64,000 bases of DNA from assembly GCF_026015625.1 (NCBI RefSeq), contig NZ_JAPDVG010000001.1, forward strand, positions 620,001 through 684,000, given 5' to 3'. Below are positions 1-64,000 of this stretch, piece by piece. This DNA is from Segatella copri. Lineage in GTDB: Bacteria > Bacteroidota > Bacteroidia > Bacteroidales > Bacteroidaceae. The position numbers were made by a program, and so were the translations under genes. Within the stretch, counting starts at the first letter, position 1. Each line of letters starts with the position of its first letter. The notes under the pieces were generated by a model that did no database searches, was not told the origin of the DNA, and worked only from the letters and a program-made list of their open reading frames with translations.

Positions 1-22
1 TAAAGTAGGAAAGGAAACTGAT

Positions 23-661
23 ATGGCTAAGTACAAATTGCAGGAAATGGGGGATATGCGCTATGATGGCAAGCGCAGAGTTTATCCCAAGATGGTGACC
101 AACCGTACACTATCCCGAAAAGAGTTCGTCAAGATGATGCAGAACTACCATCGCGGTATTTCGGAAAGTACCACGGAGGCTGTATTGACCGATGTGGTTG
201 ATATGCTGACAGACATGCTCTCCATGGGGTACAACGTGAATCTGGAAGGTTTCGGCACCTTCTCCCTCTCCCTCGCTTTCGAGGATGAGAAGCCTAGGGA
301 AATTCTGAATCCAGATGATAAGATGACGTATCGCAAGGTGGGCGTGAAGGACATCAACTTCAAGGCGTCTCCTGAGTTTATCAAGGATGTGAAGCGTGAA
401 ACCGACCGTGACCTGGAGCGTGATATGGGTGGTGTAAAGGTTATCCGTAAGCAGCTCTATTCCAGGGAAGAGCGCATCGCCCGAGCCCTGGAGGTGATAG
501 AGAAGAACGGAGTCCTCACCCTAGGCGATTATGCCTCCATCAACAACCTGAGCCGTACTGCTGCCTCTATGGAACTGAAGGAGCTGACCTGTGATAAATC
601 TTCGCCGATAGATTCACTAGGCCGCGGCAGCCATAAGGTTTGGGTAAAGAGGAAAGAATAA
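23..661 (+). CDS. HU-family DNA-binding protein with C-terminal winged-helix-like extension
   Basis: A 212-residue basic protein. Residues ~10-125 fit the Bacteroidota HU/IHF-like fold: VTNRTLSRKEFVKMM, then an NVNLEGFGTFSLSL arm region. Residues ~145-212 (REERIARALEVIEKNG...ASINNLSRTAASMELKELT) look like a helix-turn-helix/winged-helix domain, so the protein is longer than a 90-residue HU. It probably binds or bends DNA and may act as a nucleoid or local regulatory protein; the target is unknown. An A/G-rich stretch (AGGAAAGGAAACTG) precedes the ATG. It ends 77 bp before the MNT start and is not clearly in that operon. The family call is solid; the role is inferred. Confidence 0.85.
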   Translation: MAKYKLQEMGDMRYDGKRRVYPKMVTNRTLSRKEFVKMMQNYHRGISESTTEAVLTDVVDMLTDMLSMGYNVNLEGFGTFSLSLAFEDEKPREILNPDDKMTYRKVGVKDINFKASPEFIKDVKRETDRDLERDMGGVKVIRKQLYSREERIARALEVIEKNGVLTLGDYASINNLSRTAASMELKELTCDKSSPIDSLGRGSHKVWVKRKE

Positions 662-738
662 ATGCAAATATCTTTCAGAATATTTGTTGGTTTCAATTCT
701 TTTTCGTATTTTTGCGGTGTAATTTAAATGATAGTGTT

Positions 739-1077
739 ATGACGACAATAACAAGGGAACATCTTGAAGATGAGGTACTCAAGTCGATTCAGAAGAAAGC
801 GGAGTCGATTATGCCGAAAGATGCCAAGGTTATCCTTTTCGGGTCAAGGGCTAGAAGGGATGCTAAAGCAGATTCCGACTGGGACATCCTTGTGCTTCTG
901 AATAAGGATAAGATAGAAGAGCAGGATCATGATAATTACACCTATCCTCTTTGGGAATTGGGATGGCAAATCAATCAGATGATTCACCCGATAGTGTATT
1001 CGATGAAGGATTGGAACAGCAAAAAGGGTAGTCCCTTTTATAATAATGTAGAAGAGGAAGGGGTGATGCTATGCTAG
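739..1077 (+). CDS. MNT-type nucleotidyltransferase (antitoxin-like)
   Basis: A 112-residue minimal nucleotidyltransferase. The catalytic signature is visible as GSRAR at residues 35-39 and SDWD at 46-49, the two metal-binding acidic residues expected of the pol-beta/MNT fold. The frame stays open upstream to 640, but those 33 codons are hydrophobic and unlike the family, so I take the ATG at 739 (MTTITREH). The gene overlaps the next one by 7 bp, the usual MNT-HEPN arrangement. In characterised pairs the MNT protein AMPylates and silences the HEPN toxin; that role here is inferred. Confidence 0.85.
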   Translation: MTTITREHLEDEVLKSIQKKAESIMPKDAKVILFGSRARRDAKADSDWDILVLLNKDKIEEQDHDNYTYPLWELGWQINQMIHPIVYSMKDWNSKKGSPFYNNVEEEGVMLC

Positions 1078-1469
1078 AGGGTCAACAACGTAGAGATCTT
1101 GTACACTACAGGATAGAAAAAGCTTATAAGAGTTTTGATGAGGCTAAGGGTGTGGCAAAATTGAAGTATTGGAATTTGACGGGAAATCGTTTGTATTATA
1201 CTGTATTCCATATGGCTTCTGCTTTGTTACTTGACAAGGGCTTTACTGCAAAGACTCATGCCAGTGTAATACATTTAGTTGGAGAGAAATTTATTGCTAC
1301 AGGTTTGTTGGATCGCACTTATGGAAAGTTGTTCTCTCGTCTATATGAACTTCGGCAGTCTGGTGATTATGATGATACCTTTGATGCTACAGAAGAAGAG
1401 GTCTTGCCGTATTTTGAGAAAGTAGAGAATTTTATCAAAGATATGGAAGCGTTGATTACTCATAAGTAA
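1071..1469 (+). CDS. HEPN-domain protein (toxin-like partner of MNT)
   Basis: A 132-residue, mostly helical protein of the HEPN/UPF0332 type. Its start overlaps the MNT stop, so the two are translationally coupled. HEPN RNases usually carry an R-x4-6-H motif. Here the matching position reads RQSGDY (residues 95-100), with Tyr where His would be expected, so RNase activity cannot be assumed. It could be a toxin of a non-canonical subgroup or a catalytically dead binding partner. The pairing with MNT is seen directly; the toxin-antitoxin role is inferred from family knowledge. Confidence 0.8.
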   Translation: MLEGQQRRDLVHYRIEKAYKSFDEAKGVAKLKYWNLTGNRLYYTVFHMASALLLDKGFTAKTHASVIHLVGEKFIATGLLDRTYGKLFSRLYELRQSGDYDDTFDATEEEVLPYFEKVENFIKDMEALITHK

Positions 1470-1498
1470 CATGTGTAAATATTTAAAATGATAGTATT

Positions 1499-1633
1499 AT
1501 GACGAAAGATAGCCGTTATTTTGCGCAAAAAGCAATAGATGCCGCAGATGAATTGTGGGATAAGGGCTTGATAGATGAAAATACTATTGAGCAATGGAAG
1601 CATGAGCATATGAGAACGCCTTATTCTGAATAA
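1499..1633 (+). CDS. Small ORF downstream of HEPN (44 aa)
   Basis: A 44-residue open frame starting MTKDSRYF and ending RTPYSE, 29 bp after the HEPN stop. Its start context (AAATGATAGTATTATGACGA) nearly repeats that of the MNT gene (AAATGATAGTGTTATGACGA), which is the best evidence that it is translated. The sequence is charged and helical with no signal peptide. I do not recognise a family. It may be a co-transcribed accessory of the MNT-HEPN pair or the remnant of a longer gene. Confidence 0.45.
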   Translation: MTKDSRYFAQKAIDAADELWDKGLIDENTIEQWKHEHMRTPYSE

Positions 1634-1663
1634 ATGTATCAAACTTAATTGTTTAATCGTATT

Positions 1664-1789
1664 ATGAATGCAACATTACAAAAGAAAAAGTTACAATCAG
1701 AGTTAGATAAGGCTATTCTCAATGTAAAGGAGGGGAATGTCAAGAACTTCGATACATTGGAGGATATGATGAACTATCTGGAAGCTTAG
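1664..1789 (+). CDS. Small antitoxin-like ORF (41 aa)
   Basis: A 41-residue frame (MNATLQKKKLQSEL... ending MMNYLEA), 30 bp after the previous small ORF. It is lysine-rich at the N-terminus and acidic at the C-terminus, resembling the short helical antitoxins or antitoxin tails found in Bacteroidota, but no family motif can be named. No complete toxin gene follows. A short in-frame start at 1792 runs into GC-rich palindromic repeats, so a partner may have been truncated there. Function unknown. Confidence 0.4.
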   Translation: MNATLQKKKLQSELDKAILNVKEGNVKNFDTLEDMMNYLEA

Positions 1790-1847
1790 ACATGAGTATA
1801 AAATGCCTGGTTAAGAAGAAAATCATTGAACTTTTTCATGTGGTTCA

Positions 1848-1935
1848 AGCACGGGCTGAAGGCCCAAAAGCTCCTAGCCCAGGGCAACACCCTGGGTATT
1901 AAGATGTTGTATCCCTGCGCCCTGTAAGGGCAAAA
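1848..1935. repeat. Cluster of GC-rich short palindromes (REP-like)
   Basis: Three consecutive short palindromes occur in otherwise AT-rich DNA: GGGCTGAAGGCCC, CCCAGGGCAACACCCTGGG and GCCCTGTAAGGGC. The GC content and palindrome pattern resemble dispersed REP-type elements of Bacteroidota. They follow directly after the small antitoxin-like gene and may have interrupted a downstream reading frame. Confidence 0.55.
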
Positions 1936-1997
1936 GCCTTGAATATATGCTGCTTTATAACCAATTTTATTGAGATTTGCAAGAAACTATTTCTCTT

Positions 1998-2179
1998 TTA
2001 AATCATTTGCCGACTTTCGAAATCAGCTTTGATTTCATCTAATAGTGGATTTCTGTTTTAGCATAAATGTCAATGCCATCATATTGTTTTGCTCTTTCGA
2101 GCATTTCCTCTTTATGTTTTAGGAGTTGTTTAAACTTTCTGATGGTTTCCTCCTTTGTATTGTTCTTTGTTGCTTGCAT
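1998..2179 (-). pseudogene. Short coiled-coil-like ORF with a probable frameshift
   Basis: On the minus strand an ATG at 2179, preceded by an AAAAAGGAGG Shine-Dalgarno-like sequence, opens a 46-codon frame (start MQATKNNTKEETIRK, stop at 2039-2041). The adjacent frame continues the same charged, helical character (LLDEIKADFESRQMI) to a stop at 1998-2000. A one-base shift near 2040 would join the two into a ~60-residue protein. I do not recognise a family. It could instead be an intact 46-residue gene covering 2039-2179. Confidence 0.35.
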
Positions 2180-2267
2180 AATAACCTCCTTTTTAATGTT
2201 ATTGTTATTAATTTGGTGGCAAAGATAAGAAAAGTAAATGAGATATGCAAGAAAAAAGACCTAAAAT

Positions 2268-2298
2268 TTTGTGAAGCCAATTCTTTTTCGTACTTTTG
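2268..2298 (+). promoter_or_regulatory. Bacteroidota promoter (TTTG-N19-TACTTTTG)
   Basis: TTTG at 2268-2271 and TACTTTTG at 2291-2298 are separated by 19 nt, matching the Bacteroidota -33/-7 consensus. Transcription should begin near 2305. The first long gene downstream starts at 2774, so either a stand-alone RNA or a ~460-nt leader of the methyltransferase operon is made. Confidence 0.7.
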
Positions 2299-2304
2299 CA
2301 GTTG

Positions 2305-2645
2305 TCTTGTTGTGGATGGCTGGCGATGAGTCGCTGGCTAGGTAAAAATCCATGGCTTGGCCTATCATAATTAAGAAAGACGTTCTCTACGTTTTCTTCT
2401 GACCTTTCGAAACCTCGCAAATTTCAAATGGGAATCAGATGAAGACAGCAGTGGGCGTCTACCCACTGTGTATATACACATGGCATAGGTGTGCCCCTTC
2501 GTCTGAAGGGGTACGCTCTGTGCTATCATATATATACCCGTTAGGCGTAGGCATCTGTTGCTTCTTTTCCTTGTTCCCTGGGTTCATGCGAGGTTCCTGA
2601 AAGGCAAGGATTATGCGAGTGATAGATTCCCTACGCCTTCCTTTT
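2305..2645 (+). ncRNA. Candidate structured RNA or leader upstream of the methyltransferase operon
   Basis: Behind a consensus promoter the sequence folds into nested helices: AACCTCGCA 2411-2419 with TGCGAGGTT 2587-2595, GGGAA 2430-2434 with TTCCC 2574-2578, and CAGATG 2436-2441 with CATCTG 2552-2557. Inside these lie two hairpins, CAGTGGG/CCCACTG (2449-2468) and CCCCTTC/GAAGGGG (2494-2511). The ~185-nt rod with internal bulges resembles 6S-type RNA in outline, but I cannot confirm that family. GGCGTAG 2544-2550 could also pair with CTACGCC 2631-2637, competing or forming a pseudoknot. The ends are estimates. It contains no convincing gene. Confidence 0.5.
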
Positions 2646-2773
2646 TGATAGCTAATCAGTTATCCTATTCCTTATCTTGCGATGAGGCTGGACTAGAATC
2701 AAAATAATCTTTTAAAATCAGATGGTTTCTGCTTTCGGGAATCGGTGGAGTAATAGGATGGCAAGGCTTTGCT

Positions 2774-5551
2774 ATGCTCCCATCGGCAACGGAAGTTATG
2801 GCAAAGAAACTGCAACTCAGCTATAAGGAAATCGAATCCCGATTGGAATCGTTTAAAACTAAAGTGGTGCCAGCCTCTGAGGTTGGCTATGAGATACTGA
2901 AGGCTTTTGGTAAAAGCGAAAAGGATGTGTCGAGATACAAGGAAGGAAAGGGTGTCTTGAAGACATTCGACGGCTTGCTTATCAAAGGCTTGTTCTGCTA
3001 TCAGGCTGTAGATACTTTGCATCTTACCACCAGGTTGGAGGCATTGAAGACCGATGCTCAGGTAAAGAAGGCTGCACCAAAGATTATTGCGGTGAGCGAT
3101 GGTGAAACCCTCCTTGCTTATGATACTCGTGAGAATGATACTTACGAGCAGAAACTTGTCAAGATGCACAGCGACTTTGGCTTCTTCTATCCTTTGATGA
3201 ACGTAGAGCGAGTACACACTACGGCAGAAAACCCTGCCGATGTGAAGGCTGCTGAGAAACTTGCCAAACTGCATGATGAGATTCGTGCTTATAACGAATA
3301 TAATAGTGATGACGACTTGCACGACCTCAATATCTTCATTACCCGCCTGCTCTTCTGTTTCTTTGCCGAAGACACAGGTATCTTTGCCGAAAATCTCTTT
3401 ACCAACTTTATCAAGCAATTTACCAAGGAAGATGGTTCCGATCTCGGCGAGATGCTAGGTCAGGCATTCCAGGTGATGAATGTGCCAAACAAGGAGCGTT
3501 CGGAAGAACTTACCAAGGAAATCAATCAGTTTCCTTACGTGAATGGCGGTCTTTTTGCCTCTGACATTCCTATCCCAAAGATGGGTTATAAGGCTAGAAA
3601 GATTGTCATCGAATGCGGAGACTTGGATTGGAAGGACATCAATCCGGATATTTTCGGTAGTATGATTCAGGCGGTGGTGAATCCTGATGTGCGTGCCAAG
3701 GAGGGTATGCATTACACCAGTGTGCCTAATATCATGAAGGTTATCAATCCGCTCTTTATGGATGATTTGCGTGCCGAATACAAGAAGTTGACGGACTTTT
3801 ACGATCTGAAGAAAAACCTGTATGACATGAGCGTATTGTCCATCAATCAGTTTGTGGCGGAATGCAAGCCTATTGTCAGGGGGTGCGACCGCTTGCTGTT
3901 GCGTATGAGTAAGATGAAGTTCTTCGATCCAGCGTGTGGAAGTGGCAACTTCTTGATTATCACCTATAAGCAGTTGCGCTTATTGGAGATGGATATCTTG
4001 CATCTTCGCAAGAAGTGCCAGCCTGAGCTGATGATAGACTTCATAGATGGTTCTTGCATCCACTTGGATCAATTCTACGGAATAGAGCTTCTCGACTTCC
4101 CTCATGAGGTAGCCATGCTTTCCCTTTGGCTTGCCGAGCATCAGATGAACAACAAGTTTCACGCCGATTTCGGTGTGAATGTTGCTGCCTTGCCTTTGCA
4201 TAATATCAACCAGTTAAAATGTGGTAATGCCTGTAGAATGGATTGGGAGGTAGTATGCCCACATACCAAGGATGAAGAAGTGTTTGTATTTGGTAATCCG
4301 CCGTATTTGGGAACAAAATGGCAAACGATTAGTCAAAAAGAAGATGTAGATTTTGTAATGCCGGATAACAAATGTCGTAGAACTTTAGATTATATTTCTT
4401 GTTGGTTTGTTCTTGGAGCTAAATACGTGAAAGGCTCAAAAGCTAAATATGCTTTTGTTAGTACAAATTCTATATGTCAAGGAGAACAAGTGGCTGCTCT
4501 TTGGCCGCAAATTTCAAAGGATGATGTTTGTATTGATTTTTGTTATCTGCCATTTAAATGGAGTAATAATGCAAAATATAATGCTGGAGTAACATGTGTT
4601 ATTATTAGTTTAGGTTGGAATTCAACTAAAAATAAGTACATTTATGCGGATAAATGTAAAAAAGTAAATAACATTAATTATTATTTGTTAGATGCCCCTA
4701 ATGTTATAGTAGAACATCGTACTAGTCCGCTTTCTGAATTGCCAATTATGCGTAAAGGAAGTCAGCCTACTGATGGAGGCTTTTTACTTATGGATAAAGA
4801 AGAACGTAATGAATTTGTATTGGAAAACCAAAAGTTGGCTCCATATATAAGACAATATATGGGAGCCGATGATTTGATAAATGGTAAGTTGCGTTATTGT
4901 TTATGGCTAAAAGAATGTCCAGAAGATATAATGTCATCTTGTGATAAACTTATTGTTCGATTAAAGAATGTGGCAAATATTCGAAGTAATAGTACTAAGG
5001 AACTTACAAGAAAATGGGCTTTAAAGCCACATTTATTTACTGAGGATAGGCAACCTGATATGGAATACTTGATGTTACCAGTAGTTTCTTCAGAAAAAAG
5101 GCAATATATTCCAATGGCTTATATTGATTCTACAGTGATAGCTAATACAAATTCCCAAATGATACCTGATGCGCCGATTTATGTATTTGGAGTGCTTACT
5201 TCATTGATTCATTCAGTTTGGATGAAGGCTGTTTGTGGAAGATTGGAAATGCGTTTTGCTTATTCCGCAAGTGTTGTTTACAACACTTTCCCCTTCCCAT
5301 CCATCTCCGACACAAAGAAGTCCGAGATAGAAGAGGCGGCAACGAATGTGCTTCTGGCTCGTGAAAACTATCCAGAGAAGACGCTTGCTGATCTTTACGA
5401 CCCGGAAAAGATGCCGGAGGATTTGCGTGCAGCACATGAGGAACTGGATGCCATCGTAGAAAGCTGCTATCCTGATGCTCCGTTCCCAAATGATGAGGCT
5501 CGATTGGAATGCCTCTTCAAACTCTATGAGAAAATGACAGCTAACAAGTAA
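2774..5551 (+). CDS. MmeI-like class I N6-adenine DNA methyltransferase
   Basis: A 925-residue DNA methyltransferase. The SAM-binding motif I is FFDPACGSGNF (residues 383-393) and the catalytic motif IV is NPPY (508-511), typical of N6-adenine enzymes. The helicase-spacer-like region (~200-330, ending in VRAKEGMHYTS), the recognition region (~650-835) and the C-terminal LYDPEKMPEDLRAAH segment follow the MmeI/type IIL layout. The N-terminal PD-(D/E)xK nuclease of MmeI is not recognisable, so cleavage may be supplied by the downstream GIY-YIG protein. An alternative start is the ATG at 2798 (MAKKLQLS), which may be the true one. About 4290-5275 is strikingly AT-rich compared with both ends of the gene, suggesting exchange of the specificity region. 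It is the first gene of a four-gene operon. Confidence 0.9.
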   Translation: MLPSATEVMAKKLQLSYKEIESRLESFKTKVVPASEVGYEILKAFGKSEKDVSRYKEGKGVLKTFDGLLIKGLFCYQAVDTLHLTTRLEALKTDAQVKKAAPKIIAVSDGETLLAYDTRENDTYEQKLVKMHSDFGFFYPLMNVERVHTTAENPADVKAAEKLAKLHDEIRAYNEYNSDDDLHDLNIFITRLLFCFFAEDTGIFAENLFTNFIKQFTKEDGSDLGEMLGQAFQVMNVPNKERSEELTKEINQFPYVNGGLFASDIPIPKMGYKARKIVIECGDLDWKDINPDIFGSMIQAVVNPDVRAKEGMHYTSVPNIMKVINPLFMDDLRAEYKKLTDFYDLKKNLYDMSVLSINQFVAECKPIVRGCDRLLLRMSKMKFFDPACGSGNFLIITYKQLRLLEMDILHLRKKCQPELMIDFIDGSCIHLDQFYGIELLDFPHEVAMLSLWLAEHQMNNKFHADFGVNVAALPLHNINQLKCGNACRMDWEVVCPHTKDEEVFVFGNPPYLGTKWQTISQKEDVDFVMPDNKCRRTLDYISCWFVLGAKYVKGSKAKYAFVSTNSICQGEQVAALWPQISKDDVCIDFCYLPFKWSNNAKYNAGVTCVIISLGWNSTKNKYIYADKCKKVNNINYYLLDAPNVIVEHRTSPLSELPIMRKGSQPTDGGFLLMDKEERNEFVLENQKLAPYIRQYMGADDLINGKLRYCLWLKECPEDIMSSCDKLIVRLKNVANIRSNSTKELTRKWALKPHLFTEDRQPDMEYLMLPVVSSEKRQYIPMAYIDSTVIANTNSQMIPDAPIYVFGVLTSLIHSVWMKAVCGRLEMRFAYSASVVYNTFPFPSISDTKKSEIEEAATNVLLARENYPEKTLADLYDPEKMPEDLRAAHEELDAIVESCYPDAPFPNDEARLECLFKLYEKMTANK

Positions 5552-5566
5552 TAAATTGAATGGCTT

Positions 5567-7615
5567 ATGGACAAGATAAATGATAATATCGTTGATATTT
5601 CGTATCAGCAAACGGGTAAATCGAGTAATACGAATGAACTCGGTATGCGAGAGATGCAAGCCAAGGCTTACGAAGCCCGCAACCATCGCTTTCTGCTTAT
5701 CAAGGCGCCACCGGCATCTGGCAAGAGTCGCGCCTTGATGTTCATCGCCCTGGATAAGCTGAAGAATCAGGGCATCAAGAAGGTAGTAGTGGCTGTACCG
5801 GAAAAGAGTATCGGCCGCTCTTTCCAAAACACCGACCTGATGAAGTATGGCTTCTTCGCCGATTGGAGGGTGGCGCAACAGTATAATCTTTGCGATAATA
5901 ATCTTTGCGATTCTACCGACGAGAAAGTTAAGGCGGTACGCTTTAAAAATTTCTTCCATCAATATAAAAACAATATCCTGGTTTGCGCCCATGCCACACT
6001 AAGAAACGGCATGAAGGAAATAAGTGACGAGGAGTTTAATGATTGCCTCTTGGCGATAGATGAGTTCCATCATACTAGTGCTGATGTGAACAGCGGACTG
6101 GGCGATATTGTGCGCCGGGTGATGAATAATTCCACCGGTCATATTGTTGCCATGACGGGCAGTTACTTCCGTGGCGATGGCGTTCCGGTATTGAGGGCAG
6201 AGGATGAGGCCCGTTTCTTCCCAGTAACCTACAACTATTATCAGCAACTCAACGGTTATCGCTATCTCAAGGACCTCGTCCTGGGCTATCACTTCTATCA
6301 CGGCAGTTATCTCGACCATATCGCCGAGGTGCTGGATACTACCAAGAAGACCATCATTCATATTCCGAGTGTCAACTCCCGTGCATCCAGCGGTTTGGGC
6401 AAATATACGGAGGTGGATGAAATCATCAAGATTATCGGTAAGGTAGAGGAACGGGATTACAACAATGGCGGCATCTATCACATCAGAACAAAGGACGGCA
6501 GACTGCTGAAGGTTGCCGATCTGGTGGAAGACCACGCCGAGACTCGCAACCTGGTGCAGGGATATTTGCAGCGGATAAAGAAGCGTGATGATGTAGATAT
6601 TATCATCGCTCTGGGTACTGCCAAGGAAGGTTTCGACTGGCAATGGTGTGAGGAATGTCTGACCATCGGCGTGCGTGGTTCGCTGACCGAAGTGGTGCAG
6701 ATTATCGGAAGATGTACCCGTGATTGCGAAGGCAAGGAGACGGCAAAGTTTGTGAACATGATAGGAATGCCTGATGCCAATCAGCCCGATGTGAAGGTGG
6801 CGGTGAACGACTTTCTGAAAGCCATTACGGCTTCGCTTCTGATGGAGCAGGTGATGGCGCCTAGTTGGCATTTCAAGACGGTGAAGGATGTGGATAGTGA
6901 TGAGGGTAGTCCGCTGGATGCCCGTACCCTGGTGATAGAGGGCTTGAAACCTTTGTCGAGCGAGAAGACGAAGATGATTGTAGAGGAGCAGTTGGATGAT
7001 TTGAAGGCTTCTATCTTACAAGACGAACTGGTGGTGAAAGCCATCAGCGGAAGTACTACGGCTGAAACCATCACCAAAGCGCTCATTCCGAAAGTGATTC
7101 GTGAAAAGTATCCGGATTTGAGCGAGGACGAAGTGGAAGAAGTTCGCCAGCGCCTGCTGCTTGATACCCTAGTAAAAGGTGGCGAAGTGGTGGATGATAA
7201 GGGAAATCCTATCGATTTCGATGCTTCGAAGAACGACGAGGAGAAGGAGTCAGAAGGCAATCGCCTTATCAAGTTGGCAAATCGTATGATCAATATCAAC
7301 CAGTTGAATATCAATCTGATTGATTCCATCAATCCGTTCCAGCGTGCTTACGAGATGCTTTCGAAGAATATCGACAAATCGACCTTGAAGATTATCCAAG
7401 ACACGATAGCGGAACAGAAGTTTGATATGACCCTGGAACAAGCCATCATCCTCTTCAAGGGGCCGTACAGAAAATGGGTGGAAGAGCACAATGAACAACG
7501 ACCAGACATCAATGACCCAGACCCAAAGGTGAGAGAACTGGCAGCTGCCTTCCAGAAAATCAAGAACTTGAAAATAAGAAAAATGAGAGGCTTGGAATAT
7601 GAGCCGGAAAAGTAA
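5567..7615 (+). CDS. DEAD/DEAH-type helicase of the restriction-modification-like operon
   Basis: A 682-residue superfamily 2 helicase, 15 bp after the methyltransferase. Walker A reads APPASGKS (residues 47-54), motif II is DEFH (165-168), motif III is MTGSYFRGDG, and motifs V-VI are GTAKEGFDWQ and QIIGRCTR (378-385). The 250-residue C-terminal part is helical and charged with no domain I can name. The intact ATPase motifs suggest DNA translocation or remodelling, as in the R subunits of type I and III restriction systems, but no nuclease motif is seen here. The tight spacing places it in one transcript with its neighbours. Confidence 0.9.
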   Translation: MDKINDNIVDISYQQTGKSSNTNELGMREMQAKAYEARNHRFLLIKAPPASGKSRALMFIALDKLKNQGIKKVVVAVPEKSIGRSFQNTDLMKYGFFADWRVAQQYNLCDNNLCDSTDEKVKAVRFKNFFHQYKNNILVCAHATLRNGMKEISDEEFNDCLLAIDEFHHTSADVNSGLGDIVRRVMNNSTGHIVAMTGSYFRGDGVPVLRAEDEARFFPVTYNYYQQLNGYRYLKDLVLGYHFYHGSYLDHIAEVLDTTKKTIIHIPSVNSRASSGLGKYTEVDEIIKIIGKVEERDYNNGGIYHIRTKDGRLLKVADLVEDHAETRNLVQGYLQRIKKRDDVDIIIALGTAKEGFDWQWCEECLTIGVRGSLTEVVQIIGRCTRDCEGKETAKFVNMIGMPDANQPDVKVAVNDFLKAITASLLMEQVMAPSWHFKTVKDVDSDEGSPLDARTLVIEGLKPLSSEKTKMIVEEQLDDLKASILQDELVVKAISGSTTAETITKALIPKVIREKYPDLSEDEVEEVRQRLLLDTLVKGGEVVDDKGNPIDFDASKNDEEKESEGNRLIKLANRMININQLNINLIDSINPFQRAYEMLSKNIDKSTLKIIQDTIAEQKFDMTLEQAIILFKGPYRKWVEEHNEQRPDINDPDPKVRELAAAFQKIKNLKIRKMRGLEYEPEK

Positions 7616-7660
7616 TTTGGGCATTTATAATTCAACATTTAACATTCAACATTTCAAAAG

Positions 7661-7921
7661 ATGGATTGGCCAGAAGAATTATTAGAGATATTTGATGACC
7701 CCTTGTTGGCGGATGTACGTCCGAAACCGAAGGCGCCGACGCCCGATGACAGGCTGGCACAGAAATTGCTTGAAATCAACAAGTGGGTGGCAGAGCATGG
7801 TAGCGAACCTACAGCAGATGGTGGCTTGAAAGAAAAGTTGCTTGCTGCATCGCTCAAGGCTCTGCGGACCAAGGCAACAGATAGCCTCAGACAGTATGAT
7901 GAGTATCATCTGTTGGGATAG
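7661..7921 (+). CDS. Small operon protein (86 aa), N-terminal-module homologue of the next gene
   Basis: An 86-residue acidic protein beginning MDWPEELLEIFDDPLL. The opening matches the start of the following nuclease (MDIDKELEDIFSDPLM), so the two share a short N-terminal module. The rest (RLAQKLLEINKWVAEHG, then LKALRTKATDSLRQYDEYHLLG) looks like a helical adaptor. Related GIY-YIG proteins appear to carry such a segment fused, so this may be a split-off domain, probably mediating complex assembly. It lies 45 bp after the helicase and 33 bp before the nuclease. Function unknown. Confidence 0.75.
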   Translation: MDWPEELLEIFDDPLLADVRPKPKAPTPDDRLAQKLLEINKWVAEHGSEPTADGGLKEKLLAASLKALRTKATDSLRQYDEYHLLG

Positions 7922-7954
7922 GCTATAGTTTTTCACCTTATTATATATAGTGAT

Positions 7955-9187
7955 ATGGATATTGATAAAGAATTAGAAGATATATTCAGCGACCCTTTGA
8001 TGGATGTTTCCTATCAGGAGGCAAAACTTTTCGATGTGCCTGCCGACATGAAAGGCGTGATGGCTCAGAAGAAGGATGTGCCCGACCATGTGGCGCAAAG
8101 AAAACTGTGTGAGAATTTCGCACAGTTTAAGCTGCTCTTCGAACAGGTGCATCAGGATTTGAAGACCGGGAAGCGACAGTTGCAGAGAATCTCGAAGACG
8201 ACGAGCTTATTGGCTGGACGCTATTATCTTGTAGATGGTCAGATGGTTTTGTTATATGAGATTATTGAGAAGAAAAAGGGTACTAATGGTTTGCCCGATG
8301 GCAGAACCCGCTGTATCTATGAAAATGGTACGGAGTCGGATATCTATCTCCAGACACTTCGCAAGAATGTGGTGGCAAGTGGTTATGCCATCACCGAAAT
8401 TTTGGAGGAAACAGATGCCCATTTCTTCAATCCTGAGGATGTGAAGCAGGAAGACCAGGTGACGGGTTATATCTACGTGCTTCGTTCGAAATCTGAGAAT
8501 CCGGAAATTCGTAACATCAAGAATCTATATAAAATAGGTTTCTCTACGAATCGGGTAGAGGAACGTGTGGCAAATGCCGAGCACGAGCCTACTTATCTGA
8601 TGGCACCTGTAGAGATAGTAAGCACTTACAAGATAGTGAACATGCACTCCCAGAAGTTTGAGGACCTGGTGCATCAGGTGTTGCAGACGGTGAACTTCCG
8701 TTTCAGGGTGGCTGATGATAAGGGAGAGATGCATGAGGCTACGGAATGGTATCAGGTTCCGCTGGAAATCATCGACAGTATCATTCAGAAAATCATGAAT
8801 GGCACTATCATCTACTTTTCCTACAATAAGGAACAGCAATGTCTGGAGCAGCGAATAGAGAAAAAGCCATCGCAGTTAAATCTGTCGGGCTTGAAGGTTT
8901 TGACGCTGATTATTGAGAAACAGTATTTCGAGGAGATTGTATCTGGTGTGAAGACCGAGGAGTACCGTTCGCTGAAGCAGACCACGCTTAACAAATATAC
9001 TTATATTGATGAGGCTGATGGCAAGCGTTATCTCCGTCGTTTTGATGCGATAAGGTTTTATGTGGGTTATCATTCGGATAGGGATAGTGCCGTGGTTCAG
9101 GTATTGGATACTACCTATGAGGATGGCTTGGTAACTTATCATCTCGGAAAGGTATTGGAGGTGATAAGAGGAAAGGAAAATAAATAA
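7955..9187 (+). CDS. GIY-YIG (T5orf172-type) nuclease with C-terminal ASCH-like domain
   Basis: A 410-residue protein. The N-terminal ~100 residues contain a conserved-looking VAQRKLCENFAQF segment. The GIY-YIG core is GYIYVL (171-176) and YKIGFS (192-197), followed by RVANAEHEP and an acidic HEATEW element, matching the T5orf172/MUG113 branch. The last ~100 residues (LKVLTLIIEKQYFEEIVSGVKTEEYR in outline) resemble an ASCH/PUA-like fold that may bind RNA or modified bases. It is the last gene of the operon, and I infer it is the nuclease for the nuclease-less methyltransferase and helicase. The domain calls rest on motifs read by eye. Confidence 0.85.
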   Translation: MDIDKELEDIFSDPLMDVSYQEAKLFDVPADMKGVMAQKKDVPDHVAQRKLCENFAQFKLLFEQVHQDLKTGKRQLQRISKTTSLLAGRYYLVDGQMVLLYEIIEKKKGTNGLPDGRTRCIYENGTESDIYLQTLRKNVVASGYAITEILEETDAHFFNPEDVKQEDQVTGYIYVLRSKSENPEIRNIKNLYKIGFSTNRVEERVANAEHEPTYLMAPVEIVSTYKIVNMHSQKFEDLVHQVLQTVNFRFRVADDKGEMHEATEWYQVPLEIIDSIIQKIMNGTIIYFSYNKEQQCLEQRIEKKPSQLNLSGLKVLTLIIEKQYFEEIVSGVKTEEYRSLKQTTLNKYTYIDEADGKRYLRRFDAIRFYVGYHSDRDSAVVQVLDTTYEDGLVTYHLGKVLEVIRGKENK

Positions 9188-9204
9188 AACATAGAAATAG
9201 GGTA

Positions 9205-9335
9205 GGGGGATTGCAAATCCCCCGGCTTTGATAGGTCGAACCTTTTTTAACGCGGATTGCAAATCCGTCGGAACGCCTGACGGAATACTTTCTGTTGATT
9301 TGCAGGGCGTTAAGTTTAGTGACCACCTGCAAAAA
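9205..9335. repeat. Palindromic GGATTGCAAATCC repeats after the nuclease gene
   Basis: Two copies of the palindrome GGATTGCAAATCC occur here (9205-9223, extended to GGGGG/CCCCC, and 9253-9266). They are followed by CCGTC/GACGG (9265-9283) and TTTGCAGG/CCTGCAAA hairpins (9299-9333). Reverse-complement copies recur at 57728-57742 and 59157-59175. They may act as transcript ends or belong to a dispersed repeat family. No gene is seen between 9188 and 9456. Confidence 0.6.
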
Positions 9336-9456
9336 AATCAGAAAGTATCTTTATCCCCGAAGAGCATTATAGGTTAAATTCCATTCTTTGTCAAGAACAG
9401 CGATTTCAGCTTCTTCTTGCAGTTCTTTCTAAAATCTTCTATACTGATAGAACGCT

Positions 9457-9642
9457 TCAATCTTCTAGCCACGGGTATTGTGCCGTTAGTTCTTTTTCAA
9501 ATTCTTCAGCATCAATATATTGCCCATTCTCATACTCTTCCTCAATAGCTTCAATCCTAGCCACGGCTTCTTCTTCATTGACCGGATGCCAGCCAACTGG
9601 AATCGGCTGCTCTTCTTGTAATGTATATCTTTTCTCCTTCAT
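9457..9642 (-). CDS. Antitoxin-like protein, shortened paralogue (61 aa)
   Basis: A 61-residue acidic protein (MKEKRYTLQEEQPIPVGWHP...) that lies 12 bp after the toxin gene on the same strand. It shares the MKEKRYTL start and the PVGWHPxNEEEAVARIEAIE block with the longer antitoxin upstream of the toxin, but lacks the ~27-residue middle segment. It is probably a duplicated antitoxin copy, giving an antitoxin-toxin-antitoxin order. Whether it still neutralises the toxin, or acts as a second regulator, cannot be told. Confidence 0.7.
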   Translation of the reverse strand: MKEKRYTLQEEQPIPVGWHPVNEEEAVARIEAIEEEYENGQYIDAEEFEKELTAQYPWLED

Positions 9643-9654
9643 AAGCTCTTTCCT

Positions 9655-9984
9655 TTATAGTTTTCTTTTGAATTGTCTAATCAGATATCTGGGGCTTCTT
9701 CTCATATCCCATAAATCTACGAAAATGACGAGGTCGTTGGCTTCATCGTATCGATAGATAATCTTCCAATTTTCCTTGATGATAGCACTATGGTAAGGGC
9801 GGTGGAATCGCTTAAGCAATGGCTCTTTGGGTGAAGAAAGAGGATGTTTGCAAAGTCTGTTTATTATTGCTTGCAAGCTTTCGTCAAATCTTTGAACGCA
9901 AAGTCGACCAAAGTTTTGATAACTATAGTCGGTTGTTTCTTTATAAATTTGAAGAAAGCTATTGCGTAGTGTTACTTTAGCCAT
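9655..9984 (-). CDS. ParE/RelE-superfamily toxin
   Basis: A 109-residue protein with the ParE/RelE toxin pattern: an N-terminal helical pair, a KHPLSSPKEP loop, then the strands ENWKIIYRYDEANDLVIFVDLWDMRRSP that form the sheet of these toxins. It overlaps the antitoxin gene by 13 bp, and a second antitoxin-like gene follows at once. RelE members cleave ribosome-bound mRNA and ParE members target gyrase; the sequence does not decide which. The conserved C-terminal RRSPRYL is typical of the ParE-like group. Confidence 0.8.
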   Translation of the reverse strand: MAKVTLRNSFLQIYKETTDYSYQNFGRLCVQRFDESLQAIINRLCKHPLSSPKEPLLKRFHRPYHSAIIKENWKIIYRYDEANDLVIFVDLWDMRRSPRYLIRQFKRKL

Positions 9985-10259
9985 GTTCGTTCTTCGTTTA
10001 GTTTATTGAAAAACTCTTCTACACTATAGCTAATGCCTGTCCTTTCATACTCCGCCTCAATAGCTTCAATCCTAGCCACGGCTTCTTCTTCATTAGCCGG
10101 ATGCCAGCCAACAGGAATCTTGTTCCAGTCAATATCTTCTTCTGCACATTCATCCTCGGGAAGTGCTATGGCGGCATTTCCGTGATAGGCTGGTGCTGGC
10201 TCTGCTGCGAAAGCTGCATCTTTCTGCTCTTCTGGCAATGTATATCTTTTCTCTTTCAT
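9972..10259 (-). CDS. Antitoxin of the ParE/RelE-like pair
   Basis: A 95-residue acidic protein taken from the ATG at 10259 (MKEKRYTLPEEQ). The frame is open to 10313, but a consensus promoter box lies at 10283-10290 inside that extension, and the paralogue at 9642 also begins MKEKRYTL, so the internal start is preferred. A variable Ala/Glu-rich middle is followed by PVGWHPANEEEAVARIEAIEAEYE and a C-terminal VEEFFNKLNEE segment likely to wrap the toxin. It overlaps the toxin by 13 bp. Autoregulation is expected from the family but no operator was identified. Confidence 0.75.
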   Translation of the reverse strand: MKEKRYTLPEEQKDAAFAAEPAPAYHGNAAIALPEDECAEEDIDWNKIPVGWHPANEEEAVARIEAIEAEYERTGISYSVEEFFNKLNEERTWLK

Positions 10260-10282
10260 AAGCTTGCGTATTTTATCTGCTG

Positions 10283-10290
10283 CAAAAATA
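10283..10290 (-). promoter_or_regulatory. -7 promoter element of the toxin-antitoxin operon
   Basis: TATTTTTG on the minus strand fits TAnnTTTG. It lies 24 bp upstream of the chosen antitoxin start at 10259 and argues against the longer reading frame. Confidence 0.55.
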
Positions 10291-10390
10291 CGATTATTAT
10301 CTGAATCATGCAAGAAAAATGGGAGAAATGTTTTATAAAGTATCTTATAATCAAGGTTTTTGTTCTTTGTTGGGCTTTGGGTCGGTTCTG

Positions 10391-10434
10391 AAAAAAAGTC
10401 ACAATATCTAGCTGATAGAGCTGGGTATTGTGAC
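10391..10434 (-). terminator. Terminator of the MoeB/ThiF gene
   Basis: GTCACAATA (10398-10406) pairs with TATTGTGAC (10426-10434), with a further AGCT pairing inside. On the minus strand it is followed by seven Ts (10391-10397). Confidence 0.8.
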
Positions 10435-10479
10435 TTTGCTTTTTGTTATATGTGTTTATTCGAAAATAATCACTAAATC

Positions 10480-11289
10480 TTAGTGGTGTTTCAAATCACA
10501 CGCAGCCTGCTCATAGTCGATGAGATGATCGATGGTAGGGTGGTCGCCGCAGATTTCGCAGGATGCACGCTTCTTTACCTTGATGGTGCGGAAGTTCATC
10601 GTCTTGGCATCGAAGGTGAGCAATCGGTCGGTGAGCAGTTCGCCCACACCGAGGAAGTACTTCAACGCCTCGGCAGCCTGGATGGTTCCGAGCATACCAG
10701 CGATGGCACCAAGGACTCCTGCCTGGCTACTGGTAGGAACAGTGCCTGCTGGAGGTGGCTCCTTGAAGAAACAACGGTAACAAGCCGTGCCTGGAAGATG
10801 GGTGAAGGTCTGCCCCTGGAATCTCAGGATGCCGCCATGCGAGAATGCCTTGCCCAGTCGCACACAGGCATCATTGATGAGGAACTTCACCGGGAAGTTG
10901 TCGGTGCAATCAATGACGAAATCCCATGGCTTGATGATTTCCTCGGCATTGTCTGAGGCGAGGAAGGTATGGTAGGTTGTTACCTCCACATCAGGATTGA
11001 TGGCAATCATCTTCTCCTTGGCGCTTTCCACCTTAGGGGTGTTCAAGTCCTTTGTCTGGTGGATGACCTGTCGTTGCAGGTTGCTGAGGTCAACCACATC
11101 GGCATCCACGATACCGATATGTCCCACGCCAGCCGCAGCGAGGTAGAGGGCAACTGGGGAACCCAATCCTCCGGCACCAATGATGAGCACCTTGGCATTG
11201 AGGAGCTTTTCCTGCCCCTCGAGGCCTACATCCTGAAGGAGGATGTGGCGGCTGTATCTTTCTATCTGTTCTTCTGTTAAATCTATCAT
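10480..11289 (-). CDS. MoeB/ThiF/HesA-family adenylyltransferase
   Basis: A 269-residue E1-like enzyme that adenylates the C-terminus of a ubiquitin-like sulfur carrier (ThiS or MoaD) for thiamine or molybdopterin synthesis. It opens EEQIERYSRHILLQDVG and carries the nucleotide-binding GAGGLGSP (38-45), the DLSNLQRQ element and the D-C-T-D-N-F segment. Two CxxC pairs (CYRC and CEIC) form the zinc site. No carrier gene is next to it, so ThiF versus MoeB cannot be decided. A terminator follows the stop. Length is normal for the family. Confidence 0.9.
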   Translation of the reverse strand: MIDLTEEQIERYSRHILLQDVGLEGQEKLLNAKVLIIGAGGLGSPVALYLAAAGVGHIGIVDADVVDLSNLQRQVIHQTKDLNTPKVESAKEKMIAINPDVEVTTYHTFLASDNAEEIIKPWDFVIDCTDNFPVKFLINDACVRLGKAFSHGGILRFQGQTFTHLPGTACYRCFFKEPPPAGTVPTSSQAGVLGAIAGMLGTIQAAEALKYFLGVGELLTDRLLTFDAKTMNFRTIKVKKRASCEICGDHPTIDHLIDYEQAACDLKHH

Positions 11290-11367
11290 TTTATAGTACT
11301 TTATGTCTTTTTTCTTTAGTAAAAAATTACTTTGTATAGCAGTTTATGCTCATACAGCAGTATAGAA

Positions 11368-11401
11368 AAAGGTCGCAAACAATTAACAGCTTGCGACCTT
11401 T
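11368..11401 (-). terminator. Terminator of the mmdA-biotin carrier operon
   Basis: AAAGGTCGCAA (11368-11378) pairs with TTGCGACCTTT (11391-11401). On the minus strand the stem is followed by Ts. It lies ~70 bp after the biotin carrier stop. Confidence 0.8.
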
Positions 11402-11473
11402 GATATTCTTTATATGAATTTCCGAATTATAAATTCCCGAATCTGCTGGATTCATAATTCTCTAATTCTTGAT

Positions 11474-11899
11474 TTACTCGATAACTACGAGTGCATCCTC
11501 TTCAAGCACAGCCTGACCAGGTTTTACGCAGATAGCTGTAACCTTGCCATCCTTCTCAGCCTCGATGTTGTTCTGCATCTTCATAGCCTCGAGAACGACA
11601 ACAGTATCACCTGCCTTTACCTCCTGACCAACAGCTACCTCGATGCTGGTGATAGTACCAGGGAGAGGAGCCTTTACAGCATTGGCTGTATTTACATTGG
11701 CTGCTGGAGTAGCCTCAACATCATCAGATGCAGCTGCTGGCTGACCGAGCACAACCTTCTTCTTCTCTGGCTCAGCCTCCTGTTCCATCTCAACCTTGTA
11801 TGCTTCGCCATTCACGTTCACGCTTGCGATGTTACCCTCAACAGCGTCAATCTGAACCTTGTATTCTTTTCCGTCAATTGTATATTTAAACTCTTTCAT
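11474..11899 (-). CDS. Biotin carboxyl carrier protein of the mmdA operon
   Basis: A 141-residue biotin carrier subunit. The C-terminal ~70 residues form the biotinyl domain with the signature EAMKM (104-108), where Lys107 receives biotin. It is preceded by an Ala/Pro-rich flexible linker (~50-75) and a small N-terminal domain (FKYTIDGKEYKVQI). It transfers carboxyl groups to or from the carboxyltransferase encoded two genes upstream, in methylmalonyl-CoA decarboxylase or propionyl-CoA carboxylase chemistry, part of propionate production in Bacteroidota. It lies 10 bp after the 49-residue gene. Confidence 0.92.
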   Translation of the reverse strand: MKEFKYTIDGKEYKVQIDAVEGNIASVNVNGEAYKVEMEQEAEPEKKKVVLGQPAAASDDVEATPAANVNTANAVKAPLPGTITSIEVAVGQEVKAGDTVVVLEAMKMQNNIEAEKDGKVTAICVKPGQAVLEEDALVVIE

Positions 11900-11909
11900 T
11901 TCTATTACA

Positions 11910-12059
11910 TTATGGTTTAGCTGTTAAACTCAAGAACTTGGCGTTCCACATCGTCTGACGTGGCTTGATAGTGATGATGCCAGGCTCCTTGTCGTGTACG
12001 TTATTGCCCTGGTACTCATAGAGTGCCATGGCAATTGCAGCATAAATATTCTTATCCAT
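11910..12059 (-). CDS. Small conserved protein of the mmdA operon (49 aa, OadG-tail-like)
   Basis: A 49-residue frame starting MDKNIYAAIAMALYEYQG and containing NVHDKEPGIITI, between mmdA (24 bp upstream) and the biotin carrier (10 bp downstream). Its position and the AIAMAL...VHD...TI pattern match what is seen at the C-terminal soluble end of OadG-like gamma subunits, but there is no membrane helix here. It is probably a small structural subunit of the decarboxylase/carboxylase complex. The tight operon spacing supports that it is real. Confidence 0.75.
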   Translation of the reverse strand: MDKNIYAAIAMALYEYQGNNVHDKEPGIITIKPRQTMWNAKFLSLTAKP

Positions 12060-12083
12060 TTATTCTAATGTTTAATTGTATCA

Positions 12084-13649
12084 TTACATTGGCATACAGC
12101 CATGCTTCTTAGCTGGCAAGCTCTGACGCTTGGTAGCGAGCTGAGCCAAACCACGGCAGATGCGGAAACGGGTGTTACGTGGCTCGATGACATCATCGAT
12201 GTAACCATACTGAGCTGCCTGATATGGATTAGCAAACTTGTCAGTATACTCCTGCTCCTTCTCAGCCAGGAATGCCTTTACATCCTCGCCAGCTTCCTTC
12301 TTAGCCTTAGCTTCCTTACCACAGAGAACGGCAACGGCACCGCTGGCACCCATTACAGCAATCTCTGAAGATGGCCAAGCGAAGTTCAAGTCGGCACGCA
12401 ACTGCTTGCAACCCATCACGATGTGGCTACCACCATAGCTCTTACGCAATGTGATAGTAATCTTTGGCACGGTAGCCTCGCCGTAAGCGTAGAGCAACTG
12501 TGCACCGTGGAGGATGACAGCGTTGTACTCCTGACCTGTACCTGGCAAGAATCCTGGTACGTCAACGAGAGATACGATAGGAATATTGAAGGCATCGCAG
12601 AAACGGACGAAGCGTGCTGCCTTGCGGCTAGCGTTTACATCGAGTACACCTGCGTAAGCTGCTGGCTGGTTGGCTACGATACCAACGCTCTGACCATTGA
12701 AGCGGGCGAAACCTGTAATGATGTTCTTGGCGAACTTAGGCTGAACCTCGAAGAACTCACCGTTATCGGTTACAGCACCGATCACCTTATACATATCGTA
12801 TGCCTGGTTTGGATCGTCTGGGATAATCTCGTTCAGAGTATCGTCCATGCGGTCGATAGGGTCTGTGCACTCTACGCGTGGAGCCTCTTCTGTATTGTTG
12901 CTAGGGATGTAAGAGAGAAGGCTCTTGATCATCTCGATAGCCTCTTCCTCTGCCTTAGCAGCGAAGTGGGTAACACCACTCTTGGTTGCGTGAACAGATG
13001 CACCACCGAGGTGCTCTGCATCGATGTCCTCACCAGTTACGGTCTTGACAACCTTAGGACCAGTCAGGAACATGTAAGAAGTCTGCTCCTTCATGATGAT
13101 GAAGTCGGTCAAAGCTGGAGAGTAAACGGCACCACCGGCGCAAGGGCCCATGATAGCAGAAATCTGTGGGATGACACCAGAAGCGAGGATGTTGCGCTCG
13201 AAAATCTCACCATAACCAGCGAGGGCGCAGATACCTTCCTGAATACGAGCACCACCAGAGTCGTTCATGCAGATAACAGGTGCACCCATAGTCATAGCCA
13301 TATCCATTACCTTGCAGATCTTCTGTGCCATAGTCTCAGAGAGTGAACCACCATTTACGGTGAAGTCCTGAGCATATACGTAAACCAGACGGCCAGCTAT
13401 AGTAGCGCTACCGGCTACAACACCATCACCGAGGTACTGCTTCTTCTCCATGCCAAAGTTAGTGCAACGATGCAACTTGAACATATCATACTCCTCGAAA
13501 CTGCCGGCATCTACCAACATTTCGATACGCTCACGAGCGGTATATTTGCCACGTGCATGCTGCTTCTCGATGGCCTTCTCGCCACCGCCAAGACGAGCCT
13601 GTTCGCGCTTAGCGATCAGCTCCTTAATCTTTTCTACTTGTTTGCTCAT
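12084..13649 (-). CDS. mmdA: Acyl-CoA carboxyltransferase (methylmalonyl-CoA decarboxylase alpha / propionyl-CoA carboxylase beta type)
   Basis: A 521-residue carboxyltransferase with the two crotonase-like halves typical of MmdA/PccB. The first has NDSGGARIQEG and GPCAGGAVYSPALTDF; the second has the VDVPGFLPGTGQEYN and SYGGSHIVMG segments that bind acyl-CoA and biotin. It begins the operon, with a 49-residue protein and the biotin carrier downstream. In Bacteroidota this complex interconverts methylmalonyl-CoA and propionyl-CoA in the succinate-propionate route. No beta membrane subunit is next to it, so coupling to Na+ export cannot be shown here. Confidence 0.93.
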   Translation of the reverse strand: MSKQVEKIKELIAKREQARLGGGEKAIEKQHARGKYTARERIEMLVDAGSFEEYDMFKLHRCTNFGMEKKQYLGDGVVAGSATIAGRLVYVYAQDFTVNGGSLSETMAQKICKVMDMAMTMGAPVICMNDSGGARIQEGICALAGYGEIFERNILASGVIPQISAIMGPCAGGAVYSPALTDFIIMKEQTSYMFLTGPKVVKTVTGEDIDAEHLGGASVHATKSGVTHFAAKAEEEAIEMIKSLLSYIPSNNTEEAPRVECTDPIDRMDDTLNEIIPDDPNQAYDMYKVIGAVTDNGEFFEVQPKFAKNIITGFARFNGQSVGIVANQPAAYAGVLDVNASRKAARFVRFCDAFNIPIVSLVDVPGFLPGTGQEYNAVILHGAQLLYAYGEATVPKITITLRKSYGGSHIVMGCKQLRADLNFAWPSSEIAVMGASGAVAVLCGKEAKAKKEAGEDVKAFLAEKEQEYTDKFANPYQAAQYGYIDDVIEPRNTRFRICRGLAQLATKRQSLPAKKHGCMPM

Positions 13650-13743
13650 AATTGATTATTATGTATTATTTCTTTATTCTTTATAGAATGGTTTCCTGAA
13701 TCCATGGAATGAACGGACGAACCGTCATCGCATAATTCGGGCG

Positions 13744-13751
13744 CAAAGATA
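13744..13751 (-). promoter_or_regulatory. -7 promoter element for the mmdA operon
   Basis: TATCTTTG on the minus strand, ~95 bp upstream of the mmdA start and directly after the terminator of the TonB receptor gene. Confidence 0.6.
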
Positions 13752-13753
13752 CG

Positions 13754-13784
13754 AAAAAAACCGCAGATAGCGAACTATCTACGG
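13754..13784 (-). terminator. Terminator of the TonB-dependent receptor gene
   Basis: CCGCAGATAG (13761-13770) pairs with CTATCTACGG (13775-13784), followed on the minus strand by seven Ts (13754-13760). It abuts the mmdA promoter. Confidence 0.8.
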
Positions 13785-13826
13785 TTAAATATTTAGAATA
13801 ATGTGAAAAATCACTATTATTTGGTC

Positions 13827-16238
13827 CTAAAATTCCAAAAGAATGCGGGCATTGAGCTGTCTGCCGGTAAGATAATTAGGTACGGCGTATTGCTGACTGG
13901 TTACATCTGTCACCCAGTAATAGCTGTTTACGTTGTCTATGCCGAAGAGGTTGAGACAATCTACCCCCAGCATCACATTCTTCAGGAAGGTCTTCTTCTC
14001 CCGGCGGCTGTTGTCGAGCAGCTGATAGCTCATACCGATATCTGCACGGCGATAGGCGGTGGCACGGAAACTGTTGGTTTCCAGCTCTCTGTGGGGTGCT
14101 GCAAAAGGAAGACCATCGGCAAAGGCGAGTTTCAAAGACATGCGCCACTTCTTGCTGCCCGGGAAATAATCGGTGAAGAAGAGGTTTACGGCATAGCGCT
14201 GGTCGGTAGGCAAAGGGATGCTCTTGCCGCCCAGTTTCATCTTGGTATCCATGAGCGAAAGACTGAGCCAGGAATCGGTACCCGGAACAAATTCTCCGTA
14301 GAGTTTGAAGTCGAGTCCTGCCGCATGACCGCTGCATTCGTTCTGTCCGTAATAAACTACCTTCACGTTACTTACAGAATAAGGAACCAGATTGCCCAAA
14401 GCCTTGTAATAGGCTTCGGCAGAGAATTTATAGCGTTGGTCTCCTAGCTTGAACCTATAGTCGTAGCCGGCGATGAAGTGGATGCTTCGCTGACTCTTGA
14501 TTTTCTCGTTCAGCGATGCGATGGTTATGCCGTTCACCGTAGATGTATCTCTCAATTCCTTGAAGAATGGAGCCTGATAATACAGACCTGCCGCAAAACG
14601 GAGTGTTGTATTCTCGTGGTTGGCTGGTATGATGGCGAGCGACAGACGAGGACTCACGATGGTTTCTCTGTTGAAGTTCCAATGACTCATTCTGATACCA
14701 TAGTTCAGGGTGTAATGTGTCTGTCCGTTCCCGGTACTGTCGGCTCTTCCTCCCGAAAAACGGTAGGTGTCCTGGATGTAAGCTTCCATTCGGTTGGCAT
14801 TCAGTTCGTTGCGAGCCTTCAGTGAATAAACCATATAGAGGTCTTTGCCATTGTGAGGAATACTGTATCCTGCGGAATCGCGCATCTCATATTCTACTGA
14901 ATTCTCCTCGATATGTTCACGCTTCAGACTTACTGCGGCCTCCATCTGATGTTTCTTCACCTTGTGTTTGAGCATCAGTTTGGCGCTCATCACGCGAGCC
15001 GTAAGATAGTTTCGGGCATGTTCGAAATAGGTACCTACACCCAGGTTTTCTGAAGTCTCGGTTTCGTCGAGCCAATATTGTCCCTGAATGTCATATTTCT
15101 CCTGTTCCTTGGTATAGAAAGCACTGCCCAGAAGCGAGAGACTGGTGTTGGCGGTAAACTGTCGGGTAATGCCGAGTGTACCGAAGTAGGTGAGGAAGCG
15201 GTCTTTTTCCTGACCGTCAAAATATACTCTGAAGTTCTTTACGTTTTCCATTGTTCCGAACTTCGTTTCTCGGTCTTCCGGTTCGAAGTTGTAGTGATTA
15301 TCAGAGATGTAGCCTATGAAGTCGAGTTTCCAGCGTTTGTTGGGCTGGTAACTCAGATAGGTCTGATAGTCAAGATAGTTTGGCTTGTATTCGCCTTTGG
15401 TTTCCATCGAACCGAGCAGGTAAGAGGTAGTTTTGTAGCGCACGCTGTTGAGCCATGAAAGTTTCTGGGTTCCCAGCCCGATGTATGCGTCAGCGCCCAG
15501 CAGACTGGCAGCCAGACTGCCTTCAACCACCGGCTTCTTGCTTTTTGCTTTCAGGGTTTTGTAGGTGATGTCGAGAGCCGAACTCATCTTGTCTCCGTAT
15601 TTGGCAGCGTATCCTCCGGTTGAGAAACCGATTTTATCTACCATATAAGGGTTGATGACGGAGAGGCCTTCCTGCTGTCCGCTGCGAACCAGGAATGGGC
15701 GGAATACTTCTACGTTGTTGATGTATACGGAGTTCTCATCGAAGGCACCGCCACGCACATTGTATTGCGAAGAGAGTTCGTTATGGGTACTCACGCCAGC
15801 CTGTTGCTGAACCAGACTTTCCACCCCATTTCCGTTGGCAGAAGGCGTCATCTTCATGTCCTTAGTCTTCAGTTCCTGTATCTGATCCGACTGTATTTTC
15901 TCTCCCTTGATATTCACCTCATCGAGGGCTGTGGATGCTTCGCGAAGTACCACCTGCAGGGTTTGTTTTCCTCGCGGTCTTCTCAGCACTTTTGTTTTTG
16001 TCTTGAAGCCGATATATGAGAATTTGACTACCACGCTGTCTGCAGAATGCAGTTTGAGGCTATAGTCTCCCTTGAGCGAAGTAACGGCAGTCTTTCCCTG
16101 GCTAGCCACCGAAACGATGGCAAACTCCAGTGGCTGGTTGTTCTCGTCTACCACTTTGCCGTGAAGGGTAAACTCCTGCGCCATCATCTTAATGGTTGCG
16201 ATGAGGCATATTGTGAGTATCAATAATCTATTTTTCAT
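13827..16238 (-). CDS. TonB-dependent receptor with N-terminal carboxypeptidase-regulatory-like domain
   Basis: An 803-residue outer-membrane receptor read from the ATG at 16238 (MKNRLLILTICLIATIKMMAQ, a clear signal peptide). The frame stays open to 16301, but that extension precedes the signal peptide. After cleavage comes a ~80-residue regulatory domain (GKVVDENNQPLEFAIV), the plug (VNIKGEKIQS...NVRGGAFDENSVYINNVEV) and a long beta-barrel ending LNARILLEF, with a terminal aromatic. No SusD partner is adjacent, so the ligand is unknown; it may import iron, cobalamin or an oligomer. A promoter lies ~145 bp upstream and a terminator follows. Confidence 0.92.
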   Translation of the reverse strand: MKNRLLILTICLIATIKMMAQEFTLHGKVVDENNQPLEFAIVSVASQGKTAVTSLKGDYSLKLHSADSVVVKFSYIGFKTKTKVLRRPRGKQTLQVVLREASTALDEVNIKGEKIQSDQIQELKTKDMKMTPSANGNGVESLVQQQAGVSTHNELSSQYNVRGGAFDENSVYINNVEVFRPFLVRSGQQEGLSVINPYMVDKIGFSTGGYAAKYGDKMSSALDITYKTLKAKSKKPVVEGSLAASLLGADAYIGLGTQKLSWLNSVRYKTTSYLLGSMETKGEYKPNYLDYQTYLSYQPNKRWKLDFIGYISDNHYNFEPEDRETKFGTMENVKNFRVYFDGQEKDRFLTYFGTLGITRQFTANTSLSLLGSAFYTKEQEKYDIQGQYWLDETETSENLGVGTYFEHARNYLTARVMSAKLMLKHKVKKHQMEAAVSLKREHIEENSVEYEMRDSAGYSIPHNGKDLYMVYSLKARNELNANRMEAYIQDTYRFSGGRADSTGNGQTHYTLNYGIRMSHWNFNRETIVSPRLSLAIIPANHENTTLRFAAGLYYQAPFFKELRDTSTVNGITIASLNEKIKSQRSIHFIAGYDYRFKLGDQRYKFSAEAYYKALGNLVPYSVSNVKVVYYGQNECSGHAAGLDFKLYGEFVPGTDSWLSLSLMDTKMKLGGKSIPLPTDQRYAVNLFFTDYFPGSKKWRMSLKLAFADGLPFAAPHRELETNSFRATAYRRADIGMSYQLLDNSRREKKTFLKNVMLGVDCLNLFGIDNVNSYYWVTDVTSQQYAVPNYLTGRQLNARILLEF

Positions 16239-16381
16239 ACTTTTATTAACGAGAAAAACTGAAAAATATTGTAGATGGTTGCAAGTTTTGATGAATGTCA
16301 CTGGTTGTAATGCATTTGCGTCAGCCCGATTTGGCAGTCATGACGAGACCATATCTACATCAACCTTTATGATTGATGCTG

Positions 16382-16389
16382 CAAAGATA
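16382..16389 (-). promoter_or_regulatory. -7 promoter element for the TonB-dependent receptor
   Basis: TATCTTTG on the minus strand, ~145 bp before the receptor start at 16238. The long untranslated leader could carry control elements. Confidence 0.6.
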
Positions 16390-16497
16390 CATTCTTTTCT
16401 GTTTCATAGCTATGCGATTTGTGACAATTGTGTGGATTCGGGAAATAAAGTTGGCGAAAATTATATTTTTATGCCTTATCTTGAAATTCGAAGAAAT

Positions 16498-16602
16498 ATT
16501 TCCGAAGAATAGAAAATTATCTCCGAAGGATAAAATAATATCTCCGATAAATAGGAAAATATCTCCGAAGGATAAAATGATATCTCCGAAAGAGAATTGT
16601 CT
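16498..16602. repeat. Tandem 21-bp repeat (about five units)
   Basis: Imperfect units of ATCTCCGAAGGATAAAATAAT begin at 16498, 16519, 16540, 16561 and 16582 (the last is partial or diverged). The 21-bp period keeps reading frames open on both strands (FGDIILS on the minus strand, KDKIISP on the plus strand), but neither frame has gene-like flanks. The array lies ~110 bp upstream of the receptor promoter. Confidence 0.75.
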
Positions 16603-16684
16603 CCTGATTATATATCCCGGCACAGATTGCTGCAGATGATTTTCTGTTGCATGCAGAACAGGATTTTCGATGTGATTTTTGTGA

Positions 16685-16889
16685 GGTGAAGGTGAAGGGT
16701 GTATTTTTAATCTTTATATTATATTCTTTATTTTAGGGTTTTTCCGATTTTTGACCCTAGGGTCTTTTTTTCGGTTTTTACCCTTACCCTTCACGCGTAT
16801 ATATAAAAAAGAGTTTTCAAACCTTCACCCTTCACCTTTTTGGCGATTCTTTTGATGATCAGAGAGTTACGGGTGAAGGGTGGTGAAGG
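16685..16889. repeat. Inverted and direct copies of a TGAAGGGTG motif
   Basis: The motif GGTGAAGGGTG occurs at 16690-16700 and 16872-16882, and its complement (ACCCTTCAC/ACCCTTCACC) at 16785-16793 and 16826-16836, around AT-rich tracts. A CCCTAGGGTC palindrome lies between. There is no gene in 16390-17000. Similar motifs occur at 63011-63031 and 63131-63148 upstream of the sugar dehydrogenase. Confidence 0.5.
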
Positions 16890-17006
16890 CACTTTCTTGT
16901 TTTGTATTAAACACTTTTTTGCATTTGGACATTTTATGGAGAGTTTGGTTGGGAACGGAGAAATATGAACTTGCTTAGGAAAAGAGAAAGGGGATGATAA
17001 AAAAGC

Positions 17007-17030
17007 CCGATAAAAGAGCTCTTTTATCGG
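17007..17030 (-). terminator. Terminator of the DUF3332 gene
   Basis: CCGATAAAAG (17007-17016) pairs with CTTTTATCGG (17021-17030) with an AGCT loop, followed by a T-rich stretch on the minus strand. Confidence 0.8.
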
Positions 17031-17608
17031 ACTGGAATTGTTATGATTATTTTCTTGTTGAATGCATAGAACAAACCATCATTCATAGCCATGCGAACCT
17101 GGTATAAACCATTGGCATCTGCTGGGACGTTGATCTTCTCGCCACTTGGCAAGCAAGCCTGGATGCTGCCATCCTCGTTGAAGCTGAAAAGCTCACGGAT
17201 ATCGCCATCCTTGCTGTATGACCAACTCTTGTGCTTCTTGTCGAACACAAAATATGATTTCTCACCATCTGGGTCGGTAATCTCGTAGCCATTCTTCAAT
17301 GTCTTGATGGCATACATGCGACCATCCTTGCCCATTACGTCCTTAGTAGTTCCTACCTGGCCAATGACTTTGTTGCCTGTCCAGAACTCGATAGAGTTGA
17401 GAACGAGAAGGTCTGCAAATGAGCACACTGCGTAAGCTGGAGAAATCAGCACGAAGATAATCTCGTTTACAAACTTGTTGTCAGTTGCTCTCTTGTTCCA
17501 GTCGAGTACGGAATTTGTCAGACCAAATGAGCCGATGCAAGAACTGAATGTCAATGCGCCCAACAGGACTGCGATGACAGGTTTAGTTAATTTTTTCTTC
17601 ATAATCAT
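17024..17608 (-). CDS. DUF3332 family membrane-associated lipoprotein
   Basis: A 194-residue protein with a signal peptide ending in a lipobox-like LTFSSC (Cys24), so it is probably an envelope lipoprotein. The region FVNEIIFVLISPAYAVCSFADLLVLNSIEFWTGN is the hallmark segment of DUF3332 and contains a likely membrane-inserted stretch. The C-terminal half is beta-rich. Function is unknown. An alternative start two codons downstream (17602, MKKKLTK) is equally good. Its stop overlaps the terminator stem. Confidence 0.85.
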   Translation of the reverse strand: MIMKKKLTKPVIAVLLGALTFSSCIGSFGLTNSVLDWNKRATDNKFVNEIIFVLISPAYAVCSFADLLVLNSIEFWTGNKVIGQVGTTKDVMGKDGRMYAIKTLKNGYEITDPDGEKSYFVFDKKHKSWSYSKDGDIRELFSFNEDGSIQACLPSGEKINVPADANGLYQVRMAMNDGLFYAFNKKIIITIPVR

Positions 17609-17634
17609 AAATTAATTAATATGTTGAGAATCTT

Positions 17635-18675
17635 TTACTTCGCAGACTCAAACTCGCGCAAGAAACGAGTGTCGTTCTCTGAGAAGAGACGAAGGTCGCT
17701 CACGCGATATTTCAAGTTGGTGATACGCTCAACACCCATACCGAAGGCATAACCAGTATAGACATTGCTGTCGATACCGCAAGCCTCAAGATCATGAGGG
17801 TCAACCATACCGCAACCTAAAATCTCAACCCATCCGGTATGCTTGCAGAAGTTGCAACCCTTACCGCCACAGATGTTGCAGGAAATATCCATCTCTGCAC
17901 TAGGCTCTGTGAATGGGAAGTAGCTAGGACGGAGACGAATCTTAGTATCTGCACCAAACATTTCACGTGCAAAGGTAAGGAGCACCTGCTTGAGGTCGGT
18001 GAAACTTACGTTCTTATCTACATAGAGACCTTCTACCTGATGGAAGAAACAGTGAGCGCGGGCGCTGATAGCCTCGTTACGGTAAACGCGGCCTGGGCAG
18101 AGTACACGGATAGGTGGCTCATGGGTTTCCATATAATGAGCCTCGTCGCCTGAAGTATGGCTGCGGAGAAGCACATTCTTGGTAACATCGTCAGAGTTGG
18201 TCTTCTCAATAAAGAAGGTGTCCTGCATATCGCGGGCAGGGTGGTCGGCAGCAAAGTTGAGCATCGTAAATACGTGCTTGTCGTCATCTACCTCAGGACC
18301 CTGGAAAAGGGTAAAGCCCATGCGAGCGAAAATGTCGATAATCTGATTCTTCACTACGGTGAGTGGATGGCGGGTACCGAGTGCTACAGGGTAGGCGGTA
18401 CGGGTCAAGTCGATATCATCGCTTGATGCCTCGGCTTCTTCCATCTGCTCCTTCAGTCCGTTGATCTTCTCAAGGGCTGCGTTCTTCAGTTCGTTGATTT
18501 TTACACCAACCTCTTTCTTCTGGTCGGCTGGCACTGTGCGGAAGTCGGCCATAAGGGCGTTAATCTCGCCCTTCTTGCTCAGATACTTGATTCGAAGCTG
18601 CTCTACTTCTTCTGCGTTTTGGGCAGTCAAAGTGCTCACTTCTTTCAAGAGTTCGTCTATTTTTTCTAATAACAT
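17635..18675 (-). CDS. pheS: Phenylalanyl-tRNA synthetase alpha subunit
   Basis: A 346-residue class II synthetase subunit that charges tRNA-Phe together with PheT, which is not in this window. The N-terminal coiled coil (~1-85) binds tRNA. Motif 2 shows as FHQVEGLYVDKNVSF and motif 3 as GMGVERITNLKY. A Cys-rich insertion (SCNICGGKGCNFCKHTGW, about residues 262-280) precedes LGCGMVDP, as in many PheS proteins. A -7 promoter element lies ~30 bp upstream, with a divergent promoter for the next gene ~45 bp further on. Confidence 0.97.
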   Translation of the reverse strand: MLLEKIDELLKEVSTLTAQNAEEVEQLRIKYLSKKGEINALMADFRTVPADQKKEVGVKINELKNAALEKINGLKEQMEEAEASSDDIDLTRTAYPVALGTRHPLTVVKNQIIDIFARMGFTLFQGPEVDDDKHVFTMLNFAADHPARDMQDTFFIEKTNSDDVTKNVLLRSHTSGDEAHYMETHEPPIRVLCPGRVYRNEAISARAHCFFHQVEGLYVDKNVSFTDLKQVLLTFAREMFGADTKIRLRPSYFPFTEPSAEMDISCNICGGKGCNFCKHTGWVEILGCGMVDPHDLEACGIDSNVYTGYAFGMGVERITNLKYRVSDLRLFSENDTRFLREFESAK

Positions 18676-18701
18676 ATCTATATTTTTATCTTTTTTGACT
18701 G

Positions 18702-18709
18702 CAAAGATA
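18702..18709 (-). promoter_or_regulatory. -7 promoter element for pheS
   Basis: TATCTTTG on the minus strand, 27 bp before the pheS start. Confidence 0.65.
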
Positions 18710-18751
18710 ACATTTTTTGCTTAAAAGATGAAATAATTCAAAAGAAAGTTG

Positions 18752-18759
18752 TACTTTTG
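18752..18759 (+). promoter_or_regulatory. -7 promoter element for the DUF4348 lipoprotein gene
   Basis: TACTTTTG lies 31 bp before the ATG at 18790. The earlier ATG at 18757 overlaps the box and so cannot be the start of this transcript's gene. Confidence 0.65.
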
Positions 18760-18789
18760 CATGGAAAATTTGAGAAATTTAATAGGTTT

Positions 18790-19647
18790 ATGAAAAAACT
18801 CTGTTTATTAACGGTGTTAATGGCGGTGCTTACCATCGTTTGTTTCACGTCTGTGGGATGCACAGACAAGAAGCCTGCGCCTGCCATTGATTCGACTTCA
18901 TCTGATACGGTGATTGCCGACACCCAAGCGATGGACTCTACAGAACAGCTGATAGAGGAGACTCCGATGCCAAAGGCGGCTGACGAGCTTTTTGATGATT
19001 TCGTGTTTAATTTTGCAGCTAACAGAAAGTTGCAGAAAAGTCGTATTGTCTTCCCGCTGCCGGTATATCACGGTAAGAAACTGACCAAGAAGATAGAAAA
19101 AAAACATTGGAAGATGGAGCATTTCTTCATGCGCCAGGATTATTACACGCTGATTTTTGATAATCAGAAACAGATGAAACTGATGAAGGATACTACTATC
19201 GATCATGCAGTAATAGAAAAGGTGTTCTATAGTAGAAAGACTGTTCAGCAGTTTGTGTTTAATCGCATCAATGGTCAGTGGATGATGACTAGCATCTGCT
19301 ACAAGCCTATGTATCAGAATAATAATGCCGATTTCCTGAAGTTTTACGGCCATTTTGCTACTGATACCGCTTTCCAGGCTCGCCACATCCATAATCCGGT
19401 GAAGTTTACCGGTCCTGATCCTGATGATGATTTCAGTACGATGACAGGCGATATAGAACCGGAAACATGGCCTGCCTTTGCGCCTCAACTGCCTCACGGC
19501 ATGATTTACAATATAATCTATGGTCAGAAATATACCGAAAGCAACCAGAAAATCTTCGTGATTCGTGGTATTGCCAATGGTATGGAAACCTCTCTTACTT
19601 TCAAAAAGATTGGAGGAAAATGGGAACTGATCAAGCTGAATATGTAG
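18790..19647 (+). CDS. DUF4348-like lipoprotein
   Basis: A 285-residue protein from the ATG at 18790, chosen because the upstream in-frame ATG falls on the promoter. The signal peptide (MKKLCLLTVLMAVLTIVCF) ends in SVGC, a lipobox, so it is probably anchored in the outer membrane. The mature part begins with an acidic, Thr/Ser-rich linker. A globular domain follows, with the DELFDDFVFNFAANRKLQKSRIVFPLP pattern typical of DUF4348. Function is unknown. It reads toward murB, 32 bp downstream, and may share its transcript. Confidence 0.8.
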   Translation: MKKLCLLTVLMAVLTIVCFTSVGCTDKKPAPAIDSTSSDTVIADTQAMDSTEQLIEETPMPKAADELFDDFVFNFAANRKLQKSRIVFPLPVYHGKKLTKKIEKKHWKMEHFFMRQDYYTLIFDNQKQMKLMKDTTIDHAVIEKVFYSRKTVQQFVFNRINGQWMMTSICYKPMYQNNNADFLKFYGHFATDTAFQARHIHNPVKFTGPDPDDDFSTMTGDIEPETWPAFAPQLPHGMIYNIIYGQKYTESNQKIFVIRGIANGMETSLTFKKIGGKWELIKLNM

Positions 19648-19679
19648 CTTTTTAGTTAGTAGTAATAGTTTTACCAGAT

Positions 19680-20735
19680 ATGAAAGATATTCGTAACTAT
19701 GGCCTTTTGGCTCACAATACATTCGGGATTGATGCTAAATGCAGCAGATTTCTAGAGTATGAATCGGTTGAGGAAGCCCGACAGATAGTGGGCTTGCTGA
19801 CAGAGGCTGATCAGCCGCTGCTCATTTTGGGCGGTGGTAGTAATCTCTTGCTGACCGGTGATTATGCAGGTACAGTACTCCATTCGGCTATTATGGGTAT
19901 TGAGGTTCTAGACAACAAGACTTTGGCAGCTGCAGAGGGGGATGATGCTTTGTGCAATCCTGATTGTGTATTCCTTTCCTGTGGTAGTGGCGAGGTGTTT
20001 GATGATGTGGTAGCTTATGCCGTGGAGCATGGTTATCATGGAGCGGAGAATCTGAGTATTATTCCGGGTGAAGTAGGTGCCAGTGCGGTTCAGAATATCG
20101 GTGCCTATGGTGTGGAAGCTAAGGATATTATATATAAGGTGGAAGCGGTTGAGATAGCTACGGGCAGAGTAGTGGTGTTTGATAATGCTGACTGTAAGTA
20201 TAGCTACCGTCAGAGTAAATTTAAGCATGAGTGGAAGGATAAGTATCTGGTGACGCATGTGATTTACCGTTTGCAGAAGACCTTCCGTCCGGATCTGGAT
20301 TATGGTAATATCCGTTCTGCGCTCGAGGCTAAGCGTATTGCTGAGCCTACAGCCCAGCAGCTTCGTGATGTCATCATAGAAATTAGAGAGGCAAAATTGC
20401 CTGATCCTAAGGTGTTGGGTAATGCAGGCAGTTTCTTTATGAATCCTATTGTAGAGAAGGCTAAGTACGAAGAACTGGCTGCTCTTTATCCGGGTATGCC
20501 TCATTATACAATCGATGATTCTCATGAAAAGATTCCGGCTGGCTGGATGATTGATCAGTGTGGCTGGAAGGGAAAGAGTCTGGGACGGGCCGGTGTACAT
20601 GATAAGCAGGCACTGGTGCTAGTGAATCGTGGCGGTGCTACGGGCGAGGAAATCGTAAAACTCTGTGAGACCATCCAGGAGGATGTGAAGCAGAAGTTTG
20701 GTATAGAGATTCATCCGGAGGTGAATGTGAAGTGA
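19680..20735 (+). CDS. murB: UDP-N-acetylenolpyruvoylglucosamine reductase
   Basis: A 351-residue FAD enzyme that reduces UDP-GlcNAc-enolpyruvate to UDP-MurNAc in peptidoglycan synthesis. It opens with NTFGIDAKCSRFLEYES. The FAD-binding segments are LILGGGSNLLLTGDYAG and SIIPGEVGASAVQNIGAYG, and NAGSFFMNP carries the catalytic Ser. The C-terminal region (AGWMIDQCGWKGKSLGRAGVHDKQALVLVN) matches type I MurB. The length is normal. It is followed after 37 bp by the MBL hydrolase gene on the same strand. Confidence 0.96.
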   Translation: MKDIRNYGLLAHNTFGIDAKCSRFLEYESVEEARQIVGLLTEADQPLLILGGGSNLLLTGDYAGTVLHSAIMGIEVLDNKTLAAAEGDDALCNPDCVFLSCGSGEVFDDVVAYAVEHGYHGAENLSIIPGEVGASAVQNIGAYGVEAKDIIYKVEAVEIATGRVVVFDNADCKYSYRQSKFKHEWKDKYLVTHVIYRLQKTFRPDLDYGNIRSALEAKRIAEPTAQQLRDVIIEIREAKLPDPKVLGNAGSFFMNPIVEKAKYEELAALYPGMPHYTIDDSHEKIPAGWMIDQCGWKGKSLGRAGVHDKQALVLVNRGGATGEEIVKLCETIQEDVKQKFGIEIHPEVNVK

Positions 20736-20772
20736 AGAATTCGTTTGTTTTCAGAAAAATATTTGATAATTA

Positions 20773-21552
20773 ATGAAGGTAACTTTATTAGGTACAGGCA
20801 CATCGGGCGGGGTTCCTTCGCTGGGGTGTAACTGTGAAGTGTGCCGAAGTACGGATCCGCATGATAAAAGATTGCGCAGTGCGGCAATGATAGAAACGGA
20901 GAATAACCGTATTCTGATAGATGCCGGACCTGATATCCGACAGCAGTTGTTGCGTGTGCCTTTCAGGAAGATAGATGGCGTCCTGGTTACGCATATCCAT
21001 TACGACCATGTTGGTGGTATTGATGATTTGCGCCCTTTCTGTATCTTTGGTGATATCAATATCTATGGCGATGAAATCGTTACTGCGGGGCTTCCTCATA
21101 CGATGCCTTACTGCTTTCCGAAGGCTGCAGAAAAGCTATATCCTGGAGCTCCTAAACTCAAATTGCATACCATTCATCCGCATGAGCATTATCAGATAGG
21201 GGATATTGAGTTTGTTCCTATCCGTGTGATGCACGATAAGATGCCTATTCTCGGCTATCGGTTTGGTAAGTTTGCCTATATTACTGATATGAAATCTATG
21301 GGTGATGAAGAATATGCTTATTTGGATGGTGTGGAAACACTCGTAATTAACGCACTCAGATTTGAGAAAACACATCACAGCCATCAGCTTGTATCTGATG
21401 CTATTGAGGTGTCGCGCAGGATAGGAGCAAAACATACTTATTTTATCCATGTGACTCATCAGATAGGTTTTCATGATGAGGCGAATAAAAGGCTGCCCGA
21501 AGGCTTTGAATTTGGCTTCGATGGAATGGAGATATATGTAGGAAATAGATGA
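20773..21552 (+). CDS. MBL-fold metallohydrolase (PhnP-like)
   Basis: A 259-residue metallo-beta-lactamase-fold hydrolase. It has the THIHYDHVGG metal motif (HxHxDH) and an N-terminal TSGGVPSLGCNCEVC whose Cys residues form the extra zinc site typical of PhnP-like phosphodiesterases. The C-terminus has YFIHVTHQIGFHDE. The substrate is unknown; PhnP cleaves cyclic phosphodiesters but no phosphonate genes are nearby. It is probably co-transcribed with murB. A 12-bp inverted repeat follows the stop. Confidence 0.85.
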   Translation: MKVTLLGTGTSGGVPSLGCNCEVCRSTDPHDKRLRSAAMIETENNRILIDAGPDIRQQLLRVPFRKIDGVLVTHIHYDHVGGIDDLRPFCIFGDINIYGDEIVTAGLPHTMPYCFPKAAEKLYPGAPKLKLHTIHPHEHYQIGDIEFVPIRVMHDKMPILGYRFGKFAYITDMKSMGDEEYAYLDGVETLVINALRFEKTHHSHQLVSDAIEVSRRIGAKHTYFIHVTHQIGFHDEANKRLPEGFEFGFDGMEIYVGNR

Positions 21553-21593
21553 ACTTTTACCGAAAAAGGCTTAAAAACAGGTCGGTAAAAGTT
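21552..21593 (+). terminator. Perfect 12-bp inverted repeat after the MBL gene
   Basis: AACTTTTACCGA (21552-21563) pairs with TCGGTAAAAGTT (21582-21593) around an 18-nt loop. There is no T-run, so it is a weak terminator or a protein-binding site. Confidence 0.45.
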
Positions 21594-21630
21594 AATTAAA
21601 TTAAAATAATAGATCTTTTACTAAGAAAAA

Positions 21631-21662
21631 TTTGCGAGTATCATAGATTATTTCTATATTTG
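21631..21662 (+). promoter_or_regulatory. Bacteroidota promoter (TTTG-N20-TATATTTG)
   Basis: TTTG at 21631-21634 and TATATTTG at 21655-21662 with 20-nt spacing match the consensus. No plus-strand gene follows; a terminator lies only ~45 nt downstream of the expected start. Confidence 0.7.
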
Positions 21663-21668
21663 CATGTG

Positions 21669-21732
21669 TGTTTTTCATAGTATTAGATTTAAGGTTAACA
21701 AGGTATTGGGGTCGCAGCGGCGACCCTTTTTT
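21669..21732 (+). ncRNA. Candidate ~64-nt small RNA
   Basis: Transcription from the promoter at 21631-21662 should begin near 21669. It would end at a strong intrinsic terminator: GGGTCGC (21709-21715), loop AGCG, GCGACCC (21720-21726) and six Ts. The ~40-nt 5' part (ATTAGATTTAAGGTTAACAA and neighbours) is unstructured and could base-pair with target mRNAs. No gene of useful length fits. The downstream 87-residue gene is on the opposite strand, so an antisense effect on its 3' end is another possibility. Confidence 0.5.
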
Positions 21733-21808
21733 GTTTTTATCCCCTTTTGGGTGACTAAAAAATACCTTTTTCCAAGGCATCTTTCCTTTCCCCAAAACGG
21801 TATATGGT

Positions 21809-22072
21809 TCATCTCTTCCGAGGTTTGAATCTCCGGTAAAGTTTCCAAGCCAACAGTGCACCGTCGAATGCTCCTGCTCCCACCTGCAGCAAACTCTGCA
21901 GTCGCTTGCTAGGACTCGCATTGCGTGACAGGATTTCAGGTTTTGTGAAAAGCGAGTTCCATAAAGTCTGAATCTTGGCATCATCGGCATCAATTTCCTT
22001 GCGTATCGTCTCTTTTTTGAGTCGTATATCATTTAAGGAATTATATTCTGTGATTTCTGAATGATTTGTCAT
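21809..22072 (-). CDS. Hypothetical protein of the YtxH/holin-X cluster (87 aa)
   Basis: An 87-residue protein. The N-terminal half is charged and helical (LNDIRLKKETIRKEIDADDAKIQTLW). The C-terminal half has a short apolar stretch (LLQVGAGAFDGALLAWKLYRRF) followed by basic residues. It lies 15 bp after the holin-X-like gene and is probably in one operon with it and the YtxH gene. It may be a membrane-associated partner of those proteins. I recognise no domain; function unknown. Confidence 0.75.
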   Translation of the reverse strand: MTNHSEITEYNSLNDIRLKKETIRKEIDADDAKIQTLWNSLFTKPEILSRNASPSKRLQSLLQVGAGAFDGALLAWKLYRRFKPRKR

Positions 22073-22087
22073 GTTGCGAAAAGGAGG

Positions 22088-22444
22088 TTATTTTTCCATT
22101 AAGAGGCTTGCCAGAAATCTGACCAATGGTCTCTCGATCCACTTATGGCGGAAAATTACAAATAATATTAATATAAATAGGTATACTGCAGCAACAATGC
22201 AGAATCCGAAAGTCAGACTACCTATTAAGTCTGCCAATGCAAAAGCAGCGCCAAAGGATAGGTAAATGAGGGTAAGCGTAAGTAAGCCCAGGAGTACCAC
22301 CGTCATGGTGATGACTGTAAGCAGGCGTACCACCTTATCCACAACATCGAGCTTCAGATATTCGCTCTGAAGCCCGATGTAATGTTTAAGCACCTCAATG
22401 AGCTGCCCGATAGTTTCTACATTTTTATCGTTAGAGAACATCAT
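22088..22444 (-). CDS. Phage holin-X-like / DUF1469 membrane protein
   Basis: A 118-residue protein with two long hydrophobic helices (LLTVITMTVVLLGLLTLTLIYLSFGAAFALADLIG and FGFCIVAAVYLFILILFVIF in outline) after a cytosolic helical start (IGQLIEVLKHYIGLQSEYLKLDVVDK). This is the layout of the putative actinobacterial holin-X/DUF1469 group, which despite its name is chromosomal and not linked to phage. It lies 12 bp after the YtxH gene. The role is probably in the envelope or membrane stress. Confidence 0.85.
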   Translation of the reverse strand: MMFSNDKNVETIGQLIEVLKHYIGLQSEYLKLDVVDKVVRLLTVITMTVVLLGLLTLTLIYLSFGAAFALADLIGSLTFGFCIVAAVYLFILILFVIFRHKWIERPLVRFLASLLMEK

Positions 22445-22456
22445 GATAGGTGATGA

Positions 22457-22669
22457 TTAAACCTCAGGAGCTGCGTCCTTGATATCGTCAACCAGATCAT
22501 CAACGTCCTTACGGCTCAACTTGATGTCGTGCTTCTTGCAGAAATCGTCTACTGCACCTGCAATCTTACTACGTGTATCCTCACCCTTCTCAGGAGCGAA
22601 AATCAAACCGAGTGCTGTACCAGCGATAGCACCGCCGAGGAAAGCACCAATGTAACCTAATGTTTTCAT
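22457..22669 (-). CDS. YtxH domain-containing protein
   Basis: A 70-residue protein with an N-terminal glycine-rich membrane helix (LGYIGAFLGGAIAGTALGLIFAPEKGEDTRSKI), the YtxH hallmark, and a charged C-terminal helix. YtxH proteins are small membrane-anchored proteins linked to general stress. It is the first gene of a three-gene minus-strand operon, with a -7 element ~58 bp upstream. Confidence 0.9.
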   Translation of the reverse strand: MKTLGYIGAFLGGAIAGTALGLIFAPEKGEDTRSKIAGAVDDFCKKHDIKLSRKDVDDLVDDIKDAAPEV

Positions 22670-22726
22670 ATGCTATAAATTTTAAACGTTAAACGATTAT
22701 CTTCTTGTCATTTTCATTTGACAATG

Positions 22727-22734
22727 CAAATATA
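22727..22734 (-). promoter_or_regulatory. -7 promoter element for the YtxH operon
   Basis: TATATTTG on the minus strand, 58 bp upstream of the YtxH start. Confidence 0.6.
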
Positions 22735-22932
22735 CTAAATTCTCTTTAAAAAACAAGCCTTTTAGCCTTAATTTTTCATTAAAAATGTTTTAATAGCCTT
22801 ATTTAACAAACTTTAGGCGGCATATTCTTCGTTTTTCGGGCATTTTTTTGTATTTTCGCAGAGTAAAAAACGCATAACGCGAAATTTATATTGAATGAAC
22901 AACAATAATAAACAATAAAACGAATAAGAATT

Positions 22933-23418
22933 ATGAAGAAAATTACAGTATTAAGCATGGGTATGTGCGCAGTTTTGGCGCTCGCAAGTTGTGGTACATC
23001 TAAGGAAAGTGCATACAAGAAGGCATATGAGAAGGCTCAGCAGCAGGAACAGCAGGCTGCTCAGGCTCCTGTTGCTCAGGAACCAGTTGTAGCTCCTCTC
23101 GAGACTCAGGCTCCTTCTGATGAGCAGACAGAAGTTGATAATGCTACTGTTCGTTCTGAGGATGTTTCTCTCATCTCTGGTTCTGGCTTGTCAAGCTATA
23201 GCGTAGTAGTTGGTTCTTTCTCTCTCAAGGCTAACGCTGAGGGATTGGCTAGTACATTGAAGAGCGCTGGCTACGATGCTCAGATCGCCCTGAACACAGA
23301 GCGTAACATGTATCGCGTGGTAGCTTCTACATTTGCTGATAAGGCTGCTGCTGTCAAGAGCCGCAATCAGCTTCGCGCTGGTAAGTATCCTGATGCTTGG
23401 TTACTCCTTAAGAAGTAA
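22933..23418 (+). CDS. SPOR domain-containing lipoprotein
   Basis: A 161-residue lipoprotein. The signal peptide ends with the lipobox LASC (Cys20). A Gln/Ala/Pro-rich linker follows (~35-70), then a SPOR domain from ~85 to 161 (YSVVVGSFSLKANAEGLASTLKSAGYDAQI...YRVVASTFADKAAAVKSRNQLR). SPOR domains bind glycan strands lacking stem peptides at division sites, so a role in cell division or septal peptidoglycan is likely. Codon use is biased toward highly expressed codons. A TATTTTCG box at 22851 may be its promoter. Confidence 0.9.
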   Translation: MKKITVLSMGMCAVLALASCGTSKESAYKKAYEKAQQQEQQAAQAPVAQEPVVAPLETQAPSDEQTEVDNATVRSEDVSLISGSGLSSYSVVVGSFSLKANAEGLASTLKSAGYDAQIALNTERNMYRVVASTFADKAAAVKSRNQLRAGKYPDAWLLLKK

Positions 23419-23454
23419 TCTGATATTATATAAGGATAAGATATCCGTAGATTA

Positions 23455-23868
23455 ATGCGAATTTTATCTATAGATTACGGTAAAAAACGTACCGGACTGG
23501 CTGTGACCGACCCATTGCAGATTATTGCCAATGGGTTGGCCACAGTTTCTACACATGAACTTTTCACTTATATCGAAACTTATATTCAGAAAGAACAGGT
23601 GGAGCGCATTGTTATCGGAAAACCGATGCAACCTAACGGGCAGCCAAGTGAAAACCTGGCAAGAGTAGAAAACTTCTACAACCGTTGGCGAAAGGCTCAT
23701 CCTGAAATTCCAATTGAATATTATGACGAGAGATTTACATCAGTTCTGGCACATAGAGCCATGATAGATGGAGGTGTAAAGAAGAAAGTGAGAAAAGAAA
23801 ATAAAGGATTGGTAGACGAGATAAGTGCTACCATCATATTACAGGATTATTTGCAATCAAGAAGATAA
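23455..23868 (+). CDS. ruvX: Putative pre-16S rRNA nuclease / Holliday junction resolvase-like YqgF
   Basis: A 137-residue RNase H-like protein. The first strand [17 protein letters not shown] carries the conserved Asp-Tyr-Gly, and later elements are [24 protein letters not shown] and [15 protein letters not shown]. YqgF/RuvX matures the 5' end of 16S rRNA in E. coli. Its stop codon overlaps the start of def by one base (TAATG), so the two are translationally coupled. Confidence 0.95.
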
Positions 23869-24425
23869 TGATTTTACCGATTTATATTTATGGTCAGCCA
23901 GTGCTGAGAAAAGTGGCTGAAGATATTACACCTGATTATCCAGATCTCAAGGTGTTGATTAATAATATGTACGAAACCCTTGATTCCAGCAACGGCATCG
24001 GACTGGCTGCACCTCAGATTGGCTTGCCTATCCGCCTCGTTGTTATCGACCTGGATGTGCTCAGCGAGGATTTCCCCGAGTATAAAGGATTCCGTCATGC
24101 TTTCATCAATGCCCATATCCTAGAGCGCGATGAGGAAAATACCGACTCTTCTGAAGAGGGATGTCTTTCTATTCCTGGTATCAATGAGAAGGTGGTTCGT
24201 CCTACACGCATCCATGTAAAGTATATGGATGAGGATTTTAATGAACATGATGAGTGGATAGGGGGATATCTGGCTCGCGTGATGCAGCATGAATTCGACC
24301 ATTTGGAGGGTACAATGTTTGTTGACCGTGTGTCTCCTCTTCGCAAGAACATGATAGCAGGAAAGCTCAAGAGTATCATCAAGGGCAATTTCCGTGCTGC
24401 CTATCGTACTAAGATACGTCGATAG
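23868..24425 (+). CDS. def: Peptide deformylase
   Basis: A 185-residue metalloenzyme that removes the formyl group from nascent proteins. The three motifs are all present: [10 protein letters not shown] (motif 1), EEGCLSIPG (motif 2, metal Cys) and [14 protein letters not shown] (motif 3, HExxH). Length is typical. It overlaps ruvX by one base and is followed by a strong terminator. Confidence 0.97.
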
Positions 24426-24437
24426 TTCTTCCGAAAA

Positions 24438-24487
24438 TATAGTAAGCTTCATGGTAATCGTGACGATTGGGCTTACTATATTTTTTT
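24438..24487 (+). terminator. Terminator of ruvX-def
   Basis: TATAGTAAGC (24438-24447) pairs with GCTTACTATA (24471-24480), followed by seven Ts. Confidence 0.85.
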
Positions 24488-24529
24488 ATTCTACATTCAA
24501 TAGGTTTTATTTCAGAGAGTTACGAACAG

Positions 24530-26494
24530 ATGAAGAAGATTCTCTTAGTTCTTTTTATGGTAATGGGCGCCATGTCGACTTCTGCCCAATATCGTGTAGA
24601 CCGACTTGTTACGGCCGGTCGGAGTGCATTGTATTATGAGGATTTCGTCCTTTCAATCAAGTATTTTAATCTGGCTATCGGTGCCAAGCCTTATCTGTAT
24701 GAGCCTTGGTATTACCGCAGTGTGGCAAAATTTAATCTGGATGACTTTACGGGTGCCGAAAGTGATGCCAGCGAGGCGTTGCATCTCAATCCCTATATCA
24801 ATGATATTTATGACCTGAGAGCCATCTGTCGCATCAGACAAAACAGGTTTGATGATGCGATAGCTGACTATAACGAGGCTATCAGACTGGAACCGCGCAA
24901 CCGAAATTACTGGTTCAACCGGGCTATCTGCCAGATGGAAAACAAAAAGTATGAGGCGGCGCAGCAGGAACTGGATACCATCGTGGGAAAATGGAAAGAC
25001 TGGTCGAATGCTTATTCGCTCAAGGCTGAAGTGTATCTGCATCAGAAAGATACTGTGCAGGCTGAGAAATGGCTAGACAAGAGTCTGCAGCTCAATCCGT
25101 ATGATGGGGATGCCTGGACTACGCGTGCCTATATGGCGCTGGCTAGAAAGGAATGGAAAACGGCTGATGAGGCATTGACCAAGAGTCTGCATTTCAAACC
25201 TAACAATGTGAACAGTTACATTAACCGTGCTTTGGCGCGTATCAATCTGAATAACCTCAGGGGGGCGATGAGCGATTATGACAATGCCCTTGAGCTGGAT
25301 CCGAACAATTTCCTGGCTCATTATAATAGAGGACTGATGCGTGTACAGTTGGGTGATGATAACCGGGCTATCACCGATTTCGACTTCATTATCAAGATGG
25401 AACCCCAGAACTTCATGGCTATCTTCAACCGAGCTCTATTGCATGACAAGACCGGTAATCTGAGAGCAGCCATCAGGGATTATACTATGGTTATCAACCA
25501 GTTCCCTAACTTCTGGACCGGTTTGTCTAACCGTGCCAGCTGTTACCGACGCCTGGGTATGACAGCCAAGGCAGAGATGGATGAATTCCGTATCTTCAAG
25601 GCGCAGATGAACAAGCATATCGGAATCCAGCCGAGATGGAGCGCAAAGACCAAGAAGGAGATGCGTAAGCGTTCTGAGGTTGACCCGAATAAGTTTGCTT
25701 CGCTGGTAGTAGATGACGAACCGAAGTATGAACACAACTATAAGAGCGAGTATCGTGGTAAGGTTCAGAACCGTCAGGTAGAAACTGCCTTCCTGCCGAT
25801 GTATCAGCTCTCTTATTTCCCAAACAATCAGAATGTAAATGGAGTTCAGGCTTATGACAAGGAGGTTGATGCGCTCAATCAGCATACCAAGGCAGACAAG
25901 GTTTATATTGTTTGCAGTAAGGAGCAGCTCGATGAGAATGGTTCTATGAAGATATTCTCGATGATTGATAAACTTTCGGCGGAGTTGAGTGTGGCGAGCG
26001 ATAATGAAACCAGAAAACGTCTCCTGATGCGCAGGGCCATCGCTCATAGTGTACTTCGTGATTTTGAGGCTGCCATCAGTGATTTCACCTATTATATCTC
26101 GCTCGATGACAAGAACTCTTTGGCTTACTGGCAGCGTGCAGTCTGCCAGGCTGAGATGGATGAATTTAACAAGGCCGAGGGCAAGGGTGTTCTGAACATC
26201 CATTCTGCTGAGGCTGATTTCAGTGATGCCATCCGTCAGAACAGCAACAATGCTTACATCTATTATAATAGAGGTAATCTTCATGCAGGCAGAAACGAAC
26301 TATCAAAGGCAATAGATGATTATACCATTGCCTTGAGAATTGATAACCGCCTTGCAGAGGCTTATTATAATAGAGGTATAGCACGAGCCAAGAGTGGCAA
26401 TAAGCAGACTGCCATCCAGGATCTTTCAAAGGCAGGAGAACTTGGTTTGTATGATGCTTATTCTGTGATCAAGCGCTTGAATAAGTCGAAATAA
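24530..26494 (+). CDS. Tetratricopeptide-repeat protein with signal peptide
   Basis: A 654-residue secreted or periplasmic protein from the ATG at 24530 (MKKILLVLFMVMGAMSTSAQ, signal peptide). The in-frame extension back to 24467 lies on the def terminator and is rejected. At least ten TPR-like repeats are visible, for example AIADYNEAIRLEPRNRNYWFNRA and AMSDYDNALELDPNNFLAHYNRG, in two blocks (about 25-345 and 490-650) separated by a less regular ~140-residue region with basic stretches. It probably scaffolds an envelope complex; the partner is unknown. A bidirectional terminator separates it from relA. Confidence 0.9.
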   Translation: MKKILLVLFMVMGAMSTSAQYRVDRLVTAGRSALYYEDFVLSIKYFNLAIGAKPYLYEPWYYRSVAKFNLDDFTGAESDASEALHLNPYINDIYDLRAICRIRQNRFDDAIADYNEAIRLEPRNRNYWFNRAICQMENKKYEAAQQELDTIVGKWKDWSNAYSLKAEVYLHQKDTVQAEKWLDKSLQLNPYDGDAWTTRAYMALARKEWKTADEALTKSLHFKPNNVNSYINRALARINLNNLRGAMSDYDNALELDPNNFLAHYNRGLMRVQLGDDNRAITDFDFIIKMEPQNFMAIFNRALLHDKTGNLRAAIRDYTMVINQFPNFWTGLSNRASCYRRLGMTAKAEMDEFRIFKAQMNKHIGIQPRWSAKTKKEMRKRSEVDPNKFASLVVDDEPKYEHNYKSEYRGKVQNRQVETAFLPMYQLSYFPNNQNVNGVQAYDKEVDALNQHTKADKVYIVCSKEQLDENGSMKIFSMIDKLSAELSVASDNETRKRLLMRRAIAHSVLRDFEAAISDFTYYISLDDKNSLAYWQRAVCQAEMDEFNKAEGKGVLNIHSAEADFSDAIRQNSNNAYIYYNRGNLHAGRNELSKAIDDYTIALRIDNRLAEAYYNRGIARAKSGNKQTAIQDLSKAGELGLYDAYSVIKRLNKSK

Positions 26495-26499
26495 AAAAA

Positions 26500-26532
26500 A
26501 TCCCGCAGATTTTCTCTGCGGGATTTTTTTTT
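26500..26532. terminator. Bidirectional terminator between the TPR gene and relA
   Basis: ATCCCGCAGA (26500-26509) pairs with TCTGCGGGAT (26515-26524). The stem has As before and Ts after, so it can serve both converging genes. Confidence 0.85.
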
Positions 26533-26553
26533 CTGTATTTCTGTATTCCGGTT

Positions 26554-28773
26554 TTATATTCTCGTTACCTGCTTAACGCCCTTCACGGCGCTCAGTTTCT
26601 TGATGAGTGCATCAGTTTTGCCGGCATCATCAATCATTACGGTAACATTGCCTGAGAAGAGACCATCTTTGGAAGAGATGTTGATGCCTCGCATGATGAG
26701 TTTATCTTCCTTGGAAATAATGTTGGTGATGTTGCTCACGATACCGATATCGTCGTTTCCGATGATGCGGAGCGTGATGGCATACTTGGATGTTCCCTTG
26801 CCGCTCCATTTCGCCTTCACGATGCGGTAACCGAAACGGCGGCGTAGTTCCTTGGCGTTAGGACAATCCATGCGATGTACCTTGATACCCTTGCTGATGG
26901 TAACGAATCCGAAGATTGGGTCGCCGTAGATAGGGTGGCAGCAATGAGCCAGTTCGAAATCGATGCCCTTGAGGTGCTCATCGATAACCAGCACATCGTC
27001 GCTCTGCTTCATCAGTTCCTCGGTAGGATTCTCAAACTCGAAATTCTCTGCACTTTCTGCAGGCTTGTTGGTATTGGCGAGGTTCAGGTCGTGATCGCGC
27101 TCCTCTATGTATCTCTCGATGATGCTGTTCACGTCGATTTTCTCCTCGGCTACATCCTTATAGAAGTCTGAGTTCTCCTTATATCCCATTTTCTTGATGA
27201 TGCGCGCCATAATGCTCTCATCAATATCCAGTTTCCTGTTCTTGAATCGGCGCTCCAGAAGTTCCTTGGCATAGAGGCCGTCCTTCTTCTGGGTTTCCTT
27301 CAGCGCTAGACGAATCTTGGCCTTAGCCTTGGATGTCTGCACGATGTTGAGCCATTCGCGGCGTGGCTTCTGGTTGCTCTGTGTGAGGATTTCTACCTGA
27401 TCTCCCGAATGTAGTTCCTGTCGGAAGGTGACGGCTCTTCCGTTAATCTTTCCGCCCACACAGGTATTGCCGATGCGGGAGTGGATATAGTAGGCAAAGT
27501 CGAGTACCGTGGCTCCCTTCTGGAAGTTCAGCAGGTCGCCCTTTGGAGTGAACACGTATACTTCGTCTTCCTTCAGGTCGGTGGTAAACTGGTCCATCAG
27601 CTGCAGATCATCGTTGCTTTCCAGGGCAGCACGGATATTGGCAAGCCATTCGTCAATACCGCCTTCTCCCTGCTTGATACCCTTGTAGCGCCAGTGGGCA
27701 GCAAGTCCGTGCTCTGCAATATCGTCCATGCGTTCGGTTCTGATCTGTACCTCTACCCATTTGTTTTCAGGACCCAGTACGGTGGTATGCAGACTTTCAT
27801 AACCGTTGCTCTTAGGCACGCTGAGCCAGTCGCGCATACGCTTTGGGTTTGGCTGATACATGTCGGTGATGAGGGCAAAGGTCTGCCAGCACTGCATATA
27901 CTCTTTCTCTCTTGGTGCATCGAGGATAATACGGATGGCAAAGAGATCGTATACACCCTCGAAGGCGCACTTCTGCTTTTTCATCTTCTGCCAGATGGAG
28001 TGGATACTCTTGGTGCGGCCTTTCATGTGATATTTCAGACCGGCAGCATCGAGCTTTTCCTGGATTGGCTGGATGAAGCGGGCGATATAGGCATCGCGCG
28101 AAGCCTTGGTGGCGTTCAGCTTGTCCTTTATCATATAGTAGGCATCGTGCTCTAGATACTTCAGACTGAGGTCTTCCAGTTCGCTCTTCAGTTTGTAGAG
28201 TCCCAGTTTGTGGGCGAGTGGGGCATAGAGGTAGCTTGCCTCTTCGCTTACTTCATGCTTTGCCTCTTCCTGTTTGGTATCGCGTATCTGTCTCATCACA
28301 TTCACGCGGTCGGCAATCATGATGAGGATGACGCGCATATCCTCAGAGAATGAGATAAGCAGATTTCTGAAGTTCTCGCTCTCTATGATAGGGTTGCGCT
28401 TATATAAATCGTGGATGCGAAGCAGACCACTGATAATGTGGGCTACGCTATCTCCGTATTTCTTCTGTATCTCTTCGATGGTCTGATAGCCATCGATGAC
28501 GCTGGTCTGCATCAGGATGGCGATGATGCCATCTCGTTTCAGACCTATCTCGTTTACTGCGATTTCTGCGGTTTGCAGGGCAGCGAGTATTGGGTTCATT
28601 CCGAAGACATTGCGCTTAATCTGATGGTTGATGAAGGCATGCTGTATGTCTTCACGCAGATGCTGCTCATCGCCTGGCTTGAATGTATCGCCCACGGCGG
28701 TTCTCAGGCGCTCCAGTATCTGGAGTGTCTGCTCTTTTTCTTCGGATGTGAATTTAAAAGGTGTTTCGTTCAT
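26554..28773 (-). CDS. relA: RelA/SpoT-family (p)ppGpp synthetase with degenerate hydrolase site
   Basis: A 739-residue long RSH protein. The synthetase domain (~230-360) is intact: GRTKSIHSIWQKM, YESLHTTV and EVQIRTERMDDIAEHGLAAHWRYK. TGS (~400-460), helical, CC-type (AHCCHPIYGD) and ACT (~660-739) regulatory domains follow. In the N-terminal hydrolase-like domain the usual HDxxED reads QTSVID, and the His of the first metal motif is also missing, although ADR remains (IADRVNVMR). I therefore read it as synthetase-dominant RelA, with a separate SpoT expected elsewhere. Two micro-peptide genes lie upstream on the same strand. Confidence 0.92.
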   Translation of the reverse strand: MNETPFKFTSEEKEQTLQILERLRTAVGDTFKPGDEQHLREDIQHAFINHQIKRNVFGMNPILAALQTAEIAVNEIGLKRDGIIAILMQTSVIDGYQTIEEIQKKYGDSVAHIISGLLRIHDLYKRNPIIESENFRNLLISFSEDMRVILIMIADRVNVMRQIRDTKQEEAKHEVSEEASYLYAPLAHKLGLYKLKSELEDLSLKYLEHDAYYMIKDKLNATKASRDAYIARFIQPIQEKLDAAGLKYHMKGRTKSIHSIWQKMKKQKCAFEGVYDLFAIRIILDAPREKEYMQCWQTFALITDMYQPNPKRMRDWLSVPKSNGYESLHTTVLGPENKWVEVQIRTERMDDIAEHGLAAHWRYKGIKQGEGGIDEWLANIRAALESNDDLQLMDQFTTDLKEDEVYVFTPKGDLLNFQKGATVLDFAYYIHSRIGNTCVGGKINGRAVTFRQELHSGDQVEILTQSNQKPRREWLNIVQTSKAKAKIRLALKETQKKDGLYAKELLERRFKNRKLDIDESIMARIIKKMGYKENSDFYKDVAEEKIDVNSIIERYIEERDHDLNLANTNKPAESAENFEFENPTEELMKQSDDVLVIDEHLKGIDFELAHCCHPIYGDPIFGFVTISKGIKVHRMDCPNAKELRRRFGYRIVKAKWSGKGTSKYAITLRIIGNDDIGIVSNITNIISKEDKLIMRGINISSKDGLFSGNVTVMIDDAGKTDALIKKLSAVKGVKQVTRI

Positions 28774-28810
28774 TGTCGTTCCCTCCTGCTGATGATATAT
28801 TATTGAGTTG

Positions 28811-28915
28811 TTATAACTCGTCTATCCATTTCTGACCAGATTTGGTGTAGCTCCAAATGGCTAAACTCATACCAATAACAGCTCCTATACACATTACTAA
28901 AGCAAATCCTTCCAT
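28811..28915 (-). CDS. Tandem micro-protein 2 (34 aa, membrane)
   Basis: A 34-residue frame: one membrane helix (FALVMCIGAVIGMSLAIW) followed by the polar tail YTKSGQKWIDEL. It is a clear paralogue of the next upstream frame, sharing the AIW..TKSGQKWID ending. The 17-bp gap between the two and the matching length and tail argue for real genes rather than chance frames. Probably a small single-span inner-membrane peptide; function unknown. Confidence 0.65.
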   Translation of the reverse strand: MEGFALVMCIGAVIGMSLAIWSYTKSGQKWIDEL

Positions 28916-28932
28916 AATACTTATATTATATG

Positions 28933-29037
28933 TTATAAACTGTCTATCCACTTCTGACCTGATTTTGTGTTGAGCCAGATGGCAAAGCTGCTGCTAATAA
29001 TTAGCCCCAGCGAAAAAATAAACATTAATCCATCCAT
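28933..29037 (-). CDS. Tandem micro-protein 1 (34 aa, membrane)
   Basis: A 34-residue frame with one membrane helix (LMFIFSLGLIISSSFAIW) and the tail NTKSGQKWIDSL. It is the same size as its paralogue 17 bp downstream, and the two align without gaps (about half identical). It follows the 86-residue membrane protein gene by 7 bp, suggesting one transcript of three small membrane proteins. Confidence 0.65.
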   Translation of the reverse strand: MDGLMFIFSLGLIISSSFAIWLNTKSGQKWIDSL

Positions 29038-29044
29038 AATAATA

Positions 29045-29305
29045 TTATTTATCGTTATACTTCATAATTCTATTAGCGCAATATGCAATGATAATTGCAG
29101 ATAGCGTTCCAATGAACAAACAAAGTAAATTGTATATGTTCAATTCTTGGTTTGTTACTAATGGCGATAAACCGCCAATTCCTACACCACTTAAAAATAA
29201 TGTAGATACCCCATAGAGGTAATGTGATAGCCCCGACCTTCTGTCGTGCTCTTTTGATAATTTACTAACCATGTCGCAATATTCTATTTTAAATTTGACA
29301 AACAA
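29045..29305 (-). CDS. Small membrane protein with two helices (86 aa)
   Basis: An 86-residue protein with two hydrophobic segments (YLYGVSTLFLSGVGIGGLSPLV and IYNLLCLFIGTLSAIIIAYCANRI in outline) after a basic N-terminus. A second possible start is the Met at 29272 (MVSKLSKEHDRRSG). It leads a run of two micro-protein genes toward relA. I do not recognise the family. A -7 element lies ~47 bp upstream, with a short hairpin-forming leader between. Confidence 0.65.
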   Translation of the reverse strand: MFVKFKIEYCDMVSKLSKEHDRRSGLSHYLYGVSTLFLSGVGIGGLSPLVTNQELNIYNLLCLFIGTLSAIIIAYCANRIMKYNDK

Positions 29306-29351
29306 TGGCGATTCGGCGTTAAAAAACGCCTACTTCGTTAAATTTTCAATG

Positions 29352-29359
29352 CAAAGGTA
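29352..29359 (-). promoter_or_regulatory. -7 promoter element for the small membrane protein operon
   Basis: TACCTTTG on the minus strand, 47 bp before the 86-residue gene. Confidence 0.6.
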
Positions 29360-29401
29360 CAAAAAAAAGCGGAAATATTTCTGATTATCAGAAAAAACTA
29401 T

Positions 29402-29409
29402 TATCTTTG
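29402..29409 (+). promoter_or_regulatory. -7 promoter element for the DUF4301 gene
   Basis: TATCTTTG, 39 bp upstream of the ATG at 29448, divergent from the promoter at 29352. Confidence 0.65.
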
Positions 29410-29447
29410 TAGCACATATAGTGTAAATTTAACATAAATATGGTATT

Positions 29448-31025
29448 ATGAATCAGCAAGATCTAAACCAAATCTCTGCTCGCGGTATCTCCGAGCAGCA
29501 GATTGAACACCAGTTGGAACAAATCAAGAATGGCTTCCCATTCCTCAAACTCGAGGGTGCGGCTGCCATCGGTAAGGGTATCATGGCTCCTACAACTCAG
29601 GAAGTAGAGGACTACGAGAAGGCGTGGAACGACTACAAGGCTGAGGGTCACAAGATTGTGAAGTTCGTACCTGCTTCAGGTGCGGCAAGCCGCATGTTCA
29701 AGAACATGTTTGCATTCCTCGATGCTCCATACGATGTTCCTACTACTGACTTCGAAAAACAATTCTTCGAGAATATCAAGAAGTTTGCTTTCCGCAAGGC
29801 ACTCTGTGATAAGTGCCATGTAAACAACGAGAAGGGTATCATGTGCCTTATCAAGAATGGCGATTACAAGGCTGTTGTGGCTAATCTCCTCAAGCCAGAG
29901 GGATTGAACTACGGACAGTTGCCTAAGGGATTGCTCCAGTTCCACGAGTATGAGGACGAGGTTCGCACTCCAATGGAGGAGCACCTGGTTGAGGCTGCGC
30001 TCTATGCAAGCAGCAACGGCGAGGCAAACGTTCATTTCACCGTTTCTCACGACCACCTGGAACTCTTCAAGCAGATGGTAGCCGAGAAGGTAGATAAGTA
30101 TGCACAGCGTTACGGCATCAAGTATAACATCTCATTCTCAGAGCAAAAGCCTAGCACCGATACCATCGCTGCCAATCCAGACAATACTCCTTTCCGTAAC
30201 GAGGATGGCTCTTTGCTGTTCCGTCCGGGCGGTCATGGCGCACTCATCGAGAACCTCAACGAGATTGATGCTGATGTGGTATTCATCAAGAATATTGACA
30301 ATGTGGTTCCTGATCGCCTGAAGGCTGAGACTGTTACCTGGAAGCAGGTGATTGCAGGTGTATTGGTTACTCTGCAGAAGCAGGCTTTCAATTATCTGAA
30401 GGTTTTAGATTCCGGTCAGTACAACCATGAGAAGCTGGAGGAGATTATCCGCTTCGTTCAGCGCGACCTCTGCTGCCGCAAGGCTGATATCAAGGAGCTG
30501 GAGGATGCCGAACTGGTTATCTATCTGCGTAAGAAGTTGAACCGTCCTATGCGTGTCTGCGGTGTTGTTAAGAACGTAGGCGAGCCTGGTGGTGGTCCAT
30601 TCCTTACTTATAACCAGGATGGTACCGTAAGTCTTCAGATTTTGGAGAGCTCTCAGATTGACAAGAATAACGAGGAGTATATGAAGATGTTTACCGAGGG
30701 TACTCACTTCAATCCAGTAGACCTCGTCTGTGCTACCAAGGATTACCAGGGCAATGCCTTCGATCTTCCTAAGTTCGTTGATCCATCTACCGGTTTCATC
30801 TCTAGCAAGAGTAAGAATGGTAAGGATTTGAAGGCACTCGAGTTGCCAGGTCTCTGGAATGGTGCGATGAGTGACTGGAATACAGTATTCGTAGAGGTTC
30901 CTCTCGGTACATTCAACCCAGTGAAGACCGTGAACGATCTGCTCCGCGACCAGCATCAGGCTGTAGAGGGCGGCATCAAGCACGAGCATCATCACGGAGA
31001 GGGCGGCTGCTGTGGTAAGCACTAA
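29448..31025 (+). CDS. DUF4301 family protein
   Basis: A 525-residue soluble protein typical of Bacteroidota. Recognisable elements are VKFVPASGAASRMFKNM near residue 75, which recalls nucleotide-sugar pyrophosphorylase loops, and FRPGGHGALIENLNEIDADVVFIKNIDNVVP around 260-290, typical of sugar-nucleotidyltransferase-like folds. The C-terminus is His/Gly/Cys-rich (HEHHHGEGGCCGKH), possibly metal-binding. Codon use suggests strong expression. The biochemical role of the family is not established. A terminator follows. Confidence 0.85.
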   Translation: MNQQDLNQISARGISEQQIEHQLEQIKNGFPFLKLEGAAAIGKGIMAPTTQEVEDYEKAWNDYKAEGHKIVKFVPASGAASRMFKNMFAFLDAPYDVPTTDFEKQFFENIKKFAFRKALCDKCHVNNEKGIMCLIKNGDYKAVVANLLKPEGLNYGQLPKGLLQFHEYEDEVRTPMEEHLVEAALYASSNGEANVHFTVSHDHLELFKQMVAEKVDKYAQRYGIKYNISFSEQKPSTDTIAANPDNTPFRNEDGSLLFRPGGHGALIENLNEIDADVVFIKNIDNVVPDRLKAETVTWKQVIAGVLVTLQKQAFNYLKVLDSGQYNHEKLEEIIRFVQRDLCCRKADIKELEDAELVIYLRKKLNRPMRVCGVVKNVGEPGGGPFLTYNQDGTVSLQILESSQIDKNNEEYMKMFTEGTHFNPVDLVCATKDYQGNAFDLPKFVDPSTGFISSKSKNGKDLKALELPGLWNGAMSDWNTVFVEVPLGTFNPVKTVNDLLRDQHQAVEGGIKHEHHHGEGGCCGKH

Positions 31026-31061
31026 TAATTCCGTATATCTCGATGGTAAGATATAAACACA

Positions 31062-31105
31062 ATAAAGGCTCAGTTCCCGATTTTATTCGAGGATTGAGCC
31101 TTTAT
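31062..31105 (+). terminator. Terminator of the DUF4301 gene
   Basis: ATAAAGGCTCA (31062-31072) pairs with TGAGCCTTTAT (31095-31105). The T-tail is short. Confidence 0.65.
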
Positions 31106-31154
31106 CATTGAGCTAATAATGTGTCTGCTAAAAATTATAAGATGTTTTGAATCA

Positions 31155-31227
31155 AATAAAAATAGCCTTTTGCTTCTGTTCTGCTAAAGGAAAACTATCT
31201 GATACAAAGGATAGGAATCCTTAGCAG
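31155..31227 (-). terminator. Probable terminator of the 38-residue peptide gene
   Basis: CTGCTAA-AGGA (31181-31191) pairs imperfectly with TCC-TTAGCAG (31218-31227). On the minus strand a T-rich tract (31155-31170) follows. Confidence 0.5.
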
Positions 31228-31234
31228 GAAGTTC

Positions 31235-31351
31235 TTAGTTGTACCAAATTTCTCCGCCTAATACTGTTGGATACTCTTCAGCTGTTGTTCTTTCTACAGG
31301 AGCCGCAATTTCTACGAACTCACCATACTCCTTTACCTTGTTAATGTTCAT
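31235..31351 (-). CDS. Small peptide gene (38 aa) with own promoter
   Basis: A 38-residue frame beginning MNINKVKEYGEFVEIAAP and ending TVLGGEIWYN. A consensus -7 box lies ~85 bp upstream and a terminator-like hairpin lies just after, so it looks like a monocistronic unit. It has no signal peptide or membrane helix. The Gly-Gly followed by the short aromatic tail EIWYN resembles a double-glycine leader with a small core peptide, but no transporter or maturation enzyme is nearby. It could also be an ordinary small cytosolic protein. I recognise no family. Confidence 0.55.
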   Translation of the reverse strand: MNINKVKEYGEFVEIAAPVERTTAEEYPTVLGGEIWYN

Positions 31352-31436
31352 AATTTGTAGGTTTTGTTGATTTATTAATTTATATTACGGATTGGTATCT
31401 AATAAGGATACTGATCTTTTACTTTTTTCTACGCTG

Positions 31437-31444
31437 CAAAGTTA
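31437..31444 (-). promoter_or_regulatory. -7 promoter element for the 38-residue peptide gene
   Basis: TAACTTTG on the minus strand, 85 bp before the ATG at 31351. Confidence 0.6.
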
Positions 31445-31587
31445 CACAAAAAATGATATGCAACAAGTTTTTTTGCTAAAAATCTGTCGATATTTAACCT
31501 TCTTTAAAAGTTTTCTGCATATTTCCTGCAATACTATTCTGTTTTAGTAGAATATTTTTGTTTGTTTTCGCTAAATACCTCATAATG

Positions 31588-31663
31588 AGCAAGTAAATGA
31601 CAGTTTGCCAATCTGTAGTTTAATCGTGTACACTATCGCAAGTTTGTCATTTACTTTATTGCT
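31588..31663. repeat. Imperfect ~76-bp inverted repeat
   Basis: AGCAAGTAAATGACA (31588-31602) matches the inverse of TGTCATTTACTTTATTGCT (31645-31663), and TTTGC/GCAAG pair further in. It lies in the gap between the peptide gene and ansA (31352-31693), which holds no other gene. It may be a terminator for ansA on the minus strand or a small mobile-element remnant. Confidence 0.5.
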
Positions 31664-31693
31664 TCATTATATGGATGAAGATTTCACCTTATA

Positions 31694-32725
31694 CTATATA
31701 GAGATTTCGCCCGCCAGAGATTCTGTCAGTTTTTCTCTTACCTTTTTGTTATCTGCATATCTTCCCTGCAGATACATCATCTTGGTGACCATAGCCTCTA
31801 CCGTAGAATCGTATCCGCTTATCACATGAGCTGCTTTCAACTGGAAGCCGGCTCCGTAGCGTTCCATCTCTACACTGCCCGTAAGACATTGGCTGATATT
31901 CACGATGTTTACTCCGCGATGGGCAGCCTGATCCAGAAGACGCATGATCCATGGCGTGTGAGGAGCATTGCCTGAACCGAAAGTACGCATCACGATGCCG
32001 CGGAGGTCTGGTGATTCCATCACGTGGCGCACAATGTTATCCTGGATACCCGGGAAGAGACTGAACACGATGACGTTCGGATCGAGCTTCAGGTGTGGAA
32101 CCATTGGCTTTCTGTAATCCGGCGTAAGAATGTGATGGTCGTGATATTGGAAATTGATTCCTACATCGCAGAGGTGAGGGTAGTTGAATGATTCGAAAGC
32201 ATGAAATCCCTCGGCATTGATCTTGATGGCACGGTTACCGCGAATCAGCTTGCCGTTGAAAAAGATGCATACCTCGGGCACCATAGGGCGTCCTTCAGCA
32301 TTCTTGGCAGAAGCAATCTCTATGGCTGTCATCAGATTCTCCTTGCCGTCGGTTCGCAATTCACCGATAGGCAGCTGGCTACCTGTCAATATTACAGGCT
32401 TGGTCAGATTCTCAAGCATGAAGGACAAGGCAGATGAAGTGTAAGCCATTGTGTCAGTGCCATGAAGGATTACGAATCCGTCATAGTCGTTGTAGTTGTT
32501 GGATATCATGCTTACGATTTCTGCCCAGCGCATTGGATCCATGTCGCTGGAATCGATAGGTGGGTCGAATTTTCGCACATCGATTTCTGCCTGAATGAGC
32601 TTGAATTCGGGCATGGAAGAAACGAGGTGATTGAAATCAAGAGGTTCCAGTACACCTGTCATCGGGTCCTTTCCCATACCGATGGTACCACCGGTATAGA
32701 TGATGAGAATCTTTGGTTTTGCCAT
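31694..32725 (-). CDS. ansA: Type I L-asparaginase
   Basis: A 343-residue cytoplasmic asparaginase converting asparagine to aspartate and ammonia. The first catalytic Thr lies in IYTGGTIGMG and the second in FVILHGTDTMAYTSSAL, with GSQLPIGELRTDGKEN downstream. There is no signal peptide, consistent with type I rather than the periplasmic type II. Length fits. It is transcribed alone on the minus strand, back to back with thrS. Confidence 0.95.
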   Translation of the reverse strand: MAKPKILIIYTGGTIGMGKDPMTGVLEPLDFNHLVSSMPEFKLIQAEIDVRKFDPPIDSSDMDPMRWAEIVSMISNNYNDYDGFVILHGTDTMAYTSSALSFMLENLTKPVILTGSQLPIGELRTDGKENLMTAIEIASAKNAEGRPMVPEVCIFFNGKLIRGNRAIKINAEGFHAFESFNYPHLCDVGINFQYHDHHILTPDYRKPMVPHLKLDPNVIVFSLFPGIQDNIVRHVMESPDLRGIVMRTFGSGNAPHTPWIMRLLDQAAHRGVNIVNISQCLTGSVEMERYGAGFQLKAAHVISGYDSTVEAMVTKMMYLQGRYADNKKVREKLTESLAGEISI

Positions 32726-32972
32726 TTTCTATGTTTCTTTACATTTTGTCACGTTATCGGATGCAAAGATAATGAAAATATTTGTTTCTCCAAAACTTAT
32801 TGGCTAAAAATGTATCTGAATTTTACAAAGTGTTACGAAATATTGGTAGAAAAGCAGATGAAAACTTCAATATCTCAGCATTTTCGGTCTTAAAAGCCCT
32901 TAATATAAAGAGGTGTTAGCAAAGTTTAGCAAAATAAATGCATTTTTATTCGCTTGTTACAAAAAGAAATCG

Positions 32973-32980
32973 TACTTTTG
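32973..32980 (+). promoter_or_regulatory. -7 promoter element for thrS
   Basis: TACTTTTG, 31 bp upstream of the thrS start. Confidence 0.65.
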
Positions 32981-33010
32981 CAGACGATTTAATAAAAATA
33001 CTAAGTTGTT

Positions 33011-34963
33011 ATGGTAAAAATCACATTCCCAGACGGATCTGTTCGTGAGTATGAACAGGGCGTAACTGGCTTACAAATCGCCGAGAGCATCTCACCGGCT
33101 CTCGCTCGCAACGTTGTATCTTGCGGTGTTAATGGTGAGACAGTAGAGTTGAACCGTCCTATCGATGAGGATGCAAATGTAGAACTCTACAAGTTTGAGG
33201 ATGAGCAGGGTAAGCACACATTCTGGCATACATCTGCCCACTTGTTGGCTGAGGCTCTTCAGGAGCTTTACCCAGGCATCCAGTTCGGTTTCGGTCCAGC
33301 CGTAGAGAGTGGTTTCTTCTACGACGTGATGCCAGCCGAGGGTCAGGTGATCTCAGAGAATGATTTCGCCAAGATTGAGGCTAAGATGATGGAACTTGCC
33401 AAAAAGAACGAACCTGTGGTTCGCAAGGAGGTGGCTAAGGCTGATGCTCTCGCTGAGTTCAAGGCTGACGGTCAGACTTACAAGTGCGAGCATATTGAGC
33501 AGGACTTGGAGGATGGTACCATCACCACATATACCCAGGGCAATTTCACCGACCTCTGTCGTGGTCCTCACTTGATGAACACTGGCCTTATCAAGGCTGT
33601 GAAGATTACAAGTGTGGCTGGTGCATTCTGGCGTGGTGATGCCAAGCGCGAGCAGATGACCCGTATCTACGGTATCAGCTTCCCTAAGAAGAAGATGCTC
33701 GATGAGTACTTGGTAATTCTCGAAGAGGCTAAGAAGCGTGACCACCGTAAGATCGGTAAGGAGATGGAACTCTTCATGTTCTCAGAGCGTGTAGGTAAGG
33801 GTCTTCCTATCTGGTTGCCAAAGGGTACACAGCTCCGCCTGCGTCTGCAGGAGTTGCTTCGTTCTCTCCTGAAGCCTTACAACTATCAGGAGGTTATCTG
33901 CCCAGGTATCGGTGGCAAGAGTCTCTATGTAACATCTGGTCACTATGCTCACTATGGCAAGGATGCATTCCAGCCTATCCAGACACCGGAGGAGGATGAG
34001 GAGTATATGCTCAAGCCAATGAACTGTCCTCACCACTGCGAGGTCTACGCTCGCAAGCCTCGTTCTTACAAGGATCTTCCTTTGCGTATTGCAGAGTTCG
34101 GTACCGTGTTCCGCTATGAGAAGAGCGGTGAGCTCCATGGTTTGACTCGTGTTCGTACATTTACACAGGATGATGCCCACATTTTCGTTCGTCCAGAGCA
34201 GGTAAAGGCTGAGTTCGAGAATGTAATCGACGTAATCCTGAAAGTATTCAAGATCTTCGGTTTTGAGAACTACGAGGCACAGATTTCTCTCCGCGATCCT
34301 AAGGATACAGAAAAGTATATCGGTTCTGATGAGATTTGGGAAGAGAGCGAGAACGCTATCCGCGAGGCTTGCAAGGAGAAGGGCCTTGAGACACGCGAGG
34401 AGGTTGGCGAGGCTGCCTTCTATGGTCCTAAGCTCGACTTCATGGTAAAGGATGCCATCGGTCGTCGTTGGCAGTTGGGTACCATCCAGGTGGACTACAA
34501 CTTGCCAGAGCGTTTCAAGTTGGAGTATACAGCCGAGGATAACTCTAAGAAGACTCCTGTGATGATTCACCGTGCACCATTCGGTTCATTGGAGCGATTC
34601 ACAGCCGTTCTCATCGAGCATACCGCCGGTCACTTCCCATTGTGGTTGACTCCAGATCAGGTTGCAATTCTTCCTATCTCTGAGAAGTTCAACGATTATG
34701 CCCAGAAGGTACGTCAGTACTTTGACAAGCAGGGTGTACGTGCTTTGGTTGATGACCGTAACGAGAAGATTGGCCGCAAGATTCGCGACAACGAGTTGAA
34801 GCGTGTTCCTTACATGGTCATCGTTGGTGAGAAGGAGAGTGCCGAGGGCTTGGTATCTATGCGTAAGCAGGGTGGTGGCGAACAGGCTACCATGAGCATG
34901 GAAGAGTTCGCTCAGCGCATCAATGCCGAGGTTGCAGAGCAATTGAAGGCCGCTGAAGAGTAA
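33011..34963 (+). CDS. thrS: Threonyl-tRNA synthetase
   Basis: A 650-residue class II synthetase. An N-terminal TGS domain (1-60) is followed by the editing domain with [11 protein letters not shown]. The catalytic core has [23 protein letters not shown] and [24 protein letters not shown], and the anticodon-binding domain is at ~550-645. The neighbours infC, rpmI and rplT give the common translation cluster. Codon use is that of a highly expressed gene. A terminator separates it from infC, which has its own promoter. Confidence 0.98.
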
Positions 34964-34975
34964 AAATAAGATATA

Positions 34976-35011
34976 AATCCGCAGGTTTCTTTGGAAATCT
35001 GCGGATTTTTT
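34976..35011 (+). terminator. Terminator of thrS
   Basis: AATCCGCAG (34976-34984) pairs with CTGCGGATT (34999-35007), followed by Ts. Confidence 0.85.
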
Positions 35012-35030
35012 TAAAATAACCCACTGAAAA

Positions 35031-35062
35031 TTTGGTAGTTTCACAAAATAATCGTAACTTTG
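35031..35062 (+). promoter_or_regulatory. Promoter of infC-rpmI-rplT
   Basis: TTTG (35031-35034) and TAACTTTG (35055-35062) with 20-nt spacing, a full consensus match. Confidence 0.7.
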
Positions 35063-35107
35063 CAGCCGTTTAATCAAAAAGACAAAAAAGAATATATCGA
35101 ATAGTTA

Positions 35108-35794
35108 ATGAAAAATGACAAAATGAAAAATCAGTACCGCGTAAACGAACAGATTCGTGCACGCGACGTGAGAGTAGTGAGTGATGGTGGAGCAGAAGTG
35201 ATGCCAGCACGTAAGGCGTTGGAGTTGGCTCGTCAGCAAGAGCTTGACTTAGTCGAGATATCTCCTAATGCGCAACCACCCGTTTGCCGTATAGTTGACT
35301 ATTCTAAATTCCTTTACCAGCAGAAGAAACATGCAAAGGAAATGAAGCAGAAGCAGGTAAAGGTGGAGACCAAGGAAATCCGTTTCGGACCTCAGACCGA
35401 TGAGCACGACTATCAGTTCAAGCTCAAGCACGCTATGGAGTTCCTCAACGAGGGTAACAAGGTTCGTGCATACGTTTTCTTCCGTGGTCGCTCAATTCTC
35501 TTCAAGGAGCAGGGTGAGGTTCTTCTTCTCCGTTTCGCCAATGATTTGGAAGAGTACGGAAAGGTAGAGCAGATGCCAAAGCTCGAAGGTAAGAAGATGT
35601 TCCTCTACATGAGTCCTAAGAAGGCTGGTACTGCAAAGAAGAGCCAGCAGAAGATGGACCGTGAGAAGCGAGAGGCTGAAGCTAAGGCTGCTGCAGATGC
35701 AGAGCGCGCTGCTAATGCTGAGAAGAATGGCTTGCTCGCCAATGCTAAAGGCGGCGATGCCCTGAAGAAACTCGCAGAAGGAACAGAGGATTAA
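35108..35794 (+). CDS. infC: Translation initiation factor IF-3
   Basis: A 228-residue IF-3. The N-domain begins [15 protein letters not shown] and includes [23 protein letters not shown]. The C-domain has [21 protein letters not shown] and [11 protein letters not shown] ~45-residue Ala/Lys/Glu-rich C-terminal tail extends beyond the E. coli protein, as is common in Bacteroidota. The start here is ATG rather than the rare AUU of E. coli infC, with a second ATG five codons in (35123). It leads the operon with L35 and L20. Confidence 0.97.
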
Positions 35795-35871
35795 GAAAAA
35801 AAGATGCGTAACGCCCTGGTATATGCGTTGCCATCGCTATAATAAATAACAATTTAAAATTAAAAGTAAAA

Positions 35872-36069
35872 ATGCCAAAAGTAAAGACTAATTCCGGCGC
35901 AAAGAAGAGATTCCGTTTCACCGGTACAGGTAAGATTAAGCGTCATCACGCTTTTCACAGTCACATCTTGACTAAGAAGACAAAGAAGCAGAAGAGAAAT
36001 CTCCTTGGTGAGACTCTCGTAGACCGTTCAAACTTGAAGCAGGTTCGCGACTTGCTCTGCCTCCGTTAA
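35872..36069 (+). CDS. rpmI: 50S ribosomal protein L35
   Basis: A 65-residue basic ribosomal protein ([20 protein letters not shown], then [20 protein letters not shown]). It lies 77 bp after infC and 39 bp before rplT in the conserved infC-rpmI-rplT order. L35 is a late-assembly protein of the large subunit. Length and motifs are normal. Confidence 0.98.
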
Positions 36070-36108
36070 TTATTAACTTTTTAGTCGAACTTTTAAAGAA
36101 AAAAAATT

Positions 36109-36453
36109 ATGCCAAGATCAGTAAATCACGTTGCATCAAAAGCAAAAAGAACAAGAATCTTGAAGCTCACTAAGGGTTACTATGGAGCTCGCAAGAATGT
36201 ATGGACAGTAGCTAAGAACACTTGGGAGAAGGGTCTTACCTACGCTTATCGCGATCGTCGTAACAAGAAGCGCACATTCCGCGCATTGTGGATCCAGCGT
36301 ATCAACGCTGCTGCTCGCCTCGATGGTATGAGCTACAGCCAGTTGATGGGTGCTCTTCACAAGGCTGGTATCGAGATCAACCGTAAGGTTCTCGCTGACC
36401 TCGCTGTAAACAACCCTGAGGCTTTCAAGGCTATCGTTGCAAAGGTGAAGTAA
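36109..36453 (+). CDS. rplT: 50S ribosomal protein L20
   Basis: A 114-residue ribosomal protein ([30 protein letters not shown], then [21 protein letters not shown]). It binds 23S rRNA early in assembly and in some bacteria represses its own operon through the leader; no such leader fold was confirmed here. A terminator follows. Confidence 0.98.
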
Positions 36454-36529
36454 ATCCGACGCTAGGCTCTTTTCTTTCGTGAATTTTTCTCGTAAGAAAG
36501 TGTTTAGCCTCTAGATTAAAGAAAACTGA

Positions 36530-36576
36530 AGATTGCATTGGGTGGAAGTATTTCCGCTGATGCAATCTTTTTTTTT
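36530..36576 (+). terminator. Terminator of infC-rpmI-rplT
   Basis: AGATTGCAT (36530-36538) pairs with ATGCAATCT (36560-36568), followed by a run of Ts. Confidence 0.85.
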
Positions 36577-36630
36577 GCCTGGAAAACAGGATGATAGCCC
36601 ACAAGCCTTGTTGAACCAGCTATGAACAAA

Positions 36631-36669
36631 AAATCCCCAGCTATCATTCATTTGATGGCTGGGGATTTT
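36631..36669. terminator. Terminator of the PCMD/calycin operon
   Basis: AAATCCCCAGC and GCTGGGGATTT form a strong stem, with TATCA/TGATG extending it. It ends five bases before the stop of the minus-strand gene and has As/Ts on both sides. Confidence 0.8.
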
Positions 36670-36673
36670 TCAT

Positions 36674-38263
36674 TTACTTCTTAATCATCTTCTTGGTTTC
36701 ACCATTGGTGTACTTCACGATGTAAACCTGACCACTCTGCATGTCTGTAACCTGCTGACCTGCCATGTTGTAGATGGCCTTCACGCCGTTTGGCAGGGTG
36801 AGGGTCTCAACGTTCTTGATGCCAGTGGTATAGCCCTTGAGGGTGATGGTGCGGGTTACGCAATTCTTCAGGTCGTTGGAAGTAACGGTGAAGCTTACGA
36901 AGGTATCAAAACTATCAGCGGTAATCTTCTTGGTAACGTAGGCACCGGCACCGATAGCCTCCAATTGGAAGTTGTTGATATCCAAAGCCTTATTGTAGCC
37001 TTCAATCTCCAATCCACCAGCTTCATCAAACTTATTTGTAATGTCCTCACCATCCATGGTAACCTTCTTTATATCAGCATTGTAAACCATTTCTACATCG
37101 TCCACATACAATACGTCTGGGTTGGTCTCGCTCTTGCTGCCGCCGCTTGGCACAGCGCAGGTTGACATGGTAACCAGGGCAGCCTTAGGCATCTCATTCT
37201 TATTATCGTAGGTGAATGGGATGGTAATCTCCTGCCACTCGTCCTTGCTCTCGATAGAAGAGTTGTTGGCACGACCGATGATGTTGGCTGCATGCTTCTT
37301 GTCCTCTGGGTCCTGAGCATACTCGCCGTTGGTCAAGAGGGCGCTGATGGTAGCCTTAGGATTCTTGTTGCCGTCGCCAGCCTTGAACTTCACCCATACC
37401 TTCATGGAATCAGGTTTGTTGTTGAGCACTGCATAGAATGGATCGCCGTTGGCATCAACATCTGTTGAGCTGAAATCCAGGAATGAGCAGTTGTCCTTGC
37501 TTGATGCAGTCATGCTGCCAGCCTTCAAGCGGCCGGTGGTGATGGTACCGTTGGCAGAAGCCACAACCAATGTACCCACCTTCACTGGAGTTGAAACAAT
37601 CTTTACACACTGCTTGTTGTCTTCTGCTGCGTTCTCGCGCACCTCAGAAGATGCATAGGTATGTACAGCTGCTGAAACCCTGCTTGCCATGCTGCCGGTA
37701 GAACTCATGAATGAGTGCCATCCGTTAGGCTCCTGACTCTTGGCGTCGTTGTAAGATGCCTCGTGGAATTTCTCGAAACCGGCGTTTGGCAACTGACCCA
37801 TCTCATTGCAATTCTTGCCGAGTTTCACGCCGACAATCATGCCGCCAGCCAATGGAATATTGAGATAGGCGTTGAAATTGTCGCCCTTCAGTTCTCCCTT
37901 GAAGATGATGCTCACGTTGCCGAGACTTGGCCCCATCCATTCCTGTGCATTGCCTTCTGCATCTTTCTTGTCGCCAGCTGTAATCAGGATGTCCTTTGCT
38001 GCATTGAGCATGGTGACGTTGCCACACTTAGTTGCCTCTACGTCCTTGATAACGATGTTGCCCACTGGCATTATGCCGTTCATGTCAAAGTTGAGCAGAC
38101 TCATGGTATATTTGCCTTCTCCCTGCTCATCTACGTTCACCTTTACGTCGCCCACTGGCATGTCCGTTCCCATCATGTTAACCACGAGAGGGCAGGTGTA
38201 GTCCTTTGCCATCATCGACATAGAGCAGAGTGCTGCTGCTACTAAAGTAAAAATTTTCTTCAT
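36674..38263 (-). CDS. Calycin-like and PCMD-domain secreted protein with C-terminal sorting-like tail
   Basis: A 529-residue exported protein with a signal peptide (MKKIFTLVAAALCSMSMMA). The N-terminal ~150 residues (CPLVVNMMGTDMPVGDVKV...KYTMSLLNF) resemble the calycin-like lipocalin-type domain of Bacteroidota. Residues ~165-400 (LPNAGFEKFHEASY...YVDDVEMVY) match the PCMD carbohydrate-metabolism family. The end (GVKAIYNMAGQQVTDMQSGQVYIVK) has the beta-sandwich pattern of type IX secretion sorting domains. It is the last of three genes; the first also carries a PCMD domain. A surface glycan-binding role is inferred. Confidence 0.85.
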   Translation of the reverse strand: MKKIFTLVAAALCSMSMMAKDYTCPLVVNMMGTDMPVGDVKVNVDEQGEGKYTMSLLNFDMNGIMPVGNIVIKDVEATKCGNVTMLNAAKDILITAGDKKDAEGNAQEWMGPSLGNVSIIFKGELKGDNFNAYLNIPLAGGMIVGVKLGKNCNEMGQLPNAGFEKFHEASYNDAKSQEPNGWHSFMSSTGSMASRVSAAVHTYASSEVRENAAEDNKQCVKIVSTPVKVGTLVVASANGTITTGRLKAGSMTASSKDNCSFLDFSSTDVDANGDPFYAVLNNKPDSMKVWVKFKAGDGNKNPKATISALLTNGEYAQDPEDKKHAANIIGRANNSSIESKDEWQEITIPFTYDNKNEMPKAALVTMSTCAVPSGGSKSETNPDVLYVDDVEMVYNADIKKVTMDGEDITNKFDEAGGLEIEGYNKALDINNFQLEAIGAGAYVTKKITADSFDTFVSFTVTSNDLKNCVTRTITLKGYTTGIKNVETLTLPNGVKAIYNMAGQQVTDMQSGQVYIVKYTNGETKKMIKK

Positions 38264-38347
38264 AAGTTTTCCTTTCTTTTATTATGATATAATTGATTTT
38301 TCTCTCCTATACATTATTATATATAAGATATTCTGGAGCAGATTTCC

Positions 38348-39112
38348 TTATTTCAGCTGATAGCTCAGTCCGATGGTGCCGTAGATAGGATACATCGGTT
38401 GCTCTATCACGTGGAAATCTTTCTTGAATACCTCCGTCAAGCCCCAGGTAAGGCCCACGTAGGCACCCCAGCGCTTCGAGAAATACCAGTCGGCACCCAC
38501 ATCGATGCCAAACTGCCAGTTGCGCATATCGCTTGAGAAGTCGTATTCGCCACGCTCTCCGTCCTCATGGCCCAGCTCAATCTTAGGTCCCGTAGGGTCG
38601 CCCTGTCGCAGATAACCGTCGTAGGCATTGCCCTCAAACTTATGTGCGGTGACATAAGAGAAGTAAGGACCCAGCTTCAGGCGAAGCTTCTCGGTGACGT
38701 CGTAAGTGGCTTGTACTGGGATGGTTGCAAGGCTTTGGTCAACCTTAGTTATCACGTTGCCCGTGAACATGCCCTCCAGCTGCTCACCACCTTTCACCAT
38801 AGTCATGTGGTAGTTCTTCACTCCCGCATCCGTCTTCATTCCCTTGCCTTCGAAGTGGAGACCGAACATCAGGCCCCACTTGTTGTCCAGGGGATAGTGG
38901 GCGTCGATGCCGAGCAGCAGGTTAGGGCGCAGCGAATAGCTGTGCAGGGTGCGGATGGTGGCAGGCATGCCGATAGGGGCAGTGCCACCCAGATTGTAGC
39001 CGATGCGCGCCTGGTAGGTGAAGTGGTGGAGCAGTTCTCCCAACTTCTCTCCCCGTGCCTGAAGGGCAAAGAGGGATAGGGCTGCGGCTGATATAATGAA
39101 TGACTTTTTCAT
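38348..39112 (-). CDS. Outer-membrane beta-barrel protein
   Basis: A 254-residue protein with a signal peptide (MKKSFIISAAALSLFALQARG) and alternating amphipathic strands with aromatic ends (SLRPNLLLGIDAHYPLD, WGLMFGLHFEGKG, LRLKLGPYFSYV), ending in IYGTIGLSYQLK. This is the layout of 8-10-stranded PorT-like or outer-membrane-beta-barrel families. It lies between two PCMD-domain genes and may form the pore or anchor of a surface complex. The substrate is unknown. Confidence 0.8.
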   Translation of the reverse strand: MKKSFIISAAALSLFALQARGEKLGELLHHFTYQARIGYNLGGTAPIGMPATIRTLHSYSLRPNLLLGIDAHYPLDNKWGLMFGLHFEGKGMKTDAGVKNYHMTMVKGGEQLEGMFTGNVITKVDQSLATIPVQATYDVTEKLRLKLGPYFSYVTAHKFEGNAYDGYLRQGDPTGPKIELGHEDGERGEYDFSSDMRNWQFGIDVGADWYFSKRWGAYVGLTWGLTEVFKKDFHVIEQPMYPIYGTIGLSYQLK

Positions 39113-39193
39113 TGTCTTGTCTTCTTTTTTTTTGTAAATCTTCTCTATATCTTCTTGTTGAATCTTCTTTAAGAATCTTCCTGTTGAATCTTC

Positions 39194-40354
39194 TTATTCT
39201 TTTTCGCAGGTGATGCGGAATTTGTCAACCCACAGGGTGCTTCCGATGGCTCCCATGAACGAGGCGCCTTCTACGCTCGATGAACTGACGATGGCCATGC
39301 TGTAGCCCATGTTCTTCAGCTTCTGTGCATCCACCTCCTTCTTGTAGATGAAGTCGATGTCGAAGTGGGTCCACTCTGGTGTGTCGTCGATATCAGGCAC
39401 GATGGCGAGTGCCACTACCTGTGGACTGGTCTGCACGTTGTCGCCATAGAGCACGACGCTGTTGCCCTCCTCGTCGTGGTTGTCGTAGAACACGGCATAG
39501 ATGGTGCCGTAGTCTTTCTTGCCTTCCACCACCTTCTTCTGGCGGTTGGTGAACACATCGCCACGCTTGTATTTGTAGTAGCCGCTGAATCTGGTAGGCT
39601 TGAAACTTACCGGCACGCCAAACTGGGTAGCCTTCATGGCATCCTTCAGTGCCTGTGTGGCATCGAACTTACCGATAAAGAGGTTGCCGGCAGCAATAGG
39701 CATCTTGGCCATCGAACCGAAGCTTCCGGTGTCGCAGGTGGTGAGTTTCACGCAGGCGCCGTCGTAGCCTTCTTTCACGGGCACGGTAGGGTATTCATCC
39801 GGTTTTGCCGAACCCTTGCTCATGTTGAAGCCCGGGTTTCCGGTGGCCCAGTTGTTGGCGAGCGTACCATCATCGTTCTTGTCGCTCCATACATAATATC
39901 TGTGTATAGGCTTGTTTTCGTTGAGGAAGTAGTTTTCAAAATCGTACTTCATCTCTTCGTAGATGATGGGTGGGAAGGTGAATCTCACTTTATATTGGCG
40001 TTTCCAGCTGCCGTCTTCTGATGTTACGGTATAGATGACCGGACCGTTGGTGAAGTCCTGTTCTGAACCGTTGGCAGGTGATAGGGTAGCGCCAGGAGTG
40101 AGGTTGAACTTCGGAGCGAAGTGGCTGAGGTCGGTGCCACATTTCACGAGGAAGCTGATTTCCTGATCTGTTGACATCACGTTCTTGAGCGTATCAGTGG
40201 CGTTGAGGAAACAGTTTTCCCACTGTCCGTTGGTAGCAACGAAAGCCTGCTCGATGTCGCATTCGGCATTGAGCGGTTCTTCCTTAAAGCAGGAGGAGAG
40301 GGTAGTGATACAACTCATTGATAGAGCGGCTACTATAAATCTAGACTGTTTCAT
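39194..40354 (-). CDS. PCMD domain-containing lipoprotein
   Basis: A 386-residue lipoprotein: the signal peptide ends in LSSC (Cys22). Residues ~30-125 form an Ig-like/BACON-type domain (ISFLVKCGTDLSHFAPKFNLTPGATLSPANG). Residues ~135-386 fit the PCMD family (YEEMKYDFENYFLNENKPIHRYYVWSD...GSTLWVDKFRITCEKE), thought to bind or act on carbohydrates. It is the first gene of a three-gene operon with the barrel protein and the calycin/PCMD protein. A -7 element lies ~110 bp upstream. Confidence 0.85.
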   Translation of the reverse strand: MKQSRFIVAALSMSCITTLSSCFKEEPLNAECDIEQAFVATNGQWENCFLNATDTLKNVMSTDQEISFLVKCGTDLSHFAPKFNLTPGATLSPANGSEQDFTNGPVIYTVTSEDGSWKRQYKVRFTFPPIIYEEMKYDFENYFLNENKPIHRYYVWSDKNDDGTLANNWATGNPGFNMSKGSAKPDEYPTVPVKEGYDGACVKLTTCDTGSFGSMAKMPIAAGNLFIGKFDATQALKDAMKATQFGVPVSFKPTRFSGYYKYKRGDVFTNRQKKVVEGKKDYGTIYAVFYDNHDEEGNSVVLYGDNVQTSPQVVALAIVPDIDDTPEWTHFDIDFIYKKEVDAQKLKNMGYSMAIVSSSSVEGASFMGAIGSTLWVDKFRITCEKE

Positions 40355-40465
40355 ATCTTGAACTTTTATTCCTTTTGTAATCTGGAGAATCGCTTCTCTT
40401 TCTTTTCAGATAATTCTTGAGAGAATGATTTCTCTAGCTTATATAAATTATTGCTTTATCGGTTG

Positions 40466-40473
40466 CAAAGATA
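40466..40473 (-). promoter_or_regulatory. -7 promoter element for the PCMD operon
   Basis: TATCTTTG on the minus strand, 111 bp before the lipoprotein start. Confidence 0.6.
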
Positions 40474-40635
40474 AACAGAAAACTTGAAACTACCAAATGT
40501 TTTTGTGTTTTTCGACATGTTTTGCTAGAAAAATGCCATGAATTAGCGGTTTTAGAACATGAATTAATGGAGTAGAGTTACTGGAGTTGGTAGGTATCAC
40601 TTGATAGTTTTTTTTTAAAAACACATAATAAAAAA

Positions 40636-40671
40636 GGGGACTGAAATCTCATTACTGAAATTTCAGTCCCC
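40636..40671 (-). terminator. Terminator of rpsA
   Basis: GGGGACTGAAAT (40636-40647) pairs with ATTTCAGTCCCC (40660-40671), followed on the minus strand by a T-run. Confidence 0.9.
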
Positions 40672-40718
40672 TGAATGTTATTTAGCTAATGAATAGCAAA
40701 AGCCTGATCTGTTTAAGA

Positions 40719-42503
40719 TTAAGCCTTGCCCTCCATCTGAGCCTTCAACTTAGCGAGTGCATCGATATCACCGAGTGATGTGCTAGCAGCAACGTTGTTG
40801 ATCATAGCTGTCTCGTTGTTGTTCTTGCGACCGCCGTTTGCACGCTTGTGAGCTGGCTTAGCAACAGGCTCGTTACCCTCCTCGAATGTACGAGAGTGAG
40901 AGAGGATGATGCGCTTTGTCTCCTTAACGAACTCGATAACCTTGAAGTCGAGAGTCTCGCCCTTCTTAGCCATTGCGCCGTCCTCCTTAGTGAGGTGCTT
41001 AGGAGTAGCGAAACCTTCACCACCCTCAGCGAGAGCTACAACAGCACCCTTGTCCATCAACTCAGTGATAGTACCCTGGTGAACAGAACCTGGAGTGTAG
41101 ATTGCCTCATACTCATCCCATGGGTTCTTCTCCAACTGCTTGTGGCCGAGGCTCAAGCGACGGTTCTCCTTATCGATTTCGAGAACTACTACATCGATAG
41201 AAGCGCCTACAGAAGTGAACTCAGATGGGTGCTTAACCTTCTTAGTCCAAGAGAGGTCAGAGATGTGGATCAAACCATCAACACCTTCCTCAAGCTCTAC
41301 GAAGATACCGAAGTTAGTGAAGTTGCGAACCTTAGCTGTGTGCTTGCTGCCAACAGGATACTTAGCCTCGATAGCCTCCCATGGATCTTCCTTGAGCTGC
41401 TTGATACCAAGGCTCATCTTGCGCTCAGCGCGGTCGAGAGTCAGGATAACTGCCTCTACCTCGTCACCTACCTTCATGAAGTCCTGAGCAGAACGCAAGT
41501 GCTGGCTCCAAGACATCTCAGATACGTGGATCAAGCCCTCTACACCTGGAGCAATCTCAACGAATGCACCGTAGTCAGCCATAACCACTACCTTACCCTT
41601 AACGTGGTCACCTACCTTGAGGTTCTCATCGAGAGCATCCCATGGATGTGGAGTGAGCTGCTTCAAACCGAGAGCGATACGCTTCTTCTCCTCATCGAAG
41701 TCGAGGATAACAACGTTGATCTTCTGGTCGAGAGATACAACCTCGTGTGGATCGCTTACGCGGCCCCAAGAGAGGTCTGTGATGTGGATCAAACCGTCAA
41801 CACCGCCGAGGTCAACGAATACACCGTAAGTAGTGATGTTCTTAACGGTACCCTCGAGGATCTGACCCTTCTCGAGCTTGCCGATGATCTCCTTACGCTG
41901 CTGCTCGAGCTCCTGCTCGATGAGAGCCTTGTGAGATACAACGACATTGCGGAACTCCTGGTTGATCTTTACAACCTTGAACTCCATTGTCTTGCCTACG
42001 AATACGTCGTAGTCGCGTATAGGGTGAACGTCGATCTGGCTTCCTGGCAAGAAAGCTTCGATACCGAAAACGTCAACGATCATACCGCCCTTAGTGCGGC
42101 ACTTGATGTAACCCTGGATAACTTCCTCGTTCTCGAGAGCTGCATTAACACGCTCCCAAGACTTGCTGAGGCGAGCCTTCTTGTGAGAGAGTACCAACTG
42201 ACCCTTTACGTCCTCCTGGTTCTCTACATAAACCTCAACCTTGTCGCCTACCTTGAGGTCTGGGTTGTAACGGAATTCAGAAGCAGGGATAATACCATCG
42301 CTCTTGTAACCGATGTTTACGATAACCTCTTTCTTGTCTACAGAGATTACTGTACCCTCTACAACCTGGTGTTCTGTTACCTTGTTAAGAGTTTCGTCAT
42401 AGGCCTTCTCGAGGTCTGTTTTGCTGACGTTTGCGCTTGTGCCATTCTCAAACTCATCCCAATTGAAGTCGTCCAATGGCTTTACGTTCTTTAAATCTGA
42501 CAT
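40719..42503 (-). CDS. rpsA: 30S ribosomal protein S1
   Basis: A 594-residue S1 with six S1/OB repeats (about 47-115, 132-196, 213-281, 298-368, 385-455 and 472-540), each with the GxxxxGxFVxL...GLIHxSxxS pattern, for example GVFVDLGGVDGLIHITDLSW. It brings mRNA to the 30S subunit. The C-terminal ~50 residues are Lys/Asn-rich and low in structure. The gene is monocistronic with its own promoter and terminator. Its codon bias leaves a 548-codon frame open on the opposite strand, which is not a gene. Confidence 0.97.
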   Translation of the reverse strand: MSDLKNVKPLDDFNWDEFENGTSANVSKTDLEKAYDETLNKVTEHQVVEGTVISVDKKEVIVNIGYKSDGIIPASEFRYNPDLKVGDKVEVYVENQEDVKGQLVLSHKKARLSKSWERVNAALENEEVIQGYIKCRTKGGMIVDVFGIEAFLPGSQIDVHPIRDYDVFVGKTMEFKVVKINQEFRNVVVSHKALIEQELEQQRKEIIGKLEKGQILEGTVKNITTYGVFVDLGGVDGLIHITDLSWGRVSDPHEVVSLDQKINVVILDFDEEKKRIALGLKQLTPHPWDALDENLKVGDHVKGKVVVMADYGAFVEIAPGVEGLIHVSEMSWSQHLRSAQDFMKVGDEVEAVILTLDRAERKMSLGIKQLKEDPWEAIEAKYPVGSKHTAKVRNFTNFGIFVELEEGVDGLIHISDLSWTKKVKHPSEFTSVGASIDVVVLEIDKENRRLSLGHKQLEKNPWDEYEAIYTPGSVHQGTITELMDKGAVVALAEGGEGFATPKHLTKEDGAMAKKGETLDFKVIEFVKETKRIILSHSRTFEEGNEPVAKPAHKRANGGRKNNNETAMINNVAASTSLGDIDALAKLKAQMEGKA

Positions 42504-42567
42504 AAAAAATAATTAAAAAATTAAAATTAATAAAGTTTGACTTTATGTGAATTGTATAAATCGGGCG

Positions 42568-42575
42568 CAAAATTA
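42568..42575 (-). promoter_or_regulatory. -7 promoter element for rpsA
   Basis: TAATTTTG on the minus strand, 65 bp before the rpsA start. Confidence 0.6.
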
Positions 42576-42910
42576 CTCATTTTCTTTGAGTTACAGGCAT
42601 TTACTCTTGACTTTCTTCTTTTTGTTAGTAATATTTAACTAAAATCGCTGTTTTTAGTGGGTTCCTTCGGAGAAATACATAATATATATATACGCTTAAC
42701 CTTTTCATATTCTGATAACTTCCTCCTCGATATTTCTTCCTGTGATGTTCTTCTCTGTTATCCGTGTTTTCATCTGATTCTATGATGAAAATGAAGAGGG
42801 AAGAAAAATAATGGCGAAAGAAAAAAACGGGCGAAATTTTCATTTGTATGAAAATGAGTTAAATTCATTAAAAAAAGACACCGAAATGTTGGCGATAACA
42901 AAATAATTGT
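42576..42910. other. Intergenic region between rpsA and nhaD
   Basis: About 335 bp of AT-rich DNA between two divergent promoters. The reading frames present have no gene-like composition, start context or domain. No repeat or RNA structure stood out. Confidence 0.5.
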
Positions 42911-42918
42911 TACCTTTG
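42911..42918 (+). promoter_or_regulatory. -7 promoter element for nhaD
   Basis: TACCTTTG, 36 bp upstream of the nhaD start. Confidence 0.65.
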
Positions 42919-42953
42919 CGTTCAAAATGTAATGAATATAATAAAATAATGAT

Positions 42954-44402
42954 ATGACACTAGTCATCCTTGCCATACTGATACTGGCATATATTCTCAT
43001 TGCAACCGAGAATATTACCAAGGTGAACCGTGCTGCCGTAGCCATCTTTGCTGGAACGGTAGGATGGGTTCTCTATATCTGTTTCGGTATGGACTTCGTG
43101 ACCAGTGAACACTCTTCTGATTATTCACGCTATCTGAATCTCGGAATGTGGAACGAGATAGAATCCACCAGTACAACGGTGAAGTATTTTATTGCCCGTA
43201 ACATCTTCCTTCCTTATGTGGGCAGAGCAGCAGAAATCGTACTCTTCCTGCTTGCCACTATGACGATAGTTGAAATTCTCAATAACAACGGATGCTTCGA
43301 TTTTATACGCCAGTTGTTACGTACCCGAAGCGCCAAGAAAATGCTATGGATTCTCGCTGCCGTAACCTTTGTTATCTCGGCAAATCTCGATAATCTTACT
43401 ACAACAGTGATGATGCTTACGATGATGCATGGGGTAATTCCAAACCGTCGTCAGCGCATGGTGTATGGAGGTGCCATTCTGCTTTCTGCCAACTGTGGCG
43501 GAGCTCTTACCGTTATCGGAAATCCGGAAGGACTGGTAATGTGGAATATGGGTGCTGTAACGGCTACCCATTATTTCCTGTCGCTTCTGCTGCCATGTCT
43601 TGCTGCCTGGCTCATACCGTTGGTGATGATGCAGCGAATGCTGCCGGAAAGAGTAGAGACAGAATGGATTGCTATGCCATACCGCGGGGATGATACCCGT
43701 CTCAATGTATGGCAGCGCTTGCTGATGCTCTTTGTGGGCATCGGTGGATTGTGGTTTATCCCTACCTTCCATAATATTACGAAATTAAGTCCTTTCCTCG
43801 GTGCGCTCTGCGTATTGGGTGTACTCTGGATTGTGAACGAGATATTTAACCGTAAACTAATGAATATGGATGCGATGGCTGACCGTCGCACTCCTAGAGT
43901 GTTACAATACGGAGTCGTCCAGATGATTCTCTTCGTGATGGGTATCATGCTTGCCATCGGAGTGGTGAAGGAGACCGGCGCTTTTGACGATTTTGCTGCT
44001 TTTCTCAACTCTGTCGGTATGGATGATAAGCATCCTGGCGTGTTGCTGCATGGTGTCTTGGCTGGTATCATCAGTACTGTACTTGACAACTTTGCTACAG
44101 CCATGAACTTTTTCTCCCTTCATGATTTGGCAAATGTGAATGATCCTTCATTCAGCATGCTTACTGATTATCATACTAATGGTATCTACTGGCAGATGAT
44201 AGCATATTGCGTAATGGCTGGTGGTAACGTTCTTGGTATCGGTACAATCAGCGGTCTTGCCCTGATGAAGATGGAACGTATGCACATGGGATGGTATTTC
44301 CGCAATATTGGCTGGAAAGCTATGATGGGTGGCGTCATCGGACTTGCTATCCTTTGGCTCTCCCATATCCTGGTGGCTGGTGCCGCAAACCTAATTATTT
44401 AA
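42954..44402 (+). CDS. nhaD: NhaD-type Na+/H+ antiporter
   Basis: A 482-residue inner-membrane protein with about 12-13 hydrophobic helices. The family signatures are the ISANLDNLTTTVMMLTMM and ILSANCGGALTVIGNPEGL segments, which carry the conserved Asp/Asn and Gly-Asn-Pro of the ion-transporter superfamily. A second half-repeat has GIISTVLDNFATAMNFFSLHD. It expels Na+ in exchange for H+. The gene is alone on the plus strand; pfkA follows after 136 bp with small hairpins between. Confidence 0.92.
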   Translation: MTLVILAILILAYILIATENITKVNRAAVAIFAGTVGWVLYICFGMDFVTSEHSSDYSRYLNLGMWNEIESTSTTVKYFIARNIFLPYVGRAAEIVLFLLATMTIVEILNNNGCFDFIRQLLRTRSAKKMLWILAAVTFVISANLDNLTTTVMMLTMMHGVIPNRRQRMVYGGAILLSANCGGALTVIGNPEGLVMWNMGAVTATHYFLSLLLPCLAAWLIPLVMMQRMLPERVETEWIAMPYRGDDTRLNVWQRLLMLFVGIGGLWFIPTFHNITKLSPFLGALCVLGVLWIVNEIFNRKLMNMDAMADRRTPRVLQYGVVQMILFVMGIMLAIGVVKETGAFDDFAAFLNSVGMDDKHPGVLLHGVLAGIISTVLDNFATAMNFFSLHDLANVNDPSFSMLTDYHTNGIYWQMIAYCVMAGGNVLGIGTISGLALMKMERMHMGWYFRNIGWKAMMGGVIGLAILWLSHILVAGAANLII

Positions 44403-44538
44403 ATCGATAAGCCCAAACAAAGCAAGGGGTATACCCTTGGATCCCTACTATATATGTAGGGGTAATGGATGAAAAACATCATCCTGAGAGGATAATAAAC
44501 TAACATTAAAGATATATATAATATAATAAGGTATAGTT

Positions 44539-45516
44539 ATGGCAAAGATTAAGACTATTGGAATTTTAACATCTGGAGGAGATGCTCCAGGTATGAATGC
44601 TGCTATCCGTGCGGTTACCCGTTCGGCTATCTACAACGGTTTCACTGTGAAAGGTATCTATCGTGGTTACGATGGTCTCATCAATGATGAAATTAAAACC
44701 TTTTCTACTGAGAATGTAAGCGGTATCATCGGCACAGGTGGTACGATGCTGAAGACAGCCCGTTCTAAGGAATTCATGACCGAGGAAGGTCGTCAGAAGG
44801 CATTTGAAACGATTCAGAAAGAGGAAATAGATGCGCTTGTCGTGATTGGCGGTAACGGTTCGCTGACAGGTGCGATGAATTTCGCACGTGAGTTTGATGT
44901 ATGCTGCATCGGATTGCCAGGAACAATTGATAATGACCTTTATGGTACCGACAATACAATCGGTTATGATACTACGATGAATACCATCGTAGAATGTGTA
45001 GACCGCATCCGTGATACTGCGCAGAGCCACGAGCGTATCTTCTTTATCGAGGTGATGGGTCGTGATGCCGGTTTTCTGGCGCAGAACTCAGCTATCGCCA
45101 GTGGAGCAGAGGCAGCTATCATTCCAGAGGATTCTACCGACGTAGACCAGTTGGCTCAATTCATGGAGCGTGGTATCCGTAAGTCTAAGAAGAGCTGTAT
45201 CGTCATCGTGTCAGAGAGTCCTAAGTGCGGTGCTCTTTATTATGCCGACCGTGTGCGTAAGGAGTTCCCTGAGTTTGATGTACGTGTATCCATCCTGGGT
45301 CACTTGCAGCGTGGTGGTCGTCCATCAGCCCGTGACCGTATTCTTGCGAGCCGTACCGGTTGTGGTGCCATCGAGGCTATCATGCAGGGACAGCGCAATG
45401 TGATGATTGGTGTACGCAACAACGAGGTGGTATACGTGCCACTTTCTGAGGCCATCCGCTCAGATAAGCCATTCGACCGTAAACTGATCAAGGTTTTGGA
45501 CGAGTTGAGTATCTAA
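44539..45516 (+). CDS. pfkA: ATP-dependent 6-phosphofructokinase
   Basis: A 325-residue glycolytic kinase forming fructose-1,6-bisphosphate. The signatures are [47 protein letters not shown] (catalytic region) and [15 protein letters not shown]. Gly105-equivalent residues favour ATP rather than pyrophosphate use (the loop reads GGNGS), an inference from family patterns. The length is normal. The gene stands alone between nhaD and the ATP synthase operon. Confidence 0.96.
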
Positions 45517-45646
45517 TTTATAGAGATTGGAGTAAGAAGAGGGGAGTTTGGACTCCTGACTTCTTGCTTTTGCATAGGAAAATGGTTTAAAGGGAACTAA
45601 AAATGGTTTAATAAGGTATAAAAGCCGAATAAAACTTTTAATTAAT

Positions 45647-45677
45647 TTGTGGTTTCCATAAATTGTTGTTACTTTTG
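45647..45677 (+). promoter_or_regulatory. Promoter of the ATP synthase operon
   Basis: TTTG (45647-45650) and TACTTTTG (45670-45677) with 19-nt spacing, 47 bp upstream of atpD. Confidence 0.75.
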
Positions 45678-45712
45678 CAGCCAAGAATAATATAAATATA
45701 TATAACATTTAA

Positions 45713-47251
<1,539 letters not shown>

Positions 47252-47269
47252 TCTTTAAATCCACGGCTT

Positions 47270-47509
47270 ATGTTACAGCTAAAGATAGTATCTCCTGAGA
47301 AAGTAGTCTTCCAGGGTGAGGTAGAGAGCGTACTGGTTCCGGGAACCCTCGGCTCGTTCGAGATTCTCAAGGATCACGCGCCTATCATCTCTTCGCTCGA
47401 AGTGGGCAAGGTGGAATACACTACCAAGGAAGGCAAGCAGGTAATGAACATCAAGGGCGGATTCGTGGAATGTAAGAAAAACGAAGTAAGCCTTTGTGTA
47501 GAAGTATAA
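47270..47509 (+). CDS. atpC: F1F0 ATP synthase subunit epsilon
   Basis: A 79-residue epsilon subunit with the N-terminal beta-sandwich (LKIVSPEKVVFQGEVESVLVPGTLGSFEILKDHAPIISSL). It lacks the C-terminal helical domain of the E. coli protein (139 residues), a short form common in Bacteroidota, so epsilon-mediated inhibition by that domain is not expected. It lies 18 bp after atpD. Confidence 0.95.
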   Translation: MLQLKIVSPEKVVFQGEVESVLVPGTLGSFEILKDHAPIISSLEVGKVEYTTKEGKQVMNIKGGFVECKKNEVSLCVEV

Positions 47510-47563
47510 TTTAGTTAATAGTTGACAGTTAATAGTTGACAGCTATATTGATAAAAAAGAATA

Positions 47564-48007
47564 ATGGAAAAAGACGAAAAGTTGCGCTTGCAGACTATCA
47601 GACAGGCGAGCATCAGGTATAAGCAGATTTCTTTGTGGCTTACAGCAGCAGTGGCTCTTGCCGTGCTCTTTGCCTGCAGATTATCTGCTCAATGTGATGA
47701 TATGATAGCCCAGGTTGTTAACCCGCTGGTAGTGAGTGCGATATTCTCACTCGTTGCAAGTACTGCTTATGGTGAAGCATGGAAGGCTGTTGCAAAGTCA
47801 TCGCCAGCCAATCTCGCCAAGTTCTACATGGCGGCGCTGGTCATCAAGATGGTAGCCGGTACATTGGTGTTCCTCATCTATGTGCTGGTATGCGACAAGC
47901 AGAATATTCTGGGCTTTACCGCCATCTTCGCCCTTTTCTATGTCGTACTTCTCGTGTTCGACTGCATCTACTTCGCTCGGGTAGAGAAAAAGAACCGTCT
48001 TTCATAA
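47564..48007 (+). CDS. AtpI-position membrane protein of the ATP synthase operon
   Basis: A 147-residue protein with four hydrophobic segments (for example LWLTAAVALAVLFACRL and FYMAALVIKMVAGTLVFLIYVLV). It sits between atpC and atpB, the slot of AtpI/UncI-like assembly factors, which help build the c-ring. Sequence identity to E. coli AtpI is not evident by eye. It starts 54 bp after atpC, in a stretch with a repeated GTTAATAGTTGACA motif. Confidence 0.75.
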   Translation: MEKDEKLRLQTIRQASIRYKQISLWLTAAVALAVLFACRLSAQCDDMIAQVVNPLVVSAIFSLVASTAYGEAWKAVAKSSPANLAKFYMAALVIKMVAGTLVFLIYVLVCDKQNILGFTAIFALFYVVLLVFDCIYFARVEKKNRLS

Positions 48008-48055
48008 GCGGTTCTGAAACAAATAATTAATAAACAAAAGTAAGAATTAAAGAAT

Positions 48056-49165
48056 ATGAAACATCTCAAGCAATTCCTTTTGATGGCGATGCTGCTCTTC
48101 ACGCTGGCACCTCTGCAGGTATCGGCTAAGGAGAACATCGATGTGAAAGAGATATTGTGGGGTCATATCAAGGATTCTTATGAATGGCATATCACCAAGG
48201 TGGGAGATCATCCCGTAGTGATTCATCTGCCAATCATCGTTAACACCACTTCGGGCTGGCACGTGTTCTGCAGCAGCGAATTCTCTGAAGAAAGAGACGC
48301 CAACGGCGACCGTCCCGGACCTTATAATCTGGTGATCAAGAACGGTGATGCACAGACGAATCCCAACAAGATAGTAGAGAAGGTGGGAGGCCAGGAGGTT
48401 CGTCCTCTCGACATCTCCATCACGAAGACCGTTTGCGTGCTCTTCATCGATGCTATCATCCTGTTGGTTTGTATTCTGATTCCAGCTCGCTGGTGCAAGA
48501 AGCACAAGATAGATGATCCGGCACCTAAGGGATTTGTAGGACTGATGCACATGTTCGTCATGTCAGTATATGAGGATGTGATCAAGGCTACGCTCGGTAA
48601 GGAGGCGCCAAAGTACGCACCATGGTTGCTTACTTGCTTCTTCTTCATCTTCGTTGCCAACATCATGGGTATCGTACCATTCCCTCCAGGTGGTGGTAAC
48701 CTGACGGGTAATATCGCCTGCACCGTATTCTTCGGTGTAACGACATTCCTGATCACCAACTTCACCGGTACCAAGGAATACTGGAAGGATATCTTCTGGC
48801 CGGAGGTACCAACCTGGTTGAAGGTGCCAGTGCCACTGATGCCATTCATCGAGCTCTTCGGAATCTTTACGAAACCGCTGGCTCTGATTATCCGACTCTT
48901 CGCCAACATGATGGCGGGTCACGCCATCGCACTTTCGTTTGCGGCTATCATTTTCATCATGTTCAACATCAGTGAGAATGCTATCGCCAACTATGTGGCA
49001 GGTACGGGTATGACAATAGTAAGTGTTGCGATGAGCGCCTTTATGATGCTCCTCGAAGTATTGGTAAGCTACATTCAGGCATTGGTATTCACCATGCTGA
49101 GTGCAGTATTCATCTCGCTGGCTCATGTAAAGTCTCATGAGGCTGAGCCAGAGGTAGTGAAGTAG
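48056..49165 (+). CDS. atpB: F1F0 ATP synthase subunit a
   Basis: A 369-residue membrane subunit with an N-terminal signal-like helix (MKHLKQFLLMAMLLFTLAPLQVSA) and a ~90-residue extracytoplasmic domain not present in E. coli, a form usual in Bacteroidota. The essential Arg helix is FTKPLALIIRLFANMMAGH, and the last helices have YIQALVFTMLSAVFISLAH. It carries the proton half-channels beside the c-ring. Confidence 0.96.
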   Translation: MKHLKQFLLMAMLLFTLAPLQVSAKENIDVKEILWGHIKDSYEWHITKVGDHPVVIHLPIIVNTTSGWHVFCSSEFSEERDANGDRPGPYNLVIKNGDAQTNPNKIVEKVGGQEVRPLDISITKTVCVLFIDAIILLVCILIPARWCKKHKIDDPAPKGFVGLMHMFVMSVYEDVIKATLGKEAPKYAPWLLTCFFFIFVANIMGIVPFPPGGGNLTGNIACTVFFGVTTFLITNFTGTKEYWKDIFWPEVPTWLKVPVPLMPFIELFGIFTKPLALIIRLFANMMAGHAIALSFAAIIFIMFNISENAIANYVAGTGMTIVSVAMSAFMMLLEVLVSYIQALVFTMLSAVFISLAHVKSHEAEPEVVK

Positions 49166-49233
49166 TTTATAGATTATAGATTACGGATCTAATTTCTTTC
49201 AGATAATAAACAAAGAAAATATAAACAACTTAA

Positions 49234-49485
<252 letters not shown>

Positions 49486-49508
49486 TCATCTCATCTGTCA
49501 CTATCATC

Positions 49509-49559
49509 TGCCCCGATAAAAGGAAGTCTCAGGCATCAGCCTGATGTCTTTCCGGGGCA
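49509..49559 (+). terminator. Intercistronic hairpin between atpE and atpF
   Basis: TGCCCCG (49509-49515) pairs with CGGGGCA (49553-49559), with AGGAA/TTTCC and TCAGGC (49529-49534)/GCCTGA (49539-49544) further in. There is no T-run, so it is more likely an RNA-stability or attenuation element than a full terminator. Confidence 0.65.
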
Positions 49560-49622
49560 TGATAGAGATGATTCTAGAGTTAGTTAAAATAAAACGTTTA
49601 AGTAAAACTTTAACCAGTATAT

Positions 49623-50123
49623 ATGGATTTATTAATTCCTGATAGCGGTTTGCTTTTCTGGATGACGCTGGTCTTCATCATCGTCTTTGTCATCCTTGCC
49701 AAGTTTGGCTTCCCAGCCATCATTGGTATGGTGATAGCGCGCAAGGCTTTCATCGATGAAAGTCTGAAGAAGGCTCACGAAGCCAACGAGAAGCTTGCCA
49801 ATATCCAAAAAGAAGGTGAATCCATCTTGCAGGAAGCTCGCGAGAAGCAGGCTGCCCTCCTCAAGGAGGCTGCCGAAACCCGCGATGCCATTGTAGAGAA
49901 AGCACAGGATAAAGCACGCGAAGAAGGCGCACGTCTCCTCTCTGATGCCAAGAAGCAGATTGAGACCGAGAAGCAGAACGCCATTCGTGAAATCCGCGGC
50001 CAGGTAGCCGAACTCTCTGTTCAGATTGCAGAGAAGGTGCTCAAGGCTAAGCTCTCTGACGACAAGGCACAGATGGATATGATAAATCGACTGCTGGACG
50101 AGGTTTCTTCTGACAACAAATAG
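49623..50123 (+). CDS. atpF: F1F0 ATP synthase subunit b
   Basis: A 166-residue stator subunit: one N-terminal membrane helix (LLFWMTLVFIIVFVILAKFGF) and a long charged coiled coil (EANEKLANIQKEGESILQEAREKQAAL...). It links F0 to delta and F1. It is followed 8 bp later by atpH. Confidence 0.97.
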   Translation: MDLLIPDSGLLFWMTLVFIIVFVILAKFGFPAIIGMVIARKAFIDESLKKAHEANEKLANIQKEGESILQEAREKQAALLKEAAETRDAIVEKAQDKAREEGARLLSDAKKQIETEKQNAIREIRGQVAELSVQIAEKVLKAKLSDDKAQMDMINRLLDEVSSDNK

Positions 50124-50131
50124 TAAAGCTT

Positions 50132-50668
50132 ATGGATATAGGTGTAATATCGGTGCGTTATGCCCGTGCCCTCATCAAGGCTGCACTCGGCATGAAGCTC
50201 GAAGATCAGGTCTACCAGGAGATGCAGACGCTCTTTAAGAGCTACATCGACGTGCCTGAACTGAGATTTACGATAGACAACCCTATGCTTTCCAAAGACA
50301 AGAAAGAGGCACTTCTCATCACAGCCCTGGGCAAGAAGCCTACGGAACTGAGCAAGAAGTTTATCGCTCTCGTCTTGAAAGAGGATAGGGAGAGCACCCT
50401 GCAATTCATGGCTGCTTCGTATATCACTCTTTACAGGAAACAGAAGAACATCATCCGCGGTAAGCTGATCACCGCCACTGCCGTTGACGCCTCTACGGAG
50501 GACAAGATGCGCAAGATGGTGGAGCAGAGAACGAAAGGTACTGTGGAGTTCAAGACCGAGGTGAACCCTGAACTGATTGGCGGTTTCATCCTTGAGTATG
50601 ATACTTACAGAATGGATGCGAGCGTAAAGACTAAGCTCAACAACATTCTGACACAGCTCAAAAAGTAA
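50132..50668 (+). CDS. atpH: F1F0 ATP synthase subunit delta
   Basis: A 178-residue stator subunit with an N-terminal helical bundle ([16 protein letters not shown]) and the C-terminal signature [33 protein letters not shown] in outline. It joins the b dimer to the top of F1. Length and position are normal. Confidence 0.96.
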
Positions 50669-50691
50669 AAATAATTAAAGTAAATAACAAA

Positions 50692-52278
50692 ATGTCAGAT
50701 AAAATTAAACCAAGTGAGGTGTCTGAGGTTCTTCAGCAGCAGCTCCAGGAGGTTAATGGCTCTCAGCAGTTTGACGAGGTGGGTACTGTGCTTACCGTCA
50801 GCGATGGCGTGGCTCGTATCTATGGTCTGCGTAATGCCGAGGCTAATGAACTTCTTGAGTTTGAGAATGGAACCATGGCTATCGTCATGAACTTGGAGGA
50901 AGACAATGTAGGTTGTGTCCTCTTAGGTCCTACAGCTGGCATCAAGGAGGGACAGAGCGTGAAGCGTACACACCGTATTGCTTCTATCCGCGTAAACGAC
51001 AACTTCCTCGGACGTGTCGTAAACCCTCTGGGTCAGGCTATTGATGGTCTGGGTGACATCGACCTCACCGATTCTTTCGAGATGCCTTTGGATCGTAAGG
51101 CACCTGGTGTAATCTATCGTCAGCCAGTAAAGGAACCTCTTCAGACTGGTTTGAAGGCGGTAGACTCTATGATTCCTATCGGTCGTGGACAGCGTGAGTT
51201 GATCATCGGTGACCGTCAGACCGGTAAGACTGCCATCGCAGTGGATACCATCATCAACCAGAAGAGTTTCTATGAGGCTGGCAAGCCAGTATATTGTATC
51301 TATGTAGCTATCGGTCAGAAAGCATCTACTGTTGCAGCATTGGTACAGAACCTCAAGGAGCATGGCGCCCTGCCATATACCATCATCGTAAGTGCTACCG
51401 CTGCCGATCCTGCAGCCATGCAGTATTACGCACCATTTGCCGGTGCAGCTATCGGTGAGTACTTCCGCGACCGCGGTTACTCAGCTCTCGTAGTATACGA
51501 TGACTTGAGTAAGCAGGCTGTGGCTTACCGTGAGGTATCTCTGATCCTCCGCCGTCCATCAGGACGTGAGGCTTATCCTGGTGATGTGTTCTATCTCCAC
51601 TCTCGTCTGTTGGAGCGTGCCGCTCGTATCAACGACCAGCAGGAGGTAGCCGAGCAGATGAACGACCTTCCAGAGTGCATGAAGGGTCACGTTAAGGGTG
51701 GTGGTTCTTTGACAGCCCTTCCTATCATCGAAACACAGGCAGGTGACGTATCAGCATACATCCCAACCAACGTGATTTCCATCACCGACGGTCAGATCTT
51801 CCTTGAGACCGACCTCTTCAACCAGGGCTTCCGTCCAGCGATCAACGTAGGTATCTCCGTATCTCGTGTAGGTGGTTCTGCCCAGATCAAGAGTATGAAG
51901 AAGGTGGCTGGTACACTGAAGATTGATATGGCTCAGTATCGTGAGTTGGAGGCCTTCTCTAAGTTCTCTAGCGATATGGATGCCGTAACAGCAATGACTC
52001 TGGACCGTGGCCGTAAGAACGACCAGTTGCTGGTTCAGCCTCAGTACCGCCCAATGCCGGTAGGCGAGCAGGTAGCTATTCTCTACTGTGGTGTTCACGG
52101 ATTGATGCACGACGTGCCAATGGATAAGGTTCGCGACTGTCAGGATCAGTTCCTCGATGCTATGCGCAGCCAGCACGCTGATGTGATTGAGACTTTGGGC
52201 GATGGTAAACTCACCGACGATGCCATTAAGGCAGTCGAGGAGACCATGGCTAATGTTGCAGGACAATATAAAGCGTAA
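50692..52278 (+). CDS. atpA: F1F0 ATP synthase subunit alpha
   Basis: A 528-residue non-catalytic nucleotide-binding subunit. The P-loop is [15 protein letters not shown]. Other signatures are [47 protein letters not shown] in outline and the conserved Arg-containing [14 protein letters not shown]. It lies 23 bp after atpH and 6 bp before atpG. Confidence 0.98.
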
Positions 52279-52284
52279 TAGCCT

Positions 52285-53259
52285 ATGCCGTCATTAAAAG
52301 AGATTAAAACTCGCATAGCCAGCGTTAACAGTACCCGTAAGATTACGAGTGCGATGAAGATGGTGGCTTCCAGTAAGTTGCATCATGCTCAGGTAGCTAT
52401 CCAGAATATGCTGCCTTATGGAAATATGCTGGAACATATCCTCAAGAGTTTCCTGGTAAGTACTCCGAATGTCGACCATCCGTTGCAGTTGGAGCACAAG
52501 GAGATCAAGCGTGTAGCTCTTGTGGTATACAGTTCTAACAGCAGCTTGTGTGGTGGATTCAATTCCAACGTTATCAAGATGATGATGCATGCGGTGGACG
52601 AGTATAAGGCTCAAGGCATTGACGACATCACGGTATATCCTATCGGACGAAAAGTGGCAGAGAAGGCACAGAAACTGGGTTTGAAGATTGGCGGTAACTT
52701 TAATGATCTTGCCGATCATCCTCATGCCAGCGCCTGTGCAGATATCGCCCATTCACTTGCCAAGCAGTATGCTGCTGGTGAGCTCGATAAGGTGGAGATG
52801 ATTTATCATCACTTTAAGAGTGCCGGTTCACAGATTCTGACCCGCAAGACTTTCTTGCCTATTGACCTCAGCACTGAGTCGATAGGAGTGGACAACGATC
52901 GTGACCTTACCTCTAATGTGGCTACGGCAAAGGCTCAGGAATATCTGCGCCAAAAGCAGGCTGAAGCTGACGGACGCCAGAGTTCTGAGGCAAAACCTCT
53001 GAATGATGACTTCATAGTAGAGCCAGACTTGGAGACTGTTTTGGGAGTCTTGATTCCTAAGCAGCTTCGTCTGATGATTTATACAGCGTTGCTGGATAGC
53101 CAGGCGAGTGAGCATGCTGCCAGAATGGTGGCCATGCAGACCGCTACGGATAATGCCGATGAACTCTTGCGCGAACTCAACTTGCAGTACAACAAGAGTC
53201 GTCAACAGGCCATTACCAATGAATTGCTTGATATTGTGGGAGGTAGCGTAAACAACTAA
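52285..53259 (+). CDS. atpG: F1F0 ATP synthase subunit gamma
   Basis: A 324-residue rotor subunit with the terminal coiled coils (MPSLKEIKTRIASVNSTRKITSAMKMVASSKL and ALLDSQASEHAARMVAMQTATDNADELL in outline). An insertion of ~35 residues, polar and Gln/Glu/Ser-rich (RQKQAEADGRQSSEAKPLND), makes it longer than E. coli (287), as in other Bacteroidota. It is the last gene of the operon and is followed by a terminator. Confidence 0.97.
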   Translation: MPSLKEIKTRIASVNSTRKITSAMKMVASSKLHHAQVAIQNMLPYGNMLEHILKSFLVSTPNVDHPLQLEHKEIKRVALVVYSSNSSLCGGFNSNVIKMMMHAVDEYKAQGIDDITVYPIGRKVAEKAQKLGLKIGGNFNDLADHPHASACADIAHSLAKQYAAGELDKVEMIYHHFKSAGSQILTRKTFLPIDLSTESIGVDNDRDLTSNVATAKAQEYLRQKQAEADGRQSSEAKPLNDDFIVEPDLETVLGVLIPKQLRLMIYTALLDSQASEHAARMVAMQTATDNADELLRELNLQYNKSRQQAITNELLDIVGGSVNN

Positions 53260-53284
53260 GTTTCCTTCCATCTGTATAATGTTT

Positions 53285-53327
53285 AATCGGGGTAAATCAC
53301 TTATTGAAAGAGATTTACCCCGATTTT
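53285..53327 (+). terminator. Terminator of the ATP synthase operon
   Basis: AATCGGGGTAAATC (53285-53298) pairs with GATTTACCCCGATT (53312-53325), followed by Ts. Confidence 0.9.
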
Positions 53328-53437
53328 ATGTTTTGTATGCAAATAAAATAGTAAAATTAACATATATTAGGAAAACGGTTAAAAAAACTAATTTTAGCTA
53401 AAGTTGCGCTAACATTCTTTCGTTTTTTTTTTTTTGT

Positions 53438-53445
53438 TAACTTTG
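53438..53445 (+). promoter_or_regulatory. -7 promoter element of the capsule locus
   Basis: TAACTTTG, preceded by a long T-run (53421-53435). Transcription should start near 53452, ~200 nt before the UpxY start. Confidence 0.65.
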
Positions 53446-53451
53446 CGGCGC

Positions 53452-53654
53452 GTTTGAGAACTAAACCAGGAAATATGAGGCTTAGTTACCCAAATGGGAT
53501 TGCGGGTACAGCATCGCCTGGATCAGGGTTGCTCCGAACGACAGAAGCTTTACGAGAAGTATACTGTCTCAATCTCCTTGCTGCTTGTGACGACTCGTTT
53601 CGACATAAGGGGGAAGAGAAAATGTGTCTGTATAAGAATACTTAAAATGAAAGA
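53452..53654 (+). promoter_or_regulatory. Leader of the UpxY-capsule operon
   Basis: About 200 nt of untranslated leader with short complementary blocks, such as TTACCCAAATGGG and CAGCATCGCCTGGATCAGG. The frame open from 53454 begins with TTG and has no family, so I treat it as noncoding. In Bacteroides such leaders are where UpxY factors act to prevent early termination; that role here is inferred. Confidence 0.55.
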
Positions 53655-54314
53655 ATGGACAATTCAATAAAAGATATCAATCATTCTCTAAGCATACAAG
53701 CCGAGACTCTTGGCGAACCAGCCAAGACAGAGGCATCATGGTATGCCATGCGCGTGTTCATGAACAAAGAGGCGCTTTGCCGGGACTTGTTCAACCTGTT
53801 CAACAACGTGCTTAAGGATCCTGACCAGATGAAAAACACATTCCCCGAAGATATGATGGGCGATGTGATGGAATATTACGCCCCCTTCGTAAAAGAGAGA
53901 CATGTAAACAGCCAAGGCAAGAAGATTGTGGTGGAGCGCCCACTCATACCCTCGCTTTTCTTCATGCGCAGCAACAAGCGACAGGCGCTATGCCTGGAGC
54001 GGGAACTGTGTGGCAAGGCAAGGCTATATCGCCAGCTGGTGGACTTCGACCCACAGCCCATCGCCATTCCCAACCGACAGATGCAGATGTTCATGATGGT
54101 ATCGTCGGGCGATCAGGAGGGGCTGGAATATTTCGAGGATGGAGCCTTCAACTGGAAGAAAGGTGAACGTGTCAGGGTCATCGACGGCAGGTTCAAAGGT
54201 CTGGAGGGCGAAATCAAGCGCATCAATGGCGACCATCGGCTCATCGTTATGATAGAGGGAATCTGTGCCGTCGCCACCACCTATATACCAAGATGTTTTC
54301 TAGAAAAAATATAA
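53655..54314 (+). CDS. UpxY-family transcription antiterminator (NusG-like)
   Basis: A 219-residue NusG paralogue. The N-terminal NGN-type domain begins SWYAMRVFMNKEALCRDLFNLF (about 26-140) and the C-terminal KOW domain is FNWKKGERVRVIDGRFKGLEGEIKRI (about 165-200). UpxY proteins let RNA polymerase read through a capsule operon from its leader, each for its own locus. It is the first gene of the locus, with 6 bp to the export lipoprotein gene. Confidence 0.93.
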   Translation: MDNSIKDINHSLSIQAETLGEPAKTEASWYAMRVFMNKEALCRDLFNLFNNVLKDPDQMKNTFPEDMMGDVMEYYAPFVKERHVNSQGKKIVVERPLIPSLFFMRSNKRQALCLERELCGKARLYRQLVDFDPQPIAIPNRQMQMFMMVSSGDQEGLEYFEDGAFNWKKGERVRVIDGRFKGLEGEIKRINGDHRLIVMIEGICAVATTYIPRCFLEKI

Positions 54315-54320
54315 AATCAT

Positions 54321-55118
54321 ATGAAATATCGTAATTCATTGCTTTCTGGAGCTTTTTGTACGGGACTTCTTGTCCTGTCAGCTTGTGGAACCCCACGACA
54401 AATAGCTTATTTCCAGGATTTTAACCAAAATCCTGACACGCTAATCAATCTGAAAAGTGCGGTGATTACCGCCAAGCCAACAGATAAACTCTACATCGGC
54501 GTGAAGAGCAAGGATCCACAGATCACACAGCTCTTCAACCTTACGGGAACCGCCACCAGCTACTCTACGTCGTCCATCGCCAAGGATGCCTATTATTATA
54601 CGGTAGACAGCAAGGGCAACATCGACTTTCCTGTGCTGGGCACCCTGCATGTGGCAGGTCGTACCCGAGAGCAGATTGCCGAGGAAATCAAGAAAGTTCT
54701 CGTGGAGCGCAACTTGGTGAAGGATCCCGTGGTGACCGTCAGCCTGACAAATCTCCACTATTCGGTGATTGGTGAGGTGGCACGCCCTGGACAGTATGAA
54801 ATCGAGGACGAGAAAGTGACTATTCTCGATGCCCTTAGCAAGGCGGGCGACCTGACCATCTATGGCACCCGCGAAGACGTGATGGTGTTGCGCCAGGAAA
54901 ACGGCCACCAGAAGATATACAAGATCAATCTCTGCTCGGGAAACAGCGTGTTCAACAGTCCGGTATATTACCTGCAGCAGAACGACGTGGTTTACATCAG
55001 CCCCAACGAGACCAAGGCTCGCCAGAGCACGGTCAATGGCAACAATGTCAGGAGCACGGGCTTCTGGATTAGCCTTGCCTCACTTGCCACCAGCGTGGCA
55101 GTACTTATCAAGAAATAA
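54321..55118 (+). CDS. Wza-like polysaccharide export lipoprotein
   Basis: A 265-residue lipoprotein: lipobox LSAC (Cys22), then GTPRQIAYFQDFNQ, a start typical of Bacteroidota Wza homologues. A Poly_export domain (~50-145: DKLYIGVKSKDPQITQLFN...SKGNIDFPVLGTLHVAGRTREQIAEEI) is followed by a SLBB domain (~150-225: YSVIGEVARPGQYEIEDEKVTILDALSKAGDL). It ends with a short hydrophobic helix (TGFWISLASLATSVAVLIKK). It forms the outer-membrane channel paired with the downstream kinase/co-polymerase. Confidence 0.93.
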   Translation: MKYRNSLLSGAFCTGLLVLSACGTPRQIAYFQDFNQNPDTLINLKSAVITAKPTDKLYIGVKSKDPQITQLFNLTGTATSYSTSSIAKDAYYYTVDSKGNIDFPVLGTLHVAGRTREQIAEEIKKVLVERNLVKDPVVTVSLTNLHYSVIGEVARPGQYEIEDEKVTILDALSKAGDLTIYGTREDVMVLRQENGHQKIYKINLCSGNSVFNSPVYYLQQNDVVYISPNETKARQSTVNGNNVRSTGFWISLASLATSVAVLIKK

Positions 55119-55173
55119 TGTAAGAGTAGAGTGAACACTCACCACTCAACATTCAACACTCAACATTCAAACA

Positions 55174-57666
55174 ATGATTCAGAATAATCAAGCGACGATG
55201 CAGAATGCTTCGGGTCGTCGCCCCCAGCAGGCAGAAGACTTCATTCGTCTGCAAGACTTAATGTATCTGTGCCTTGTGCGCTGGCGATGGTTTGTTATCT
55301 CGCTCGTCGTCACCCTGGGCATAGCCACTTATTACCTCCTCTCCACGCCGGGTGTCTATCAGCGCACGGCATCCATCCTCATCAAGGAAGACGGCAAGAG
55401 CCAGAGCATCAACAGCGATGTGGCCAGTATGTTCTCCGACATGGGACTCTCGGGAGGCAAGTCGAACGTCAACAACGAGTTGATTGCCATTCAGTCGCCA
55501 GCCGTCTTGCTGGAGGCAGGCAAGCAGCTTAAACTCGACGTAAACTACAGTGAAGACGGTACCTTCCATCCTGTGGCTCTCTATGGCAGAACGCTGCCTG
55601 TAACCGTTCGTTTCTATAGCTTGAACGATATGCAGAGCGCTAATTTGGATGTAGAGGTAAAGCATGGCAACCTGTTTTCCATCGTACATGTGAGTGGCAC
55701 CGACAAGGCTGGAAACGAAGTGGAATCGGACGAGGAGGTACAGGGCAAGCTGGGCCAGACCGTCCGCACGGCGATGGGCTATGTATGCGTAGACCAGGCA
55801 CCGGGCTATTCAGCCTTCGTCAATGGACATGAGAGCAGGAAACTGCATGTGACCCGCACCAACCTCTATGCCATGACCGACCATATCAAGGCGTCGCTCT
55901 CGGCAAGCATCAGCGAGGAGAAGGCAACAGTCATCGACCTGACCTATAAGGACCAGCTCACCCAGCGCGCCGAGGACGTGCTGAACACTATCATCTCCGT
56001 ATACCGCAAGAACTGGATAGAGGACAAGAACCAGATGACCGTCTCCACCTCCCATTTCATCACCGAGCGCCTGGGCGTCATCGAGCGAGAACTGGGCGAC
56101 GTAGACAATGACATCTCCTCGTTCAAGAGCCGCAATCTGCTGCCCGACGTAGAGACCGCCGCACAGCAATACATGCAGAAGAGCGGCGACGTAGACAAGC
56201 AGATACTCGAGCTGAACTCACGCCTCTCCATGGCACGCTACCTGCGCGACTTCCTGACGGGCAAGGTGGGCAAGAACCAGCTCCTGCCAGCCAATATCGG
56301 CATCAACAGCCCGGGCATTGAGCAGCAGATTACCGAATACAACAAGCAGCAGCTGGAGCGCAACAACCTGGTGGCTAACTCCAGCGAGCAGAACCCATTG
56401 GTGGCTGACTATGACCAGAGCCTCGCCTCCATGCGCCATAGCATCGTAACCAGTATCGACAACTTCGTGGTGACACTCAACTCGCAGCTTGGCAACCTGC
56501 AGGCAAACGAGGCGCAGACCACCAGCCAGATAGCCAGCAACCCTAGCCAGGCAAAGTACCTGCAAACGGTGGGTCGCCAGCAGAAGGTGAAGGAGGCGCT
56601 CTACCTCTTCCTCTTGCAGAAGAGAGAGGAAAACGAGCTTTCCAAGGCTTTCACCGCCTACAACACGCGCATCATCACCCCTCCTACGGGCGACATCAAG
56701 CCCGTGCAGCCTGTGCGCCGCAACATCATCCTCGTGGCTTTCGTTCTCGGATTCCTGATACCTGTGGTAGTCATCTTTATCCGTGAGAACATGAACACGA
56801 CGGTGAGGGGCAGAAACGACCTCAAGAACATCACCATACCATTCCTCGGTGAGATACCATACTGCATCAGTCGCAAGAACAGACCAACTCTTCTGCAGCG
56901 CATCCAGTTCTGGAAGAAGCCGAAGGAGACGCGACAGATTGTGGTGAAGGCAGGCAAGCGCGACATCGTGAACGAGGCGTTCCGCGTGCTGCGCACTAAC
57001 CTGGAGTTCATGATAGGTACCCATCCTGAGCAGAACGTCATCATCCTTACGTCTTTCAACCCAGGCTCGGGCAAGAGTCACCTGGCAGCCAACATCGCCA
57101 TGTCGTTCGCCATCAAGGAGAAGAAGGTACTCGTCATCGATGGTGACCTCCGCCATGGTTCCATATCCATGCTCGTGGGCAGCCCTGGCGAGGGACTCAG
57201 CGACTATCTCAACGGCAGAACCGATGACCTGGAGGGCATCATCTGCCATGGCGAGGAGTATGGACTGGTGAAGGGTTTCGACGTGCTGCCTATCGGTACC
57301 ATGCCGCCTAACCCTACGGAGCTCCTCTTCACCGACCGTCTGGAGAAGATAATCAAGCAGATCAGGGGTGAGTACGATTATGTGTTCATCGACTGTCCAC
57401 CTGTGGAAATCGTGGCAGATACCCAGATTATAGAGAAATTTACCGACCGCACCATCTTCGTGGTACGCTCGGGCTTGATGCAGCGCAGTATGCTGGGCGA
57501 CATCGAGCAGCTCTACAAGGATAAGAAATTCAAGAATATGTCACTCATTCTGAACGGAACCAAGGCTCAGGGCGGCCGCTACGGCCACTACTATCGCTAT
57601 GGCTATCACTATGGCTATGGCTACGGCTACCACTACGGCTCCGACAAGAATGGGGGGCAAAAATAG
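55174..57666 (+). CDS. Wzc-like polysaccharide co-polymerase and tyrosine autokinase
   Basis: An 830-residue inner-membrane protein. A Wzz domain follows the first membrane helix (RWFVISLVVTLGIATYYLL, about 37-55), then coiled coils and a second helix near 505-525 (IILVAFVLGFLIPVVVIFI). The cytosolic BY-kinase has Walker A NPGSGKSHLAAN, Walker A' VLVIDGDLRHG and Walker B YVFIDCPP. The Tyr-rich tail (YGHYYRYGYHYGYGYGYHYG) is the autophosphorylation cluster. It controls chain length with Wza, and the next gene is its likely phosphatase. An N-terminal alternative start lies at the Met nine codons in. Confidence 0.94.
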   Translation: MIQNNQATMQNASGRRPQQAEDFIRLQDLMYLCLVRWRWFVISLVVTLGIATYYLLSTPGVYQRTASILIKEDGKSQSINSDVASMFSDMGLSGGKSNVNNELIAIQSPAVLLEAGKQLKLDVNYSEDGTFHPVALYGRTLPVTVRFYSLNDMQSANLDVEVKHGNLFSIVHVSGTDKAGNEVESDEEVQGKLGQTVRTAMGYVCVDQAPGYSAFVNGHESRKLHVTRTNLYAMTDHIKASLSASISEEKATVIDLTYKDQLTQRAEDVLNTIISVYRKNWIEDKNQMTVSTSHFITERLGVIERELGDVDNDISSFKSRNLLPDVETAAQQYMQKSGDVDKQILELNSRLSMARYLRDFLTGKVGKNQLLPANIGINSPGIEQQITEYNKQQLERNNLVANSSEQNPLVADYDQSLASMRHSIVTSIDNFVVTLNSQLGNLQANEAQTTSQIASNPSQAKYLQTVGRQQKVKEALYLFLLQKREENELSKAFTAYNTRIITPPTGDIKPVQPVRRNIILVAFVLGFLIPVVVIFIRENMNTTVRGRNDLKNITIPFLGEIPYCISRKNRPTLLQRIQFWKKPKETRQIVVKAGKRDIVNEAFRVLRTNLEFMIGTHPEQNVIILTSFNPGSGKSHLAANIAMSFAIKEKKVLVIDGDLRHGSISMLVGSPGEGLSDYLNGRTDDLEGIICHGEEYGLVKGFDVLPIGTMPPNPTELLFTDRLEKIIKQIRGEYDYVFIDCPPVEIVADTQIIEKFTDRTIFVVRSGLMQRSMLGDIEQLYKDKKFKNMSLILNGTKAQGGRYGHYYRYGYHYGYGYGYHYGSDKNGGQK

Positions 57667-57700
57667 GAAAGTAGAAAATAGGATAAAAGAATAGAAAAAT

Positions 57701-58417
57701 ATGAATATATTCCGTGAGGCGTTCCGTTGGATTTGCAATCCGACGGCAATCAAGAAAGCACCATCAGAGAGACTCCCCGGCGGCATCGACTGGCACTGCC
57801 ACATCCTGCCCGGCGTGGACGACGGATTTCAAGAGGTAAAGAAGTCGTTGGAAATGTTGTGCCTTTACGAAGGCGCAGGCATGAGGGATGTCTGGTTTAC
57901 GCCTCATATTATGGAAGACGTACCCAACGAGACCACCCATTTGCGCCAAGTATTTGCGAACTTCCAAAAACAATATCAGCAGGACTTCGCTGAGCGAAAC
58001 CCTGCTGACAGAAAAATGCTCCGGCTGCATCTCGCAGCCGAAAATATGCTAGATGCGCTCTTCGAAAAGCGCCTGAAGGCAAACGACCTGTTGCCGCTGG
58101 GCGAGGATGGCAAACTCCTGTTGGTGGAGACGAGCATCTTCTCTGCCCCGATGAATTTCCATGCCCTCCTGGAGCGCATCAAGAACAAGGGCTACACGCC
58201 CGTGCTTGCCCATCCTGAGCGCTACCTCTACATGGAGAAGCGCGATTACGAGAAGCTCAAGTTGATGGGCATAAAGTTCCAGCGAAATGTGTTCTCGATA
58301 GATGGACAGTATGGCAAGAAGGTGCAGAAACGATGCAAGTGGCTCATGAAGCAAGATATGTACGACATGGTGGGCTCCGACATGCACCGCCTCGGCATCT
58401 TCTGGCAATACTGGTAG
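57701..58417 (+). CDS. CpsB/CapC-like PHP tyrosine phosphatase
   Basis: A 238-residue metal-dependent phosphatase of the PHP fold: DWHCHILPGVDDGFQE carries the HxH motif, FTPHIMEDVPN the next metal His, and later LAHPERYLYM and GSDMHRLG. It should dephosphorylate the Wzc-like kinase upstream and so set polymer assembly. Codons ~9-15 (RWICNPTA) come from a palindrome GGATTTGCAATCC (57729-57741) that also occurs in noncoding DNA elsewhere in this window; related proteins would show whether it is an insertion. Confidence 0.93.
   Translation: MNIFREAFRWICNPTAIKKAPSERLPGGIDWHCHILPGVDDGFQEVKKSLEMLCLYEGAGMRDVWFTPHIMEDVPNETTHLRQVFANFQKQYQQDFAERNPADRKMLRLHLAAENMLDALFEKRLKANDLLPLGEDGKLLLVETSIFSAPMNFHALLERIKNKGYTPVLAHPERYLYMEKRDYEKLKLMGIKFQRNVFSIDGQYGKKVQKRCKWLMKQDMYDMVGSDMHRLGIFWQYW
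57724..57746 (+). repeat. GGATTTGCAATCC palindrome inside the phosphatase coding sequence
   Basis: CCGTTGGATTTGCAATCCGACGG, the reverse-complement orientation of the copies after the nuclease gene (9205-9223, 9253-9266). Flanking CCG/CGG extends the stem with a mismatch. Confidence 0.6.
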
Positions 58418-58449
58418 AATTAGAACTTAAGGTTTGATTACTGGGAATT

Positions 58450-58542
58450 TTACTGGCAGCTCTGTACGCAGAATGCGCTAGCTACGGCGGTAAGTACGGT
58501 GATGATGAAATTGATCACCTTCTTGATGGTTTCTTTCTTCAT
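58450..58542 (-). CDS. Smalltalk protein (30 aa)
   Basis: A 30-residue peptide (MKKETIKKVINFIITVLTAV...CVQSCQ) with one amphipathic-to-hydrophobic helix and a Cys near the end. Size, KKET start, TVLTA core and terminal SC match the smalltalk family, which occurs next to amidase and HU genes in Bacteroidota capsule regions. It lies 70 bp after the amidase stop. A membrane-active or signalling role has not been established. Confidence 0.75.
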   Translation of the reverse strand: MKKETIKKVINFIITVLTAVASAFCVQSCQ

Positions 58543-58562
58543 AGTTCAAATTAAAATTAAAA

Positions 58563-58607
58563 ATTCAACACTCAACATTCAACACTCAACACTCAACATT
58601 CAACATT
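58563..58607. repeat. Tandem CACTCAACATTCAA micro-repeat
   Basis: Seven copies of a CAACATT/CAACACT heptamer in tandem between the amidase stop and the smalltalk start. Similar heptamers precede the starts of the genes at 7661 and 55174. Confidence 0.65.
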
Positions 58608-58612
58608 AAGCA

Positions 58613-59125
58613 TTAAAGTGGAAATTTTTTCGCTGCATCGAAGCAAGGGCATGCCTTCGGGGTGGTGCCCGGCAAGTCACGATGCCCCACAATCTTAGCC
58701 TGTGGGAACGTGATCTTGAGCTTGCGCAGCAGATTCCACATTGCGTCATACTGGGCACGGGTAAGGGTGTCGGCAGGACGACCCTCGTCATCCAGCCCGC
58801 CCTCGTAGCAGATGCCGATGGAGCAGCGGTTGTATGGGCGGGCATGTGAGCCCACCTCCAGCAGCTTTCTGAACTGCGTGATGCTTCCGTCCTTGTGGAC
58901 ATAGAAGTGGTAGCCCACGGTGCGGAATCCACGCTTCTTGTGGTCGCGCATCAGTTGCTTGTCGGTGTAGTTACGGTCGGCACGTGTTGCCGAGCAATGA
59001 ATTACGAGAAAACGGACGCTCAGAGGTGAGTCCATCATCTCGCCGTTCTCTGTGTAGGCGAGCAGGAGATGCTCATTGAGCACCTCCTCGCCGCCAATCG
59101 TCATCGGAAATCGATCTTGTGTCAT
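58613..59125 (-). CDS. N-acetylmuramoyl-L-alanine amidase (Amidase_2)
   Basis: A 170-residue peptidoglycan amidase-like protein. The zinc-site elements are FLVIHCSATR (first His), VGYHFYVHKDG and VGHRDLPGTTPKACPCFDAA (His and Cys ligands). No signal peptide is seen. Phage and capsule-linked versions of this enzyme lyse cells or trim wall; this one is of the Bacteroidota capsule-module type. The first ~37 residues precede the domain, so a start at the later Met (MDSPLSVR) is possible. It is followed by the smalltalk gene. Confidence 0.9.
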   Translation of the reverse strand: MTQDRFPMTIGGEEVLNEHLLLAYTENGEMMDSPLSVRFLVIHCSATRADRNYTDKQLMRDHKKRGFRTVGYHFYVHKDGSITQFRKLLEVGSHARPYNRCSIGICYEGGLDDEGRPADTLTRAQYDAMWNLLRKLKITFPQAKIVGHRDLPGTTPKACPCFDAAKKFPL

Positions 59126-59156
59126 TTTCGGTCAATTGATTTTAAAAACTTGTTAA

Positions 59157-59175
59157 GGGGATTTGCAATCCCCGG
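59157..59175 (-). repeat. GGATTTGCAATCC palindrome after the HU gene
   Basis: GGGGATTTGCAATCCCCGG at the end of the HU gene; it is the same palindrome as in the phosphatase gene, near the stop of HU and the start of the amidase. Confidence 0.6.
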
Positions 59176-59697
59176 TTACTCAAGTCCATCGCCTTCCGAA
59201 CTGCTGCCTGGGTTAGTGGTAGAGCCAGAGTCGCTCTTGCCTGTATCTCCCGATGGCGTAGTTGTTTCGGTGTCGGTGGTGGTCGAAGACTTCTTTTTCT
59301 TAGCACCATACTTCTTCAAGTTGGCGTCGAGGTTGAGATTCACAGAGCGGAAGTCGCCCGTGGCGCGGGCTTTCATTCTTACTCCTTCGATGTTCTTAGA
59401 TACGGTGAAGTCGTCGGCGTTCTCTGCACCCATCTTGTTCTTGATGCTGATGTAGAAGATGGCGAGGTTGTCGAGCTTTACATTCTTGCCCATGAGCAGG
59501 AGCTCCTTGATGTGGGTCACGGCATCGATGAGGATGCCCTTGATGGTCCCGGCTGAGAATGGAGAGTTGTGACCATGCATGTGGTCGGCGAGCTCATCGA
59601 GATCTACAGTTTCACTAATGTGGGGCTTGGCGTAGTACTTGCCATAAGCCTTCACGTTCTTCTTGTTGTTGTTCTTCTTTAAATCGTACTCAATCAT
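59176..59697 (-). CDS. HU-like DNA-binding protein
   Basis: A 173-residue HU-domain protein of the kind encoded by Bacteroidota capsule modules. The core ~20-120 has DELADHMHGHNSPFSAGTIKGILIDAVTHIKELLLMGKNVKLDNLA, then FYISIKNKM. The C-terminal ~45 residues are Thr/Ser/Gly-rich and acidic (TTDTETTTPSGDTGKSDSG), probably disordered. It presumably binds DNA in this module; the target is unknown. A -7 element lies ~78 bp upstream. Confidence 0.88.
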   Translation of the reverse strand: MIEYDLKKNNNKKNVKAYGKYYAKPHISETVDLDELADHMHGHNSPFSAGTIKGILIDAVTHIKELLLMGKNVKLDNLAIFYISIKNKMGAENADDFTVSKNIEGVRMKARATGDFRSVNLNLDANLKKYGAKKKKSSTTTDTETTTPSGDTGKSDSGSTTNPGSSSEGDGLE

Positions 59698-59774
59698 AAG
59701 GCTAATAAATTGTTTTATGGTTCGTGTTTCATGTATTAAAGCGCTGCGCAGTGCTTGTTTCTTGTTTACGGTTG

Positions 59775-59782
59775 CAAAGATA
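59775..59782 (-). promoter_or_regulatory. -7 promoter element for the HU-amidase genes
   Basis: TATCTTTG on the minus strand, 78 bp before the HU start. It lies between that gene and the DUF4248 gene, so the module has at least two transcripts. Confidence 0.6.
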
Positions 59783-59858
59783 CTACTTTCATAAGAGGCT
59801 TCTGTACGATAGGGGTGAGATAGGGATACGATGGGGCATAAAACAGGAAAACTCAGTA

Positions 59859-60068
59859 TTATGGCTCGCCCAGATACTCATAGATGAGCAGCGTCTGGCG
59901 CATGGTGAAGGTCTTCGCCAACCGTTCGTAGCCCTCTCTTCGCAAGGCTTCAAGCAGAGGCGGACAGTGGTTTACCATTCGCATCAGGTGGTTTAGTGCC
60001 ACGTGTTTCGACTGCTCCGGAAAGTAGAGCTTGGCAAGCTCGAATTTTTTGTATATCTTGATTTTCAT
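59859..60068 (-). CDS. DUF4248 domain-containing protein
   Basis: A 69-residue helical protein (MKIKIYKKFELAKLYFPEQS, HVALNHLMRMVNHCPPLLEALR) that fits DUF4248, a short family found beside VirE-like genes in Bacteroidota. It may have a winged-helix or HTH-like role, but this is not established. It lies 101 bp after the VirE-like gene on the same strand. Confidence 0.88.
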   Translation of the reverse strand: MKIKIYKKFELAKLYFPEQSKHVALNHLMRMVNHCPPLLEALRREGYERLAKTFTMRQTLLIYEYLGEP

Positions 60069-60169
60069 ATAGATTTGACTTTTATGAATCGCGGTAATAA
60101 TACTTAGCGTTTCTCTTGATGATACTTAGCGTTGCTGGCAATGCTGGTTAGCACTTGCCAGAATGCTGC

Positions 60170-62476
60170 TTATTGTTGGTCAGAACCATTCTGGCTATGC
60201 GTAGCTATGGTTCTGTACGGTTTCAAGTACGTTTCTGCGCATTCGTTTGGACTGCAGATCGCCTCGGTGTTGATTTCTCCCGGATTCTTCTCTATTACGA
60301 GCCATCCGTTGCCTTTGGCGCGGTGTACCTTCTTGAAGCCCAGTCGCTGCATCACGGCACTCAGATTCTGGTGACTCATGTTGCGGCTCAGGGCAGGACT
60401 TCCGCCTATGCGCTCCATGATTTCCGATGAATAGCGGAACTTTACATATTGAGGGGCGGTGTCTGATTTCGGCACCTTGTAGAAGCGCAGTATCTGGTCT
60501 TCCATGAAGTTGGAAACCATGAACATGCCGTTGTGCTCCCTCATCACGTCGATGTCGACGGTGGTGAGCCAGTATACCCAACCCTCTTCTTGGTTTTTCA
60601 CCCGATTGGTTACCTCTTGTCCCAGAGCTACAGCCTGGGCATAGACGTGCTGGTAGTCGATGGGTGTCTCCCTAGGGCTCTCGATATTGTCTACGAACCA
60701 TGGTGAGTAGCGGCGGTTCTCCTCGTCGGTGATGATCTGTATGCTGTTGCTGGTGCCACAGAGGGCACCACGGTGCAGCAGTTCCGAACGGTACTTGTCG
60801 TAGGGGCGGCGGATGGAGAACACCAGCTTGGTGACGTTGCTCTTGAGGGCGCTCAGCCCCTTGCCGAAGGTAGACTCCAGTTCGTCGAGGCATATGAGTG
60901 CCTTGCTTGAGAAAGCCTCCATGAAGTCCTTGTCGGTATAGTTGGCGGTTGACTCGTTGATGAAGTACTGGCGCAGGCATGGCGGCAGGATATAATAGAA
61001 GAATGTGGTTTTGTTGATGCCACCCCTCCCGATGAATATCAGGATGGTCTGGCTCACCACTCTCGGTGATACCCATGCCACCACCATCGATACGAGCCAT
61101 TTCTTGAAGAAGTATCTGAACTCTTCCTGCGAGTGGTGGTAGCCAGGGCAATAGTTGATGGTTACCCGGTTGGCAAGCTCGTCGATGTAGTCGGTCTTTC
61201 CGTCCCATTTGGGCAGACTCCTGAGATATTCGTCGAAGGGATCCCAAGGCTCGCTGAAATCGCTGTTGATGATGGCGTGCAACTTGATGGTGGTCACTTC
61301 GAGTCCCATCTCGTCCATCTGGGTCCAGATGGTGTTCTCTATGTTGTCGTCGATGCGGGTCCACTTATGGTATTTGCCTTTGATTATATCGCGACTCAGC
61401 ACCTCGTGAAATCCCGTCACCTCATTGTGGTGAAACTCGTATCTCATCGAGAGCCACTGCTTGATTACCTTGACAGTCGGCTTACCCGAGAAGCCCTCGC
61501 CTTTGCGGTAGAAGTGCCAGGTGCCTAGCTTCTCGGTGTGCTTGTAGCATGATTTCATCACGCTGTCAGCATCGGGATAGTCGGAGCTGAAGTTGCTCTT
61601 GGCGTAGGTCATTGCCTCTTCCTTGTCTATGCCATAGCGCACGCACACCTTGCCGAAGTGGAGCACATACTCGTTGTGGGCACCGCTCTCAAACTTGTAG
61701 CCCCACGTGTCGAGCAGGTTCAGTATGTGCTGCGCTGCCTCGTCCATCGAGGGAACCCCCTTGCCCAGTGCCACCATCTTCTGGCTGTTTCGCTTGCGCT
61801 TGCTGGCACGTTTGGCATATTTCGCCTCGTTGGCCTTCTTGGTGTAGAGCGCCTTCAGGTCGTGGGTGTCCAGGCCGAAAGGCTCTGCGTCCCAATGGAA
61901 GTAGGCGGTAGGGTCGTGGGCGAGTCCGCACATCCGGGTGATGTCTACGCATTGCTCGTCGGCAGGCACGCCTAGCAACTTACTGTAATAGCTCATCGCC
62001 TTGCGTATGATCACATCGAAAAGTTCCAGTGCGGTCACCTCGTCGTCATCTATGGGCAGGTATCTGGAGATGATGCGCAGACCCCGTTGGCTCACGGTGA
62101 TGAACCTCATCATGGTGTGAGGGTCGGCGTCCGCCTTCTGTACGACCTCCTTCATCTTTTCTGCAGGAATCTTGTCGATATCCACGGCGATCATCTGGGT
62201 GGTCTTTACCACGTTGCGCAGTTCCTTGCCCCGTCCGTCCATGAGCACGGAGGTAGTGATGCCTGGCATCATCACCTTGGTTTGATGAGCGAGCTCGCTG
62301 CTGATGCGCATGTTCTTGCGGTAGTCTTCGGTACGCGCCTGGGTCATGGCGTCGAGGGTGATGATTCGCTGCAGTTCATCAAGACTGATGAGTTGTCTGC
62401 TTTCGCTGGAGGCGATAGCATAGAAGAAAGATGGTAATACCATTTCTTGTCTTTGTTCTTGTTCTGTTTTTGTCAT
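60170..62476 (-). CDS. VirE/BT4734-like ATPase of the capsule-linked module
   Basis: A 768-residue protein read from the ATG at 62476 (MTKTEQEQRQEM); the frame is open to 62533, but a promoter box lies at 62531. The N-terminal BT4734-like domain includes IAVDIDKIP and GLRIISRYLP, an archaeo-eukaryotic-primase-like pattern. A VirE/D5-type ATPase domain follows (~430-620) with the P-loop-like GRGGINKTTFF, where Asn stands in the usual Gly position, and ALICLDELES as Walker B. A C-terminal winged helix is likely. It resembles replication primase-helicases of mobile elements but is common in capsule loci; function there is unknown. Confidence 0.88.
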   Translation of the reverse strand: MTKTEQEQRQEMVLPSFFYAIASSESRQLISLDELQRIITLDAMTQARTEDYRKNMRISSELAHQTKVMMPGITTSVLMDGRGKELRNVVKTTQMIAVDIDKIPAEKMKEVVQKADADPHTMMRFITVSQRGLRIISRYLPIDDDEVTALELFDVIIRKAMSYYSKLLGVPADEQCVDITRMCGLAHDPTAYFHWDAEPFGLDTHDLKALYTKKANEAKYAKRASKRKRNSQKMVALGKGVPSMDEAAQHILNLLDTWGYKFESGAHNEYVLHFGKVCVRYGIDKEEAMTYAKSNFSSDYPDADSVMKSCYKHTEKLGTWHFYRKGEGFSGKPTVKVIKQWLSMRYEFHHNEVTGFHEVLSRDIIKGKYHKWTRIDDNIENTIWTQMDEMGLEVTTIKLHAIINSDFSEPWDPFDEYLRSLPKWDGKTDYIDELANRVTINYCPGYHHSQEEFRYFFKKWLVSMVVAWVSPRVVSQTILIFIGRGGINKTTFFYYILPPCLRQYFINESTANYTDKDFMEAFSSKALICLDELESTFGKGLSALKSNVTKLVFSIRRPYDKYRSELLHRGALCGTSNSIQIITDEENRRYSPWFVDNIESPRETPIDYQHVYAQAVALGQEVTNRVKNQEEGWVYWLTTVDIDVMREHNGMFMVSNFMEDQILRFYKVPKSDTAPQYVKFRYSSEIMERIGGSPALSRNMSHQNLSAVMQRLGFKKVHRAKGNGWLVIEKNPGEINTEAICSPNECAETYLKPYRTIATHSQNGSDQQ

Positions 62477-62530
62477 TTTTAAGCAAATGATTAGAAGTTG
62501 TATTAAAATTGAATCATATAGATTCCGCTG

Positions 62531-62538
62531 CAAAGCTA
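62531..62538 (-). promoter_or_regulatory. -7 promoter element for the VirE-like gene
   Basis: TAGCTTTG on the minus strand, 54 bp before the ATG at 62476. Confidence 0.6.
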
Positions 62539-62668
62539 AGCATAAAATTTGGCATTGAAATCAAAAAGTTCCGATTTTGGAACATATCATAAATTTATTT
62601 AAAATGTTTTTCAAAAGAATCAAAAGTGAAGTCATGGGAATCAAGGATTCCTACGACTACAGACGGGC

Positions 62669-62986
62669 ATGATTCCTGTCCACAAGTGTTTTAATCTTTT
62701 AGTCCACAACGTGTTCTGGGCTATGCGTGAAGAACTGAAGGAAGACCGTTTTGAGGGTGGTCTTACTGAGGAGGAGAAGCATTGGGCTTCCACCAAGTCA
62801 GCCATCCGCAAGGAGTTCCGGCTGTCTGATGCGTACACCAAGAGTCTGGAGACGATGGACCGTGTTGTTTCCATCGACGACTACTGGGGCGCGATACGTT
62901 GGATGGAGTCGTTGGTTGGCGAGGCTCACAGAGACGAGCTGCTTCGTCTGATTGACGGGTTGTTGGAACCATTGTCGCCGAAATGA
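62669..62986 (+). CDS. Hypothetical protein (105 aa)
   Basis: A 105-residue charged, helical protein (EELKEDRFEGGLTEEEKHWASTKSAIRKEF, then DDYWGAIRWMESLVG and RDELLRLIDGLLEPL). A second possible start is the Met at 62723 (MREELKED), after which the composition becomes protein-like; the first 18 codons are doubtful. No domain is recognised. It lies between the module promoter and the sugar dehydrogenase leader, in capsule direction. Confidence 0.55.
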   Translation: MIPVHKCFNLLVHNVFWAMREELKEDRFEGGLTEEEKHWASTKSAIRKEFRLSDAYTKSLETMDRVVSIDDYWGAIRWMESLVGEAHRDELLRLIDGLLEPLSPK

Positions 62987-63010
62987 GCGATTTTTAGATT
63001 AGCAAACAAA

Positions 63011-63148
63011 GCGTGAAGTGTGAAGGGGGTATATGAACTTTAGCGTGAAAAGAGTGTTAAAAAGAAGGCATAACTATCTGATACCCTTTCTCTTTATCTT
63101 TTGCGCACGATGTATATACAAAAGTTCTTATACACCCCCTTCACACCC
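63011..63148. repeat. GTGAAGGGGGT motif pair upstream of the sugar dehydrogenase
   Basis: GCGTGAAGTGTGAAGGGGGTA (63011-63031) faces TACACCCCCTTCACACCC (63131-63148), so the two form an inverted pair ~100 bp apart. The TGAAGGG core also occurs at 16685-16889. Confidence 0.45.
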
Positions 63149-63195
63149 ACCCAAAAATACTTTGAGAGGGGAAAAGGCATTCCCTCCTCACTATG

Positions 63196-63366
63196 GCATC
63201 CTGATTTCTACGAGAGAAAAAGCTATCCTCCCCAAGATTCAGGATGCTTTATAACAAAAGATTATACAGCGAAAAGTAGCTTAGTAGTGTGGGCGCTACA
63301 TAATCACCCACAACGCATCCTGTAGTTCTCATTCGGGAAGTAAGTCCCGAAAGAGGCTCAGGATGC
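63196..63366 (+). promoter_or_regulatory. Two tandem hairpins with GCATCCTGA stems in the dehydrogenase leader
   Basis: GCATCCTGA (63196-63204) pairs with TCAGGATGC (63239-63247). A second pair, GCATCCTG (63315-63322) and CAGGATGC (63359-63366), encloses TTCGGGA/TCCCGAA. Both lie in the ~400-bp gene-free stretch before the dehydrogenase, the second only 24 bp before its start. They may be attenuators or RNA-stability elements. Confidence 0.5.
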
Positions 63367-63389
63367 TTATTATTCAAGAACTTAAAACA

Positions 63390-64000
63390 ATGCGTAATTT
63401 TAATCAATTAAAAATTGCCGTAGCCGGAACCGGTTACGTAGGACTCAGTATTGCTACGCTTTTATCCCAACATCATGAGGTAACAGCAGTAGATGTAATT
63501 CCCGAGAAAGTAGATAAACTGAATCATCATATATCACCGATACAAGATGAGTATATCGAAAAATATCTGGCAGAGAAACCTCTGCATCTCACAGCAACCT
63601 TGGACGGCAAGTCAGCTTATAAAGATGCAGACTTCGTAGTCATTGCAGCACCAACGAACTACGACCCAGTGAAGAACTTCTTCGACACCACTCATGTAGA
63701 AGAAGTTATCGACTTGGTCCTGGAGGTGAATCCCGATGCAGTGATGGTAATCAAGAGTACCATCCCAGTAGGTTACACTCGAAGCCTATATCAGAAGTAT
63801 GCTAAGAAGGGAGTGAAGCAATTCAATCTCCTTTTCTCCCCGGAGTTCCTCCGAGAGAGTAAGGCACTCTATGATAATCTTTATCCAAGCCGCATTATCG
63901 TTGGTTATCCAAAGATTATCGAGCGCCCTGAGTTCGCAGAAGAAAACGAGGCAATCAAGACTGTAACCAATGTCGAGATGATGAAGGAAGCTGCCAAGAC
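63390..64000 (+). CDS. UDP-glucose/nucleotide-sugar 6-dehydrogenase (cut by window end)
   Basis: The first 203 codons of a nucleotide-sugar dehydrogenase. The NAD-binding Rossmann motif is AGTGYVGLS, and [19 protein letters not shown] and [22 protein letters not shown] are family signatures around the active site. It oxidises UDP-glucose (or a related sugar) to the uronic acid for capsule building. An in-frame Met nine codons upstream (63363) lies in the leader hairpin and is less likely the start. The 3' part is outside the window, so the exact sugar is undecided. Confidence 0.92.

Follow-up and report, generated by a model that had tools for sequence, protein, structure and literature searches.

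A DnmA-YeeB-YeeC operon variant of Segatella copri with an ASCH domain on YeeC and a separately encoded first YeeC module

A four-gene operon of Segatella copri almost certainly belongs to the published DnmA-YeeB-YeeC cluster (PMC7261158, PMC9973331) and probably encodes a restriction-modification machine of Type I-like design whose functions are divided among separate proteins. It lies in a 64,000-nucleotide stretch of contig NZ_JAPDVG010000001.1 (positions 620,001 to 684,000), hereafter the window, and its features are collected in Table 1. The cluster's gene content and order are present: a methyltransferase without a PD-(D/E)xK nuclease is followed by an SF2 helicase and then, after an 86-aa ORF, by a GIY-YIG nuclease of the T5orf172 type. 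The original prediction, made from the sequence alone, that no described system matches the set is therefore not upheld, by a test that it had itself named as refuting. While the cluster is known, the ASCH domain on YeeC and the separate first module are new, and it is this fusion, together with the split of the first YeeC module, that makes this Bacteroidales operon a new variant.

Table 1. Features of the operon and its flanks (window coordinates)
Feature	Position	Strand	Details or basis
MNT-HEPN pair	739-1469		upstream of operon
DnmA-like MmeI-family N6-adenine DNA methyltransferase (925 aa) that has lost the nuclease motif	2774..5551	+	Pfam, MmeI alignment
SAM-binding motif DPACGSGNF	3926..3952	+	residues 385-393
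Catalytic motif NPPY	4295..4306	+	residues 508-511
Exchanged target-recognition segment	4604..5260	+	residues about 611-829; no blastn match to G001; GC profile
YeeB-like SF2 helicase/translocase, 682 aa	5567..7615	+	ResIII/DEAD; conserved family
Walker A, APPASGKS	5705..5728	+	
Motif II, DEFHH	6059..6073	+	
86-aa ORF, split-off first N-terminal module of YeeC	7661..7921	+	
YeeC-like nuclease, 410 aa	7955..9187	+	second N-terminal module, GIY-YIG (T5orf172), C-terminal ASCH
GIY-YIG/T5orf172 domain	8465..8794	+	residues 171-280; Pfam, alignment
ASCH domain	8885..9166	+	about residues 311-404; motif GxKxxExR
ParE-type gene	9655-9984	minus	downstream of operon

All four ORFs were confirmed on one strand, with intergenic gaps of 15, 45 and 33 bp, in keeping with the tight operon first proposed. 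The methyltransferase matches all five MmeI Pfam domains (MmeI_N, hel, Mtase, TRD and C), aligns with the MmeI structure 5hr4 (E 5e-178) and carries the SAM-binding and NPPY motifs that had been predicted. Translation may instead begin at an ATG at 2798. It had also been claimed that no N-terminal nuclease is recognisable; the N-terminus in fact matches MmeI_N (Pfam, E 1.1e-16), so that what is left of the nuclease domain can be recognised, but its catalytic residues are indeed gone. Those of MmeI are reported as D70, E80 and K82 (PMC4833311), and the alignment places K in the E80 column and L in the K82 column of the window protein. The active PD-(D/E)xK nuclease of a Type IIL enzyme is thus absent from the chain, which confirms the nuclease-less MmeI-type methyltransferase of the original prediction. 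An active Type IIL/IIG enzyme was ruled out by the lost E-x-K motif, even though the PADLOC Type IIG model matches residues 31-924 (E 2e-295).

The same columns were examined in 98 operon methyltransferases (96 distinct) from helicase-bearing loci, excluding those shorter than 850 aa, and in 18 solo MmeI-like methyltransferases, that is, ones with no helicase match within the fetched 3.5-4.4 kb. The solo proteins were fetched, out of 30 listed places, from genomes of the window's family; two further fetched regions were operon copies, and the genome of one of the 18 (G504) has the operon elsewhere. E occupies the E column in 18/18 solo but only 1/98 operon rows, K the K column in 18/18 against 37/98, and D the D column in 18/18 against 18/98; E or D together with K occurs in none of the 98 operon rows. 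Where helicase and GIY-YIG genes are present, the built-in nuclease is therefore lost. Aligned columns replaced pattern matching because a permissive D-x(6-14)-[DE]-x-K pattern occurs somewhere in the stretch in 55 of the 98 operon proteins and a stricter one in 3. DPACG[ST]GNF is kept in 96/98 operon methyltransferases and NPP[YFW] in 95/98.

The helicase and the nuclease are encoded by distinct ORFs, and both assignments made originally hold. The helicase matches ResIII/DEAD and has the DEFHH motif, and the core of its predicted model matches RIG-I/FANCM/RadD-type SF2 folds. Family-model searches matched no known family to its C-terminus; when considered as a Type III Res protein, which would have a PD-(D/E)xK nuclease fused to the helicase, it matches ResIII only and no nuclease family, parts of residues 408-599 being modelled at low confidence. 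Sequence searches of the PDB with the helicase and the nuclease gained no lead. The T5orf172 match of the last gene lies above the Pfam cut-off (E 1.3e-15), and G171, Y174, K193, G195, R204, E236 and H240 are identical in 125/125 YeeC rows (121 distinct loci; ORFs outside 340-520 aa excluded). The conserved GIY-YIG residues (G, Y, K-x-G, R and E) are presumably catalytic. The C-terminus is below the Pfam cut-off for ASCH (E 0.054), yet ASCH is the best fold match of the YeeC model and ASCH matches fill the list from the fold search, which yielded nothing for GIY-YIG or most of the N-terminal parts; together with GxKxxExR, the predicted model shows the ASCH/PUA-like fold that had been proposed.

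Family-model searches found no match for the 86-aa ORF, originally described as a split adaptor. The split is real, since the ORF is the first of the two N-terminal modules of ordinary YeeC, and this rules out an unrelated adaptor. The module is a separate ORF in 25/27 distinct ASCH-type loci and is fused to YeeC in the remaining two, L032 and L003 (L003 and L028 being one locus), as it is in ordinary YeeC. A conserved stop-codon read-through linking the 86-aa ORF to the nuclease gene was also rejected, the two being in frame and adjacent in just 6/27 split loci.

DnmA (YeeA) of Bacillus subtilis has been listed among MmeI homologues without an endonuclease motif, with yeeB- and yeeC-like genes flanking it (PMC7261158), and a Type I-like system was suggested by Morgan et al. 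2009, as cited there. An SF2 helicase domain is described for YeeB and a T5orf172 domain for YeeC; the gene order is conserved and defence families are enriched near the cluster (PMC9973331). Like the clusters of Bacillus subtilis and Vibrio crassostreae, the window operon combines an MmeI-like m6A methyltransferase lacking the nuclease motif, an SF2 helicase and a T5orf172/GIY-YIG protein in the same order; unlike them, its YeeC bears an ASCH domain and the first N-terminal module of YeeC has a gene of its own. As a control, MmeI_TRD and T5orf172 searches of the named genomes both picked up B. subtilis. With Type IIL MmeI the methyltransferase shares the five-domain architecture, including the TRD and the C-terminal domain, but, having no E-x-K motif, it must leave cleavage to other proteins. 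The proposed logic, modification and recognition plus a translocase and a nuclease, is that of Type I systems, whereas the proteins are not HsdS, HsdM or HsdR, recognition resides in the methyltransferase and a stand-alone GIY-YIG protein is the nuclease. DISARM and BREX likewise pair an MmeI/PglX-related methyltransferase with helicase-type partners, and DrmMI models match the window methyltransferase (PglX matches are weak), but the window set differs in its GIY-YIG nuclease. No model match for the four proteins was obtained with DrmA or DrmB (DUF1998) at E up to 1, nor with BrxC/PglY or PglZ, which rules out DISARM or BREX membership of these four proteins; around the operon, a Pfam scan covered eight genes.

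The family is widespread. At least 549 helicase relatives occur in the GTDB-based collection and 43 in viral contigs; 263 plasmid records match the helicase (query coverage is 80% or more in 153; 118 are typed conjugative), and phages gave two partial matches at 23% coverage. The genome loci analysed, the best 80 of at least 549 relatives, cover 12 named phyla with 54 loci in Bacteroidota, a lean that follows from this query-biased choice. A methyltransferase lies upstream of the helicase in 67/68 genome loci with at least 3.5 kb of upstream flank, and a GIY-YIG gene downstream in 78/78 with at least 1.3 kb of downstream flank, so that the co-conservation proposed as a check is borne out. The exception, L028, retains helicase and nuclease with no methyltransferase match in 10 kb upstream. 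In viral contigs the figures are 27/27 for the methyltransferase and 38/41 for the GIY-YIG gene, with no GIY-YIG match in L103, L132 and L133 despite 1.3 kb of downstream sequence. At L066, which has a short upstream flank, the methyltransferase is found downstream of the nuclease gene. The annotated trio also occurs, in unchanged order, on a plasmid of Niallia (Bacillaceae). The helicase is present in 10/60 genomes of the window's genus, 10/151 of the family and 10/395 of the phylum, a sporadic occurrence as expected of mobile defence genes.

The operon seems to occupy a variable region with shared genes alongside, since the match between the window and genome G582, which has no helicase, starts only at 10491; the border of the island was placed roughly, from this comparison. 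The nearest genome compared (G001), which carries the same operon, lacks window positions 1079-1484, nearly the whole HEPN gene. In related loci the spacing between methyltransferase and helicase exceeds 500 bp in 50/109; in 40 the intervening DNA holds an ORF of 140 aa or more on the same strand, and AlbA_2 (6), RhuM (5), YhcG/DUF1016 (3), Fic (3) and Bro-N (3) are among the Pfam matches of 56 such ORFs.

The recognition domain of the window methyltransferase differs from that of the sibling operon in G001. At the DNA level the two are 92% identical over 1710-4603 and 95% identical over 5261-9189, with no blastn match in between; the GC content of this segment is 31-35%, against about 42-47% around it, and protein identity falls to 20-40% over residues 609-818. 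The exchange may extend into the methyltransferase domain, because residues 519-608 have also diverged (47-80% identity). For position 6, E806-R808 is reported to specify C:G exclusively and K806-D808 to do the same for G:C, and R751-D773 is reported for G:C at position 3 (PMC4833311). Alignments with MmeI place E-R at the position-6 determinants of the window protein and K-D in G001, and at position 3 R751-D773 in G001 and, in the window, a V-T pair to which no base is assigned. From these residues we infer the methylation sites to be NNNNAC for the window and NNGNAG for G001.

Evidence bearing on the role of DnmA also comes from the three of the 98 operon methyltransferases in which NPP[YFW] is missing. 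In L087 (Anaerovirgula) the motif reads NPSY and the SAM motif is intact; in L104 and L119, contigs of the viral collection, it reads NTQY and the SAM motif is degraded to NPDSSSGDC. All three proteins are full length and retain the recognition domain. L087 has two tandem C5-cytosine methyltransferase ORFs directly upstream, and L104 and L119 each have one fused double C5-cytosine methyltransferase right behind YeeC on the opposite strand. Among 100 deduplicated loci, 3/3 degenerate against 1/97 intact ones have a C5 homologue no more than 6 kb from the helicase (Fisher p 2.5e-5), the three not being independent because L104 and L119 are related at 62%. The C5 homologue of the single intact locus is a weak match. 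A search of the viral contigs and the 100-locus scan found no further pseudo-DnmA loci. The best 120 of 3035 relatives of the L087 DnmA comprise 100 with a degenerate motif IV (NPSY in 81, NPTY in 11, others in 8) and 20 with NPPY. Judging by the altered motif, the NPSY proteins are presumably inactive, and the simplest reading would be that degenerate DnmA is retained for recognition, in which case neighbouring C5 methyltransferases are as expected. Retention for recognition would favour the Type I-like model for the window.

In the Type I-like model, DnmA would recognise an asymmetric site and shield the host by methylating the adenine in it. Where the site is unmethylated, the nuclease-dead DnmA would act as the recognition subunit and load YeeB, a putative double-stranded DNA translocase, and YeeC, the GIY-YIG nuclease, and cutting would follow; defence against phages would be the outcome. 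In the window variant the first YeeC module would work as a small separate protein and the ASCH domain may detect whether the site is methylated, or bases modified in other ways. A more elaborate proposal, which we consider doubtful, has DnmA as the specificity subunit of this distributed machine, the ASCH domain of Bacteroidales YeeC reading the DnmA methyl mark before the cut, and the DnmA of the other branch having lost methylation, with the paired C5 methyltransferases supplying the self-mark.

The published reading for B. subtilis (PMC9973331, PMC7261158), whose cluster was termed an RM relic, is that of an epigenetic relic: DnmA alone would be useful, through the effect of methylation on gene expression, and YeeB and YeeC would be decaying passengers. 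Evidence against restriction comes from B. subtilis: single yeeB and yeeC deletions left susceptibility to three phages unchanged (PMC9973331), plasmid transformation was unaffected by the loss of dnmA, and phage genomes show no depletion of the DnmA motif (both PMC9973331, PMC7261158). In favour of defence, V. crassostreae became more sensitive to certain phage subclades, but not to others, when its dnmA and yeeB homologues were deleted (as cited in PMC9973331). We judge a relic unlikely for the window, where, as in its relatives, the catalytic motifs of YeeB and YeeC are kept; the genes are co-inherited across phyla, and the helicase matches listed for the genus have no internal stops. Quite unlikely is a Type IV-like or mixed system, in which the ASCH domain would bind a phage base modification and license YeeC on modified DNA beside ordinary restriction. 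That helicase and nuclease serve recombination or plasmid maintenance rather than restriction seems very improbable: a recombination role has been proposed for T5orf172 proteins of jumbo phages (PMC7824862) and many copies are plasmid-borne, but the tight linkage to a sequence-specific methyltransferase and the changed recognition domain suit restriction better.

The family is thus found on many conjugative plasmids as well as across genomes, and the published phage tests disagree. Of the four proteins PADLOC matched strongly only the methyltransferase, as Type IIG, a label implying a nuclease that is now lost. The window provides an intact ASCH-bearing copy together with a sibling of different predicted specificity, and the pseudo-DnmA loci may separate recognition from methylation naturally; with either, the Type I-like model can be put to a direct test.

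In related loci found through the helicase, the interval separating the methyltransferase gene from the helicase gene holds accessory genes in up to 40 of 109 cases, of the types AlbA_2/HATPase_c_4, RhuM, YhcG/DUF1016, Fic, Bro-N, zeta toxin and AbiJ; in the window operon this interval is empty. A toxin–antitoxin-like MNT (nucleotidyltransferase) and HEPN pair lies upstream of the operon, and a ParE-type toxin gene follows a short way downstream. In G001, the nearest genome compared, the stretch corresponding to window 1079–1484 is missing and with it most of the HEPN gene; the DNA to the left of the missing stretch is 97% identical.

No methyltransferase match was found within 10 kb upstream in Bacteroides ihuae (L028, the same locus as L003), where helicase and ASCH-type nuclease are both present; by eye, the ORF upstream of this helicase appears AlbA_2-like. 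A single 824-residue open frame in G504, a genome of the window's family, matches both the helicase and YeeC parts. DnmA homologues of L087 (Anaerovirgula) and of the viral-collection contigs L104 and L119 have a degraded methyltransferase motif IV (NPSY, NTQY) and adjoin paired C5-cytosine methyltransferases; a degenerate motif also occurs in 100 of the 120 top-ranking protein clusters listed near the L087 DnmA.

Positions of the features, numbered within the sequence named
Sequence	Feature	Position	Strand
Window	MNT and HEPN pair	739–1469	
Window	ParE-type toxin gene	9655–9984	−
L083	Slot example	8231–9877	
L072	Slot example	9024–10007	
L171 (G504)	Helicase–YeeC open frame	1432–3903	
L087	Degenerate DnmA, paired C5-cytosine methyltransferases	4488–8927	
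L104	As L087	6855–14421	
L119	As L087	7368–15018
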